From NCBI GenBank assembly GCA_002840845.1, contig PHCS01000001.1, positions 1 through 64,000 of the forward strand: 64,000 nt of DNA, given 5' to 3'. Of this stretch, positions 1 through 64,000 are shown in pieces (the first letter of the stretch is position 1; the number at the start of each line of letters is the position of its first letter). The translations under genes were made by a program, and so were the position numbers. Below the pieces are notes generated by a model that saw only the letters and a list, made by a program, of their open reading frames with translations, ran no database searches and was not told where the DNA came from. This DNA is from Betaproteobacteria bacterium HGW-Betaproteobacteria-14. Its GTDB lineage: Bacteria; Pseudomonadota; Gammaproteobacteria; Burkholderiales; Rhodocyclaceae.

Positions 1-39
1 CTTGCGTCCAGGATTAACCTTCTCGATTTCCTTTCCCAT
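1..39 (-). CDS. N-terminus of a gene leaving the window (MGKEIEKVNPGRK...), function unknown
   Basis: Reverse complement of 1-39 reads ATGGGAAAGGAAATCGAGAAGGTTAATCCTGGACGCAAG, preceded by a purine-rich GGAGG Shine-Dalgarno-like sequence; truncated by the window edge. Confidence 0.5.
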   Translation of the reverse strand, partial: MGKEIEKVNPGRK

Positions 40-211
40 CGGACACCTCCGTCGGTATTGTCTACCTTCAAATGTGTCTGGAAAAGCCGGGCTAGCTCAC
101 TCCGGTACCTGATGACACTATGTGTTGCATAAGCCACTGCCTTAGCGTGCAGTGCGAAGGAAATAGGCTAGCCCCGTTGGCAGTTGACCGACTCGATATA
201 TGGGTTAGTCG

Positions 212-1168
212 TCACAGCTCCTTGAAAAACACTGGAACTTGTGGCTTCACTTTGCTGGTGGTGACGCGAAGTGTCGCATACCCGCGCAGCAGAGATACTT
301 CAATATGGTCATGGTCAAGGTACGGCTTGAGTACTTTGCTGCGTCGCAGTTGCCGCATCGTTCTTTCCCATTGCTTCTGCCCTTCAATGACCTTGTTGCC
401 AATGAAATGGAATCCTCGCCCACTCTTTAAGAGCACGCCACCAATCGTGCTGAGGTGTGATTCAACAGACGCGTCCAGAGAGTCGATGTCCAGCATGATG
501 AGATGCGTTTCGCCATACTGGTCGAGGCGGCTATTGACGCCCACAACATAGTCATTTGGGCGAACTACATATAGGTTCTGCAGCATGCGTCGGGCTTGGG
601 TTTGGATGTTAATTACAGAAAAGATGTTCAAGTAGAACGGTGGTTGCCAGAGAGTCAGCCGCGTATGGTGCGCATAAGTCTTTGGGCAATAAATGTCATA
701 GGAGAAGTCTTTAATCTTAGTTGGATTGTCTGCAAGAATTGCCGCAAGAATCTCTGCCGTTTCGATTTTTGGCACACAGCGGAATGCATAGGCAACATAG
801 GCTTTCAGGACGCGGAGCTTCTGCTGAATAAGCTTCGGCTGAGGTGAATGAGTGACGTTGTAGTGGAACTGATTGCGAAGCTGGTGTAGTAGTTTATGTA
901 GTTCAACGTAGCGATGCGGGAAAACCTTTGACTTACCGTAAGTCTTGTGTAGTTGCACCTCGACGTTCTTGTGCGAAGGATTTGAGGTTAAGAACTTTGC
1001 GAGAAGCGCCTGCGATGCATAAAAGCAGCAGAAGTACATATGCACCAATGCTTCGCGGAACAACTCGCGCTCGACAAGCGTTTCAGATGCTTCTAGCTCG
1101 GAGAGTGCAAGAGACAATCGCGTACTGGCGCGTCTTTTCTGTTTATGGGAGTAATCGAGCTTCAGCAT
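212..1168 (-). CDS. HEPN-like N-terminal domain plus C-terminal region with AEP primase-like motifs (putative)
   Basis: ORF 318 aa; N-terminal helical HEPN-like pattern (ALVHMYFCCFYASQALLAKF ... LRNQFHY); C-terminal LIMLDIDS, SGRGFHFIG and IEVSLLRGYATLRVTTSKVKP resemble AEP motifs I-III. Confidence 0.55.
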   Translation of the reverse strand: MLKLDYSHKQKRRASTRLSLALSELEASETLVERELFREALVHMYFCCFYASQALLAKFLTSNPSHKNVEVQLHKTYGKSKVFPHRYVELHKLLHQLRNQFHYNVTHSPQPKLIQQKLRVLKAYVAYAFRCVPKIETAEILAAILADNPTKIKDFSYDIYCPKTYAHHTRLTLWQPPFYLNIFSVINIQTQARRMLQNLYVVRPNDYVVGVNSRLDQYGETHLIMLDIDSLDASVESHLSTIGGVLLKSGRGFHFIGNKVIEGQKQWERTMRQLRRSKVLKPYLDHDHIEVSLLRGYATLRVTTSKVKPQVPVFFKEL

Positions 1169-1281
1169 GGGCGTAGATTGTGACTGCTAATAGTGTATGA
1201 GCCGCACGAGGCGCTGCAATAACGGGGCCAGCAAGTAACCTTGACAAGCGGAAAGCACGATGCACAGCATTGAAGGCACCA

Positions 1282-2349
1282 TCACATCTGCTCAACGTAG
1301 GCGGAGAAGTCGTCGAAATACTCCCAACGAGCTACCCCAACCTTCCGACGTTTGAACAACGTACGCCACTTAGACATTACAGCCGGATTCGGATCGATTA
1401 CCGTAACCCTCTTAAGGGTTCGATTTGAAAAATTTCCAAAAAGCGACCACGCAAGTCGATCCGCATCCGGCAAGGAGTATCCGCAAACAATGATCTCATC
1501 AGCTTCATGGAGGTACTCATATGCGACCGTCCACAAGTGCTGGAACAAACTGATGGAGGTAATTGGCTTCACCGGTAGTGGTGGAACCATGAGGGGGTAC
1601 ACGGCATCCTGTGGTGTCGGTGATCCGACTGAGGAGACCCAAACGGGCGACAACCAGATAGGACCTGAACCATCGGAAGTGCCGTTGATGATCTTCTCGA
1701 AATCTTCCTCCTTACAGCGCCAGTTCACCGAGCCATGCAGTTTAACTACCATCGGAAACGGGTGCTGACCGTCACGCCTTTCCACCGCATCGGGTGATTC
1801 CTTGATTCGGTCAAAATACGTCCTTGTGGGGCCAAACTTTGCAACGATGTGTCGATCAAGGAGATCATCATAGTTAAAAGTAACGATTCGGTCTGCGGAA
1901 GCAACATTCTCGGGCTCGAGATCTAGCTTTGTAGCAAACTTACGATAGATTGTTTTGCTGTTCTCCTTAGTGTGCCGCAGTGCATAGCACATCAGGTGCG
2001 TTAGGTGGCTTAACCATTCGAATACCTCTACGGAACCCTTACCGCGGCGGGGATGAATCGCTCGAATGAATTCCAGATGTCCAAGCTGCCGAATTACTGC
2101 CTGCTCTAGCCCCATCTGTTCGAAGGCCCCTTCGTCTTTCCACGACTCCATCACTAGGTCTCGCGACCGCGCTACCCAATGAGGTTTCGCTGGATTGAGT
2201 TCGCCGATTCTTTGGCAAAGACCAATATCAAGGGGTGCCGTCTTTGGAGTAATCGGAATTCGCAGCGAAGCGCTGTAGGATGCTCCAGCGCCGAGCACAA
2301 AGAGTCGTTTGACCTTTAGACGATTAGCCTTGCGCCGCACACTGGCCAC
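1282..2349 (-). CDS. SIR2-like family protein
   Basis: ORF 355 aa; LFVLGAGAS, VTFNYDDLLDRH, VVKLHGSVNW, IIVCGYSLPDAD motifs of SIR2-like proteins. Confidence 0.85.
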   Translation of the reverse strand: MASVRRKANRLKVKRLFVLGAGASYSASLRIPITPKTAPLDIGLCQRIGELNPAKPHWVARSRDLVMESWKDEGAFEQMGLEQAVIRQLGHLEFIRAIHPRRGKGSVEVFEWLSHLTHLMCYALRHTKENSKTIYRKFATKLDLEPENVASADRIVTFNYDDLLDRHIVAKFGPTRTYFDRIKESPDAVERRDGQHPFPMVVKLHGSVNWRCKEEDFEKIINGTSDGSGPIWLSPVWVSSVGSPTPQDAVYPLMVPPLPVKPITSISLFQHLWTVAYEYLHEADEIIVCGYSLPDADRLAWSLFGNFSNRTLKRVTVIDPNPAVMSKWRTLFKRRKVGVARWEYFDDFSAYVEQM

Positions 2350-2482
2350 TCCTAATATTTGGAACTGGTCATCCTGCCACTACGCATATGGAATGGCAAG
2401 TAAGTGAAGTGCTACCGCTCCTAGCCTATAGCCGCCGTATCACAGCACCTGACTTTTCGAGACCGACATCCTGAATCTCTTT

Positions 2483-3364
2483 GTGAACCAAGTTGCTGAG
2501 ACTGCATACTCCGGCATGCCCTCTACCCGAACCCTCCTCCTAACCACCCTCACCATGCTCGCCTTCTCCGGCAACTCGGTGCTGTGCCGCATTGCGCTGC
2601 GGGAGACAGGCATCGACGCGGCGAGCTTCACGACCATTCGGCTGGCGTCGGGGGCGGTGGTGCTGTGGCTGATCGTGCGCTTCTTTCGCCGTGCGCAGGC
2701 CGGCGGGGGCAGCTGGATGTCGGCGCTGATGCTGTTCGCCTACGCCGCCGGTTTTTCCTTCGCCTACCTGAGTCTCACCACGGCGACGGGCGCGCTGCTG
2801 CTCTTCGGCGCGGTGCAGGCGACGATGATTCTCTATGGCCTGTGGCGCGGCGAGCGCTTCGGCGCGTGGCAGCTCGTGGGCCTCGCCCTCGCGGTGGGCG
2901 GACTCGTCGGGCTGCTGCTGCCGGGGCTGTCGGCGCCGCCGCTCGCGGGCGCGGCGCTGATGCTGATGGCGGGGGCGGCGTGGGGCGTGTATTCGATCCG
3001 CGGCAAGGGGGCGGGCGATGCGACGCGCGTGACGGCGGGGAATTTCCTGCGCGCGGTGCCCTTTGCCGTGGTGCTGAGCCTGCTGCCGCTCGCCGACACG
3101 CGCCTGGATGCGGCGGGCGTTGGCTACGCGCTGGCCTCCGGGGCGATCACCTCCGGCCTCGGCTACGCCATCTGGTACACCGTGCTGCCGGCGCTGAAGG
3201 CGACGAGCGCGGCGACCGTGCAGCTCAGCGTGCCGGTGATCGCCGCGCTGGGCGGCATTGTTTTTCTCAATGAAGCGGTGACGCTGCGCTTCGTGCTGGC
3301 CTCGGTCGCCGTCCTCGGCGGCATCGCGCTGGTGATCCTCAGCGCGCCGTCCCGCAGGGGCTGA
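2483..3364 (+). CDS. DMT (EamA) family transporter
   Basis: ORF 293 aa, multiple TM segments in two EamA-like repeats. Confidence 0.85.
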   Translation: MNQVAETAYSGMPSTRTLLLTTLTMLAFSGNSVLCRIALRETGIDAASFTTIRLASGAVVLWLIVRFFRRAQAGGGSWMSALMLFAYAAGFSFAYLSLTTATGALLLFGAVQATMILYGLWRGERFGAWQLVGLALAVGGLVGLLLPGLSAPPLAGAALMLMAGAAWGVYSIRGKGAGDATRVTAGNFLRAVPFAVVLSLLPLADTRLDAAGVGYALASGAITSGLGYAIWYTVLPALKATSAATVQLSVPVIAALGGIVFLNEAVTLRFVLASVAVLGGIALVILSAPSRRG

Positions 3365-3368
3365 CTTT

Positions 3369-3421
3369 TCCCCTCACCCCAACCCTCTCCCCGCACGCGG
3401 GGAGAGGGCGAGGGAGAGGGG
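3369..3421. repeat. Family-A palindromic repeat
   Basis: CCCCTCACCCCAACCCTCTCCCCGCACGCGGGGAGAGGGCGAGGGAGAGGGG. Confidence 0.85.
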
Positions 3422-3443
3422 CTGCGTGGTCAGGCGCCAGGGC

Positions 3444-3472
3444 TTGACACATGTATAGCGTCGCTATACATT
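3444..3472 (+). promoter_or_regulatory. Putative higBA promoter/operator with perfect 9-1-9 palindrome TGTATAGCG-T-CGCTATACA (3452-3470)
   Basis: TTGACA at 3444-3449 followed by a perfect inverted repeat immediately upstream of the toxin ORF. Confidence 0.7.
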
Positions 3473-3480
3473 GACCGCGA

Positions 3481-3759
3481 ATGATCAAAACCTTTCGCCA
3501 CAAGGGCCTTGAAGCGTTCTTCAAGACCGGCAGCAAGGCGGGGATCCAGGCCGTCCATGCGAAGCGGCTGCGGTTGCAACTGGCCGGGCTCGATGGGGCC
3601 GTATCTCCGCAGGGCATGAACCTGCCGGGTTGGCGGCTTCATCCGCTTACCGGCGATCTGGCTGACCATTGGGCCGTATGGGTCTGCGGCAACTGGCGCA
3701 TGACCTTTCGGTTCGAGGGCGTCGACGCAGTATTGATTGATTATCGGGATTACCACTGA
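3481..3759 (+). CDS. higB: HigB-type (RelE superfamily) toxin
   Basis: ORF 92 aa: MIKTFRHKGLEAFFKTG...RLRLQLAGLDGA...GWRLHPLTGDLADHWAVWVCGNWRMTFRFEG. Confidence 0.9.
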   Translation: MIKTFRHKGLEAFFKTGSKAGIQAVHAKRLRLQLAGLDGAVSPQGMNLPGWRLHPLTGDLADHWAVWVCGNWRMTFRFEGVDAVLIDYRDYH

Positions 3760-3761
3760 CC

Positions 3762-4061
3762 ATGACTCGAATGCACAATCCGCCCCACCCGGGCGAAGTA
3801 CTCAAGGATGGCGTGTTCTCGGAGGGCGCGGTGTCCGTCACGGAAGCCGCCGCTTCGCTCGGCGTGACGCGCGTGGCGCTGTCGCGCGTGTTGAACGCCC
3901 GTGCCGCCATCAGCGCCGAGATGGCGGTCCGCCTCGGCAAGTGGCTCGGTACGAGCGCCGAGGTGTGGATCAACATGCAGGCGCAGTACGACCTCTGGAA
4001 GGCTGAACAATCGCTCAAGCGCCAAGTGGCGAAAATCCCGCCGCTGAAGCGCGCAGCCTGA
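3762..4061 (+). CDS. higA: HigA-type HTH antitoxin
   Basis: ORF 99 aa: PPHPGEVLKDGVF...VTEAAASLGVTRVALSRVLNARAAISAEMAVRLGKWLGTSAEVWINMQAQYDLW. Confidence 0.92.
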   Translation: MTRMHNPPHPGEVLKDGVFSEGAVSVTEAAASLGVTRVALSRVLNARAAISAEMAVRLGKWLGTSAEVWINMQAQYDLWKAEQSLKRQVAKIPPLKRAA

Positions 4062-4134
4062 TCATTCGCGTCCCGCTGGGGCTGAATTTTCACGCTATGA
4101 TGTTTCGACACGGCGTTTTCACCAGGTGCAATCA

Positions 4135-4656
4135 ATGACCGTTCAACTGGATTTTTCGAAGCTGGATCTTCAGGACGCGCTCGACCTGGCCGTCCTCATC
4201 GAGCAGGAGGCGGAGGAGCGCTATCGCTGGTTCGCGGACATGCTCGGCGAGCGCTACCCGGGCGATGCGGCGGATTTCTTTTCCATGATGGCGCGCAACG
4301 AGAAACGCCACGGCGATGAACTCGCCAAACGTCGGCTTGCGCTGTTCGGCGAGGCGCCCTCGCGCGTGACGGCGGACATGATCGAGGACGTGGAAGCGCC
4401 GGGCAGCGGCACGCCGCGGCCTTTCATGTCGCCGCGACATGCGCTGGAAGTGGCGATGGAATCCGAAATCAAGGCCTGGGTGTTTTTCGACCGGGCCCTG
4501 CCGGGCATCAAGGATCCCGCCGTCAGGATATTGTTCGAGGAGCTCCGCGACGAGGAAGCCATCCATCAGGGGCTGCTCGAAAAGCAGAAGGCCAAGTACC
4601 CCGACACGATGGAGCCGGATGTGGATCCGGCGGACGTCGACACCCCCGCCTTGTAG
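4135..4656 (+). CDS. Ferritin-like / rubrerythrin-family protein
   Basis: ORF; EEAEERYRWFADML ... EKRHGDELAKRR ... EIKAWVFFDRAL ... LRDEEAIHQGLL metal-ligand pattern. Confidence 0.75.
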   Translation: MTVQLDFSKLDLQDALDLAVLIEQEAEERYRWFADMLGERYPGDAADFFSMMARNEKRHGDELAKRRLALFGEAPSRVTADMIEDVEAPGSGTPRPFMSPRHALEVAMESEIKAWVFFDRALPGIKDPAVRILFEELRDEEAIHQGLLEKQKAKYPDTMEPDVDPADVDTPAL

Positions 4657-4689
4657 ATTCCTCGCCGTACCGCAGCGGCTGACTTTCCC

Positions 4690-5244
4690 CTACTGCGCCG
4701 CCGGGGCGCGCCCGAATATCCGCCACAGCGTGCCGTCGCGGTTCACCACGGCGTGCTTGAGCGCGGCCAGCGCGTGCGCGGCGAACGAGAACAGCAGCAC
4801 CTTGGCGGCGATGGCGTGCACGGTTTCGAGGGCCTTGTGCAGCGCCGGCATCTCGCCCATCGGGCTGGCAATGGCGAACCAGTCGAAGACGTTGATGGCG
4901 CGTCCGCCGCTCCATACCGTGAGCGGTCCGCTCACCAGCAGCACGCCGATCGCCGCCAGCAGGATGACGTGCAGCGCACTGGCGAGGCGTTGCATGCGCG
5001 GCGGCTGCGGCAGCGGCGCTGGCGAGGTCGAGCGCGCGCGCCAGAAGACGCGGAAGGCGAGCGGCAGGAGCGCCAGCGCGCCGATGGATATGTGCAGGCG
5101 CAGCCAGTAGAGCTTCTCGTCGCCGCGCGGCATGTCTTCGAAATAGAGGCCGATGGCGAGCAGCGCGACGATCAGCGCCGCACCGAGCCAGTGGTTGAAA
5201 ACGGAAACGGCGCCATAGCGCGCCGGGGTGTCCTGCAGGTTCAT
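4690..5244 (-). CDS. Cytochrome b561 family protein
   Basis: ORF 184 aa, 4 TM segments with conserved His (NHWLGAALI, LRLHISIGALALLPL, VHAIAAKVLLFSFAAHALAALKH). Confidence 0.85.
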   Translation of the reverse strand: MNLQDTPARYGAVSVFNHWLGAALIVALLAIGLYFEDMPRGDEKLYWLRLHISIGALALLPLAFRVFWRARSTSPAPLPQPPRMQRLASALHVILLAAIGVLLVSGPLTVWSGGRAINVFDWFAIASPMGEMPALHKALETVHAIAAKVLLFSFAAHALAALKHAVVNRDGTLWRIFGRAPAAQ

Positions 5245-5268
5245 GTTGTAGCTCCCTTGGTTGATTTT

Positions 5269-5361
5269 CTCCCTCTCCCGCTGGCGGGAGAGGGCTGGGG
5301 TGAGGGTGGGCCGACCGCTTGCCCCTCACCCCAACCCTCTCCCCGCTGCGGGGAGAGGGGG
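5269..5361. repeat. Family-A palindromic repeat doublet
   Basis: CCCTCTCCCGCTGGCGGGAGAGGGCTGGGGTGAGGG...CCCCTCACCCCAACCCTCTCCCCGCTGCGGGGAGAGGGG. Confidence 0.85.
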
Positions 5362-5368
5362 CCAGGCT

Positions 5369-5890
5369 TCAGCGCATGCCGCCCATGCCGCCGCCCATGC
5401 CACTCATCTGGCCGTGGCGGCCGTGCTCGCCGCGTCCACCCTTGCCGCCGTGGCGGCCGCCCATCGGATGGCGCGTCATGTCGGCGAGGGTCTTAGCCTG
5501 CTCCGGCGTGAGCGCGCCTTGCAGCTTGGCCGTGGCGTCGGAGAGGGTGGCGAGCTTCGTTGCCATCTTCGCGGCCATGTCGGCGCGGTGGCGCGCCAGC
5601 GTCGCGGCATCGGCATCCTTCGCCGGCGGCGTCGGGCGGGCGTCGAACATGTCCTTGTGCACCTTGGCGTAAGCCTGCCAGGCGTCCTGCTGCGAGGCCT
5701 TGATCTCGAGGCGCTCGGCCATCTTGTCGAGGCGGGCCTGCATGCGGGATTGCATGCGCTCCTGCATCTCCGGGGTCATTTCGCGGGGCCCCTTGCCGGG
5801 CGAGGCCGTCGCAACCGGAACGGCAACGGCGAGGGCCAGACCGCCTGCGAAAAGGGCGGTGGCGAGCTTGCTGCGGGTAGTCAGTTTCAT
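5369..5890 (-). CDS. Spy/CpxP-like periplasmic protein
   Basis: Signal peptide, LTPEQ motif, His/Met/Gly-rich C-terminus. Confidence 0.7.
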   Translation of the reverse strand: MKLTTRSKLATALFAGGLALAVAVPVATASPGKGPREMTPEMQERMQSRMQARLDKMAERLEIKASQQDAWQAYAKVHKDMFDARPTPPAKDADAATLARHRADMAAKMATKLATLSDATAKLQGALTPEQAKTLADMTRHPMGGRHGGKGGRGEHGRHGQMSGMGGGMGGMR

Positions 5891-6048
5891 GATGTTCTCC
5901 TGTGGGGTTGAGGTACGGTTCCCATTAAACGCGCCGCATGTAACGGGGATTTTTCAGCGACCGGGGGTTTTGTTAACGGTTTGTAACGCTTTGTCGAACA
6001 TTCCTCACATTTGCGCCACGCCGCCCGCGGCGCACTACACTAGCGGCC

Positions 6049-6759
6049 ATGAACAAGCGAATCCTCGTCGTCGACGACGACCCCGAGCTGCGCGAACTGC
6101 TGCGCGGCTATCTGGGCGACAACGGCTATGTGGTGGATGCGGCGGAGGACGGCGCCGCCATGCGGCGGATGATGGCCGCCGCCGCGCCCGACCTGGTGAT
6201 CCTCGACCTCATGCTGCCGGGAGAGGACGGGCTCGCGCTGTGCCGCGAACTGCGCGCAGGATCGTCGCTGCCGATCCTGATGCTCACCGCGCGCGGCGAG
6301 GACACCGACCGCATCGTCGGCCTGGAGATGGGCGCCGACGATTACCTGCCCAAGCCCTTCAATCCGCGCGAACTGCTGGCGCGCATCCGCAGCATCCTGC
6401 GCCGCGCCGGCGAGAACGCCGCGCGCGAGGCGCCGACGCGGGCGCTGAGCTTTGCCGGCTGGACGCTCGACCTGGCGGCACGGCACCTCGTCGGCGCCGA
6501 CGGCGTCGTCGTGGCGATCTCGGGCGGGGAATTCAAGCTGCTGCGCGCCTTCGCCGAGAACCCCTTCCGCGTGCTGTCGCGCGACCAGTTGATGGACGTG
6601 CTGGCCGGGCGCGAGGCCGGCCCCTTCGACCGCAGCGTGGACGTGATGGTGCATCGTCTGCGCCGGCGCCTGGGCGACGACGCGCGCGAGCCGGCGCTGA
6701 TCAAGACGGTGAGGAGCGAGGGCTACATGCTGGCGGCGGACGCGGAGAAGCATTCGTGA
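6049..6759 (+). CDS. OmpR-family response regulator
   Basis: ORF 236 aa; VDDDPELRELL, DLVILDLMLPGEDG, MLTARGEDTDR, DDYLPKPFNPRELLARI; winged-helix C-terminus. Confidence 0.95.
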   Translation: MNKRILVVDDDPELRELLRGYLGDNGYVVDAAEDGAAMRRMMAAAAPDLVILDLMLPGEDGLALCRELRAGSSLPILMLTARGEDTDRIVGLEMGADDYLPKPFNPRELLARIRSILRRAGENAAREAPTRALSFAGWTLDLAARHLVGADGVVVAISGGEFKLLRAFAENPFRVLSRDQLMDVLAGREAGPFDRSVDVMVHRLRRRLGDDAREPALIKTVRSEGYMLAADAEKHS

Positions 6760-8144
6760 GGCTGTTGCCGAAGAGCCTGTTCGGCCAGATCGTGCTGGCG
6801 CTGGTGAGCGGCCTCGTCGTGGCGCATGTCGTCGGCGCCTGGCTGATGCTCGACGACCGCGCCCGTTTCGGCGAGCGCCTGCGCGGCGAATATGCGGCGC
6901 AGCGCATCGCCGGACTCATCACGCTGCTCGACGGCACGGCACCGGAGGAGCGCCGCCGTGTGGTGCGCGCGCTGAGCGTGCCGCCGACGCGCCTCTCCCT
7001 CGACGAGCCCTGGCAGGCGGGCGTCGATGCCTCGCCCGATGCCGAGGCCTTCATGAGGCGCGTGTTGCGCGAACTCGAACGGCCGGCGCAGCTGCAGGTG
7101 CTGTCGATCCGCCGCGCCGCGCCGCGACCTGAGGAGCGCAGGCAGTTCGGGCCGCACGCGCCGCGCGGCGAAGGCCATGCCGGGCCGCGCCACCTGGTGA
7201 TGGTGTCGGCGCAGGCGCGGCTCGCCGACGGCGCCGTGCTCACCTTCCGCCAGGCCCTGCCGGAAGCGCCGGGCGACTGGCCGTTGCGCGCATTGGGCTT
7301 GCTGGCGCTGCTTGCCGTGGTGGTGGCGCTGCTCTCCGGCTGGGCGGTGCGGCGCCTCACCAGGCCGCTGGCCTCGCTGGCGGACGCCGCCGACGGCCTG
7401 GCGCGCAACCTCGACCAGCCGCCCCTGCCCGAGAAGGGGCCGCAGGAAGTGGCGCGTGCGGCGCGTTCCTTCAACGCCATGCAGCGCGCGCTGAAAACCT
7501 ATCTCGAGACGCGCGCCCAGGCATTGGCCGGCGTCTCGCACGACCTGCGCCTGCCGCTGACGCGCCTGCGCCTGCGCCTGGAGCAGTTGCCCGAGGGGAC
7601 GACGCGCGAGGCCATGGAGCGCGATATCGGCGATATGGACGAGATGATCAGCGGCACGCTCGACTACCTGCGCGCCGGCAGCGACACCGAGCAGCCGGTG
7701 CGGCTCAATCTGATTGCGCTGGTCGAGAGCCTCGCCGAGGACGCCGAGGCGGCCGGCGCGAAAGTCAGCCTGCACGGCACAGCGGCGCCGGTCACTGCGC
7801 GGCCGCAGGGCCTGCGCCGCTGCCTCGCCAACCTGCTCGACAACGCGCGGCGTTACGGCGGCCCGGACATCGACGTGACGCTGCGCGACGGCGATGGCCA
7901 AGTGGAGATCCGCATCGAGGACCGCGGCCCCGGCATTCCCGATGCGGAGCGCGAGCGCGTCTTTGAACCCTATGTGCGCCTGGAGACCTCGCGCGCGCGC
8001 CACACCGGCGGCGCCGGCCTGGGCCTGGCCATGGCCCGCGCCGTCGCCCGCGCCCACGGCGGCGACGTTCGCCTCGAAGCGCGCGAAGGCGGCGGCACGC
8101 GCGCGATCGTCACGCTATCGCGCGGCCAGGCACCGCAGTCCTGA
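6756..8144 (+). CDS. Sensor histidine kinase
   Basis: GTG start overlapping the regulator stop; HAMP-like region, GVSHDLRLPLTRLRLRLE H-box, NLLDNARRYG, EDRGPGIPD, TGGAGLGLAMARA. Confidence 0.93.
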   Translation: MRLLPKSLFGQIVLALVSGLVVAHVVGAWLMLDDRARFGERLRGEYAAQRIAGLITLLDGTAPEERRRVVRALSVPPTRLSLDEPWQAGVDASPDAEAFMRRVLRELERPAQLQVLSIRRAAPRPEERRQFGPHAPRGEGHAGPRHLVMVSAQARLADGAVLTFRQALPEAPGDWPLRALGLLALLAVVVALLSGWAVRRLTRPLASLADAADGLARNLDQPPLPEKGPQEVARAARSFNAMQRALKTYLETRAQALAGVSHDLRLPLTRLRLRLEQLPEGTTREAMERDIGDMDEMISGTLDYLRAGSDTEQPVRLNLIALVESLAEDAEAAGAKVSLHGTAAPVTARPQGLRRCLANLLDNARRYGGPDIDVTLRDGDGQVEIRIEDRGPGIPDAERERVFEPYVRLETSRARHTGGAGLGLAMARAVARAHGGDVRLEAREGGGTRAIVTLSRGQAPQS

Positions 8145-8183
8145 CTGCCGATCACGGCGGCGCCGTCCCGTAGCGGCTGACTT

Positions 8184-9095
8184 TCACTTGGCCGTTGCGC
8201 CGTGCTTCTCCGCGTTGCCGAGAAAGCCCGTCACCTCGCTGATCACCGCCGAGTCGTAGAGCGCGCCACGATGGCCCAGGCCGTGCGTGGCGACGAGGCG
8301 TGCCCCCGGCCAGTGCCGCGCCGTCAGTTCGCCGTCGCGGAAGGGATTGTCGCGGTCGTCGATGTCATGCACGATCAGCGCCGGCTGCGTCAGCCTCGGC
8401 GCGGTGGCCTCCACCTCGAAGTCGCTCCAGCGGATGCCGAAGCGCCGCTCGATCTGCGCCTGCATGAGGGCGCGCACGCTCTCCGGCAGCCACAGCAGGC
8501 GGGCGAAGCGGTGCGAGTATTCCGTCAGGCTGGCCGGCGGCGCGAGCAGCACCGCCTTCTTCACTTGCGCGCCGCGCGACAGCACGTAACCCGCCACGGC
8601 GCCGCCCACGGAATGCCCGATGAGGGCTTCCACCGGCCCGACATGGCGCAGCATCGCTTCGAGGGCGGCGGCCATGTGCACGATGGAGGACTCGCGTCCG
8701 CCCGTCATGCCGTGGCCGGGTGCGTCGAAGGCCACCACCGAGTAGCCGCGCGCCGTCAGCGGCGCGACGTAGCTGCGCAATTGCGCGGCGCGCCCGCCCC
8801 AGCCATGCACCAGCACCACGATCGGATCCTGTGCGCGGCCCCAGCGCCAGCCGACCAGCCGGCCGGTGGGCATCGGCACGGTGAGCAGCGAGGCCTCCTC
8901 CAGCGCATCCAGTTCGGCCTTCCTGAATCTGTGCTGCGGCGGCGTGAGGAAGAGGCGGCGCGCGCGTTTGCCGGCGCGCCTCGGCGCCAGGGGCGAGAGG
9001 AGGCGAAAGGCAAGGCGATGACCGGCAAGGCCCATTAAAAGACGAACGGTCGTGCTAAAACGGGGGCTAAAAAAAAGCGGCATGCGCAAGTCCAT
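8184..9095 (-). CDS. Alpha/beta hydrolase
   Basis: ORF; VLVHGWGGRAAQL, VAFDAPGHG, LIGHSVGGAVAG, HGLGHRGAL; true start may be downstream (about 9035). Confidence 0.88.
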   Translation of the reverse strand: MDLRMPLFFSPRFSTTVRLLMGLAGHRLAFRLLSPLAPRRAGKRARRLFLTPPQHRFRKAELDALEEASLLTVPMPTGRLVGWRWGRAQDPIVVLVHGWGGRAAQLRSYVAPLTARGYSVVAFDAPGHGMTGGRESSIVHMAAALEAMLRHVGPVEALIGHSVGGAVAGYVLSRGAQVKKAVLLAPPASLTEYSHRFARLLWLPESVRALMQAQIERRFGIRWSDFEVEATAPRLTQPALIVHDIDDRDNPFRDGELTARHWPGARLVATHGLGHRGALYDSAVISEVTGFLGNAEKHGATAK

Positions 9096-9100
9096 GGTGG

Positions 9101-9715
9101 CTACTCCTTTTTGCTGTTGCCACGCTCGGTGGCGTAATCGCGCACCAGGCGCTCGAAGGCGTCGAGGGCGCGTCGGCTGGCATCCTTCTCCCGGAACAGG
9201 CGCATGTTCTGCATCGCCACCAGGACAATGCCGGTGAACTCGAAGACGAACTGGTCGATGTCGGTGTCCGGCCGCAACTCGCCGGCTTCGACCGCCATGC
9301 GCACGCTGTTGGCGAGCATGCGCCGGCCATCGGCGAGGCCTGCCGCGACGGCGTCGCGCACCGGGCCGGGCTGGTCGTCGAACTCATTCGCGGCGGCATT
9401 CAACGGGCAGCCGCCGGGAAGCCGCGCCCTGCGCGTCCAGTCCATCCAGTTGGCCAGGAAGGCGCGCAGGCGGGCAATGCCGCGCGGCTCCTTCAGCGCC
9501 GGACGCACGACTGTGTCGACGAAGCGCTGCTGGCTCTCGCGGATGACGGCGATCTGCATCTCTTCTTTCGAACCGAAATGCGCGAACAGGCCGCTTTTCG
9601 ACATGCCGGCCTTGTCGGCCAGCGCACCGACGCTCAGGCCACAGATGCCGACCTGGCTGCTGAGCGCGAGCGCCTCGTCGAGGATCGCCTGCCGGGTTTC
9701 TTCACCTTTTCCCAT
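9101..9715 (-). CDS. TetR family transcriptional regulator
   Basis: MGKGEETRQAILDEALALSSQVGICGLSVGALADKAGMSKSGLFAHFGSKEEMQ; start assigned at 9715. Confidence 0.9.
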   Translation of the reverse strand: MGKGEETRQAILDEALALSSQVGICGLSVGALADKAGMSKSGLFAHFGSKEEMQIAVIRESQQRFVDTVVRPALKEPRGIARLRAFLANWMDWTRRARLPGGCPLNAAANEFDDQPGPVRDAVAAGLADGRRMLANSVRMAVEAGELRPDTDIDQFVFEFTGIVLVAMQNMRLFREKDASRRALDAFERLVRDYATERGNSKKE

Positions 9716-9753
9716 GGCGGCTTTATAGCACGAACGTTCGTTTTTGGTCAAGA

Positions 9754-9780
9754 CAAAAAAAGAGGCGCCGCAGCGCCTCT
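9754..9780 (-). terminator. Rho-independent terminator of the downstream-oriented substrate-binding protein gene
   Basis: AGAGGCGC-CGCA-GCGCCTCT hairpin (9761-9780) followed on the minus strand by a T-run. Confidence 0.75.
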
Positions 9781-9799
9781 TCCCAAATGAACGAAACGC

Positions 9800-10966
9800 T
9801 TACTCGAGGTAGTCCGTCACCGGCACCCACTTGCCGCCCTGGATCTGGCTGGCGCGGGACTTGGTGTTGCCCAGGTGCTGCTTGGGCGTGAAGCTGTAGA
9901 CCGGGCTGCCGAACATGTCGCGCGGGAAGGTGCTGGTTTCCAGCGTCTTGATGAAGGACTCAGTGGTCAGCTTGTCACCGGTCTTCTTGACGACCTGGAT
10001 GAACAGGTCGGCGATGACGTAGCCGTAGGCCGAGAACAGGCCGGGATCCTCGTTGAACTTGGCCTTGTAGCTGGCGGCCCAGTCGCGCACGTTCTTCGAT
10101 GCGTCATCCGGGTACGGCACACCCACCTGATGCATGGAGTAGAAGCCCTCTACGGCCTTGCCTCCGAGCTTGTGGATGAGGTCGGTATAGGAGGCCGAGG
10201 TGCCGATGAAGTTCGGGTTCCAGCCCATCTTGCGCGCTGTGCCGATGGTGCCCAGCGTCTCGCGGATGATGGTGCCCATCACCACGGTGTCGCAGTTCGA
10301 GCCCTTCATTTTCGCCACTTGCGCGGCGAAGTCCGTCGCGCCGCGCTTGTAGGTGGTGACTTCGGTGAACTTCTGGTTGATTTCCTTCAGCCCCTCCTCG
10401 GCGCCGTGGAAGATCTCCAGACCGAACTCGTCGTCCTGATAGATGGCGCAGAAGGACTTGGCGCCGCGCTCCTTGGCCATCCACTTCACGCCGTTGCGGA
10501 TCTGGTCGTAGTAGGGGGCGGCAAAGGAAAACTTCAGCTTGTGCAGCGGATCGTACATCTGGCGCGCCGCGGTCAGCGGGAACAGGTGCGGGATGTTCTT
10601 CTCGAACAGCAGCGGCATGCTGGCCATTGCCACGGGGGTGCCGATGGTGCCGATCATGGCGAAGATCTTGTCGTTCTGCGCCAGCTTCTGCGTGGCGAGA
10701 ATGCCCTTCTTGGGATCGTAGCCGCTGTCCTCGACGATCAGCTTGATCTTGCGGCCGTTGACGCCGCCGAGCGCGTTGATCTCGTCGACGCGCATCTGCA
10801 TGCCGTTGCGCGCCGGCTTGCTGAAGCCGGCGAGCGGGCCGGACAGATCCTGGATCGATCCGACAACGATCTCGTCCTTGCTGACGCCTTGCGTGGCTGC
10901 GGCTGCGTTGGCGAAGGTTGCGCCAGCCAGGATGGCGAGCGCGCTAGCGATTCTTTTCAGCTTCAT
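9800..10966 (-). CDS. Branched-chain amino acid-type ABC transporter substrate-binding protein
   Basis: ORF 388 aa; signal peptide, GSIQDLSGPLAGFSKPARNGMQMRVDEINALGGVNGRKI. Confidence 0.92.
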   Translation of the reverse strand: MKLKRIASALAILAGATFANAAAATQGVSKDEIVVGSIQDLSGPLAGFSKPARNGMQMRVDEINALGGVNGRKIKLIVEDSGYDPKKGILATQKLAQNDKIFAMIGTIGTPVAMASMPLLFEKNIPHLFPLTAARQMYDPLHKLKFSFAAPYYDQIRNGVKWMAKERGAKSFCAIYQDDEFGLEIFHGAEEGLKEINQKFTEVTTYKRGATDFAAQVAKMKGSNCDTVVMGTIIRETLGTIGTARKMGWNPNFIGTSASYTDLIHKLGGKAVEGFYSMHQVGVPYPDDASKNVRDWAASYKAKFNEDPGLFSAYGYVIADLFIQVVKKTGDKLTTESFIKTLETSTFPRDMFGSPVYSFTPKQHLGNTKSRASQIQGGKWVPVTDYLE

Positions 10967-10993
10967 GTCTTCTCTCCTCTCCAGTAAATGGGC

Positions 10994-12859
10994 TTATTGG
11001 TACATAGATTCTATAAGGTCTGCATATTTTAGGTTAACGAATTTCCGCTTCAATTTCATCGTCGGCGTCAGTTCATCGTCCTCTGCAGACAGCTTCTGTT
11101 CGATCAAACGGAACTTCTTCACCTGTTCGACGCGGGCGAACTGCTTGTTTACCCGCTGCATCTCATCCTCGATCAGCTTCTGGATCTCCGGCGCGCGGCA
11201 CAGGCTGACGTAGTTCGAGAAGGGGATGTCGTGGTCCTGGGCGAATTTCTCGACGTTGTCCTGGTCGATCATGATCAGGCACACCAGATAGGGCCGCTTG
11301 TCGCCGATCACCACCGCGTCGGTGATGTAGGGCGAGAACTTGAGCTGGTTCTCGATCTCCGAGGGCGTGATGTTCTTGCCGCCGGCGGTGATGATGATGT
11401 CCTTGAGGCGATCGGAGATCTTGAAAAAGCCGTCCTCGTCCATGTAGCCGACGTCTCCGGTATGCAGCCAGCCCTCGGCATCGATGGTCTCGGCGGTCTT
11501 CTCCGGCTGGTTGAGGTAGCCCATGAAGACGCTGTCGCCGCGGATCAGCAGTTCGCCGTTGTCGGCCACCTTCACCTCGCAGTAGGCGTTGGCGATGCCG
11601 ATCATGCCTGGCTTGATGCGGTGGATGGGCGTGGTGGTGGCGCCGCCGCCGGATTCGGTCTGGCCCCACACCTCCAGCATCGGCACGCCCAGCGCCATGT
11701 ACCAGCGCACCAGGTCGGGCGAGATCGGCGCCGCGCCGGTGACGAGGAAGCGGCAGTTATGGATGCCGATCAGCTTGCGCACGTTGTTGAGGACCAGGAC
11801 GCGTCCCAGCCAGTGCAGCGCCCTGAGCCATGCGCCGATCGGCTTGCCCTGCTCGTAGAGCGAAACCATGTGCAGGCCCAGTCCGACCGCCCACTTGTAG
11901 GCAAGCTTCTCCAGGCCGGTGGCCTCGGCCAGGGCGATGGTGACGCCCGAGTAGAATTTCTCCCAGATGCGCGGCACGGCGAGGAACACGGTCGGCTTGA
12001 TCTCGCGCACGTTCTCGGGAATGGTTTCCGGGTTCTCGACGAAGTTCAGCCGGGCGCCGGTATACAGCGAGAAATAGGCGCCCGCCATGCGCTCGGCGAC
12101 GTGGCACAGGGGCAGGAAGCACATGTGCTCGTCCGCCTCGTTCTGCGCGATGATCAGGTTGAAGCCGCGCACCGAGTAGATCACGTTGTGGTGCGAGAGC
12201 ATGGCGCCCTTCGGCTTGCCGGTGGTGCCGGAGGTGTAGATGAGGATGGCGAGATCCTCCGGGCGGCGGCAGTCGATGCGTGCGCGCCATTCGGCCTGTG
12301 CCTCGGCGCCGAGCCGGGCCATGCGCTCGCGGCCGAGTTCGCGCAGGCGCTCCAGACTGATGATCTGCGGGTCGTCGAGATCGCGCAGGCCCTCGGTTTC
12401 CCAGACGATGATCTTTCTCAGCTGCGGCAGGTTCTCGCGCGCTTCCAGCGCCTTGTCGAGTTGCTCCTCGTCCTCGACGAAGAGATAGACGGAAGCGGAG
12501 TCCTGCGTCAGGAATTCGACCTGCGCGGCGGAATCGGTCGGATAGATGCCCGAGCTGACGCCGCCCGCGCACAGTGCGCCCAGGTCGCTGAAAAGCCATT
12601 CCTGGCGGGTGTTGCCGAGGATGGAGACCGTCTCGCCGGGCTCGAAGCCGAGCTCGATCAGGCCCATGCCGATCTCGCGCACGATGCCTTCAAGTTCGCG
12701 CCAGGTCAGCGTCTGCCACAGCCCGAAGGACTTCTGCCTGAAGATGACGCGTTCGCCGCGCTGTTCGACCGCGTTCATGAACATGCGCGGGATCGTGTCG
12801 CCCGGCACGACGACTTCCCGGGTTGACCAGAACTGCGAGTTGTCTTTCTTCCACCACAT
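10994..12859 (-). CDS. AMP-dependent synthetase/long-chain acyl-CoA ligase
   Basis: ILIYTSGTTGKPKGAMLSHHN, GWLHTGDVGYMDEDGFFKISDRLKDIIITAGGKNITPSEIE; start MWWKKDN at 12859. Confidence 0.93.
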   Translation of the reverse strand: MWWKKDNSQFWSTREVVVPGDTIPRMFMNAVEQRGERVIFRQKSFGLWQTLTWRELEGIVREIGMGLIELGFEPGETVSILGNTRQEWLFSDLGALCAGGVSSGIYPTDSAAQVEFLTQDSASVYLFVEDEEQLDKALEARENLPQLRKIIVWETEGLRDLDDPQIISLERLRELGRERMARLGAEAQAEWRARIDCRRPEDLAILIYTSGTTGKPKGAMLSHHNVIYSVRGFNLIIAQNEADEHMCFLPLCHVAERMAGAYFSLYTGARLNFVENPETIPENVREIKPTVFLAVPRIWEKFYSGVTIALAEATGLEKLAYKWAVGLGLHMVSLYEQGKPIGAWLRALHWLGRVLVLNNVRKLIGIHNCRFLVTGAAPISPDLVRWYMALGVPMLEVWGQTESGGGATTTPIHRIKPGMIGIANAYCEVKVADNGELLIRGDSVFMGYLNQPEKTAETIDAEGWLHTGDVGYMDEDGFFKISDRLKDIIITAGGKNITPSEIENQLKFSPYITDAVVIGDKRPYLVCLIMIDQDNVEKFAQDHDIPFSNYVSLCRAPEIQKLIEDEMQRVNKQFARVEQVKKFRLIEQKLSAEDDELTPTMKLKRKFVNLKYADLIESMYQ

Positions 12860-12873
12860 GGCCTTGATCCGCC

Positions 12874-13662
12874 CTATCGCCAGTTTTTCTTCTTCTTCCA
12901 GCGCCGCGTGCCGCGGACGCCGGTTTCCTTGATGCCGAGGTAGAACTCCTTGATGTCCTCCTTTTCGCGCAGGACGTCGCAGCGGTCCTCCATGACGATG
13001 CGTCCGACCTCGAGCACATAGCCGAAGTCGGCATACTTCAGGGCCACGCGGGCGTTCTGCTCGACCACCAGCAGCGTGACGCCGCGCTCGCGGTTGATGC
13101 GCACGACGATCTCGAAGATTTCCCTGGTCAGCTTGGGCGAGAGGCCCAGGCTGGGTTCGTCGAGCAGCATGATGGTGGGCTTCGCCAGCAGGGCGCGGCT
13201 GATGGCCAGCATCTGCTGCTGGCCGCCGGAAAGCTGTCCGGCCGGCTGCCCCATCCGTTCCTTGAGGATGGGGAAGTAGGCGTAGATCTGCTCGATCTCC
13301 TTCTCGACCGCGGCGCGCTCGCCCATCGGGCGGGTGTAGGCACCCATGAGAAGGTTCTCGCGCACCGTCAGCAACGGAAAGATCTCGCGGCCCTCGGGCA
13401 CGTGGGCGATGCCTTTCCGCACGATCAGGGCCGGATCCTGCTTCTGGATCTGCTCGCCGTGATAGACGACGCTGCCCTTTTGCGGATCGATGATGCCGGA
13501 GATGGTCTTGAGGATGGTCGACTTGCCGGCGCCGTTGGCGCCGAGCACGGTGACGATGCTGCCCTGGTGCACCTTGAGCGAGACGCCGCGGATCGCCTTC
13601 ACCGGCCCGTAGGACGACTCGACGTTGTTCAGCTGGAGGATGATGTCGCCATCGAGGCTCAT
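12874..13662 (-). CDS. livF: ABC transporter ATP-binding protein (LivF-like)
   Basis: GANGAGKSTILKTI, LSGGQQQMLAISRALL, LLDEPSLGLSP. Confidence 0.92.
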   Translation of the reverse strand: MSLDGDIILQLNNVESSYGPVKAIRGVSLKVHQGSIVTVLGANGAGKSTILKTISGIIDPQKGSVVYHGEQIQKQDPALIVRKGIAHVPEGREIFPLLTVRENLLMGAYTRPMGERAAVEKEIEQIYAYFPILKERMGQPAGQLSGGQQQMLAISRALLAKPTIMLLDEPSLGLSPKLTREIFEIVVRINRERGVTLLVVEQNARVALKYADFGYVLEVGRIVMEDRCDVLREKEDIKEFYLGIKETGVRGTRRWKKKKNWR

Positions 13663-14546
13663 GATTCGCCCCCGGCGCCGGGCCGCCCCAAGCCGGGGGC
13701 AGCGTGAGACATGGAACTGCCGGCCGGCGGCGAACTTCCGTCACCCCCCTCCGCGGGAGGGGGGGTGGGGGGGAGGTCTTCATCAGCGCCTCCCAGGTAG
13801 GCTTCAACGACATCCGGATGCGACTGCACTTCCTCGGACGTGCCGAGCGCCAGCATCTCGCCCTGGTTGAGGGCGAGCACGCGGTCGGAGACGCGCGAGA
13901 CCAGGCCCATGTCGTGCTCCACCATCAGAACCGTGATGCCGAGGTCGTGCTTGATGTCCTCGATCCAGAAGCCCATTTCCTCGGTTTCCTCGACGTTGAG
14001 GCCGGAGGAGGGCTCGTCGAGCAGCAGCAGCTTCGGCCGCATGGCGAGCGCACGGCCCAGCTCGACCACCTTGCGCACGCCGTAGGGCAGGCCGGCCACC
14101 ATCTGGTCGCGGTAATGCTGCAGATCGAGGAACTCGATGACTTCCTCGACGGTGCGGCGGAACTGCAGTTCGCCGCGCCGCGTCGCGGGGGTGAAGAACA
14201 GATCCTGCAGCCAGTTGGTGTGGCGGTGGCAGTGGCGTCCGACGAGCAGGTTCTGCATCACGGTGGCGTGCTCGAATAGCTCGATGTTCTGGAAAGTGCG
14301 GGCGATGCCGAGCCGCGCGATCTCGTAGGGGGCGAGGTGGGAGATCTTCTCGCCCTCGAAGGTGACGAAGCCGGACGTGGGCGAATAGAGCCCGCTGATC
14401 ATGTTGAAGATGGTGGTCTTGCCCGCGCCGTTGGGGCCGATCAGCGAGAACACCTCGTTCGGCCAGATCTCGAAGGAGACGTTGTCGACGGCCTTCAAGC
14501 CGCCGAACTGGATGGACAGGCGTTCGACTTGCAGTAGTGGCTTCAT
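13659..14546 (-). CDS. livG: ABC transporter ATP-binding protein (LivG-like) with repeat-derived C-terminal extension
   Basis: GPNGAGKTTIFNMISG, LLLDEPSSGLN; start MKPLLQVERL at 14546. Confidence 0.92.
   Translation of the reverse strand: MKPLLQVERLSIQFGGLKAVDNVSFEIWPNEVFSLIGPNGAGKTTIFNMISGLYSPTSGFVTFEGEKISHLAPYEIARLGIARTFQNIELFEHATVMQNLLVGRHCHRHTNWLQDLFFTPATRRGELQFRRTVEEVIEFLDLQHYRDQMVAGLPYGVRKVVELGRALAMRPKLLLLDEPSSGLNVEETEEMGFWIEDIKHDLGITVLMVEHDMGLVSRVSDRVLALNQGEMLALGTSEEVQSHPDVVEAYLGGADEDLPPTPPPAEGGDGSSPPAGSSMSHAAPGLGRPGAGGES
13741..13775. repeat. Family-A-like repeat in the 3-prime end of livG
   Basis: TCACCCCCCTCCGCGGGAGGGGGGGTGGGGGGGA. Confidence 0.7.
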
Positions 14547-15619
14547 TTCAGCCGTTCCGATTTCATGTAGCTCTTCTGTCGTCGGAACATGCCCTTGCGA
14601 TAGAAGGGGAACATCTGGAAATACGTGCGTATCTTCAACCAGCGCCCGTACAGGCCCATCGGTTCGAACAGGATGAAAACGATCAGGATGATGCCGAAGA
14701 TGCTCGGCTGCAGGCCGGTCTGCTGGCCGATGGCGGGCGGCAGCCAGTCCTTGGCGATGACGATGAACTGCTGCACGCCGATCCAGAAGGCGGCGCCGAA
14801 GATGGCGCCGTAAATCGAGCCGACGCCGCCGACGACGAGGATGATGAGCAGCTCGATGGACTGCAGGAAGGTGAACTGCTCGGGCGATAAGTAGCGCAGC
14901 TTGTGCGCGTACAGCGCGCCGGCGATGCCGGTGATGGCGGCGGAAAGCGCGAAGGCCGTGGTCTTGTAGTAGGCGAGGTTGATGCCCATGCTCTGTGCGG
15001 AGACTTCCGAATCGCGGATGGCGACGAAGGCGCGGCCGGTGGGGCTGCGCAGCAGGTTCATGACCCCCAGCACGCAGAGGACCAGGATGGTCAGGCAGAG
15101 GAAATACATGCGCAGCTCGCTGTCGATGGGCAGGCCGAAGACCTCGAGGCTGCCGATGATCATGCCGCTGTTGCCGCCGGTGATGCTGTCGGCGCGCGTC
15201 ACCCCTTCCTCGACGATGAAGCCGAAGGCCAGGGTGGCGATGGCCAGATACATGCCCTTCACGCGCAAGGCGGGCAGGCCGACGATGATGCCGGTGATGC
15301 CGGCGATCAGCGCCGCGAACGTCAGCGACAGTGCGAAGGGCCAGCCGAGCTGTTGCAGGTAGCCCTCCGTATAGGCGCCCATGGCGAGAAAGGCGGCATG
15401 GCCGATCGACACCTGCCCGGTGAAGCCGACCAGGATCATGAGGCCGAGGCTGACGATGGCGTAGATCCAGATGAACACCATCTGCGAAAGGTAGTATTCC
15501 GGCAGCAGCCAGGGCAGGGCGCAGAGGCCGGCCAGCAGGGCGCTGTACCAGAAGATCTGGCCGCCATGCTTGAAGAGGCGGATGTCCTGCTGATAGTTCG
15601 TCTTGAATAGAAAACGCAT
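14543..15619 (-). CDS. livM: Branched-chain ABC transporter permease (LivM-like)
   Basis: ORF 358 aa multi-TM; GFTGQVSIGHAAFLAMGAYTEG, VGGVGSIYGAIFGA. Confidence 0.92.
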   Translation of the reverse strand: MRFLFKTNYQQDIRLFKHGGQIFWYSALLAGLCALPWLLPEYYLSQMVFIWIYAIVSLGLMILVGFTGQVSIGHAAFLAMGAYTEGYLQQLGWPFALSLTFAALIAGITGIIVGLPALRVKGMYLAIATLAFGFIVEEGVTRADSITGGNSGMIIGSLEVFGLPIDSELRMYFLCLTILVLCVLGVMNLLRSPTGRAFVAIRDSEVSAQSMGINLAYYKTTAFALSAAITGIAGALYAHKLRYLSPEQFTFLQSIELLIILVVGGVGSIYGAIFGAAFWIGVQQFIVIAKDWLPPAIGQQTGLQPSIFGIILIVFILFEPMGLYGRWLKIRTYFQMFPFYRKGMFRRQKSYMKSERLK

Positions 15620-15637
15620 GGGCTATCAACTCCGCTC

Positions 15638-15712
15638 CGTCATTCCCGCGAAAGCGGGAATCCAGGGGCATCCTTGCGGGCTACTGGGTTCCCGCTTCCG
15701 CGGGAACGACGA
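15638..15712. repeat. Family-B palindromic repeat (CGTCATTCCCGCGAAAGCGGGAATCCAG type)
   Basis: Two adjacent hairpin units between livM and livH. Confidence 0.85.
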
Positions 15713-15729
15713 ATGTTTCGGCATGAGCG

Positions 15730-16626
15730 CTAGACCCTCTTCCTGAGGTTTTCGCCGAACAGGCCGGTGGGCTTGACCGCCAGCATGATCAGCACGACGA
15801 CGTAGGCGGCGATGTCCTTGAAGCCCTCGGGGAGATAGAAGCCGGCGAGCATCTCGACCACGCCAATGATCAGCCCGCCGACCAGGGCGCCCGGAATGCT
15901 GCCGAAGCCGCCGATCACCGCGGCGGGGAATGCCTTCAGGCCGATGAAGCCCATGTTGGCATGCACGAAGGTGATCGGCGCCAGCAGCAGGCCGGCGCAG
16001 GCCGAGACGGCGGCGGACAGGCCCCACACCAGCATGTTGATGCGCCGCACCGGAATGCCCATGTAGAAAGCGGCCAGCTGGTTCTGCGAGGTCGCCTTCA
16101 TGGCGATGCCGATCTTGGTGTGCCTGAAGAGCAGATAGAGGCCAAGGATCAGCAGCACGGTGACGCCAATGATGACGATCTGCTCCATCGGCATCACCAG
16201 GCCGCCCTCCGTGCCGCTGCCGCCGATGCGGACGATTTCGTCCCGGTAGGGCACCGGCAGGACATGGGTGTCGGTGCCCCAGTTCGGAATCATGGTGACC
16301 AGGCCGCGCGAGAGGAAACCGATGCCGATGGTCACCATCACCACGGTAAACGAGGGGTGTCCGAGCAGCGGGCGCAGCACCACGCGCTCGAGCAGCATGC
16401 CGAAGAGGAACATGACGATCAGGGTGGCGAGGAAGGCGATCCAGAACGGCATGCCCAGGGCCACGCTGGTACCCAGGCCGATGAATCCGCCGAGCATCAT
16501 CAGGTCGCCCTGGGCGAAGTTGACCGCCTCGGTGGCCTTGTAGATGAGCACGAAGCCGAGCGCGAGCAGGCCGTAGATGCAGCCTTGCGCGATGCCGCTC
16601 GCGACGAGTTGCAGGAATTGCAGCAA
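15730..16626 (-). CDS. livH: Branched-chain ABC transporter permease (LivH-like)
   Basis: ORF 298 aa multi-TM; GIAQGCIYGLLALGFVLIYKATEAVNFAQGDLMMLGG. Confidence 0.93.
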   Translation of the reverse strand: MLQFLQLVASGIAQGCIYGLLALGFVLIYKATEAVNFAQGDLMMLGGFIGLGTSVALGMPFWIAFLATLIVMFLFGMLLERVVLRPLLGHPSFTVVMVTIGIGFLSRGLVTMIPNWGTDTHVLPVPYRDEIVRIGGSGTEGGLVMPMEQIVIIGVTVLLILGLYLLFRHTKIGIAMKATSQNQLAAFYMGIPVRRINMLVWGLSAAVSACAGLLLAPITFVHANMGFIGLKAFPAAVIGGFGSIPGALVGGLIIGVVEMLAGFYLPEGFKDIAAYVVVLIMLAVKPTGLFGENLRKRV

Positions 16627-16739
16627 AACCCGACCTCCTCCGTAGTTCCGACTTTATATCGCGCCCCGTGGGCGGGCACCGCGGTTATTTCGCAGTGCAG
16701 AATAGTCTTTCGCTATTCGCTTTGTGTGGCGATTATGAC

Positions 16740-18902
16740 TTATATCGAAAAGAATTGTGAACCCTCTGCGGATTTTTTTCGAAGGCTTTCAGACGGGAGG
16801 AAGCGGTCGCCGCATTGTTTCGCCAGGCGGTCGCAGGCGGCAATGAAATTGGCCAGGCCCATGGTGTGGATCTGGCCGATCGGGCCGCCGCGGAAGGGCG
16901 GGTAGCCCCAGCCGAGAATGGCGCCGACGTCGGCGTCGCGCGGCGCGGCGAGCACGCCTTCTTCCAGGCAGCGGACGGTTTCGATGGACTGGATCAGCAT
17001 GAGACGCTCGATCACCTGATCGAGGGAGGGTTGTTCGGCGCGGATCGGGAAATGCTCGGCGAGGCCCGCCCACAGGCGCTTCTTCCCGCCGGCCGGGTAG
17101 TCATAGAAGCCCTGTCCGCCCTTCTTGCCGAGGCGGCCGAGTTTTTCCACCATGAGGGCGGCGACCTGGTCGGCGGCACGCTCGACGTATTCAGCGCCGA
17201 GATCGGCTTTCGTCTGCTTCGCGATCTTGTGCACCAGTTCGAGCGAGACCTCGTCGGCCAGCGCCAGCGGGCCCACCGGCATGCCGGCGATGCGCCCGGC
17301 GTTCTCGATCAACGCAGGCTGAACCCCTTCCTGCAGCAGGGCCATGCCCTCGGAGAGGTAGGTGCCGAAGACGCGGCTGGTGTAGAAGCCGCGCGCATCG
17401 TTGACCACGATCGGCGTCTTGCCGATCGCCTTGACGAAGTCCATGGCGCGGGCGAGGGTTGCCGGCGAGGTCTGCTGTCCGAGGATGATTTCGACCAGCG
17501 GCATGCGTTCGGCCGGCGAGAAGAAATGCAGGCCGATGAAATTCGCCGGGCGGCTGCTCGCCTCGGCCAGGCCGGTGATGGGGAGGGTGGACGTATTGGA
17601 AGCGAAGATCGCGTCGATGGATATCACCGCCTCGGTCTTCTTCGTCACCTCGGCCTTGAGCGTGCGGTCCTCGAACACCGCCTCGACCACCAGTTCGCAG
17701 CCGGCGAGGTCGGCGTAGTCGGCGGTGGGGTGGATGCGCGCCAGCACGGCGTCGGCGCCGTCCTGTGCGAGCTGACTTTTGGCGACGCGCTTTGCCAGCA
17801 GCTTGGCCGAGTAGGCCTTGCCGCGCTCGGCGGCTTCCAGCGTCGCGTCCAGCAGCACCACGTCCAGTCCCGCCGTTGCCGCCGCGTGGGCGATGCCCGC
17901 GCCCATCATGCCGGCGCCGAGCATGCCTATCCGCGTGTACTTCTGCGTCGGCACGTCCTGCGGCCGGCCGGCCAGCTTGTTCGCCTCCTGCATGAAGAAG
18001 AACAGGCTGCGGATCATGTTCTTCGCTTCGGGGCTGCGCACCAGGCTGACGAAATAGCGCGTCTCGTTCTTCAGACCGGTGTCGATGTCGGTCTGCATGC
18101 CCTCGAAGACGCAGGAGAGGATGTGCTTCGGCGCCGGGTAGTTGCCCTGCGTCTTCTCGCGCAGCATGGCATTGCCGGCCATGAAGGTCTGCATGCCTGA
18201 AGGCGTCATGACGCCGCCGCCGGGAATCCTGTAGCCCTTCTGGTCCCAGGGCTGCAGCGTCTTGCCCGGCTTGCCGTCCTTGCCTGACGCGATGTTCTTC
18301 GCGGCGGCTTCCAGCACCCAGGCGCGCGCGGCATCGCGTTCCGTGCCGGCCGGCACGACGGCGTGGATCTGGCCGAGCTTCTGCGCCTCGGCGGCCTTGA
18401 TGCGCTTGCCCTCGGTGAGCAGCAGCAGCGCCGGCTGGATGCCCATCAGGCGCGGTGCGCGCTGCGTGCCGCCGGCGCCGGGCAGCAGGCCGAGCGTGAC
18501 TTCGGGGAAGCCGAAGCGCGCTTTCGGGTTGTCGGCAGCGACGCGGTAGTGGCAGGCCAGCGCCAGTTCCAGGCCGCCGCCGAGCGTGTTGCCGTTGAGC
18601 GCCGCCGCCACCGGTTTCCCGGTGGTTTCCAGTGCCCGCAGCAAACGATGCCAGCCGCCGAGGTTGGCGGTGAGCGCCTGCGCGTCGTTCGCCTTCAGCA
18701 GCATGTCGAGGTCGCCGCCGGCGATGAAGTCGGCCTTGGCCGAGGCGACGACGATGCCCTTCACGGCGGGGTCGGCGAGCGCCTTCTGCACGGCCTCGGC
18801 GAAGGCCGCCATGCTCTGGTCGTTGAGGACGTTCTGCGAACGCCCCGGCAGGTCCCACTCGAGGGTGGCGATGCCTTCGCTATCTACTGCGTAGTTGATC
18901 AT
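16740..18902 (-). CDS. 3-hydroxyacyl-CoA dehydrogenase/enoyl-CoA hydratase (FadJ/FadB-like)
   Basis: ORF 720 aa; N-terminal crotonase plus IGMLGAGMMGAGIAHAAATAGLDVVLLD and 3HCDH domains. Confidence 0.94.
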   Translation of the reverse strand: MINYAVDSEGIATLEWDLPGRSQNVLNDQSMAAFAEAVQKALADPAVKGIVVASAKADFIAGGDLDMLLKANDAQALTANLGGWHRLLRALETTGKPVAAALNGNTLGGGLELALACHYRVAADNPKARFGFPEVTLGLLPGAGGTQRAPRLMGIQPALLLLTEGKRIKAAEAQKLGQIHAVVPAGTERDAARAWVLEAAAKNIASGKDGKPGKTLQPWDQKGYRIPGGGVMTPSGMQTFMAGNAMLREKTQGNYPAPKHILSCVFEGMQTDIDTGLKNETRYFVSLVRSPEAKNMIRSLFFFMQEANKLAGRPQDVPTQKYTRIGMLGAGMMGAGIAHAAATAGLDVVLLDATLEAAERGKAYSAKLLAKRVAKSQLAQDGADAVLARIHPTADYADLAGCELVVEAVFEDRTLKAEVTKKTEAVISIDAIFASNTSTLPITGLAEASSRPANFIGLHFFSPAERMPLVEIILGQQTSPATLARAMDFVKAIGKTPIVVNDARGFYTSRVFGTYLSEGMALLQEGVQPALIENAGRIAGMPVGPLALADEVSLELVHKIAKQTKADLGAEYVERAADQVAALMVEKLGRLGKKGGQGFYDYPAGGKKRLWAGLAEHFPIRAEQPSLDQVIERLMLIQSIETVRCLEEGVLAAPRDADVGAILGWGYPPFRGGPIGQIHTMGLANFIAACDRLAKQCGDRFLPSESLRKKSAEGSQFFSI

Positions 18903-18931
18903 TCAAGACTCCAAATATCCGGAGCGATTGA

Positions 18932-19006
18932 TCGTCATTCCCGCACAAGCGGGAATCCAGAGGCTGCATGGATTCCGGGTCGCGCTCCGCTTGCCCGGAA
19001 TGACGA
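18932..19006. repeat. Family-B palindromic repeat
   Basis: CGTCATTCCCGCACAAGCGGGAATCCAG...GATTCCGGGTCGCGCTCCGCTTGCCCGGAATGACG. Confidence 0.85.
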
Positions 19007-19014
19007 ACTCGCTT

Positions 19015-20223
<1,209 letters not shown>

Positions 20224-20225
20224 GG

Positions 20226-21362
20226 TTATAAAGTCCGGCTGATGAGTTCTTTCATGATTTCGTTGGTGCCGCCGTAGATGCGCTGCACGCGGGCGTCGGC
20301 ATAGGCGCGCGCGATCGGGTACTCCCACATGTAGCCGTAGCCGCCGTGCAGCTGCAGGCAGGCGTCGGCCACCTTGCACTGCAGGTCGGTGGTCCAGTAT
20401 TTCGCCATGGCGGCATCGACGGCGTCGAGCTTGTTTTCCAGCAGCAGCTCCATGCAACGGTCGACGAAGATGCGCGCGATCTGGATCTCGGTCTTCAGCT
20501 CGGCCAGGGTGAAGCGCGTGTTCTGGAAGGCCATGATCTCCTGGCCGAAGGCCTTGCGCTCGTGCGCGTAGGCGACGGTCCAGGACAGCGCCGCCTCGGC
20601 GCCCGCCACCGCGCCAAGCGCGATCTGCATGCGCTCCCACGGCAGCTCCTGCATGAGGTACACAAAGCCGTTGCCCTCGTCGCCGAGCAGGTTGGCTGCC
20701 GGCACGCGCACATTGTCGAAGAAGAGTTCGGCCGTGTCCTGCGCCTTCATGCCGAGCTTCTTCAGGCGCTTGCCCTTGGAGAAGCCGGCCATCGAAGTGT
20801 CCACGATGAACAGGCTGATGCCCTTGTAGCCCTTCGCCGCATCGGTCTTGGCGACGACGATGACGAGATCGGCATTCCAGCCGTTGGTGATGAAGGTCTT
20901 CGAGCCGTTGAGCACCCAGTGCTCGCCGTCCTTGACTGCCGCGGTCTTGATGCCCTGCAGGTCGCTGCCGGCGGCCGGCTCGGTCATGGCGATGGCGCCG
21001 ATCATCTCGCCACTCGCCATCTTCGGCAGGTAGGTCCGCTTGATGTGCTCGCTGCCGTAGTGCAGCAGGTAGGGCGCGACGATCTCCGAGTGCAGGCCAA
21101 AGCCGAAGCCGGAATCGCCGATGCGGTTCTGCTCCTCGATCAGCACCATGCTGTAGAGCTTGTCGGCGCCGGCGCCGCCGTACTGCTCCGGCATGGAGGG
21201 GCAGAGAAAGCCGGCGGCGCCGGCTTTTTTCCACACCTCGCGGTCCACGTAGCCCTGCTCCTCCCAGCGTTCGCGATGCGGCTGCACTTCGGTTTCCATG
21301 AAGCGCCGCACGGCGTCGCGGAAAAGCGTGTGTTCTTCCTTGAACAGGGTTCGTTCGAACAT
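20226..21362 (-). CDS. Acyl-CoA dehydrogenase
   Basis: ORF 378 aa; [59 protein letters not shown]. Confidence 0.95.
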
Positions 21363-21484
21363 GGCGTGACCTCGGAATGGGAGGGTATTGCGACCAGCCG
21401 TGAAGGGTAGTAAAGTGGTTCGACCCTGTCAAGCAAGCAATTGCTTTGTTGCTTTTACACACTGTTTTACATGGAGAAATCGCC

Positions 21485-23164
21485 ATGGACGCCCAACACC
21501 CCCCGCTGCTCGCCACGCATGAGGTCATCAACCAGGCCCAGGCGCTGGAAAACTACAACGCCTATTCCCGCAACATCGCGCTGCAGGAAGCCGTCGCGCG
21601 CGAAGGCGCCGGCTGGGCGCAGGACTGGCTCGTCGCGCGCGGCGCCGAAGTCGGCAGCGCGGAATGGATCGAACACGGCCGCCTCGCCAACGAAAACCCG
21701 CCCAAGCCGAAACTCTTCGACCGCTACGGCAACCGTCGCGACGAGGTCGAGTTCCACCCCTCCTGGCACGAATGCCTGGGCTGGCTGAAGCGGCACGGCT
21801 GCGACACCGGGCCGTGGGCCGAGCCGAAGCCAGGCGCGCATGTCGCCCGCGCCGCCGCCTACGTCATGTTCGCCGAGATCGAGGACGGCTCGCTCTGTCC
21901 GACGACCATGACCTACGGCGCCGTGCCGGTGCTTCGCAACGTGCCGGAGATCGCCCGCGACTGGATGCCGCTCATGCTTTCGCGCGAGTACGACGCGCGT
22001 TTCATCCCCGCTGCGCAGAAGCGCGGCGTGCTGATCGGCATGGGGCTGACCGAGAAGCAGGGCGGCTCCGACGTGCGCGCGAACACCACGAGAGCCGAAC
22101 AAGTCGGCTCGGCCACGCGCGCCGAAGACAGTGGCGACGGCTCCTGGCGTATCGTCGGCCACAAGTGGTTCCTCTCGGCGCCGATGTGCGATGCCTTCCT
22201 CGTCACGGCGCAGTCGCCGAAGGGCCTGTCCTGCTTCTTCGTGCCGCGCTGGACGCCGGACGGGCGGCTCAACGAGATCCGCATCCAGCGCTTCAAGGAC
22301 AAGATGGGCGACCGCTCCAACGCCGGCACCGAGGCCGAGTTCTGGGGCTCGGTCGGCTGGCTGGTCGGCGAGGAGGGGCGCGGCATCCCCACCGTGCTGG
22401 AGATGGGCGTGTATACCCGCCTCGATTGCGCCATCGGCTCGACCGGCATCATGCGCGCGGCGCTGTCGCAGGCGATGCACCACACCAGTCAGCGCGCCGC
22501 CTTCGGCAAGCTGCTGCGGCAGCAGCCGCTGATGATGAACGTGCTGGCCGACATGGCGCTGGAGAGCGAGGCGGCCACAGCCTTGTCGCTGCGCCTGGCG
22601 CGCGCCTTCGACGCGCAGGAGGACGAGTCGGAGTCGCTGCTGCGGCGCCTGCTCACGCCGGTGGCCAAGCTGTGGATCTGCAAGCGCTGCCCGACGCTGG
22701 TGGCCGAGGCGATGGAGGCGCACGGCGGCAACGGCTTCGTCGAGGAAGGGCCGATGCCGCGCCTGTTCCGGCAGAGCCCGCTGAACTCGATCTGGGAAGG
22801 CTCCGGCAACGTCATGTGCCTGGACACGCTGCGCGCGCTGGCCAAGCATCCCAGGAGTGCCGAGGCGCTTGCCGCGGAGATCGCGCCGGCACTCGGCAAG
22901 CACGCCGCCTTCGACCGCCACATCGCGCAACTGCAGTCTGCGCTGCGCGACGCCGACGGCATCGAGTCGCGCGCGCGCAGCCTGACGCAGGACATCGCGC
23001 TGGCCATGCAGGCGGCGCTGCTGCTGCGCTTCGCGCCGGCGGCCGTGAGCGAGGCCTTCTGCGCCTCGCGCCTGGGCGGCGATTGGGGCCATGTGCTCGG
23101 CACACTGGCGAAGCACACCGACTTCGAAACCATCCTGCAGCGCGCCTGGCCGCAAAATGCTTAG
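21485..23164 (+). CDS. aidB: Acyl-CoA dehydrogenase family protein, AidB-like
   Basis: [39 protein letters not shown] ... [15 protein letters not shown] ... [33 protein letters not shown]. Confidence 0.88.
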
Positions 23165-23165
23165 A

Positions 23166-23274
23166 ACCCTTAACCACAGAGGCACAGAGACACAGAGTAT
23201 TCATTTTCTGGTTTTCTCTGTGCCTCTGTGTCCCCCAAGGGGATTTCCTTCGGGGCACCTCTGTGGTGAATGGT
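23166..23274. repeat. Family-D long inverted repeat (CCACAGAGGCACAGAGACACAGAG...)
   Basis: Inverted-repeat arms of CACAGAG/CTCTGTG units around an AT-rich centre; second copy at 44767-44876. Confidence 0.85.
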
Positions 23275-24658
23275 CTTGAAGGCCATTCGCATCGGCGCCG
23301 GCCTGGGTTTCTACGGCGACGCGTGGCGGCCGGTGGCCGCCAGCATCGAGCGCGGCGGGGTGCAGTACATCGGCTCGGACCACCTGGCCGAGCTGACCCT
23401 GGCGATCCTGCAGAAGGACCGCATGAAGGATTCGGCGGCGGGCTACACGCGCGACCTCGTGCCGATGCTGACCAGCCTGTGGCCGCTGGCGCAGCCGCGC
23501 GGCGTGAAATTTCTGCTCAATGCCGGCGGGCTGAATCCCGAAGGTGCGCGGGATGCCCTGGTCGCCGAATTCAACAAGCGCGGCTGGAAGGCGAAGATCG
23601 CCACGGTCACCGGAGATGCACTGATCGAACGCATCGACTCCTTGCGTGCAGCCGGCGAGCCGCTCGACCACCTCGACACCGGCGCCTCCATCGACACGGT
23701 GCGCAGCCGCCTGCTCTTCGCCAACGCCTACCTCGGCGCGCAGCCGCTGGTGCGCGCGCTGGAAGCCGGCGCCGACATCGTGCTGACGGGCCGCGTCGCC
23801 GACGCCGCGCTGTTCCTCGCGCCGCTGATCCGCGAATTCGGCTGGGCGGCGGACGATTGGAACCGGCTCGCGGCAGGCCTCACTGTCGGCCACCTGCTGG
23901 AGTGTTCCGGCCAGGGCAGCGGCGGCAATTTCAATTCGTACCTGGAGAATGGATGGGAGTCGGTGCCCGACCTCGGCCATATCGGCTATCCCATCGCGGA
24001 AGTCAGTCCCGATGGCACGGCGATCATTACCAAGGCGCCGGGCACCGGCGGACGGGTGGACTTCGACACCGTGCGCCAGCAGCTGCTCTACGAAGTGCAC
24101 AATCCGCATGCCTATTTCTCGCCCGACGTCGTGCTCGACATGGGCACGCTCAAGCTGGACGACCTCGGCGGCGACCGCGTGCGCGTGTCCGGCGCCACCG
24201 GCCGGCCGCGCCCGGACAAGCTGAAGATCGTCGCCGGCTACGAAGACGGCTGGGCGGGCACGGCCACCATCGGCTACTCGTGGCCCGGCGCCATGAGGAA
24301 GGCACGCGTTACGGCGGCGATCATCGAGCGCCAGCTTGCGGAACAGAAACTCGCCTACGACGAGATCCACACCGAATACCTCGGTTACAACTCACTGCTC
24401 GGCGATCTTGCCGACGATTCGCGCATCGATGAGCTCAACGAGGTTTACCTGAAGATGTCGGTGCATGCCAAGGAACGGCGACTGGCCGAGGCCTTTCCGC
24501 GCCAGTTTCCGTGGCTGGCATTGTCCGGCCCGCCGACGGCGAGCGGCTTCTCCGGCATTGAGCCGGCGCGCCAGCTGCTCGGCCTGTGGCCGACGCTGGT
24601 GCGGCGCGATCTCGTCGAGCCGGAAGTGAAAGTCAGCCTCTGCGAAACGGCGGCATGA
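23270..24658 (+). CDS. Acyclic terpene utilization AtuA-family protein
   Basis: ORF 462 aa; KAIRIGAGLGFYGDAWRP, YIGSDHLAELTLAIL, LTGRVADAALFLAPLIREFGW, LLECSGQGSGGNF. Confidence 0.85.
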   Translation: MVLKAIRIGAGLGFYGDAWRPVAASIERGGVQYIGSDHLAELTLAILQKDRMKDSAAGYTRDLVPMLTSLWPLAQPRGVKFLLNAGGLNPEGARDALVAEFNKRGWKAKIATVTGDALIERIDSLRAAGEPLDHLDTGASIDTVRSRLLFANAYLGAQPLVRALEAGADIVLTGRVADAALFLAPLIREFGWAADDWNRLAAGLTVGHLLECSGQGSGGNFNSYLENGWESVPDLGHIGYPIAEVSPDGTAIITKAPGTGGRVDFDTVRQQLLYEVHNPHAYFSPDVVLDMGTLKLDDLGGDRVRVSGATGRPRPDKLKIVAGYEDGWAGTATIGYSWPGAMRKARVTAAIIERQLAEQKLAYDEIHTEYLGYNSLLGDLADDSRIDELNEVYLKMSVHAKERRLAEAFPRQFPWLALSGPPTASGFSGIEPARQLLGLWPTLVRRDLVEPEVKVSLCETAA

Positions 24659-25014
24659 AACGCAAACTGGTCGAAATCGCCCACGCCCGCAGCGGCGACA
24701 AGGGGGACCGCTGCGACCTCGGCCTGTTCGCGCCCGATGCGGCGACCTATGCCGTGCTCAAGCGCGAAGTCACGCCGGAGCGCCTCGTCCGCCACTTCGC
24801 CGGCATGGCCAGCGGCCCCGTCGAGCTCTACCCGCTCGACAACCTGCTGGCCCTGAAGATCGTGCTCAACGGCGCACTCTCGGGCGGCGCGGCGCGCTCC
24901 CTGCGCAGCGACAATCTGGGAAAATGCGCCGCCGCGGCGCTGCTGCGCATGGAAATAGAACTACCGCCAGATTTCGTCATTCCCGCGAAGGCGGGAATCC
25001 AGAACGATGCGTGA
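24655..25014 (+). CDS. AtuA-like C-terminal domain protein (stand-alone)
   Basis: LVEIAHARSGDKGDRCDLGLFAPD...ALNGALSGGAARSLRSDNLGK-type; ATG overlaps upstream stop; C-terminus VIPAKAGIQ encoded by a family-B repeat. Confidence 0.8.
   Translation: MKRKLVEIAHARSGDKGDRCDLGLFAPDAATYAVLKREVTPERLVRHFAGMASGPVELYPLDNLLALKIVLNGALSGGAARSLRSDNLGKCAAAALLRMEIELPPDFVIPAKAGIQNDA
24975..25003. repeat. Family-B palindromic repeat overlapping the AtuA-like gene end
   Basis: CGTCATTCCCGCGAAGGCGGGAATCCAG. Confidence 0.85.
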
Positions 25015-25300
25015 AAGACAACCATGTGTCTATATTCTGGCAAGCAAGAGAAACGGCACGCTTTACATCGGTGTGACCAGTGACCTCGTAAAGCGAGTCT
25101 GGGAGCATCAGAACGATCTGGTTGAAGGGTTCACGAAGAAGTACGCTGTGCATCGTCTTGTGTACTACGAAATGCTCGAGAACATGGAATCAGCCATCCA
25201 GCGCGAAAAGCAACTGAAGAAGTGGAATCGGGACTGGAAGATCGACTTGATTGAGAAGGACAACCCGGAATGGCACGATTTGTACGATTCGCTGATTTAG
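25007..25300 (+). CDS. GIY-YIG nuclease family protein
   Basis: ORF 97 aa; CVYILASKRNGTLYIGVTSDLVKRVWEHQNDLVEGFTKKYAVHRLVYYE. Confidence 0.92.
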   Translation: MRERQPCVYILASKRNGTLYIGVTSDLVKRVWEHQNDLVEGFTKKYAVHRLVYYEMLENMESAIQREKQLKKWNRDWKIDLIEKDNPEWHDLYDSLI

Positions 25301-25301
25301 C

Positions 25302-25375
25302 TCGTCATTCCCGCGAATGCGGGAATCCATCAACAGTCTGGATTCCGGGTTCCGCTTCGCGGCCCCGGAATGACG
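25302..25375. repeat. Family-B palindromic repeat immediately downstream of the GIY-YIG gene
   Basis: CGTCATTCCCGCGAATGCGGGAATCCATC...GATTCCGGGTTCCGCTTCGCGGCCCCGGAATGACG. Confidence 0.85.
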
Positions 25376-25393
25376 GGGTTTCAAGGTGACGAA

Positions 25394-26158
25394 GTGACTG
25401 TCCGCATCGAAAAGCAGGACCGCGTCACCACGGTCATCCTCGATCGGCCGGAGAAGCGCAACGCGGTCGACCGCGCTACGGCCCTTGCACTGGCCGATGC
25501 CTTCCGTGCCTTCGACGCCGATGCCGGATCGGATGTGGCGGTGCTGTGGGGTGCGGGCGGGCATTTCTGCGCCGGCGCCGACCTTGGCGCGCTGGGCGAC
25601 GAAGCGCGGCGCAACAGCCTTGCCCCGGAGGGCGACGGGCCGATGGGGCCGACGCGCATGCTGCTGTCCAAGCCGGTCATCGCCGCCGTATCGGGTTATT
25701 GCGTCGCCGGCGGGCTGGAACTGGCCTGCTGGTGCGATCTGCGCGTGGCGGACCGGAGCGCGGTGTTCGGCGTGTTCTGCCGCCGCTTCGGCGTGCCGCT
25801 GATCGACGGCGGCACGGTGCGGCTGCCTCGCCTCGTCGGTCAGTCGCGGGCGCTCGACATGATCCTCACCGGGCGTCCCGTGGCTGCAGATGAGGCGCTG
25901 GCGATGGGGCTGGCCAACCGCGTCGTCGCGGACGGCGAGGCGCGGCAGGCGGCCGAAGCGTTGGCGAAGGAATTGGCGGGTTATCCGCAAACCTGCATGC
26001 GGCATGACCGGCTGTCGGCGCAAGAGCAGTGGGGCATGACGCAGGACATGGCGATGGGCAACGAATTCAGGCATGGTCAGGCAACGCTGGCGAGCGGCGA
26101 ATGGCTCGCCGGCGCTGAACGATTCGGCAAGGGAGCAGGCAGGCATGGCAGTCGTTAG
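25394..26158 (+). CDS. Enoyl-CoA hydratase/isomerase (crotonase) family
   Basis: VRIEKQDRVTTVILDRPEKRNAVDRATALAL ... AGGHFCAGADLGAL; GTG start preferred over the repeat-overlapping ATG at 25370. Confidence 0.88.
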   Translation: MTVRIEKQDRVTTVILDRPEKRNAVDRATALALADAFRAFDADAGSDVAVLWGAGGHFCAGADLGALGDEARRNSLAPEGDGPMGPTRMLLSKPVIAAVSGYCVAGGLELACWCDLRVADRSAVFGVFCRRFGVPLIDGGTVRLPRLVGQSRALDMILTGRPVAADEALAMGLANRVVADGEARQAAEALAKELAGYPQTCMRHDRLSAQEQWGMTQDMAMGNEFRHGQATLASGEWLAGAERFGKGAGRHGSR

Positions 26159-26765
26159 GACGAAAACAAAACCCCGGGCGCCGGCCGCCGACGAAGGCAA
26201 CCGCCGGGCGGAACTGATTCGCGCGGCGGGCAAGCTGTTCGTCGAGAAAGGCTTCGACGCCACCACCATCCGCGACATCGCCGACGCCGTCGGCATGCGT
26301 TCGGGCAGTCCCTTCTACCACTTCAAGAGCAAGCAGGACATGCTCAAGTCGGTGATGATCGAGGGCCTGCAGGCCGCGCTGGCCGCGCAGCAGGAGGCGG
26401 TGGCCGGCGTGCGCGGCGCCGAGGCGCGCTTCCGCGCCCTGGTGAAGAGCCATCTGCGCATCATCCTCGAGGATCACACCGAGTTCCCGGTGCTGCTTTA
26501 CGAATGGCGCGCGCTCACCGACGATTCGCGCGCCGAGGTCATCGCCGTGAAGGACCGCTACGAGGCGGTCTGGCAGTCGGTGCTGAAGGATCTGATGAAG
26601 GCCGGACTGCTCAAGGACGATGGCCGCGTCACGCGCCTGCTGCTGTTCGGCGCCTTCAACTGGACGGTGCAGTGGTACCGGCCGGACGGGGAATTCACCA
26701 TCGACGACATCGCCGAACGCGCCGCAGACCTTTTTCTCTGTCCGCGGCCGGAAGGGCGACGCTGA
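26145..26765 (+). CDS. TetR family transcriptional regulator
   Basis: NRRAELIRAAGKLFVEKGFDATTIRDIADAVGMRSGSPFYHFKSKQDML. Confidence 0.9.
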   Translation: MAVVRTKTKPRAPAADEGNRRAELIRAAGKLFVEKGFDATTIRDIADAVGMRSGSPFYHFKSKQDMLKSVMIEGLQAALAAQQEAVAGVRGAEARFRALVKSHLRIILEDHTEFPVLLYEWRALTDDSRAEVIAVKDRYEAVWQSVLKDLMKAGLLKDDGRVTRLLLFGAFNWTVQWYRPDGEFTIDDIAERAADLFLCPRPEGRR

Positions 26766-27109
26766 TGGTCTTCGCCCTCTCCCTGCTGCTGCCCATGCTG
26801 GCTTTCTCGTTCTGGTTGTTCTGGCGCCTGTCGCCGCAACGGGTTGAGGCCGCGCCGCTGCGCCGCTTCAATCTCGCCGCCATTGCGCTGGCGCTGCTGC
26901 TCGGCGCGCTGCTCATCTGGTACGTGCGCAGCAACATGATGACGGGCAGCGACCGTGCCACCTGGCCCCTGGTCGCGGCCTTTTACCTGGCCGGTGCGAT
27001 CCCGCTCTTCCTGGCCCTGGCCGGCCTGGTGCGGCGGAAATGCTATGGGTCCAAGGAGGCGGACAAGCCGCTGGAACTCACGCGCGATCTTTCCAAAACG
27101 CGCTTCTGA
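26765..27109 (+). CDS. Small membrane protein of unknown function
   Basis: ORF overlapping the tetR stop; three predicted TM segments. Confidence 0.6.
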   Translation: MVFALSLLLPMLAFSFWLFWRLSPQRVEAAPLRRFNLAAIALALLLGALLIWYVRSNMMTGSDRATWPLVAAFYLAGAIPLFLALAGLVRRKCYGSKEADKPLELTRDLSKTRF

Positions 27110-27115
27110 CGGACT

Positions 27116-28339
27116 TCAGGTGCGCTTGCGCGGCCAGGCCATCAGCATGCGTATCAGTTCGACCTGACGCCGCGCGCCGGTCTTGTCGAGGATGCCGCGC
27201 AACTGGGTGCGCACCGTATTCACGCTGACATCGAGATGCGCCGCGGCCTGCGGCAGCGTCGAGTGCGTCAGCAGTGCGACCAGCAAACGGCTCTCCGCCC
27301 GCGACAGTTCGTGCGTGGCGGCAAAGTCGCCCACGTTCAGATTCTCGCTAGTCGAGGGATCGTGGATCATCAGCGCCGCGCTCGGCCGCCGGGCATCCTC
27401 CGGCTGCTCCCTCACCGCAGGCAGCGCCATGCGCATGACCCAGTAGCCGGGCTTGCCCGACGGCCGGGAGATTCGCATCATGCTCTCCAGCGGGCTGTGC
27501 GATCTCACCATTTTTTCCAGCGCAATGCGTTGCGCGGGTGCGGCCGCCAGCAGGCGGCCCGACTCCAGCCACAAGCCGTCGCGCGCCTCGAGCAGATGCT
27601 GCGCCGGGCGGTTGGCGAAGACAATGCGGCCGGCGTCGTCCGCCAGCACCAGTGCCGGGGCGATGGTGTCGGCGGCCGCTTCCATGACGGATAGCCGCTG
27701 TTCCATTTCCGCCAGCCGGAAGGCGATGCGTGTCGCCTCGCGCAGGTGTGGAACGAGCGACCGCATCACCTCCTTGTCGGCCTCGCCGAAGAACGGGCGC
27801 GACAGCGAACGATAGACCGCCACATGGATGCGCGGGATGCCGGGCTCGCTGCCGTCGTGCAGCATGCCGCCGCAGACGTCGTGGATGTCCTGCGGGCGGA
27901 GGAATTCGCGGTAGAAGAGCGAATCGAGGAAGGCGCGGCGCGGCAGCAGATCGTCGCCTGTGATGACGTTGCCCGGCACGAACACGCAACGCGCTTCGCC
28001 GGCCTGCATCCAGATGTCGTGGGCGTGGTAGTGCTCGGCGTAGCGCTGCAGCCAGACAGGCTGCAGCTTGTGGGGGACCCATAGCCCGTGCAGTTCGGGC
28101 GTCGCCTGGTGCGAGAACATCAGCCCGCTGTCGCCGCCCAGAAAATCGACGATGCCCGCGAAGGCCTCGGGCCAGCGGCCGGGAGCGGATGCCGCCGCAT
28201 ACAGGGCGGGCAGCACCGCCGCGATACGTTCCGCGGCCGTGCCTTCCCGCGAGGCCATCCTGGACTCGGCGACTGTCATGTTGGCTTGTGTGTTGCGGCA
28301 GGCGAGCAACCCGCCAAACCCCGTCGGCATGCGCCGCAC
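27116..28339 (-). CDS. LuxR-family HTH regulator
   Basis: C-terminal LSRAESRLLVALLTHSTLPQAAAHLDVSVNTVRTQLRGILDKTGARRQVELIRML; start could be about 28279. Confidence 0.88.
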   Translation of the reverse strand: MRRMPTGFGGLLACRNTQANMTVAESRMASREGTAAERIAAVLPALYAAASAPGRWPEAFAGIVDFLGGDSGLMFSHQATPELHGLWVPHKLQPVWLQRYAEHYHAHDIWMQAGEARCVFVPGNVITGDDLLPRRAFLDSLFYREFLRPQDIHDVCGGMLHDGSEPGIPRIHVAVYRSLSRPFFGEADKEVMRSLVPHLREATRIAFRLAEMEQRLSVMEAAADTIAPALVLADDAGRIVFANRPAQHLLEARDGLWLESGRLLAAAPAQRIALEKMVRSHSPLESMMRISRPSGKPGYWVMRMALPAVREQPEDARRPSAALMIHDPSTSENLNVGDFAATHELSRAESRLLVALLTHSTLPQAAAHLDVSVNTVRTQLRGILDKTGARRQVELIRMLMAWPRKRT

Positions 28340-28474
28340 TCGGCAGCTGCGGCTTGGCGCTACTCTATTGCGGCGCCGATGCCCGAGTCAATCGGATTGT
28401 CATAAAATCCAGGCCTCGAATGTTCATGCCTCAATCACAGCAACCTTCCAAGGCGGTCCGCGGGAGGCGAAGGG

Positions 28475-29434
28475 TTAATCCACTGAAGGGCTGACCGGCA
28501 GCGCACACGCGGCGCGATACTCCGCCGCCAGTCGTGCCGCCAGTTCGGCGGCCGGTGGCACGTCGTGGATGGTCGCCACGCCGTGGCCGGCGCTCCAGGT
28601 GTCGCGCCAGGCCTTCGCCCCCGAGCCGAAATCCTCCTTGGCATCCGTGCTGCCAAGCATCTCCTTCGTGTAGCCGGCCTGCTCCAGGCTGGGCCAGAGG
28701 AAGTTGGCATGGGTGCCGGTGATGGCCGGCGTGTAGACGATGTCCTTCGCCGTGCAGTCGAGGAGCATCTGCTTGTAGTCTTCGGGCGCCATGGACTCCT
28801 GCGTGGCGATGAAGCGCGTGCCCATGTAGGCGAAGTCCGCGCCCATCACCTCCGCCGCGCGCACCGAGGCGCCGTCGGAAATCGAACCGCCCAGCACCAG
28901 CGCACCCTCCCAGAATTCGCGGATCTCGCGCACCAGCGAGAAGGGGCTCTGCGTGCCGGCATGGCCGCCGGCGCCGCTGGCGACGGCGACGATGCCATCG
29001 ACGCCGGCCGCGATGGCCTTCTTCGCATGGTAGGCGTGGATGACGTCGCTGAAGACCACGCCGCCGTAGCCGTGCACCGCCTTCACCACCTCGCCGGGAT
29101 GGCCCAGGCTGGTGATAACGAAGGGCACCTTGTGCTTCACCACCAGTTCGAAATCCTGCTCCAGCCGCTTGTTCGAGTGGTGCAGGATGAGGTTGACGCC
29201 ATAGGGCGCCACGGGCGCCTTCGGCTTGGCCGCCATGGCCGCGCCGAGTTCGGCGTTGATCCGCGTCAGCCACTCGTCGAGCACCTCGATCGGGCGCGCA
29301 TTCAGCGTGGGGAATGTTCCGGCGATGCCGGCGCGGCAACAGGCGATGACCAGATGCGGGCCTGAGACGAGGAACATCGGCGCGGCGATGACGGGAGCGG
29401 TCATGCGGCCGATAAATATTTCTGGAAGGCTCAT
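28475..29434 (-). CDS. Nitronate monooxygenase family (2-nitropropane dioxygenase-like)
   Basis: APMFLVSGPHLVIACCRAGIAGTFPTLNAR, GVDGIVAVASGAGGHAGTQSPF, MGADFAYMGTRFIAT. Confidence 0.88.
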   Translation of the reverse strand: MSLPEIFIGRMTAPVIAAPMFLVSGPHLVIACCRAGIAGTFPTLNARPIEVLDEWLTRINAELGAAMAAKPKAPVAPYGVNLILHHSNKRLEQDFELVVKHKVPFVITSLGHPGEVVKAVHGYGGVVFSDVIHAYHAKKAIAAGVDGIVAVASGAGGHAGTQSPFSLVREIREFWEGALVLGGSISDGASVRAAEVMGADFAYMGTRFIATQESMAPEDYKQMLLDCTAKDIVYTPAITGTHANFLWPSLEQAGYTKEMLGSTDAKEDFGSGAKAWRDTWSAGHGVATIHDVPPAAELAARLAAEYRAACALPVSPSVD

Positions 29435-29435
29435 G

Positions 29436-29570
29436 TCAGTTGCAGAAGTAGCGCTGGTTGATGTAATCGATGGCGGCCTCCGGCTTGAGGTAGCCCTTGA
29501 AGGCCCAGCCGGCGGCGAAGGCGGCGAGCGCGACGGCGAGAACGATCAGGATGAATCGCGTGGCCTTCAT
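29436..29570 (-). CDS. Short hypothetical membrane-anchored protein
   Basis: MKATRFILIVLAVALAAFAAGWAFKGYLKPEAAIDYINQRYFCN. Confidence 0.5.
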   Translation of the reverse strand: MKATRFILIVLAVALAAFAAGWAFKGYLKPEAAIDYINQRYFCN

Positions 29571-30784
29571 CGTGCGGGCTGTGCGGAGAGTCGCGCCATG
29601 GGTCGCTCGTCCACCGGCAGGTTGACCAGCGCCGCCAGCACGCCGAGTGCAATGGCGATCATCCAGACGATGTCGTAGGCGCCGGTCATGTCGAAGATCA
29701 GCCCGCCCAGCCAGACGCCGAGGAAGCTGCCGAGCTGGTGGCTGAAAAAGACGAAGCCGGAGAGCATGGCGAGGTAGCGCACACCGAAGATCTGCGCGAC
29801 GAGGCCGTTGGTGAGCGGCACCGTGCCCAGCCAGAGCAGGCCCATGGCGGCGGCGAAGATCGCCACCGAGGTCGGCGTCAGCGGCGCCAGCAGGAACACC
29901 ACGATGACGATGCTGCGTGCGAAGTAGAGGCCGGCGAGCAGGTTCTTCTTGCGCCAGCGGCCGCCGGCCAGGCCGAAGCCGTAGGTGCCGAAGATGTTGA
30001 ACAGCCCGATCAGCGCGAGCGCCAGCATGCCGACGTTGGCAGTGAGGCCCTTGTCGAGCACGTAGGACGGCAGGTGCGCGCCGATGAACACCACCTGAAA
30101 GCCGCAGACGAAGTAGCCCAGCGTGAGCAGCCAGAAGGCGCGATGGCCGAAGGCCTCGCGCACGGCTTCGCCCGCCGACTGGGCCATGAGGTGATGCCCG
30201 CCCGCGCCTTCCCGCTCCGCCGCGCCCAGGGCCAGCGGCATCATCATCGCGGCCGCCGTGGCGAGGCCGATGAGGGCCATCAGCCAGCCGGCATTGCTGA
30301 TGATGAACTGCCCGGTCGGCACCAGCATGAACTGGCCGAAGGAGCCGGCCGCGCCCACGATGGCCAGCGCCATGGCGCGCTTCTCCGGCGCGATGGCGCG
30401 GCCGACCGCGCCGTAGATGACCGAGAAGGTGGTGGCGGACAGGCCCATGCCGACGAGAATGCCGGCGGAGAGCATGAACATGAACGGCGTCGTCGACACC
30501 GCCATCAGCGCGACGCCTGCGGCGTAGAGCAGGCCGCCGCCGAAGACGACCCTGCCCGCGCCCCAGCGGTCGGCGAGCCAGCCGGTAATCGGCCCGCCCG
30601 CGCCCCACACCAGATTCTGGATGGCGATGGCGAAGGAGAAAGCCTCGCGGCTCCAGGCGAGGTCCTGCGTCATCGGCTGCAGGAACAGGCCGAAGGTGTG
30701 GCGGATGCCGAGTGAGAGCGAGACCACGATGCTGCCGCAGACCAGCAGCAATGTCGCCGTGCGGGGAGTCACCTGAGCGTTCAT
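29567..30784 (-). CDS. MFS transporter
   Basis: 12-TM pattern; VWGAGGPITGWLADRWGAGRVVF; start assigned at MNAQVTPRT. Confidence 0.9.
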   Translation of the reverse strand: MNAQVTPRTATLLLVCGSIVVSLSLGIRHTFGLFLQPMTQDLAWSREAFSFAIAIQNLVWGAGGPITGWLADRWGAGRVVFGGGLLYAAGVALMAVSTTPFMFMLSAGILVGMGLSATTFSVIYGAVGRAIAPEKRAMALAIVGAAGSFGQFMLVPTGQFIISNAGWLMALIGLATAAAMMMPLALGAAEREGAGGHHLMAQSAGEAVREAFGHRAFWLLTLGYFVCGFQVVFIGAHLPSYVLDKGLTANVGMLALALIGLFNIFGTYGFGLAGGRWRKKNLLAGLYFARSIVIVVFLLAPLTPTSVAIFAAAMGLLWLGTVPLTNGLVAQIFGVRYLAMLSGFVFFSHQLGSFLGVWLGGLIFDMTGAYDIVWMIAIALGVLAALVNLPVDERPMARLSAQPAR

Positions 30785-30881
30785 TGACGGGTACAATTGT
30801 TGAGTTTTCAACCACGCACTATAACATCGGGCCCGGAGCGAAAATCCACGCTGGCGCCCGGGTTAAGCCAACACACGAACC

Positions 30882-32345
30882 ATGAAGCTCAATGACCCGC
30901 AGCTCTTGAAGACGCAGGCCTATATCGACGGCGCCTGGCGCGGCGCCGATGGCGGCGCCACTTTTGCAGTGAACAACCCGGCAAGCGACGAGCGCCTCGC
31001 CGAGGTGCCCGACATGGGCGCGACCGAGACGCGGCGCGCCATCGAGGCGGCAAATGCTGCCTGGCCGGCGTGGCGGGACAAGACCGCCAAGGAGCGCGCG
31101 GCGGTGCTGCGGCGCTGGTACGAATTGATGCTGGCCCATGCCGACGACCTGGCGCTGCTGATGACCTCCGAGCAGGGCAAGCCGCTGGCCGAGGCCAAGG
31201 GCGAGGTGCTCTACGCGGCGAGCTTCGTCGAGTGGTTCGCCGAGGAGGCGAAGCGCGTCTATGGCGAGACGATTCCCGCCACCCAGGCCGACAAGCGGCT
31301 GGTCGTCGTCAAGCAGCCGATCGGCGTCAGCGCCGCCATCACGCCGTGGAATTTCCCCGCGGCGATGATCACGCGCAAGGTGGCGCCGGCGCTGGCTGCC
31401 GGTTGCACGGTGGTGGTGAAGCCGGCCGAGCAGACGCCGCTCAGCGCGCTGGCGCTGGCGGAGCTCGCACAGCGCGCCGGTTTCCCGGCCGGCGTCTTCA
31501 ACGTTGTTACCGGCAGCGCGGAGTCCGCGCCGAAGATCGGCGGCGAACTGACGGCCAACCCCATCGTGCGCAAGCTCTCCTTCACCGGCTCGACGGAAGT
31601 CGGGCGGCTGCTCATGGCGCAGTGCGCGCCGACTATCAAGAAGGTCTCGCTAGAACTGGGCGGCAACGCGCCCTTCATCGTCTTCGACGACGCCGACCTC
31701 GACGCGGCGGTGGAAGGCGCGCTCGCCTCGAAGTACCGCAATACCGGCCAGACCTGCGTCTGCGCCAACCGCCTGCTGGTGCAGGCGGGCATCTACGACG
31801 CCTTCGCGGCGAAACTGGCGGAGAAGGTGAAGCAGATGAAGGTCGGCGCCGGCACCGAGTCGGATGTCGTGCAGGGGCCGCTGATCGACGCGCAGGCGCT
31901 GGCCAAGGTCGAGGAGCATATCGCCGATGCATTGGCCAAGGGCGCCAAGGTACTGACGGGTGGCAAGCGCCATGCACGCGGCGGCACCTTCTTCGAGCCG
32001 ACGGTGATCGCCGACGTCACGCCCGAGATGAAATGCGCACGCGAGGAGACCTTCGGCCCGGTGGCGCCGCTGTTCCGCTTCACGGAAGAGGCCGAGGCGG
32101 TCGCGCTGGCCAATGCCACCGAGTTCGGTCTCGCCGCCTATTTCTTCTCGCGCGATGTGGCGCGCTGCTTCCGCGTTGGCGAGGCGCTGGAATACGGCAT
32201 GGTCGGCATCAACACCGGCATCATGTCGAACGAGGTGGCGCCCTTCGGCGGCGTCAAGCAGTCCGGCATCGGTCGCGAGGGCTCGAAGTACGGCATCGAG
32301 GAATATCTCGAGATCAAATACATGTGTTTCGGCGGAATCGTGTAA
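30882..32345 (+). CDS. gabD: NAD(P)-dependent succinate-semialdehyde dehydrogenase-like
   Basis: ORF 487 aa; SAAITPWNFPAAMITRKVAPALAAGCTVVVKPAEQTPLSAL, LELGGNAPFIVFDDADLDAAVEG, NTGQTCVCANR. Confidence 0.92.
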   Translation: MKLNDPQLLKTQAYIDGAWRGADGGATFAVNNPASDERLAEVPDMGATETRRAIEAANAAWPAWRDKTAKERAAVLRRWYELMLAHADDLALLMTSEQGKPLAEAKGEVLYAASFVEWFAEEAKRVYGETIPATQADKRLVVVKQPIGVSAAITPWNFPAAMITRKVAPALAAGCTVVVKPAEQTPLSALALAELAQRAGFPAGVFNVVTGSAESAPKIGGELTANPIVRKLSFTGSTEVGRLLMAQCAPTIKKVSLELGGNAPFIVFDDADLDAAVEGALASKYRNTGQTCVCANRLLVQAGIYDAFAAKLAEKVKQMKVGAGTESDVVQGPLIDAQALAKVEEHIADALAKGAKVLTGGKRHARGGTFFEPTVIADVTPEMKCAREETFGPVAPLFRFTEEAEAVALANATEFGLAAYFFSRDVARCFRVGEALEYGMVGINTGIMSNEVAPFGGVKQSGIGREGSKYGIEEYLEIKYMCFGGIV

Positions 32346-32353
32346 GTCGGGCT

Positions 32354-32409
32354 TGTAGGTCGGGCTTCAGCCCGACAGCTGCCCAAGTCGGGCTGAAGCC
32401 CGACCTACG
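32354..32409. repeat. Family-C REP doublet (GTAGGTCGGGCTTCAGCCCGAC, head-to-head pair)
   Basis: Inverted pair of hairpins each led by GTAG. Confidence 0.88.
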
Positions 32410-32420
32410 AGAGGAGGTTT

Positions 32421-33545
32421 ATGAAAATCCGTGCTGCAGTGCTGAACCAGACGGGTCTATCGGCGCCCTACGCGCAAAGCCGGCCGCTCGCCATCGAGAC
32501 GCTGGATCTGGGCGCGCCCGGCAAGGGAGAAGTGCTGGTGCGGATCGCCGCTGCCGGCCTGTGCCATTCGGATCTGTCGGTGATCAACGGCGACCGGCCG
32601 CGTCCGGTGCCGATGGCGCTGGGCCATGAGGCTGCGGGCGTCGTCGAGCAGGTGGGCGAAGACGTGGCGGATCTGGCGCCCGGCGACCATGTCGTCATGG
32701 TGTTCGTGCCGAGTTGCGGCCATTGCGGTCCTTGTGCCGAGGGGCGGCCCGCGCTGTGCGAGCCGGGCGCCGCGGCGAACACCGCCGGCACCCTGGTCTC
32801 GGGCGCGCGGCGGCTGTCGCGCAATGGGACGGCCATCCAGCACCACATGGGCGTGTCCGCCTTTGCCGATCACGCCATCGTCTCGCGCCGCTCGCTGGTG
32901 CGGATCGATCCCGAACTTCCGCTCGACGAGGCGGCGCTGTTCGGCTGCGCGGTACTGACCGGCGTCGGCGCGGTGGTGAATACCGCGCGCGTGCCGCCGG
33001 GCAGCAGCGTCGCCGTGCTCGGACTGGGCGGGGTCGGCCTGAATTCCCTGCTGGCCGCCGTCGCTTCGGGTGCGGAAAAGATCATCGCGCTCGACATGAT
33101 CGAGAGCAAGCTGCAACTGGCGCGCCAACTCGGCGCGACGCATGCGGTGAACGCCGGGGACAAGGATGCCATCGAGCAGGTGAAGGCGCTCACGCAGGGC
33201 GGGGTCGATTATGCCTTCGAGATGGCCGGGTCGGTGGCGGCGCTGGAACTGGCCTACCGCATCACGCGCCGCGGCGGCACCACCGTCACGGCCGGCCTGC
33301 CCAATCCGCAAAGCAACTGGCCGCTGCAGGCGGTCACGCTGGTTGCCGAGGAGCGGACGGTGAAGGGCAGCTACATCGGCTCCTGCGTGCCGAGCCGCGA
33401 CGTGCCGCGCTACATCGCGCTCTATCGCGCCGGCAAGCTGCCGGTGGACAAACTGATGAGCGCGCGCATCGCGCTCGATGACATCAACGCCGGCTTCGAC
33501 CGCCTCGCTTCAGGCGAGGCGGTGCGGCAGGTGATCGTTTTCTGA
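32421..33545 (+). CDS. Zn-dependent alcohol dehydrogenase
   Basis: GHEAAGVVEQVGEDV, PSCGHCGPCAEGRPALCEPG, VLGLGGVGLNSLLAAVASGA. Confidence 0.92.
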   Translation: MKIRAAVLNQTGLSAPYAQSRPLAIETLDLGAPGKGEVLVRIAAAGLCHSDLSVINGDRPRPVPMALGHEAAGVVEQVGEDVADLAPGDHVVMVFVPSCGHCGPCAEGRPALCEPGAAANTAGTLVSGARRLSRNGTAIQHHMGVSAFADHAIVSRRSLVRIDPELPLDEAALFGCAVLTGVGAVVNTARVPPGSSVAVLGLGGVGLNSLLAAVASGAEKIIALDMIESKLQLARQLGATHAVNAGDKDAIEQVKALTQGGVDYAFEMAGSVAALELAYRITRRGGTTVTAGLPNPQSNWPLQAVTLVAEERTVKGSYIGSCVPSRDVPRYIALYRAGKLPVDKLMSARIALDDINAGFDRLASGEAVRQVIVF

Positions 33546-33571
33546 AACCGGATTGATGCGTTGAGGCGGCA

Positions 33572-34036
33572 TTACCTGCAATAGGCGTCGGCCTGCTTCT
33601 GCCATGTATCGGCGAAGCGTCCGCGCTCATCGTCTTCCATATAGATGCGCTCGCCATCCTTGCCCATGCGGTAGAGGGGACGCTCCTGCGTGAGGGACTC
33701 CAGGGCGCGGCGCGCCTGCCGGCATTTGTCTTCAGTTTCCTGGGCTTTTTTCTGCTGATCCTGCCGCCGCTTTTCTTCCTGGAAGCGGCGTTCGTTCGAC
33801 TCCTGCAACTGTTCCTGCCAGCTGCGGCTGGGCGGCGGCGCTTGCGTGTTGTCGAGTAGTGGTTGCGGGTTCGCCCCGAGTTTTTTGGCCGCCTTGCCGA
33901 CAGGCGGCGTGTCGGAATAATGCACCACGCCTTTGTCGTCGACCCACTTGTAGAGCCCGCCCGAAGCCAGGGCGGCGGGTGCCGCGACCCAGCCGTAGAC
34001 ACACAGAAACAGCGCAAGCCCGCGGCGCATGGACAA
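33572..34036 (-). CDS. DUF4124 domain-containing protein
   Basis: Signal peptide then GGLYKWVDDKGVVHYSDTPPVGKA. Confidence 0.85.
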   Translation of the reverse strand: MSMRRGLALFLCVYGWVAAPAALASGGLYKWVDDKGVVHYSDTPPVGKAAKKLGANPQPLLDNTQAPPPSRSWQEQLQESNERRFQEEKRRQDQQKKAQETEDKCRQARRALESLTQERPLYRMGKDGERIYMEDDERGRFADTWQKQADAYCR

Positions 34037-34040
34037 CGCC

Positions 34041-36014
<1,974 letters not shown>

Positions 36015-36018
36015 TCAG

Positions 36019-36092
36019 GCTTCCCTACGACGGCATTACCCGTACAGGTTCAAAGGGTATGTTCTCAGCCGTGAAAACGCGGCACCCCCAGT
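36019..36092 (-). promoter_or_regulatory. TPP riboswitch (THI element) upstream of thiC
   Basis: Minus strand: CTGGGGGTGCC...GGCTGAGAACATACCCTTTGAACCTGTACGGGTAATGCCGTCGTAGGGAAGC, a near-consensus TPP aptamer. Confidence 0.95.
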
Positions 36093-36167
36093 GCTGCTCA
36101 AACTACTGCAAACCGCGCCGCGATGCAAGGCTCGGCCAGGGCAATCGAATGAATGCCGGCAGCCGGT

Positions 36168-36250
36168 TTGTAGGTCGGGCTTCAGCCCGACAGCAGCGGC
36201 GGATCAACCGCCCAAGTCGGCCTGAAGGCCGACCTACAGCCCGACCTACG
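36168..36250. repeat. Family-C REP doublet
   Basis: GTAGGTCGGGCTTCAGCCCGAC...GTCGGCCTGAAGGCCGACCTAC. Confidence 0.88.
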
Positions 36251-36367
36251 GAGAGATTTCTCCATTCCCGTGGCATTCATTCGATTGCCCTGGCAGTGCG
36301 GGCACAGTGTGGCGGGGTATTGGCCGCTGTGGTAGGTTTCAGCGGGGCTGCATATTCCGGGAGGGCC

Positions 36368-36916
36368 ATGTCACTTTCTTTGATGCTGTTGCTTGCAGTG
36401 CTTGGCGCGGCGGTCCTCTGGGGCATCGTCCTCTTCAACCGCCTGGTGGCGCGGCGCAACCATGCGCGGGAAGCCTGGAGCGGCATCGACGTGCAGCTGA
36501 AACGGCGTCACGATCTCCTGCCCAAGCTGGTCGAGGCGGTGAAGGCGTATGCCGGCTTCGAGCGCTCGGTGCAGGCGGCGAGCGTCGAGGCGCGCGCGGG
36601 CGCTTCCCGCAGCGAACTCGAGCGGACGGAGAATGCGCTCACCGGCCAGCTGCGCGGCCTGCTGGCGGTGGTGGAGGCTTATCCCGACCTGAAGGCCAGC
36701 CGCAGTTACCTCGATCTACAGCAGCAGATCACCGAGGCCGAGGAGCAGATCCAGTACGCGCGGCGCTACTACAACGGCACCGTGCGCGAACTCAACATCC
36801 TGATCGATTCCTTCCCGAGCAACCTGGTGGCGCGGCTGTTCGGCTATGCCCACAGGGATTATTTCGAGATCGAGCTGGCCACCCAGCGCGACAGTCCCGC
36901 GCTGCCGTTCTCCTGA
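36368..36916 (+). CDS. LemA family protein
   Basis: NRLVARRNHAREAWSGIDVQLKRRHDLLPKLVEAVKAYAGFE ... ARRYYNGTVRELNILIDSFPSNLVARLFGY. Confidence 0.93.
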   Translation: MSLSLMLLLAVLGAAVLWGIVLFNRLVARRNHAREAWSGIDVQLKRRHDLLPKLVEAVKAYAGFERSVQAASVEARAGASRSELERTENALTGQLRGLLAVVEAYPDLKASRSYLDLQQQITEAEEQIQYARRYYNGTVRELNILIDSFPSNLVARLFGYAHRDYFEIELATQRDSPALPFS

Positions 36917-36926
36917 GAGGGAAATC

Positions 36927-38846
36927 ATGCCAAGGCTGTTTTGCATCGCCGTCCTCTGGGCACTGACTTTTGCTCCGGCAAGCGCCGTCGGCAGCGAATT
37001 CATCCGCCACTTCGATGCGCAGATCGAGGTGAAGGCCGACGGCTCGATGGAGGTGACGGAGACCATCAGCGTCAACGCCGAGGGCACCTCAATCAAGCGC
37101 GGCATCTATCGCGACTTTCCCACCATTTATCGCGCCTGGTACGGCCGCCGCACCGTGCCTTTCGAAGTGCTGTCGGTCAAGCGCAACGGCCAGCCCGAGC
37201 CCTCGCACCAGGAGTGGCGCGACAATGGCACGCGCCTCTACATCGGTCGTGGCGACCGCAACATTCCGCGCGGCGAACACGTCTACGAGATCCGCTACCG
37301 CACGGACTTGCAGCTCGGCTTCTTCGCCGATCATGACGAGTTGTACTGGAATGTCACCGGCAATGGCTGGAACTTCCTGATCGAGCGTGCCACGGCCACG
37401 GTCGTGTTGCCGCAGCGCCTGCCCGATTCGGCACTGACGCTCGAGGCCTACACCGGCCCGCAGGGTGCGCAGGGGCGCGACTGGCGCGCAAGGATCGACG
37501 AGGCGGGCCGCGCCCGCTTCGAGACGACGGCGGTGCTGGGGCACCGGGAGGGGCTGACCATTGTCGTCGGCTGGCCGAAAGGACTGGTCGCGGAACCGAC
37601 GCGCCAACAAAAGCAGGCCCGCTGGCTGCGCGACAACGCCGAGGTCAAGGGCGGCCTCTTCGGCGCGGCCCTCCTGCTCGTCTATTACCTGATCGTCTGG
37701 CGCCGCTACGGACGCGACCCGGCCGGGCAGACGATCATTCCGCGCTTCGCCCCGCCCAAGGATGTCTCGCCGGCGGATGCGCGCTTCCTTGCCCGCACCG
37801 GCTACGACGAACGCACCTTCGCAGCCGCACTTGTCGGCCTGGCCGTCAAGGGGCACCTGATCATTCACGAGGACGACGATCACGACTTCACCCTCGAGCG
37901 GCCGCGTGGCACCCCGGGCCAGCCGCTGCTGAACGACGAGCAGGCGCTGCTCGACGCCATTGGCCTTGCGCCCGGCAGCCAGATGACCCTGAAATCGAGT
38001 GCCGCGCAGGCGATCGACAATGCGAAGAAAGCCCTCAAGGACACCCTGCGCAAGGAGCACCTCAAGCGCCATTTCGTCACCAACGGCATCTACCTCGTGC
38101 CGGGGTTGATCGGCAGCGCAGCCGTCCTGGCCTGGGCCGGCTTCAGCGCCGCCCAGCCAGAGCCGGTCTTCTTCTTCATGATCGTCTGGCTCACCGGCTG
38201 GACCTTTGGCGTCTACGCGCTGCTCATGCAGGCGGGGAACATCTGGCGCATGGTGCGGCAGGGCAAGTGGCTCATGATCGTGCCGGCGCTGATGATGAGC
38301 GCCTTCGCCATCCCCTTCATCGGCGGCGAGATCTTCGGCCTCTACATTCTGACCTCGCAAAGCTCGACCGTCATGGTCGCGCTGCTGTTCCTCATCGTCG
38401 GCATCAACTACGCCTTCTATCACTGGCTGCAGGCGCCGACCCTGGCCGGGCGCCGGCTGATGGATGAGATCGCCGGCTTCCGCATGTACCTCGATGTGGC
38501 GGAGAAGGATGATCTGCGCGTGCGGCGCGGGCCGGAACGCACGCTGGAACTGTTCGAGAAATACCTGCCCTATGCCCTCGCGCTGGGCGTCGAAAACGCC
38601 TGGGCCGAGCAGTTCGCCGACATTCTGGCCGGCGTCAAGGCGGAAGGCGGCGGCACCACGCCCATGCACTGGTACAGCGGGCCGTCGCTTCACAGCCTCG
38701 GCAGCGCGGGCTTCGCCAGTGGCCTGGCCGGCGGCCTCGCCGGCGCGATTTCCTCCGCGAGCGCGCCGTCGGGCGGCAGTTCGGGCGGTGGTGGCGGTGG
38801 GTCTTCGGGCGGCGGGGGTGGAGGGGGCGGGGGCGGCGGCTGGTAA
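36927..38846 (+). CDS. DUF2207 domain-containing membrane protein with poly-Gly/Ser C-terminus
   Basis: FIRHFDAQIEVKADGSMEVTETISVNAEGTSIKRGIYRDFPT; C-terminus GGSSGGGGGGSSGGGGGGGGGGGW. Confidence 0.9.
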   Translation: MPRLFCIAVLWALTFAPASAVGSEFIRHFDAQIEVKADGSMEVTETISVNAEGTSIKRGIYRDFPTIYRAWYGRRTVPFEVLSVKRNGQPEPSHQEWRDNGTRLYIGRGDRNIPRGEHVYEIRYRTDLQLGFFADHDELYWNVTGNGWNFLIERATATVVLPQRLPDSALTLEAYTGPQGAQGRDWRARIDEAGRARFETTAVLGHREGLTIVVGWPKGLVAEPTRQQKQARWLRDNAEVKGGLFGAALLLVYYLIVWRRYGRDPAGQTIIPRFAPPKDVSPADARFLARTGYDERTFAAALVGLAVKGHLIIHEDDDHDFTLERPRGTPGQPLLNDEQALLDAIGLAPGSQMTLKSSAAQAIDNAKKALKDTLRKEHLKRHFVTNGIYLVPGLIGSAAVLAWAGFSAAQPEPVFFFMIVWLTGWTFGVYALLMQAGNIWRMVRQGKWLMIVPALMMSAFAIPFIGGEIFGLYILTSQSSTVMVALLFLIVGINYAFYHWLQAPTLAGRRLMDEIAGFRMYLDVAEKDDLRVRRGPERTLELFEKYLPYALALGVENAWAEQFADILAGVKAEGGGTTPMHWYSGPSLHSLGSAGFASGLAGGLAGAISSASAPSGGSSGGGGGGSSGGGGGGGGGGGW

Positions 38847-38886
38847 GCGAAGGAGAGTTGACTCCGGAGAGGACGGCAGATACATT

Positions 38887-38900
38887 ACTGACCGGTCAGT
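38887..38900. promoter_or_regulatory. Perfect 14-bp palindrome ACTGACCGGTCAGT upstream of tetR, likely operator
   Basis: Perfect inverted repeat 18 nt upstream of the TetR start at 38918. Confidence 0.65.
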
Positions 38901-38917
38901 TATTTAATATTCTGCTT

Positions 38918-39550
38918 ATGGTCTGCCCAGTTACACGCTGGCGTCGCCGCAAGGAAGCGCGCCCGCAGGAACTCACCGATGCCGCGCTGGCCCTTTTCGT
39001 CGAAAAGGGCTATGCCGCCACGCGTCTCGACGAGATCGCGGCGCAGGCGGGCGTGTCGAAAGGCACGCTCTACCTGTATTTCAGCAGCAAGGAAGAGCTG
39101 TTCAAGGCGGTGGTGCGCGAAGGCCTGCTGCCGCTGCTGGCCGAGGGCGAAACCCTCGTGGCGAATGCTCCCGGCCCGGCCAGCGAGTTGTTCAGGACCA
39201 TTGTCGTACGCTGGTGGGAAGTGGTCGGCGACAACCCCATCGGCGGCATTTTCAAGCTGATCTTCGCCGAGGCGCGCAATTTTCCCGAGATCTCGCGCTT
39301 CTACGCCGAGGAGGTGATCGATCGCGGCAAGCGTCTGCTGGCGGCCGCCCTGCAGCGCGGCATCGACTCCGGCGAGTTCCGCCCCTTCAATCCCGACGAT
39401 CTCGTGCACATCGTGTTTTCGCCGCTGATGATGCGGCTGATCTGGAAGCACTCGCTCGACTGCTGCGGCGTGCACACCGTGCCGACCGACGTTTATCTGC
39501 GTGAATACATCGACCTGACGCTGCGCGGCCTGCGCCGCGACGCCGCATGA
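38918..39550 (+). CDS. TetR/AcrR family regulator
   Basis: RPQELTDAALALFVEKGYAATRLDEIAAQAGVSKGTLYLYFSSKEELFKAV. Confidence 0.93.
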   Translation: MVCPVTRWRRRKEARPQELTDAALALFVEKGYAATRLDEIAAQAGVSKGTLYLYFSSKEELFKAVVREGLLPLLAEGETLVANAPGPASELFRTIVVRWWEVVGDNPIGGIFKLIFAEARNFPEISRFYAEEVIDRGKRLLAAALQRGIDSGEFRPFNPDDLVHIVFSPLMMRLIWKHSLDCCGVHTVPTDVYLREYIDLTLRGLRRDAA

Positions 39551-40605
39551 AGGAGAACCACACTGTGCGCTGCCTGATCCTTTCCCTTGCGCTGGTGGCC
39601 GTACCGGCCCTTGCCCAGACAACGGTCGCCGCAAAGCCGCCCCAGGCCGAGTTGTCGTTTCGAGCTTTCGGCGACATAGCCATGTACCCGCGGCGCGAAG
39701 CGCCGGCGGCGGTGGTCAGCCTCAACGAGTCGCGCATCGCGGCGGAGGTTGCGGCAGTCATCGTCGCCATGAATGCCGAGGCGGGACAGGTCGTGGACAA
39801 GGGGGCCGTGCTGGCACGCCTCGATGCGCGCGATTCCTCGCTGGCGCTGGAGCGCGCCGCGGCCGCCGAGGCCTCGGCGAAAGCCCGCCTCGGCCTGGCC
39901 GAGGCGCAACTCAGGCGCGCGCGCGAACTGAAGGAGAAAAACTTCATCTCGCAGGAGGCGCTCAATCAGCGCGAGACCGAGGTCGCGGTCGTTGCGGCCG
40001 ACGCCCGCGCGGCCCGCGCGGCGCTGGCTACGGCACGCCGCAACCTGGACAAATGCGTCATTCGCGCGCCGTTCCGCGCCATCGTGCGCGCCCGCAGCGG
40101 CCAGGTGGGCGAACTTGCCGGCGCGGGCACGACGCTGTACACGCTGCTCGATGCGGATCGTCTGGAAATTTCCGCGCAGGTGCCGGCGCGGGATGCGGAA
40201 CAGCTCACCCACGTGAAGGAAATCGCATTCGTTGGCCAGGACGGCCGGCATGCCGTCAGCCTGATCCGCATCTCGCCCGCCATCGAGCGCGCGGCGCGCA
40301 CGCGCGAGGCGCGCCTGCGCTTCGTGGGCGCGGTGGTGTCGCCGGGCGCCGAGGGGCGCATCGAATGGCGCGATCCTGCCGCCCATGTTCCGCCCGAGTA
40401 TCTGGTTCGCCGTGGCACGCAGCTCGGGGTGTTCGTCATTGAAGCGGGCAAGGCGCGTTTCGTACCACTGGCCGAGGCGCAGGAAGGTCGGCCCGCGCCG
40501 GCCGGGCTGAAGCCCGAGGCGCGCATCGCGGCAGAGGGTCGACATACGCTCAACGACGGCCAGGCGGTCGCGGAAAAGCCCGCGGAAGGTACGCGCAAGC
40601 AATGA
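39547..40605 (+). CDS. RND efflux periplasmic adaptor
   Basis: Signal peptide; MNAEAGQVVDKGAVLARLDARDSSLALE; ATGA overlaps with neighbours. Confidence 0.9.
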   Translation: MKENHTVRCLILSLALVAVPALAQTTVAAKPPQAELSFRAFGDIAMYPRREAPAAVVSLNESRIAAEVAAVIVAMNAEAGQVVDKGAVLARLDARDSSLALERAAAAEASAKARLGLAEAQLRRARELKEKNFISQEALNQRETEVAVVAADARAARAALATARRNLDKCVIRAPFRAIVRARSGQVGELAGAGTTLYTLLDADRLEISAQVPARDAEQLTHVKEIAFVGQDGRHAVSLIRISPAIERAARTREARLRFVGAVVSPGAEGRIEWRDPAAHVPPEYLVRRGTQLGVFVIEAGKARFVPLAEAQEGRPAPAGLKPEARIAAEGRHTLNDGQAVAEKPAEGTRKQ

Positions 40606-43600
40606 AGTTCGTCACCGCGCTCATCCGCAACCACCCGTTCGCCAACATCACCTTTGCGGTGGTGATGGTGATGGGCCTGTTCGCCTACCTGACGATGCCG
40701 CGCGAACAGGACCCCGAGATCAACTTCAACTGGGTGATCATCACCACCACGGTGCCGGGCGCCTCGGCGGAGGATGTCGAGAAGCGCGTCACCAAGCCCC
40801 TGGAGGACGGCATCAAGCTGGTGGCGGACACCAAGTTCGTCGCCTCGAACTCGCGCGAGAACGTCTCCTCCATCCTGGTGCGCTTCAACGACATTTCCGA
40901 GCGCACGTTCGACAAGCGCATGAACGACCTGCGCCGCGAGATCGACAACAAGGCCAATACCGAGCTGCCGCCCGAAGCGAAGGATCCGCGCGTGCTGGAG
41001 ATCACCACCTCGAACGGCTTCGCCACGGCCATGGTGATGGTGACCGGTGAAGCCGACGACGAGCAGCTGCGCAGCGCGGTGCGCGACTTCCGCGACGACC
41101 TCGAGCGCATTCCCGGCGTGGACCGCGTCTACGCGATCGGCCTGCACGAGCCCGAACTGCTGGTGGAGTTCGACCCGCATGCGGCACAGTCGCGCGGCAT
41201 CGCGCCGGGCGACATTGCCGATGCGATCAACGCCTGGTTCCGCGACACGTTCGCTGGCAAGGCGCGCGCCGGCGATACCGAATGGATGGTGCGCATCCTC
41301 GGCACCAGCGCCGACCCGGGCCACCTCGCCCGGCTCAGCGTCGCGCCGGCCGCCAATCCGCGCGGCCAGGTGCCGCTGGACGCGATTGCCGAGGTTTCGC
41401 GCACCCGCGCCAAGCCGGAGCGGCTGGCCTCGACGGCCGGCAAGCCGGCCGTGGTGCTATCGGTCACCAAGAAAAGCGGCATCAACACGCTGGAACTGGT
41501 CGAGCGCGTCAATGACTACATCGCCGAACGCAATCCGCTCATTGCCGAGCGCGGGCTGCGTGCTGCCCTGCTCGACGACCAGACCATTCCGACGCGCAAC
41601 GCCATCGGCATCATGCAGACCAACGCCCTCTTCGGCCTGGCCACGGTGCTGCTGGTGTCCTGGCTGTTTCTCGGCACGCGCATCGCCGGTCTGGTCGGCC
41701 TGGGCATTCCCTTCTCGCTGGCGGGCACTTTCGCCGTCCTGTACGCCCTGGATTTCACCCTGAACATCTCGGTCCTGCTCGGCGTCGTCATCGCCCTGGG
41801 CATGCTGGTCGATGATGCGGTGGTGGTGGTGGAGGCGATTTATTACCGCGTCACGCGCGGACAGCCCGTTCTTGAAGCCGCGGTGGACGCCCTGCGCGAA
41901 GTGGCGGCGCCGGTGACCGCGGCGGTGGCCACCACCATGGCGGCCTTCCTGCCGCTGATGCTGCTGCCGGGCATCGTGGGCAAGTTCATGTTCGTCATCC
42001 CGGCGGTGGTGACCCTGGCCCTGGCCATGAGCCTGGTCGAGGCCTACTGGATGCTGCCGGCCCACGTCTCCGGCCTCAAGCTGAACTTCGACGACCCTTC
42101 GCGCCTGCACGCCCGCCGCGTGCGCTTCACCCATTGGCTGCGCGTGAAGTACGCGCGGCTGCTGATCAAGGTGATGCGCCACCCGGCGCTGTCCGGCCTG
42201 TTCATGGCCGCGGTCGTCGCCGTCGCCTTCGCCGTCGTCGGTGCGGGACTGGTGCGCACGCAGTTCTTCGCCTTCGATCCGATCCGGCTGTTCTACGTGA
42301 ACGTGGACATGCCGCCGGGGACGCCCATCGAAGCGACGCTGCGGGCGGTCGAGTCGGTCGAGCAGCGGCTCGGCAAGCACCTGCAGCCGGGCGAACTGCG
42401 CGCCATGGCTTCCGTCGCCGGCTTCAAGTACACCGACACCGAGCCGCTCTATGGCGACGTGTACGGCCAGGTCATCGTCTCGCTCAGCCCCCGTGTCGGC
42501 GACATGCGCGAAACGGACGAAGTGGTCGCGGCCGCCCGCGCCGACATCGAGGGCATGGCCGGGCCGGGGAAAACCAGCTTCACCATGATTTCTGGCGGCC
42601 CGCCGCTGTCGAAGGCCATCCGCGTGCGTGCGCGCAACGACGACCCGGTGGAACTGCGCGCCGCCGCCGACGCGCTCCTCGGCATCGTGCGCGCCATAAA
42701 GGGCAGCCGCGACGTCGTGGATGACGATGTCCCCGGCCGGCCCGAACTGGTGCTGACGCTGGATCGCGAGGCGGTGCGCAATGCCGGCCTCAACCCGGCC
42801 CAGGTGGCGCGGCACGTGCGTCTGGCGGTCGATGGCGAGATCGTCGCCAGCATGCGCGACCGCGGCGAGAAGCTCGAGGTGCGCGTGCGCGCCCGGCCGG
42901 TTCCAGGCGCGGACATCGTGCGGCTGCTCGACACGCCGCTGGCCCTGCCCGGCGGCGGCAGCACCACGCTGGGCGCGCTGACCCGCTACGAGACCCAGGC
43001 CGGCAAGGGCATCATCAAGCACTACAACCTGCGCCGGGCGATTGCGGTCGAGGCCGATCTCGACCGCGAGGCGAACGACGCCGTCACCGCCAATGAAGAG
43101 ATCAAGCGCGAATGGGAGAAGGTGCGCACGCGCTACCCGAACACGGATCTCGACTTCTCGGGCGAGCTCGACGACATCCAGGAAAGCCTGGACGCCATGA
43201 AGGTATTGTTCCTCTTCGGCCTCGGCCTGATCTACCTGATCCTCGCCGCGCAGTTCAGGAGCTACTGGCAGCCACTGATGATCCTCGTCACCGTGCCGCT
43301 GGCCTTCACCGGCGTGGTCTTCGGCCTGCTGGTGTCGCTCAACCCGCTCTCGCTCTACACCCTGTACGGCGTCATCGCCCTGACCGGCATCGCCGTCAAC
43401 TCCGCCATCGTGCTGATCGCCGCCGCCAACGACCGCATGCAGCTGGGCATGGGCGCGCTGCACGCGGCGGTGTATGCGGCGCGCCGGCGCGTCGTGCCGA
43501 TCATCATCACCTCCGTCACCACCATCGGCGGCCTGTTCTCGCTGGCCGTCGGCCTGGGCGGAAAATCACTCATCTGGGGGCCGATGGCGGCTTCCATCGT

Positions 43601-43730
43601 CTGGGGCCTGGGCTTTGCCACGGCGCTGACGCTGTTTGTCGTACCCCTGTTGTACTGGGTGTTCATGCGGCCGCGTGCGCCGCGACGCGGCCGCCTGCTG
43701 CGGCGCTTTTCCTTCGGTGCGAAATCATGA
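40602..43730 (+). CDS. RND efflux permease
   Basis: ORF 1042 aa; AcrB/MMPL-type architecture, LVDDAVVVVEAIYYRV. Confidence 0.95.
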   Translation: MKFVTALIRNHPFANITFAVVMVMGLFAYLTMPREQDPEINFNWVIITTTVPGASAEDVEKRVTKPLEDGIKLVADTKFVASNSRENVSSILVRFNDISERTFDKRMNDLRREIDNKANTELPPEAKDPRVLEITTSNGFATAMVMVTGEADDEQLRSAVRDFRDDLERIPGVDRVYAIGLHEPELLVEFDPHAAQSRGIAPGDIADAINAWFRDTFAGKARAGDTEWMVRILGTSADPGHLARLSVAPAANPRGQVPLDAIAEVSRTRAKPERLASTAGKPAVVLSVTKKSGINTLELVERVNDYIAERNPLIAERGLRAALLDDQTIPTRNAIGIMQTNALFGLATVLLVSWLFLGTRIAGLVGLGIPFSLAGTFAVLYALDFTLNISVLLGVVIALGMLVDDAVVVVEAIYYRVTRGQPVLEAAVDALREVAAPVTAAVATTMAAFLPLMLLPGIVGKFMFVIPAVVTLALAMSLVEAYWMLPAHVSGLKLNFDDPSRLHARRVRFTHWLRVKYARLLIKVMRHPALSGLFMAAVVAVAFAVVGAGLVRTQFFAFDPIRLFYVNVDMPPGTPIEATLRAVESVEQRLGKHLQPGELRAMASVAGFKYTDTEPLYGDVYGQVIVSLSPRVGDMRETDEVVAAARADIEGMAGPGKTSFTMISGGPPLSKAIRVRARNDDPVELRAAADALLGIVRAIKGSRDVVDDDVPGRPELVLTLDREAVRNAGLNPAQVARHVRLAVDGEIVASMRDRGEKLEVRVRARPVPGADIVRLLDTPLALPGGGSTTLGALTRYETQAGKGIIKHYNLRRAIAVEADLDREANDAVTANEEIKREWEKVRTRYPNTDLDFSGELDDIQESLDAMKVLFLFGLGLIYLILAAQFRSYWQPLMILVTVPLAFTGVVFGLLVSLNPLSLYTLYGVIALTGIAVNSAIVLIAAANDRMQLGMGALHAAVYAARRRVVPIIITSVTTIGGLFSLAVGLGGKSLIWGPMAASIVWGLGFATALTLFVVPLLYWVFMRPRAPRRGRLLRRFSFGAKS

Positions 43731-44761
43731 AGCTCAAGATAGTGATAGTAAGTATTGCCTCTCTCGCCCTGCTGGCCGCGGGCTGTTCGCAGCAGGAGCC
43801 GCCGGCCCAGCCGCTGCGCACGGTCCGCGTCATGCAGATCGACGCCGCCGCCGTGTCGGGGAGCCTGACTTTCCCAGGCGAGGTGCGCGCGCGCCACGAG
43901 AGCCGGCTGGCTTTTCGCATCGGCGGCAAGATCGTCGAGCGGCGCGTCGATGTCGGTGCGGCGGTGAAGCGCGGCCAGGTGCTGGCGCGCCTCGATGCGC
44001 AGGATGTCGCGCTGCAGGCAGCGCAGGCCGAGGCGAACCGCGCATTGGCCGAGGCCGAGGCGAAGCGTTACCGCGATTTGCGCGCGAAAAATTTCGTCAG
44101 CCAGGCCGTGCTGGACGCCAAGGAGACGGCGCTGAAGACGGCCGTGGCGCAGGCGGGCGTGGCGAAGAACCAGGCCGCCTATGCCACGCTCGTGGCCGAC
44201 CGCGACGGCGTGGTGACGGCGGTGGAGGCCGAGGCGGGGCAGGTGGTGTCCGCCGGCCAGACGGTGGTGCGCGTGGCCGGGGACAGCGAGAAGGAAATCG
44301 TCATCGCGGTGCCGGAGAGCGAGGTGGAGAAGGTGCGCACCGCCGAGGGCTTCACCATCAGCCTGAACAGCCTGCCCGGCCGCAGCTGGCAGGGCCGCCT
44401 GCGCGAGTTGTCGCCGGGCGCCGATGCGGCGACGCGCACATTTACGGCACGCATTGCCGTGGCGGGCGAGGACGCGGCGATGCGCCTGGGCATGAGTGCC
44501 GGCGTGCAGGCGAAAGTCAGTTCCGGCGACACGGCGCTGCGGCTGCCGCTGTCCGCCTTCTTCACCCGCGACGACCAGCCGAACGTGTGGGTGCTCGATC
44601 CGGCGACGCAGACGGTGAGCCTGAAGAAGGTCGAGACGGACGGCGTCGTCGGCAACGACATGCGCGTGAAGTCCGGCCTGCAGGCCGGCATGTGGGTGGT
44701 CACCGCCGGCGCCAACCTGCTCGAGCAAGGGCAGAAGGTGCGCCTGCCGGAGCAGAAATGA
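43727..44761 (+). CDS. RND efflux periplasmic adaptor (lipoprotein)
   Basis: MKLKIVIVSIASLALLAAGCSQQE lipobox; VDVGAAVKRGQVLARLDAQDVALQ. Confidence 0.92.
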   Translation: MKLKIVIVSIASLALLAAGCSQQEPPAQPLRTVRVMQIDAAAVSGSLTFPGEVRARHESRLAFRIGGKIVERRVDVGAAVKRGQVLARLDAQDVALQAAQAEANRALAEAEAKRYRDLRAKNFVSQAVLDAKETALKTAVAQAGVAKNQAAYATLVADRDGVVTAVEAEAGQVVSAGQTVVRVAGDSEKEIVIAVPESEVEKVRTAEGFTISLNSLPGRSWQGRLRELSPGADAATRTFTARIAVAGEDAAMRLGMSAGVQAKVSSGDTALRLPLSAFFTRDDQPNVWVLDPATQTVSLKKVETDGVVGNDMRVKSGLQAGMWVVTAGANLLEQGQKVRLPEQK

Positions 44762-44766
44762 TGAAA

Positions 44767-44876
44767 CCTATTTCACCACAGAGACACAGAGGCACAGAGG
44801 AAACCGAGAAACAGAGACTCGCTCTCTATAAATGCTTTTCTCTGTGCCTCTGTGTCTCTGTGGTTAAGGGTTTCAA
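44767..44876. repeat. Family-D long inverted repeat between adaptor and permease genes
   Basis: TTTCACCACAGAGACACAGAGGCACAGAGG...CTCTGTGCCTCTGTGTCTCTGTGGTTAAGGG. Confidence 0.88.
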
Positions 44877-47800
44877 ATGAACCCCGACGGCCGCTTCAAC
44901 CTTACCGCCGCGGCGTTGCGCCACCGCGAGCTGACGCTGTTCTTCATCCTCGTCATCGCCATTTCCGGCTTCGCTTCCTACTTCAAACTGGGCCAGCGCG
45001 AAGACCCCGACTTCACCTTCCGCGCCATGGTCGTGCGCACCATGTGGCCGGGGGCCACGGCGGAGCAGGTGGACAGGCAGGTGACCGAGCGCATCGAGAA
45101 GAAATTGCAGGAGGTGCCCTTCTTCCGCCACACGCGCAGCTACTCCAAGCCCGGCGAGTCGCTCATCATCCTGGAGTTGCACGACACGGCGCGCGGCCAG
45201 GCGGTGGCCGACACCTGGTACCAGGTACGCAAGAAGATCGGCGACATCCGCGGCACCCTGCCCGAGGGGGTCGTCGGGCCGTTCTACAACGACGAGTTCG
45301 GCGACGTCTTCGGCTCCATCTACGCTTTCACCGCCGACGGCTACACGCACTCGGAATTGCGCGACTACGTCGAGGCGGCGCGCCAGCGCCTGCTGAAGCT
45401 GAAGAACGTCGCCAAGATCGACCTCGTCGGCATCCAGGACGACCGCATCTTCATCGAGCTGTCGCAGCAGAAGCTGGCATCGCTGGGCCTCGATGCGCAG
45501 AGAATCGGCCAGGCGCTGGCGACGCAGAACGCCGTGGTGCCGGCCGGCGCCGTGAATTCCGCGACCCATACCATTCCCCTGCGCGTCACCGGCGAACTGG
45601 ACTCGGTGGCCGCGGTGGCCGACACGCGCGTGGCGGTGGCCGGACGCAGCCTGCGCATCGGCGACATCGCGCGGGTCTACCGCGACTACGTCGATCCGCC
45701 GATCTCCAAGATGTATTTCCGCGGCCAGCAGGCGATCGGCCTGGCGGTGTCCATGGTCAAGGACGGCGACGTGCTCAAGCTGGGCGAGGACCTCGACCGC
45801 GAAATGGCGGCGATTCATGCCGACCTGCCGATCGGCATCGAGTTCGCCCAGGTGTCCAACCAGCCGCGCATCGTCAAGGCGGCGGTGGGCGACTTCATGC
45901 GCGTCTTCCTCGAAGCGCTGGCCATCGTGCTGGTGGTGAGCTTTCTCAGTCTGGGCCTGCGCACCGGCCTGGTGGTGGCCATCACCATCCCCTGGGTGGT
46001 GGCGGCGACCTTCCTCGGCATGCGCTACTTCGGCATCGACCTGCACCGCATTTCCACCGGGGCGCTGATCATCGCGCTGGGCCTGCTGGTCGACGACGCC
46101 ATGATCGCCGTCGAGATGATGTCGCGCAAGATCGAGCAGGGCCTGGGCAAGCTTGCCGCCGCCGCCTTCGCCTGGCGCAGCACGGCTTTCCCCATGCTCA
46201 CCGGCACGCTGATCACGGCGGCGGGTTTTCTGCCCATCGGCACGGCGAAGTCGGCTACCGGCGAGTACACGTTCGGCATCTTTGCCGTGGTGGGCCTGGC
46301 CCTGTTGATCTCCTGGGTCGCCGCCGTAGTCGTGACGCCCTTCCTCGGCAACCTGATCCTGAAGGGGCCGCAGCACGAGCATGCCATCGCCGGCCACGAC
46401 GTCTTCAATACGCGCTTCTATCATCGCCTCAGGAGTGTCCTCGAATGGTGCCTTTCGCACCGCAAGCTGACCATGCTGGCCACGCTCGGCCTGTTCGCGC
46501 TCGGCGTGGTCGGCATGGGCTTCACGGAGAAGCAGTTCTTCCCCAACTCCAACCGCCAGGAAGTCCTGGTCGAGCTCTGGCTGCCGGAAGGGTCGAGCTT
46601 TGCCGCCACGGAGAAGGAAGCCAAGCGGCTGGAGGCGGCCATCGCCGGGGATGAGGACGTGGCCGCGTGGGTGACCTATGTCGGCAATGGCTCGCCGCGC
46701 TACTTCCTCTCGCTCGACCAGCAGCTGTTCCGCAGCAACTTCGCGCAGACGGTGATCCTCAGCAAGGACCTGGAAGGGCGTGAGCGCATCGTCGCGCGCC
46801 TGCGCACGCTCCTGGCGGAGGAATTCCCCGGCGTGCGCGCCCGCGCCAACCGTGTCGCGCTCGGCCCTCCGGTGTCCTATCCGCTGCAGTTCCGCGTCAG
46901 CGGCACGGACATCCCGAAGATCAAGGCAATCGCCGACGAGGTGGCCAACGCCATGCGCGCGTCGAAGCACACCCTGGATGTCAACCACGAATGGGGCACG
47001 CGCGCGCCGATGCTGCGCGTCGATGTCGACCAGGACAAGGCGCGCGCGCTCGGCGTGACTACCGCCAGCGTCTCGCGCGCCCTGCAGGCTGCCGTCAGCG
47101 GCGCCACGGTGGCGCAGTTGCGCGAGAACGACCGCCTCATCGACATCATGCTGCGCGCGCCCGAATCCGAGCGCGATGCCATGGAGCGCGTGCTGGCCGT
47201 GCAGGTGCCGACCGCCTCCGGCCGCTACGTGCCGGTGACCCAGGTAGCGACGGTGCGGGAAGCCTTCGAGGAACCCATCCTCTGGCGGCGCAGCCGAGAA
47301 CTGACCCTGACGGTGCGCGCCGACATCGTCGACGGCGTGCAGGCGCCCGATGTCGCGAATGCCATCGACAAGCAGCTGGCGCCGCTGCGCGCGAAGCTGC
47401 CGGTTGGCTACCGCATCGACATCGGCGGCTCGCTGGAGGAGTCAGGCCGGGCGCAGGAATCGATCAACGCCGGCATGCCGATGATGCTGGCGGTGGTGCT
47501 GGCCATCCTCATGATCCAGCTGCAGAGTTTCTCGCGCACCTTCATGGTGCTGCTGACGGCGCCCTTGGGGCTCATCGGCGTGGCGCTGGCCCTGCTCGTC
47601 TTCCGCCAGCCCTTCGGCTTCGTCGCCATGCTCGGCACCATCGCCCTGGGCGGCATGATCATGCGCAACACCGTCATCCTCGTCGACCAGATCGAGCAGG
47701 ACATCCGCGCCGGCGAGCCGCCCTGGGTGGCGATCCGCGAAGCCACCGTGCGCCGCTTCCGTCCCATCATGCTGACGGCCGCCGCCGCCATCCTGGCCAT

Positions 47801-47948
47801 GGTGCCGCTCACGCGCAACGTACTGTGGGGGCCGATGGCCTTCGCCATCATGGGCGGCCTGCTGGTGGCCACCGTGCTGACGGTGCTGTTCGTGCCGGCG
47901 CTATATGCGGCATGGTTCCGGGTGAAGAAGGTCGAGGGTGCCAACTAG
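44877..47948 (+). CDS. RND efflux permease (second)
   Basis: ORF 1023 aa; ALRHRELTLFFILVIAISGFASYFKLGQREDPDFTFRAMVV; LVDDAMIAVEMM. Confidence 0.95.
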   Translation: MNPDGRFNLTAAALRHRELTLFFILVIAISGFASYFKLGQREDPDFTFRAMVVRTMWPGATAEQVDRQVTERIEKKLQEVPFFRHTRSYSKPGESLIILELHDTARGQAVADTWYQVRKKIGDIRGTLPEGVVGPFYNDEFGDVFGSIYAFTADGYTHSELRDYVEAARQRLLKLKNVAKIDLVGIQDDRIFIELSQQKLASLGLDAQRIGQALATQNAVVPAGAVNSATHTIPLRVTGELDSVAAVADTRVAVAGRSLRIGDIARVYRDYVDPPISKMYFRGQQAIGLAVSMVKDGDVLKLGEDLDREMAAIHADLPIGIEFAQVSNQPRIVKAAVGDFMRVFLEALAIVLVVSFLSLGLRTGLVVAITIPWVVAATFLGMRYFGIDLHRISTGALIIALGLLVDDAMIAVEMMSRKIEQGLGKLAAAAFAWRSTAFPMLTGTLITAAGFLPIGTAKSATGEYTFGIFAVVGLALLISWVAAVVVTPFLGNLILKGPQHEHAIAGHDVFNTRFYHRLRSVLEWCLSHRKLTMLATLGLFALGVVGMGFTEKQFFPNSNRQEVLVELWLPEGSSFAATEKEAKRLEAAIAGDEDVAAWVTYVGNGSPRYFLSLDQQLFRSNFAQTVILSKDLEGRERIVARLRTLLAEEFPGVRARANRVALGPPVSYPLQFRVSGTDIPKIKAIADEVANAMRASKHTLDVNHEWGTRAPMLRVDVDQDKARALGVTTASVSRALQAAVSGATVAQLRENDRLIDIMLRAPESERDAMERVLAVQVPTASGRYVPVTQVATVREAFEEPILWRRSRELTLTVRADIVDGVQAPDVANAIDKQLAPLRAKLPVGYRIDIGGSLEESGRAQESINAGMPMMLAVVLAILMIQLQSFSRTFMVLLTAPLGLIGVALALLVFRQPFGFVAMLGTIALGGMIMRNTVILVDQIEQDIRAGEPPWVAIREATVRRFRPIMLTAAAAILAMVPLTRNVLWGPMAFAIMGGLLVATVLTVLFVPALYAAWFRVKKVEGAN

Positions 47949-47970
47949 GTTAAAATCGCATGGTTGCGCC

Positions 47971-48062
47971 GTAGGTCGGGCTTCAGCCCGACTTGGGCGG
48001 TTGGACAGTCGCAGTTGTCCCACGGGGATTTCCTGCGGTCATCGGGCTGAAGCCCGACCTAC
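47971..48062. repeat. Family-C REP doublet with embedded CCCACGGGGATTTCCTGCGG element
   Basis: GTAGGTCGGGCTTCAGCCCGAC...GTCGGGCTTCAGCCCGAT arms in inverted orientation. Confidence 0.85.
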
Positions 48063-48111
48063 AGTGGCCAGCTTTATTAGAATTTGCTAATATGCATTTT
48101 GGAGCAAGGTT

Positions 48112-48765
48112 ATGAACCTGGAACAAGCCCGCTACAACATGGTCGAGCAGCAGATCCGCACCTGGGAGGTGCTGGATCAGGAAGTGCTCGATCTGCTGAT
48201 GACCGTCAAGCGCGAACAGTTCGTGCCGCCAGCCTGCCTCAAGCTGGCCTTCGCCGACACGGAGATTCCGCTCGGCCACGGCGCGGCGATGCTGTCGCCC
48301 GTCATCGAGGCGAAGATCCTGCAGGCGCTGCAACTGCGCAAGTCCGACAAGGTGCTGGAGGTCGGCACGGGATCGGGCTACATGGCGGCTCTGCTGGGCG
48401 CGCGCAGCGACCATGTTTATTCGGTCGAGATCGAGCCCGAGCTTGCAGCCCGGGCAAGAGAGAACCTGCAGCGGCAATGTGCCGACAACGTCACGGTGAT
48501 CGACGGCGACGGCGCACTGGGTTGGCCCTCGCAGGCGCCCTACGACGCGATCGTCCTCTCCGGCTCGGTTGCGGAAGTGCCGGAGGCGCTGCTGTGGCAG
48601 ATCAAGGTGGGCGGACGGCTGTTGGCGGTGGTGGGCGAGGCGCCCCTGATGCAGGCGCGGCTTGTCACCTGCGTGGGCGAAGGCAGCTTCCAGAGCGTTA
48701 ACCTTTTCGAGACCAGCATCCCGCGCCTGCGCAATGTGCCCGAGCGGGGGAAATTCGTTTTTTGA
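48112..48765 (+). CDS. pcm: Protein-L-isoaspartate O-methyltransferase
   Basis: MVEQQIRTWEVLDQEVLD ... VLEVGTGSGYMAALLGA. Confidence 0.9.
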   Translation: MNLEQARYNMVEQQIRTWEVLDQEVLDLLMTVKREQFVPPACLKLAFADTEIPLGHGAAMLSPVIEAKILQALQLRKSDKVLEVGTGSGYMAALLGARSDHVYSVEIEPELAARARENLQRQCADNVTVIDGDGALGWPSQAPYDAIVLSGSVAEVPEALLWQIKVGGRLLAVVGEAPLMQARLVTCVGEGSFQSVNLFETSIPRLRNVPERGKFVF

Positions 48766-48774
48766 GGAACCGGC

Positions 48775-49092
48775 ATGGTACAGATCACGGCAAATGAATT
48801 GAGCGAGTGGCTGCAGGACGGGGAACGTCCCGCCCCGCTGCTGCTCGACGTGCGCGAGCCCGACGAGTTCGCCGCCTACCGCATCGAGGGCTCGACGCTC
48901 ATTCCCATGCGCACCATCCCGGCGCGCCTGCACGAGCTGGACCGCTCGGCCGACGTGGTGATGATCTGCCGCTCCGGCGCGCGCAGCTATCACGCCGGGA
49001 TGTTCCTCAAGCAGAACGGCTTCGAGCGCGTCTACAATCTGGCCGGCGGCGTGATCGCATGGTCTCGCGACGTCGCGCGCGCTGCTGCATAA
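48775..49092 (+). CDS. Rhodanese-like domain protein
   Basis: LLLDVREPDEFAAYRIEGSTLIPM ... VMICRSGARSYHAGMFLKQNGFERVYNLAGGVIAWS. Confidence 0.93.
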   Translation: MVQITANELSEWLQDGERPAPLLLDVREPDEFAAYRIEGSTLIPMRTIPARLHELDRSADVVMICRSGARSYHAGMFLKQNGFERVYNLAGGVIAWSRDVARAAA

Positions 49093-49112
49093 CGAACGGC
49101 CCCGGAGTCCCC

Positions 49113-50444
49113 ATGAAGAAGACCCTGACCCTGCTTGCGCTTGCCCTCACTGCCGTGCCGGCGTTTGCCGCAGACCTGCTGCAGGTCTATCGCGACGCGA
49201 TCGAATACGATGCCCAGTACGCCTCGGCGAAGGCGGCGCGCGATGCCGGGCTGGAAAAGCTGCCGCAGGGACGCGCCGGCCTGCTGCCGGTGATCTCTGC
49301 TTCGGCCAGCACGGTGCGCAACGATGTGGACTACGAGCGCCGCTTCCCCGGCGCGGCCGGCATGGATGCGCGCTACAACACCAACGGCTACCAGCTCACC
49401 CTGACGCAGCCCCTCTTCCGCTGGCAGAATTTCGTGCAGTACGACCAATCGAAGCTGCAGGTGACGCTGGCCGAGGCGCAGTTCGCGCAGGCCCGGCAGG
49501 ACCTCATCCTGCGCGTGGCGCAGGCCTATTTCGACGTGCTCCTCGCTCAGGACAGCCTGGACCTGGCGCAGGCGCAGAAGAAGGCCATCGGCGAGCAGCT
49601 CGAGTCGGCCAAGCGCAACTTCGAGGTGGGCACCTCCACCATTGTCGACACGCACGAGGCGCAGGCGCGCTACGACCTCGTCACGGCGCAGGAGCTGGCC
49701 GCAGGGAACGACCTGGAGATCAAGCGCCAGGCGTTGAACCAGGTCATCGGCAAGGTGCCGGAGCGGCTCAACGCGCTGCGCCCGCAGGTGCAATTGCAGC
49801 GCCCGCAGCCGGACGACATCGCCAAATGGGCGGAGAGCGCCGAGACGGGCAGCCCGCTCGTCGCCGTGCAGCAGGCGGCGTACGAAATCGCCGAGAAGGA
49901 AATCGGCCGGCAGCGTGCCGGCCACTACCCGACGCTCGACCTGGTGGCGACGCGCGGCCGCAGTTCCGCCACCGGCGGCCTGGCGCTCGGCGTCCCTGCG
50001 CCCGGCAGCGACACCCACACTACCACGGTCGGCCTGCAACTTTCCGTGCCGCTCTTTGCCGGCGGCGCAGTGATGTCGAAGGAGCGCGAAGCCGTCGCCC
50101 TGCGCGAGAAGGCGCGGGCCGATCTCGATACCACGCGACGCAGCGCCGTCCTCGGCGCCCGCCAGGCCTATCTCGGCGTCACCAGCGGCATGGCCCAGGT
50201 GAAGGCCTTCGAGCAGGCGCTGGTGTCCAACCAGTCGGCCCTCGATTCGAACAAGCTGGGCTACGAAGTCGGCGTGCGCATCAACATCGACGTGCTCAAC
50301 GCCCAGCAGCAGCTCTTTTCCACTCGCCGTGATCTTGCCAAGGCGCGCTACGACACCCTGCTGGCGCAGCTGAAGCTGAAGGCGGCGGCAGGTACCCTGG
50401 GCGAGGACGACGTCCAGGCCATCAACGCATTGCTCGAGAAATAA
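49113..50444 (+). CDS. tolC: TolC family outer membrane protein
   Basis: MKKTLTLLALALTAVPAFAADLLQVYRDAIEYDAQYASAKA ... VGTSTIVDTHEAQARYDL. Confidence 0.93.
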   Translation: MKKTLTLLALALTAVPAFAADLLQVYRDAIEYDAQYASAKAARDAGLEKLPQGRAGLLPVISASASTVRNDVDYERRFPGAAGMDARYNTNGYQLTLTQPLFRWQNFVQYDQSKLQVTLAEAQFAQARQDLILRVAQAYFDVLLAQDSLDLAQAQKKAIGEQLESAKRNFEVGTSTIVDTHEAQARYDLVTAQELAAGNDLEIKRQALNQVIGKVPERLNALRPQVQLQRPQPDDIAKWAESAETGSPLVAVQQAAYEIAEKEIGRQRAGHYPTLDLVATRGRSSATGGLALGVPAPGSDTHTTTVGLQLSVPLFAGGAVMSKEREAVALREKARADLDTTRRSAVLGARQAYLGVTSGMAQVKAFEQALVSNQSALDSNKLGYEVGVRINIDVLNAQQQLFSTRRDLAKARYDTLLAQLKLKAAAGTLGEDDVQAINALLEK

Positions 50445-51738
50445 GCTCGAGCGTCTTCGCCGTGGCGCCGCGGTGGCGCGCGGCGAATTCGATTCCCGCG
50501 GTGCCCATGCTATTTTGCGCAGCTTCATCGCGCAGCAGGGCATCGGCTGCCTCCAGCAATTCCTCCGCTGAACCAATCTGCCGTGCCGCGCCGCAGGCCA
50601 GCGCCTGCTCGGCCGCCTGCGCAAAATTGAACGTCGAGCGTCCGATCAGCACCGGCTTGCCGACGGCGCAGGCCTCGATCAGGTTCTGGCAGCCGTAGTC
50701 GAGCAGGCTGCCGCCGATGAAGGCGACGTCGCAGGCGGCGTAGTAGGCGAACAGTTCCCCCATGCTGTCGCCGAGCAGCACCTGCGTCTGCGCGTTGATG
50801 GGCGTGTTTTCGCTGCGCCGCTGCAGGGTCAAGCCAATTCTGCCCGCCAGCGCGGCGACTTCCCCGAAGCGCTGCGGGTGGCGCGGCACGACGACCAGCA
50901 GCGCCTCTCCCAGCGAGCGCTTCGCCAGGGCCGCGAACAGCAGCGCCTCTTCGCCCTCGCGCGTGCTGGCGGCGAGCAGCACCGGGCGCGGCCCGATCAT
51001 TTGGCGCAGGGCTTCGCCGCGCGCGATCTGCTCCGGCGGCGGCAGGATGTCGAACTTCACGCTGCCCAGCACCTCGACCTGCGGCGCACCCAGCGCGCGC
51101 AGGCGCGCGGCATCGGCTTCCGTCTGCGCGGCGATGGCCGCCAGGCCCTGCAGCGCACCGCGCGTCAGGTTCGGAAAGCGGGCATAGCGGCGCGCCGACT
51201 TTTCAGAAAGGCGGGCGTTCGCCAGCAACAGGGGAATACCGTTCTCCTTGCAGGCCGCCACCAGATTCGGCCAGATCTCGGTTTCCATGATGATGCCGAC
51301 GGCGGGCCGGAAGTGCTTCAGGAAGCGTTGCACGGCAAACGGGTAGTCGTACGGCAGATAGGCGCGCAGCACGCCGTCGCCCAGCAGGTCTGCGGAAGCC
51401 TGGCGCCCGGTCGGCGTCATGTGCGTGAGGAGGATGCGATGCTGTGGATAGCGCACCTTCAGGGCCGCCACCAGCGGCACCGCCGCGCGCGTCTCGCCGA
51501 CCGAGACGGCATGCAACCAGATCAAACCCTCTCCCCCGACCCCTCTCCCGCTCGCGGGAGAGGGGAGGCCGGCCCCCTCTCCCCTCAGGGGAGAGGGTTG
51601 GGGTGAGGGGAAAAAGCCGAACCGCTCCCCGACATGCTGCAGATATTCCGTCTGCTTCCGGCTGCGCAGGAGCAGGTGCAGGCCGACATACGGCAGCAGG
51701 AGCAGCAGCGCCAGGTTGTAGAGCAGGCGCGCCATCAT
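50422..51738 (-). CDS. waaA: 3-deoxy-D-manno-octulosonic acid transferase with in-frame repeat insertion
   Basis: LHAVSVGETRAAVPLV, MTPTGRQ, METEIWPNLVAACKENGIPLLLANARLSEKSARRY; interrupted by FFPSPQPSPLRGEGAGLPSPASGRGVGGEG. Confidence 0.93.
   Translation of the reverse strand: MMARLLYNLALLLLLPYVGLHLLLRSRKQTEYLQHVGERFGFFPSPQPSPLRGEGAGLPSPASGRGVGGEGLIWLHAVSVGETRAAVPLVAALKVRYPQHRILLTHMTPTGRQASADLLGDGVLRAYLPYDYPFAVQRFLKHFRPAVGIIMETEIWPNLVAACKENGIPLLLANARLSEKSARRYARFPNLTRGALQGLAAIAAQTEADAARLRALGAPQVEVLGSVKFDILPPPEQIARGEALRQMIGPRPVLLAASTREGEEALLFAALAKRSLGEALLVVVPRHPQRFGEVAALAGRIGLTLQRRSENTPINAQTQVLLGDSMGELFAYYAACDVAFIGGSLLDYGCQNLIEACAVGKPVLIGRSTFNFAQAAEQALACGAARQIGSAEELLEAADALLRDEAAQNSMGTAGIEFAARHRGATAKTLELISRAMR
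51524..51612. repeat. Family-A palindromic repeat inside waaA
   Basis: CCCTCTCCCGCTCGCGGGAGAGGGG...CCCCTCTCCCCTCAGGGGAGAGGGTTGGGGTGAGGGG. Confidence 0.85.
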
Positions 51739-51740
51739 TC

Positions 51741-51822
51741 CGTAGGTCGGGTTGTAGGTCGGGCTTCAGCCCGACAGCTGCGGTCAATCGCTGGCCAATG
51801 TCGGGCTGAAGCCCGACCTACA
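51741..51822. repeat. Family-C REP doublet between waaA and waaC
   Basis: GTAGGTCGGGTTGTAGGTCGGGCTTCAGCCCGAC...GTCGGGCTGAAGCCCGACCTAC. Confidence 0.88.
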
Positions 51823-51838
51823 TGGAGCGTATTCCGTT

Positions 51839-52798
51839 TCATGCCTGGAGTAGCTCCCCGGTTGCGGCGATGGCCTCGTCTGCCGTCGGCGGCGCGCCCG
51901 CTGCGCCCAGGTTGATCGCCGTGGCGCCGGCATAGACCCCGGTCAATTCCGGTCTCGAGCCCGAGAACAGGCACAAAGTCAGCCGCCCCAGGGCGGCGGC
52001 GATGTGGCTGAGGCCGGTGTCGACGCCGACCACGATGTCCGCCCCCCCCAGTAATTGCGTCAGCTCGGCGATGCCCATGGCTGGCGCTGCGATTGCAGAC
52101 TTCATGCCCATTGCCAGGCGTGCGGCGCGCTCGCGCTCCGCTGCGCTGCCGCCGGGCAGCACGCAGGCCAGGCCGCGCGCATTGAGCGCAGCGGCGAGCG
52201 CCAGCCAGTCGCCCTCCGGCCACAGCTTGTCGGCGCGGCTGCTGGCAGTCAGCAATACGCAATAGGGCGCGGCCGGCAGCCAGGGCGCGGCCAGCGGGGC
52301 GGCGGCGATGCCGTAATCGAGCGGCAGGTCCGGTTCGACGCCGAGCGCGGCGGCAGCCAGCCAGCGGTTGCGCTCGACCGCATGCAGGTTCTTCGGGATG
52401 ACGTAGGTGTCGTCGTAGCAGCGCGCGGCGAGCGGCTCGCGCGCCACTTCGGCGGCATAGCCGGCGTGCCGGCCACGAGCCAGCCGCGCCATCAGCGCGC
52501 TCTTGATCAGGCCCTGCGTGTCGAGCACCAGGTCGTAGCTTTCAGTGCGCACCGCTGCCCTGAAAGCACGCAGCTCGCGCCAGGTGGCCGCGGACAAGAG
52601 GTTGCGGCGCCAGCGTCGCACTGCGACTGGAATCACGCGGCTCACGGCCGGATGCAGGCGCGGGATGTCGGAGAAACCCTCCTCCACCACCCAGTCGATG
52701 CGCGCTTGCGAAAAGCGCGCGCGGATGTCGCTCGCTACCGGCAGGTTGTGCACGACGTCGCCGAGGGAGGAGGTCTTGACGAGGAGGATCGAGCGCAT
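51839..52798 (-). CDS. waaC: Lipopolysaccharide heptosyltransferase I
   Basis: [25 protein letters not shown] ... [26 protein letters not shown]. Confidence 0.92.
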
Positions 52799-52880
52799 TT
52801 GGATGCCGTGGCTGGCTTGTCGATTAGAATGTGCGCCAGAAAACGGAATTATAAGCCATGACTTTGCGGAAACCCGACGC

Positions 52881-53888
52881 ATGAAAGTGCTCATCACCGG
52901 CGCCGCCGGATTCATAGGAATGCACGTCGCCCTGCGCCTTCTGGCGCGCGGCGACGAGGTCGTCGGCATCGACAACCTCAACGACTACTACGACGTCGGC
53001 CTGAAGGAAGCGCGCCTCGCGCAATTGTCGTCCCTGCCGGGCTTCCGCTTCGTCCCCCTCGATATCGCCGACACCGCTGGCGTGGCCGAGCTGTTCAGCA
53101 AGGAACGCTACGAGGGCGTCATCAATCTGGCCGCCCAGGCCGGCGTGCGCTACTCGCTGATCAACCCGCATGCCTACGCCCAGACCAACCTCGTCGGCTT
53201 CGTCAATCTGCTCGAAGGCTGCCGCCACGGCAAGGTCGGGCATTTTGTCTATGCCAGCAGCTCCAGCGTGTATGGCGGCAACACCAGGATGCCGTTCTCC
53301 GAGCACGACAGCGTCGACCACCCGGTCAGCCTCTACGCCGCCAGCAAGAAATCCAACGAGCTGATGGCGCACACCTACAGCCACCTATTCGACCTGCCGA
53401 CGACGGGCCTGCGCTTCTTCACCGTCTACGGCCCCTGGGGCCGGCCGGACATGGCGCTGTTCCTGTTCACCCGCGCCATGCTCGAAGGACGGCCGATCGA
53501 CGTCTTCAACCACGGCAAGATGCAGCGCGACTTCACCTACATCGACGACATCGCCGAGGGCGTGGTGCGCGTGCTCGACCGCCCGGCCGCCCCGGACCCC
53601 GCATTCATCAAGGACCGCCCGGATCCGGCCACCAGCTGGGCACCCTATCGCGTCTACAACATCGGCAACCACCAGCCGGTGGAGCTGATGGCCTACATCG
53701 AGGCGCTGGAGGGGGCCCTCGGCCGCAAGGCGGAGAAGAATTTCCTGCCCCTGCAGGACGGCGACGTGCCCGCCACCTATGCCGACACGGCCGAACTTCA
53801 GGCAGCCACCGGCTTTGCCCCCGCCACCCCGGTGGGCGAGGGGGTGCGCCGCTTCGTCGAGTGGTATCGCGGCTATTACCAAGTATGA
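52881..53888 (+). CDS. NAD-dependent epimerase (UDP-glucuronate 4-epimerase-like)
   Basis: [46 protein letters not shown]. Confidence 0.92.
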
Positions 53889-53929
53889 CGACACCTTGCC
53901 CAAGCCGATGATTTTGTGCTAGATTCTCA

Positions 53930-53950
53930 TCCGTTCAACAAATGAACGGA
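53930..53950. promoter_or_regulatory. Inverted repeat TCCGTTCA-ACAAA-TGAACGGA upstream of the MarR-like regulator
   Basis: Perfect 8-bp arms ending 5 nt before the predicted GTG start. Confidence 0.6.
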
Positions 53951-53955
53951 TATCC

Positions 53956-54320
53956 GTGACCCCTCGCGAAGCCGCCCACTACCAAGTACTCCGCCTGATC
54001 GAGGAACAGCCCGAGATCAGCCAGCGCGAGCTTGCGCGCACGTTGGGGGTCAGCCTCGGCAAGACCCACTACCTGCTCAAGGCCCTGCTCGACAAGGGCC
54101 TGGTCAAGGCCGACAACTTCCGCCGCAGCGACAACAAGCTGGCCTACGCCTATCTGCTCACGCCGAGCGGCATCGCCGCGAAGCTGGAGCTGACGCGCGC
54201 CTTCCTGCGCTTGAAGGAAGGCGAGTATCAGGCCGCACGCGAGGAAATCGCGCGATTGCGCAAGGAACTGGATGCGACAATCGCGCCGACCGAACCCGAC
54301 ATGCCCGCAAGGAAAGCGGG

Positions 54321-54324
<4 letters not shown>
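53956..54324 (+). CDS. MarR family EPS-associated transcriptional regulator
   Basis: HYQVLRLIEEQPEISQRELARTLGVSLGKTHYLLKALLDKGLVKADNFRRSDNKLAYAYLLTPSG. Confidence 0.88.
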
Positions 54325-55694
<1,370 letters not shown>

Positions 55695-55721
55695 TGGCCG
55701 CCAACTTTATGAGAGCATCCC

Positions 55722-56648
55722 GTGGCTAGCGGCCGCGTGCTCATCACCGGGGGCAGTGGGCTGCTCGCGCTGAACTGGGCCTGCGCCATGCGCGGCACAT
55801 GGGATGTCGTGCTCGGGACCCATTCCCGTAAAGTGTCTTTGGCTGGCGTCGCTTCGCGACCGCTCGATCTCGAGAATGCCGGGCGGCTAACGCGCCAGGT
55901 CGAAGAGCTGGCTCCGGATATCGTAGTGCATACCGCAGGACTGACCAACGTCGACCGCTGCGAGGACGATCCGGCCCTGGCGCGCCACGTCAATGCAGAA
56001 CTGGCCCGCAATGTCGCCGAAGCGGCAGCAAGCAGTAACGTCCGGCTGGTGCATGTCTCGACAGACCACCTGTTTGCCGGCACCCGCAGCGGCTACCGCG
56101 AGGACGATACCCCAGAGCCGCTCAACGAGTACGCCCGCAGCAAACTGCTGGCCGAGGAATGGGTAAAACAGGCCGATCCCCGTGCGCTGATCGTCCGAAC
56201 CAATTTCTTCGGCTGGGGCCATGCCGGGCGGCAGTCCTTTAGCGACTGGATCGTCTACTCGCTGCGCGCCGGCAGGGAGATCACGATGTTCGACGATGTG
56301 CACTTCACGCCAATTCTCGCCGATGCCCTTGCGGCGGCTACGCACCGGCTTGCCGGCCTGACTGCCAGCGGAACCTTCAACGTGGCCGGCGATGAGCGCG
56401 TGTCGAAATACGAATTCGCCAAGCGGCTGGCGCAGGCTTTCGATCTGCCTGGCAAATTAATTCAGCGTGGCCGAATTCGTGACGCGGGTTTGTTTGCAAA
56501 GCGACCGCCGGACATGTCCCTGGATAACACAAAGGCGCGAGACTTGCTTAGCACTAGCTTGGGACGGCTCGACGACTATATTCATATTTTGCGCCGCCAA
56601 GAAAGCGAAGGCCGGCGCGAAGAACTCTTTCACGCTGTAACGGAGTAA
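55722..56648 (+). CDS. SDR/RmlD-like sugar-nucleotide reductase
   Basis: GRVLITGGSGLLALNWA ... VHTAGLTNVDRCEDDP ... YARSKLLAEEWV; GTG start. Confidence 0.8.
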   Translation: MASGRVLITGGSGLLALNWACAMRGTWDVVLGTHSRKVSLAGVASRPLDLENAGRLTRQVEELAPDIVVHTAGLTNVDRCEDDPALARHVNAELARNVAEAAASSNVRLVHVSTDHLFAGTRSGYREDDTPEPLNEYARSKLLAEEWVKQADPRALIVRTNFFGWGHAGRQSFSDWIVYSLRAGREITMFDDVHFTPILADALAAATHRLAGLTASGTFNVAGDERVSKYEFAKRLAQAFDLPGKLIQRGRIRDAGLFAKRPPDMSLDNTKARDLLSTSLGRLDDYIHILRRQESEGRREELFHAVTE

Positions 56649-56651
56649 ATC

Positions 56652-57647
56652 ATGTCATTTCTAGAGGGGAAATCGGTTTTGGTGACGGGGGCGACCGGCT
56701 CGTTCGGCAAGCGCTTCGTCAAGTCGGTGCTTGAGGAGCATAACCCTAAACGGTTGGCTGTTTTCAGCCGAGACGAGCTAAAGCAGTTTGAGATGCAGCA
56801 AGTTATCCAGGACCAAAGACTGCGCTATTTTCTAGGAGACGTGCGCGACAAGGAGCGCCTCTACCGGGCTTTCGATGGCGTTGAGGTGGTTATCCACGCA
56901 GCTGCGATGAAGCAGGTTCCCGCATCCGAGTACAACCCGATGGAGGCCATCAAGACCAACATCATCGGCGCGGAAAACGTCATCAATGTTTGCATCGACC
57001 AGGAGGTCAAGCACGTTATCGCGCTTTCGACCGACAAGGCGGCCAATCCTGCGAATCTGTACGGCGCCACAAAGCTTTGTTCGGACAAGCTGTTTATTGC
57101 AGCTAATACGCTATCCGGTCGCCATAGGACTCGTTTTTCTGTGGTTCGGTATGGCAACGTGATCGGCTCGCGTGGTAGCGTCATTCCCTTCTTCATGCAG
57201 AGACGCAAATCAGGTGTCCTCCCAATTACCGATCCGCGGATGACACGCTTTTGGATCACCTTGGGCCAAGGCGTCCAGTTTGTTCTGGATAGCCTCGAGC
57301 GCATGCATGGCGGTGAGGTATTTGTACCGAAAATCCCCAGCATGAACATCATGGATGTTGCCAAGGTTGTTGCGCCTGAATGTCGCACGGAGATTATCGG
57401 CATCAGACCGGGCGAGAAACTGCATGAGATCATGATCACGCCTGATGATGCTTGGAATACATTGGAATATTCGGATTACTACGTGATCCAACCTGCCACC
57501 CAGTGGTGGGATGCAAAGAAGTTCATCGCAGAGACCAACGGAAAGCTAGTACCGGAGGGATTTCAATACAGCAGCGACCGCAACGACATGTGGATGAAAA
57601 ATGAGGAATTGCATTTTTTGCTGGAGCGCGAGCAGGTGGAATTGTGA
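56652..57647 (+). CDS. pseB: UDP-N-acetylglucosamine 4,6-dehydratase (PseB-like)
   Basis: KSVLVTGATGSFGKRFVKSVLEEHNPKRLAVFSRDELKQFEMQQ ... PMEAIKTNIIGAENVINVCID. Confidence 0.93.
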   Translation: MSFLEGKSVLVTGATGSFGKRFVKSVLEEHNPKRLAVFSRDELKQFEMQQVIQDQRLRYFLGDVRDKERLYRAFDGVEVVIHAAAMKQVPASEYNPMEAIKTNIIGAENVINVCIDQEVKHVIALSTDKAANPANLYGATKLCSDKLFIAANTLSGRHRTRFSVVRYGNVIGSRGSVIPFFMQRRKSGVLPITDPRMTRFWITLGQGVQFVLDSLERMHGGEVFVPKIPSMNIMDVAKVVAPECRTEIIGIRPGEKLHEIMITPDDAWNTLEYSDYYVIQPATQWWDAKKFIAETNGKLVPEGFQYSSDRNDMWMKNEELHFLLEREQVEL

Positions 57648-58816
57648 TTCCTTACGGAAAGCACTTCCTGGACGAGGCGGATATTGCAGCCGTCGTTGAA
57701 GTCCTGAGGAGTGGATACCTAACTCAGGGCCCAAAAATTGCCGAGTTCGAAGCGGCTGTTGCCTCATATGTGGGAGCGCGATTTGCAGTAGCTGTTTCCA
57801 GTGGTACTGCAGGGCTGCATCTTGCTTGCATAGCAGCCGGTATTGTGAGGGGCGATATTGTAGTTACCTCGCCAATTACTTTTATCGCAAGCGCTAACTG
57901 TGCGCTATACATGGGTGCCCGCCCGGTTTTTGCAGACATTGACCCCGGCACGCTGAATTTGTCAGTTGAATCGCTGGAGGAAGCTAGTCGAAAGGAAGCG
58001 ACGATCAAGGCCGTGATACCGGTGCATTTTGCCGGACTGCCTTGTGACATGAACGCGATCAATGCCACCGCGGAAAAATGGGGGGCTGCGATTATCGAGG
58101 ATGCGGCCCACGCGTTTGGCGCCTCATATCCTGACGGAGGAAAGGTAGGCAATTGCGTAAATTCGCTGATGACGGTGTTTTCCTTTCATCCTGTAAAAGC
58201 TATTGCTGCTGGCGAAGGTGGCTTGATTACGACCAATGACGAAGCTACCTACAAACGACTATTGCGCTTGCGTAGCCATGGCATAAACAAGGGCGACGAT
58301 CCAATGTTGAATCCGGGTGCTGCGCAGGAAGACGGAGAGCCGAACCTTTGGTATTACGAAATGCAGGAACTGGGCTTCAACTATCGCATTACAGACATCC
58401 AATCGGCACTCGCACTGTCTCAGTTCGGCAAGCTAGATGCATTTCTTGAGCGACGAAAAGAGCTTGCGCTTCGCTACGATGCAGCCTTCGCCAGCATGGC
58501 TACGTTAAAACCCGCTCAGCCTGTTGGCCGAGACCGAAGCGCACATCATATTTACCCTGTTCGCATCGACTTCGCAAAAAGCGGACTTACCAGGACGCGG
58601 CTCATGCACGGTCTGCGTGAGAGAGACATTGGTACTCAGGTGCATTACATACCGGTATACCTGCAACCCTATTATCGGAATCTCGGATACAAGCCGGGCG
58701 CATGTCCGACTGCGGAAGCGTATTACCGCGAAGCACTCAGCCTGCCTCTCTACTATAGCCTTGCCAATAGCGACCAGGATAGGGTTGTCAGTGCCCTGAA
58801 CGAGCTGCTTCAATGA
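57644..58816 (+). CDS. pseC: DegT/DnrJ/EryC1 aminotransferase (PseC-like)
   Basis: IPYGKHFLDEADIAAVVEVLRSGYLTQGPKIAEFE ... FSFHPVKAIAAGEGGLITTND. Confidence 0.93.
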   Translation: MIPYGKHFLDEADIAAVVEVLRSGYLTQGPKIAEFEAAVASYVGARFAVAVSSGTAGLHLACIAAGIVRGDIVVTSPITFIASANCALYMGARPVFADIDPGTLNLSVESLEEASRKEATIKAVIPVHFAGLPCDMNAINATAEKWGAAIIEDAAHAFGASYPDGGKVGNCVNSLMTVFSFHPVKAIAAGEGGLITTNDEATYKRLLRLRSHGINKGDDPMLNPGAAQEDGEPNLWYYEMQELGFNYRITDIQSALALSQFGKLDAFLERRKELALRYDAAFASMATLKPAQPVGRDRSAHHIYPVRIDFAKSGLTRTRLMHGLRERDIGTQVHYIPVYLQPYYRNLGYKPGACPTAEAYYREALSLPLYYSLANSDQDRVVSALNELLQ

Positions 58817-59697
58817 AACTGGGTCTGGGAGCAGTTCAATTCGGTGCTGACTATGGCATCTCCAACGCAGGAGGGAAAGTGCCCCGGCAGGAGGTGGCAA
58901 GCGTGCTTGCCTACGCGGAGAGCACAGGAGTTGACGTGCTTGATACCGCAGCCGCGTACGGGGACAGCGAATCGGTACTGGGCAGCGTGCTCTGGCCGGA
59001 TCACCACTTTCGAGTGGTCACCAAAATCCCGGCTTTGGATCCAGCTCTGGATTCCATTCAATGTATCAGCGCGGTGCACGAAAGCCTGTATTCCTCGCTC
59101 AAGCGCTTGCGCATGAAATCTATCTATGGTGTTCTTTTGCATCGCGCGGCGGATGCGGCAGGAGCGAACGGGGCCCGGTTGTCCAAGGCGCTCCAGGAAC
59201 TCAAGCATGAAGGGCTTGCGCAGAAGATTGGCGTTTCCGTGTATGGCGCTGAAGAACTGGAAGAGGTGCTGGAGAATTTTGTGCCGGACCTGGTGCAACT
59301 GCCATCCAACGCCTTCGATCAACGCCTGCTGCGAAACGGCTGGTTGGCACGCCTTGCCGCTCTGGGAGTGGAAACCCACGTGCGCTCGGTATTTTTGCAG
59401 GGGCTCCTGCTTATGCCGGCTAGCCAGCGCCATAGCGCATTTGGTCACTACCGGAATGAGTTTGATCGTTTTGATCGGTTCTGTAATGAGTACAACCTGA
59501 CGCCACTTGAAGCCGCGCTTGGTTACGTGCGGCACCTTCCGGGCGAGGCGACAATTGTCGGCGTGACAAAACGGGCCGAGCTTGAGGAAATCGTTCGGGC
59601 AATGGAAGCCGGCAATGTGCCGCCGCTCGAAGCTTATGCTGCATTGGCATGCGACGATGTCGGGCTGGTCAACCCGTCAATGTGGCGACTGCAATAA
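58813..59697 (+). CDS. Aldo/keto reductase
   Basis: MKLGLGAVQFGADYGISNAGGKVPRQEVASVLAYAESTGVDVLDTAAAYGDSE. Confidence 0.9.
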   Translation: MKLGLGAVQFGADYGISNAGGKVPRQEVASVLAYAESTGVDVLDTAAAYGDSESVLGSVLWPDHHFRVVTKIPALDPALDSIQCISAVHESLYSSLKRLRMKSIYGVLLHRAADAAGANGARLSKALQELKHEGLAQKIGVSVYGAEELEEVLENFVPDLVQLPSNAFDQRLLRNGWLARLAALGVETHVRSVFLQGLLLMPASQRHSAFGHYRNEFDRFDRFCNEYNLTPLEAALGYVRHLPGEATIVGVTKRAELEEIVRAMEAGNVPPLEAYAALACDDVGLVNPSMWRLQ

Positions 59698-59716
59698 TAC
59701 CGAGGCAGGGGAACAT

Positions 59717-60733
59717 ATGGGAATTGAAATTATCGCGGAGCTCGCCCAGGGATACGAGGGAAAGCCGCATCAAGCCGCCGCATTGGTAGCGGCGGCAGCG
59801 GCTGCAGGCTCCGATGCCGCCAAGCTTCAGCTTGTTTATGCTTCCGAGCTCTGTGTGCCTGGCTACAAATACTACGATCTGTTCAAAACCCTGGAGATGC
59901 CTGATGCTGTATGGGACGATTTGGCAGAACTTGGCCGTCAAAAGAATATCGCCTTGCATCTGGACATTTTCGGGCGGCGCAGCCTGGCACTGGCGGAACG
60001 AATCTGCGCGGAAGCGATCAAGGTGCACGGCACCGACATGGCCAATGAAGGATTGCTTAATGATGTAGCGAGATCCTCTATTCCAAGAGTGCTCCTCGCT
60101 TGCGGTGGCGCGATGCGTGGAGAAATCGAGCGCGCATTGAAAATCCTTAACAGGAAGAAGCTGGTCCTTCTCTTCGGCTTTCAGGGCTATCCGACCCTGA
60201 ACGCCGCCAATCAGATTTCCCGCCTGCGCGAATATGCCCCACTTGTCGCAGCGTCAGACGGGGGGGTAGCCGTTGGGTTTGCCGATCACGCGCCGGTTGA
60301 TCATGCTTTGCGGTTCGCTGTCCCGGCGACGGCGATAGGGGCCGGAGCCACCGTCCTCGAGAAGCATTTGACCCTCGCACAAGTGATGCGGCTGGAAGAC
60401 CACGAAGCCGCACTGAATCCCGACGACTTCGCTGATTTCGTCGCCCTCATGCACTCGTGCGAGGAGGCGCTGGGCCCAGTCGCGAAAAATGCCGAGGATT
60501 TCGGCATGGATGCAACCGAAGTCGGCTACCGACGCATGGTGCGCAAGCATGTCGTGGCTGTTCGCCCATTGCCCGCCGGCACCGTGCTTATGCCCGAGGA
60601 TCTGGCATTGAAGCGCACCCCTGCAACCGAGGCCTTGGACGAAATTGCCGCAGCTTATGGCAAGCGTCTCACGAAGAGCATCGAAGCGGATCAGCCGATT
60701 ACCAGAGAAATGCTGACGGAGAACCGCCAATGA
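59717..60733 (+). CDS. NeuB/SpsE-like nonulosonic acid synthase with C-terminal SAF domain
   Basis: MGIEIIAELAQGYEGKPHQAAALVAAAAAAGSDAAKLQ ... FADHAPVDHALRFAVPATAIGAGATVLEKHLTL ... RKHVVAVRPLPAGTVLMPEDLALKR. Confidence 0.87.
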   Translation: MGIEIIAELAQGYEGKPHQAAALVAAAAAAGSDAAKLQLVYASELCVPGYKYYDLFKTLEMPDAVWDDLAELGRQKNIALHLDIFGRRSLALAERICAEAIKVHGTDMANEGLLNDVARSSIPRVLLACGGAMRGEIERALKILNRKKLVLLFGFQGYPTLNAANQISRLREYAPLVAASDGGVAVGFADHAPVDHALRFAVPATAIGAGATVLEKHLTLAQVMRLEDHEAALNPDDFADFVALMHSCEEALGPVAKNAEDFGMDATEVGYRRMVRKHVVAVRPLPAGTVLMPEDLALKRTPATEALDEIAAAYGKRLTKSIEADQPITREMLTENRQ

Positions 60734-61506
60734 ATCGCCGATTCGTCGCTGCGCTGGCTTGCCGGAATACCGGATCGCGATTGTACGGCAAGCCGCTTCA
60801 AAAGATCAATGATCGCGATACCATTCTTGACCAGATTATTCATGCCGTTCGAAGATTCCCGATCATCGACGAAATCGTGCTCGGCATTTCGGAGGGCGTG
60901 GCCAACCTGCCTTTCATCGATGTGGCCCACGCCCATGGCGTGAGTTACATACTGGGGGATCCGCAGGATGTGCTGAAGCGCCTCATACAATGTGGCCGTG
61001 CCGGGCGCGCCACCGACGTGTTCCGGGTTACCACCGAGTGCCCCTGGTTCGCTTACGATATGTTGCCCGGGCTTTGGCGGGCCCATGTGGAAAATGGCAA
61101 CGACATCACAGTCTGTGACCGCCTGCCCGAAGGGCTGAATTTCGAAATCTACACCCTTGATGCATTGGAGCGCGCCCATGAGCGCGGCTCCAGCAGGGAC
61201 CGCTCCGAGTTCTGCTCGAACTACTCGCGCACACATCCCGAGGAGTTCAAGGCCCAGGTGTATCTGCCGCCCGAAAGCTGGCGACGCATGGATTTGCGCG
61301 TGACGGTCGACTATCCAGAAGATCTGATCATTGCCCGCGAAATTGCACGGCAGTTCGCGGACAAAATGCCTCTCGTCGGAACGGATGACATAGTGAGATA
61401 CCTGGATAGCCGAACAGACCTCTGCGCGCTTATCAATCCCTATGTGGACCCCAGCCCGTTATGGGATGTCTTCTCACATCAATTGGAATGGACGAGTCAT
61501 GCGTAG
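60730..61506 (+). CDS. SpsF-like cytidylyltransferase family protein
   Basis: MNRRFVAALACRNTGSRLYGKPLQKINDRDTILDQIIHAVRRFPIIDEIVLGIS. Confidence 0.75.
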   Translation: MNRRFVAALACRNTGSRLYGKPLQKINDRDTILDQIIHAVRRFPIIDEIVLGISEGVANLPFIDVAHAHGVSYILGDPQDVLKRLIQCGRAGRATDVFRVTTECPWFAYDMLPGLWRAHVENGNDITVCDRLPEGLNFEIYTLDALERAHERGSSRDRSEFCSNYSRTHPEEFKAQVYLPPESWRRMDLRVTVDYPEDLIIAREIARQFADKMPLVGTDDIVRYLDSRTDLCALINPYVDPSPLWDVFSHQLEWTSHA

Positions 61507-62827
61507 GATCACGAACTTTGCCAATTCCAGGGATTTCACAATACGCATTCACGATCTTATTCCTGGCGGTGCGCACACGTATTCAAAGGGTGACGATCAG
61601 TTTCCGGCCAATGCACCCGCTGCCATTGCGCATGGCAAGGGCGCGCGAGTTTGGGATCTCGACGGCAACGAGTACATCGACTGCAGCATGGGCCTGACTT
61701 CAGTGAGCATTGGGCACGGTTACGAACCCGTAGCGCGTGCCGTATGCGAGGCGGCTTTGCTGGGAACCAATTTTCAGCGACCGGCCACTCTAGAACTCGC
61801 CGCTGCCGAACGTTTCCTGGAAACCGTGCAGACGGGCGACATGGTTAAGTTCGCCAAGAACGGATCGACGGTAACTACCGCCGCGGTCAAGCTGGCACGT
61901 GCCTACACGGGGCGCAGTCGGGTGGCGCTTTGCCGCGAGCACAATTTCTTTAGCTACGACGATTGGTTTATCGTCACTACCCCCTGCGACCGAGGCATTC
62001 CCGAGCAGACGCGCTCGCTTACGGCCGGCTTCAGCTACAACGACATTGCGTCGGTTCAGTCCCTCTTCGAGCAGAAGAACCACAACATTGCCTGCCTCAT
62101 CATGGAGCCGGTCAAATTCGACCCTCCACAGGACGGATTCCTTCAAAAAGTGGCTGAGCTCTGTCGAGCCCACGGCGTCGTCTTCATCCTCGACGAAATG
62201 ATCTCGGGCTTCAAGTGGGGGCTGAAAGGCGCGCAGCATCACTTCGATGTGAAGCCCGATCTCTCCACTTGGGGCAAGGGCATCGCCAACGGTTTTTCCG
62301 CATGTGCCCTGACAGGACGAGCCGACATCATGGAGCTGGGCGGGATACGTAGCTCGGGCGCCGACAAGCTCTTTCTCATTTCCACTACGCATGGCGCCGA
62401 GACCATCGGCCTGGCGGCCATGATTGCCACCATCGACGAATTCGAGCGGCACGGCATGATCGAATCCAACTGGAAGAGGGGCGAGGACTTGCGCGGCAGG
62501 CTGAATAATGTGATCGCGCTTCACGGACTCGGCAACGCACTGGAAGTGAAGGGCGAAGCCTGCTTGCTTGCCCTAATATGTCGCAATGCGCAGGGCGTGC
62601 CGGATGATGCTTACCGGACGCTGATGATGCAGGAAATGATTGCTCGGGGTGTGCTGTTCCAGGGATTGTTCTACACAACCTGGTCGCACCAGGATGCGGA
62701 ACTCGACGAAATTGTTGCCGCCTTTGGTGAGTCGTGTGCCATCTATAGCCAGGCAATAGAAAGCGGATCGTGTAGTGAGCACCTGATAGGCCCGCCAGCG
62801 AGACCTGTATTCCGCAAGAGGATTTGA
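61499..62827 (+). CDS. Class III (glutamate-1-semialdehyde aminomutase-like) aminotransferase
   Basis: LIPGGAHTYSKGDDQFP, VWDLDGNEYIDCSMGL, FKWGLKGAQHHFDVKPDLSTWGKGIANGFS. Confidence 0.9.
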   Translation: MRRITNFANSRDFTIRIHDLIPGGAHTYSKGDDQFPANAPAAIAHGKGARVWDLDGNEYIDCSMGLTSVSIGHGYEPVARAVCEAALLGTNFQRPATLELAAAERFLETVQTGDMVKFAKNGSTVTTAAVKLARAYTGRSRVALCREHNFFSYDDWFIVTTPCDRGIPEQTRSLTAGFSYNDIASVQSLFEQKNHNIACLIMEPVKFDPPQDGFLQKVAELCRAHGVVFILDEMISGFKWGLKGAQHHFDVKPDLSTWGKGIANGFSACALTGRADIMELGGIRSSGADKLFLISTTHGAETIGLAAMIATIDEFERHGMIESNWKRGEDLRGRLNNVIALHGLGNALEVKGEACLLALICRNAQGVPDDAYRTLMMQEMIARGVLFQGLFYTTWSHQDAELDEIVAAFGESCAIYSQAIESGSCSEHLIGPPARPVFRKRI

Positions 62828-62935
62828 CATTGAATCAGTGCAAGATACTGAGGTGGGCGGCGAGCTTGTCGGCGACGGAGAAACCGACAAAGTTAACTAA
62901 GGGAAGCCTTTTCCAGTGAAGGGAAGCCTTTTCCA

Positions 62936-64000
62936 GTGTCAAACATCCTGATTCGCGTTGACGCGGCGATTGAGCTAGGCATGGGCCATGTTATGCGCTG
63001 CCTAACTCTGGCAGATTGCTTGCGCGCGGCGGGCGGGCAAATTGCTTTCTCCTGCAGAAGGTTGCCTGGGAATCTCTGTGATTTAATTGAAATGAAGGGC
63101 TACAAAGTACATCACATGGCTAATCCCGAGGATGGACTAGCTACCATTGACTGGCTGGACGATGCGGCGCAGACGAAAGCGGCTCTCGCAGATAGTGCTC
63201 GGACCGACTGGTTGATCGTGGATCACTATGGCCTCGACCGAAGCTGGGAATCCGCAATGCGTCCATTCGTCAGACGCATCATGGTTATCGACGACCTTGC
63301 TGACCGCCCGCATGACTGCGATGTGCTGCTGGATCAGAACTACTACAAAAATCTGGAGCACCGCTATGAAGGATTGGTGCCTGGACATTGCCTGAGGTTA
63401 TTGGGACCGACCTATGCGCTGCTGCGACCGGAGTTTTTTGAAGCTCGTCGCCATCTGCGCCAGCGGGATGGGCTCGTCAGGAGAATTCTGGTCTTTCTGG
63501 GCGGCGGCGATTCGCAGAACGTGACATCGAAGGTAATCGAGGCAATAGCCCTGACGGGCCACCCTGAAATCGCCCTAGATGTGGTGATCGGCTCCACCAA
63601 CCCTCATCATGAGCAGATCGCAGCACTTTGTTCGCTGAGAAGGAATGCACGTCTTCACATTCAAGTCGAAAATATGGCTGCCCTGATGGCGTCGGCCGAC
63701 CTCAGCATAGGCGCAGGTGGGGCGACCACTTGGGAGCGTTGCCTCCTCGGCCTGCCGACACTGACCGTAGTGTTTGCCGCCAATCAGGAGCAGACCACCA
63801 TCGACCTGGCTGATACCGGAGCGATACGCTACATCGGCTGGGCAGATAACGTGAGCATCTCGGAATTGGCCGAGGCCATCGATGATGCCATTTCCCGCCC
63901 TGAAGAGAACGTGGAGATGGGTCATCGGGCAATGCAAGTGATGAGCGACTTCGTGTATGACAGCCAGCTTCAGGCAGTTGCAGCCCTCCTGCAACGGACA
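62936..64000 (+). CDS. pseG: PseG/SpsG-like UDP-sugar hydrolase, open at window edge
   Basis: Manually translated from GTG 62936: VSNILIRVDAAIELGMGHVMRCLTLADCLRAAGGQIAFSCRRLPGN ... SIGAGGATTWERCLLGLPTLTVVFAANQ; not in the ORF track because no stop is reached. Confidence 0.88.
   Translation, partial: MSNILIRVDAAIELGMGHVMRCLTLADCLRAAGGQIAFSCRRLPGNLCDLIEMKGYKVHHMANPEDGLATIDWLDDAAQTKAALADSARTDWLIVDHYGLDRSWESAMRPFVRRIMVIDDLADRPHDCDVLLDQNYYKNLEHRYEGLVPGHCLRLLGPTYALLRPEFFEARRHLRQRDGLVRRILVFLGGGDSQNVTSKVIEAIALTGHPEIALDVVIGSTNPHHEQIAALCSLRRNARLHIQVENMAALMASADLSIGAGGATTWERCLLGLPTLTVVFAANQEQTTIDLADTGAIRYIGWADNVSISELAEAIDDAISRPEENVEMGHRAMQVMSDFVYDSQLQAVAALLQRT

Follow-up and report, generated by a model that had tools for sequence, protein, structure and literature searches.

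A SIR2-family gene and a probable HEPN-primase fusion gene in an apparent defence hotspot beside an EamA transporter gene of a Rhodocyclaceae-type genus

The window analysed here is the whole stretch of 64,000 nucleotides from contig PHCS01000001.1; it starts at the contig end, in an assembly of 104 contigs. The features at its left side, and the residues of interest in the two proteins encoded there, are as follows.

1-99, minus strand: left end of an IS3-family element, truncated where the contig stops
From 39: start of OrfA of the IS3-family element, MGKEIEKVNPGRK...
75-99: terminal inverted repeat of the IS3-family element, TGAGCTAGCCCGGCTTTTCCAGACA
212-1168, minus strand: HEPN-AEP fusion gene, 318 amino acids
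1169-1281: spacer of 113 bp between the two genes
1282-2349, minus strand: SIR2-family gene, 355 amino acids, or 352 from a GTG at 2340
2483-3364, plus strand: EamA transporter gene (Pfam EamA), right border of the hotspot
SIR2 protein, candidate NAD site: GAGAS at residues 20-24, the catalytic-type N159 in TFNYDD, H205 in KLHGSVNW, GYSLPDAD at residues 290-297
HEPN-AEP protein: HEPN at about residues 8-131, conserved linker at 152-180 (IKDFSYDIYCPKTYAHHTR), AEP-like domain at about 195-306

Both open reading frames lie where a sequence-only reading had placed them, on the minus strand with SIR2 first, and both are indeed richer in AT than the neighbouring DNA, with a GC content of 48.8% for HEPN-AEP and 51.6% for SIR2 against mostly 61-74% in the following kilobases. 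The motifs quoted in that reading are all present (GAGAS, TFNYDDLLDR, KLHGSVNW and GYSLPDAD in the first protein; RNQFHY, LDIDS, SGRGFHFI and IEVSLLRGYATLR in the second). They exceed chance, since the Pfam families SIR2_2 (E 9.7e-6), HEPN (E 3.5e-5) and AEP-like (E 6.6e-7) each score above their curated gathering cut-offs; NCBIfam and PHROGs gave no matches to either protein. Of the domains assigned from the motifs, SIR2 and HEPN are borne out by profile and structure matches, whereas AEP is only probable, with a profile match, motifs and a low-confidence fold. The true start of the SIR2 gene may be the GTG at 2340, for which an AGGAG is better spaced. No recognised promoter or terminator is present in the spacer.

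The first 99 bp of the window recur unchanged at the beginning of contig C63. Contig C25 of the same assembly begins with an OrfB-like carboxy-terminus (HQTLGYRTPVEFEDHVGA, then a stop), followed by an inverted repeat, 23 of whose 25 positions match the one at 75-99; the 3-bp flank is GAG at either side. The element was assigned to the IS3 family from its motif and ends rather than through a database match. The two contigs are thus probably joined through a single IS3-family element, the interior of which is absent from the assembly. As C25 carries the opposite border of the site, an FMN oxidoreductase gene, the order would be FMN oxidoreductase, thioesterase-like (DUF4442), a small open reading frame, IS3 element, HEPN-AEP, SIR2 and EamA. 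The open reading frame starting at 39 was weighed as a possible third, downstream gene of the system and rejected, as it looks like the OrfA of the element; its DNA had no match among plasmids. With the left side bounded by the element, the cassette consists of SIR2 and HEPN-AEP only.

On the right side, blastn similarity to those sister loci that extend to the EamA 5' end begins at 2515-2554. EamA itself is 91-94% identical among the sisters, and the DNA to the left of 2515 is unrelated and varies between congeners. The sister slots contain AriA and AriB of PARIS (L033; PADLOC E 3e-27 and 4e-19), an ApeA-like protein (L034; 2e-11), SocA_Panacea (L035) and AbiU/AIPR (L036; 5e-150 for AbiU). 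The oxidoreductase border is visible in L034, L035 and L036, whereas the sequences of L033 and L037 do not extend far enough. Judged from these sequences, the site is a chromosomal defence hotspot of a Rhodocyclaceae-type genus, and the PARIS, ApeA-like, AbiU and Panacea proteins in the sister slots strengthen a defence reading of the cassette. This is strong circumstantial evidence that the occupants of the slot in the window are also defence-related. The earlier proposal of a candidate defence cassette is partly supported: the site strengthens the defence role, but the pairing of the two genes, discussed below, is not supported.

Several further genes were observed around this site. In L037, positions 38-1291 (minus strand) encode a GHKL/HSP90-type ATPase of 417 amino acids, which has no PADLOC match and is a candidate defence gene of the hotspot. 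Beside the hotspot in the window, a HigB-like toxin gene is followed by a HigA-like helix-turn-helix antitoxin gene (3481-4061, plus strand), the HigA part being kept in sister L036. In the same sister genome (G867; L036, 10006-16920) EamA is duplicated, with a Tle1-like gene (a type VI secretion lipase) and companion genes between the copies. At the far end of the window (56652-64000) the GC content is lower and, by eye, there are PseB-, PseC-, PseI- and PseG-like open reading frames of a pseudaminic-acid-like sugar pathway.

The 355-residue protein is matched by the SIR2 models of PADLOC. Its profile finds defence SIR2 proteins in the PDB, first 8w9l (E 5e-11) and also 8yhx, 8j4u and KomC. 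In a Foldseek search with its structural model, which is of low confidence (pLDDT 48), the best matches are the SIR2 chains of SIR2-HerA (E 2.5e-4), with ThsA, DSR2 and KomBC ranking lower. Alignment A2 shows no change at any motif residue, and in A4 only A23, Y291 and P294 are each substituted once; GAGAS, N159, D161, KLHGSxNW and GYSxPxxD are kept across the relatives with few exceptions. With the GAGAS, Asn and His features in place, the protein belongs to the SIR2 family and is an unremarkable representative of a known kind, even if the fold model is of low confidence; the motifs and the model suggest that it has NADase activity. Its relatives, only 24-36% identical to it, are lone genes, found in a plasmid region of Vibrio that looks like an integron cassette array, on phage contigs and on a chromosome. 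The phage collection searched contained neither HEPN-AEP nor SIR2 relatives.

The amino-terminal half of the second protein, of the PF05168 type, matches AF0298 (2hsb) in Foldseek with an E-value of 8.6e-5 and a target TM-score of 0.82, and 9xbd in a PDB profile search (E 0.0012). The Pfam and structure matches assign it to the helical bundles of the HEPN superfamily. The RNQFHY sequence had been noted as lying near the expected HEPN motif. It has RX3H spacing (R98 to H102), His102 is replaced by Ser or Asp in the homologues, and the invariant pair R98...H107 has X8 spacing; no RX4-6H RNase motif is present. The variable His102 and the missing RX4-6H weaken a reading of the protein as a HEPN RNase. 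A HEPN match from the same genus, at L007, is part of an MNT-HEPN pair, and its MNT neighbour suggests kinship of HEPN-AEP with HEPN-MNT-type proteins.

For the carboxy-terminal half, the candidate AEP residues are Asp227 and Asp229 (DxD), Ser249 and His254 (sxH), and Asp285. Asp227, Asp229, His254 and Asp285 are invariant in all three HEPN-AEP proteins, which supports the DxD, sxH and h-D/E motifs recognised earlier; the fold prediction is less even. The model of this half has a beta-beta-alpha-beta-beta order around DxD and sxH, with block pLDDT values from 23 to 83, and there is no AEP among the Foldseek matches listed. The window protein scores 29.6 bits against AEP-like PF24387, with a cut-off of 27, while the homologues fall below it (25.7 and 19.1). 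A small independent profile of three sequences separated only one of the three HEPN-AEP proteins, the window protein, from shuffled sequences, and HEPN-AEP resembled AEP-like only weakly when their profiles were compared. When the dGTPase-linked AEP-like set was used for a PDB profile search, the matches were mainly to pentatricopeptide proteins and were deemed spurious. This half is probably an AEP, as judged from its sequence profile and motifs.

HEPN-AEP is a rare family. Two full-length homologues were found, in a Rhodocyclaceae MAG (60%; L015/L009) and a Planctomycetota MAG (54%; L016). Scans of 369 genomes from the class and 300 from the order yielded no further member, and none was found in plasmids or viral contigs; further HEPN matches, from Planctomycetota and from the family of the host, span the HEPN half only. 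Between HEPN and AEP, the linker at residues 152-180 (IKDFSYDIYCPKTYAHHTR...WQPPFYL) is nearly invariant. Compared with the homologues, the window gene differs at 0.62-0.69 of third codon positions versus 0.24-0.27 of second positions, showing it to be a real gene under protein-level selection. This bias, the invariant motif residues and the intact state of both open reading frames make it highly improbable that the two genes are ordinary cargo or decaying remnants left by an IS insertion, an explanation that would fit the flanking IS3-family element and the disrupted SIR2 relative in G939.

The surroundings of the homologues differ. In the Rhodocyclaceae genome, HEPN-AEP stands alone, inserted between livF and an MFS gene, and has a GC content of 44% against 62-65%. 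In the Planctomycetota genome, it adjoins a serine recombinase gene and lies upstream of RmuC and AAA_13, the defence candidate PDC-S06. That there are only two homologues, one of them without defence neighbours, speaks against a defence reading. HEPN-AEP might instead be a toxin-antitoxin-like or selfish module and SIR2 a lone effector, neither with a present anti-phage role; the HEPN half does belong to a HEPN/MNT-type Pfam family, and the Rhodocyclaceae copy stands alone among metabolic genes. Sister hotspots full of known defence genes speak against this alternative, which we consider improbable.

The sequence-only reading had paired the two genes and had named a lack of conserved co-occurrence as a refutation; on the data available, a small sample, no such co-occurrence is seen. 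A SIR2 gene adjoins HEPN-AEP in neither of the two homologues, and HEPN-AEP adjoins none of the ten SIR2 relatives; neither homologue genome gave a SIR2 match, and a tblastn search with the two window proteins found no locus among these that has both genes. Since the relatives occur independently, two separately mobile genes sharing a slot is the simplest reading. The two genes might still form one system, in which HEPN-AEP would sense phage nucleic acid or nucleotide changes and activate the SIR2 NADase, the role that HerA plays for SIR2 and an AEP-like protein perhaps plays for dGTPase. They share a strand, are 113 bp apart and are the only genes from the IS3 element to EamA; structurally, SIR2 is best matched by the SIR2 of a two-gene system, and no HerA is present here. 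AEP-like PF24387 was seen in one other context, next to dGTPase in three of three loci, and this tight pairing is a precedent for an AEP with a nucleotide-destroying effector. Given the co-occurrence counts and the homologue genomes without SIR2, we regard a single system as possible but on the unlikely side. A partnership confined to this lineage keeps a similar, minor likelihood from the sequence comparisons, because the SIR2 relatives are distant and the HEPN-AEP homologues only two. In the three PF24387 loci (L010, 6193-8138; L011, 7538-9513; L064, 2874-4618) the AEP-like gene is immediately downstream of the dGTPase-family gene, a possible unrecognised two-gene system.

We therefore favour, with some confidence, a horizontally acquired two-gene insert in a defence hotspot, most likely composed of two separate anti-phage modules, although with a common strand and only 113 bp between them the genes could also form an operon. 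The sequences show where the insert lies, what the hotspot contains, which domain families are present and that the relatives are independent; for activities, trigger and outcome we infer the following course. SIR2, to judge from its fold and residues probably an abortive-infection NADase, would be activated upon infection and hydrolyse NAD+ via Asn159 and His205, and the loss of NAD+ would halt the cell ahead of phage release. HEPN-AEP is probably self-contained, combining a HEPN bundle that lacks the conserved RNase motif with a primase-like nucleotidyltransferase core, the DxD-H-D set of which looks intact, and is possibly a one-chain parallel to HEPN-MNT pairs. As a guess, the AEP core may, upon infection, bind or extend nucleotides or nucleic acid, and HEPN may serve for dimerisation or as a regulated toxic surface. 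It is a rather unlikely extension that HEPN-AEP is an undescribed single-chain defence protein whose primase-polymerase core takes the place of an MNT enzyme on its own chain, either sensing infection or controlling HEPN, and that in this lineage the protein also gates the SIR2 NADase.

In a mostly open-access literature search, no paper was found that brings HEPN, archaeo-eukaryotic primase and SIR2 together, and none of relevance to a HEPN domain with a primase-polymerase. The main HEPN survey (PMC3710099) does not mention AEP. The HEPN-AEP fusion is a new element as far as the searched literature goes, which is not proof of absence. If the reading is true, the fusion of a primase-like enzyme to HEPN at such a hotspot would link nucleic-acid or nucleotide sensing to growth arrest in a new way. 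As AEP-like domains also adjoin dGTPases, the logic of an AEP plus a nucleotide-destroying effector is directly testable, and the hotspot beside EamA is a place to seek more defence genes in this genus.

In the tested defining features, the SIR2 gene departs from SIR2-HerA, DSR and Thoeris, and the HEPN-AEP gene from HEPN RNases and HEPN-MNT. SIR2-HerA (Nezha) has a matching SIR2 core, in chains of similar size (about 380-430 residues), and provides the best structure and profile matches. However, identity in the structural alignment is about 12-16%, and no HerA ATPase gene adjoins, the neighbours being HEPN-AEP, the IS3 element and EamA. Lone SIR2 genes (PADLOC 'SIR2', from prophages and cassette arrays) resemble the window gene in being single genes of 360-490 residues with the same motifs in a solo context, but show the low identity given above and have no HEPN-AEP neighbour. 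DSR1 and DSR2 are proteins of about 1000 residues with an amino-terminal SIR2 domain, compared with 355 residues here, and Thoeris ThsA needs SLOG and a TIR partner, whereas here there is only SIR2_2 and no adjoining TIR gene. HEPN-MNT systems share the PF05168-type HEPN half, and the same-genus HEPN match lies in such a pair; unlike them, the insert has no MNT gene, a fused primase-like domain and no conserved RX4-6H. The PF24387 AEP-like proteins paired with dGTPase share the SG(R)xxH and D...GYxxLRxS motif block and the curated family match, but are lone AEP-like proteins with IDF in place of DxD, while the window protein has the domain fused to HEPN and keeps DxD. PARIS, ApeA and AbiU occupy the same hotspot in sister genomes, with different, non-homologous proteins.
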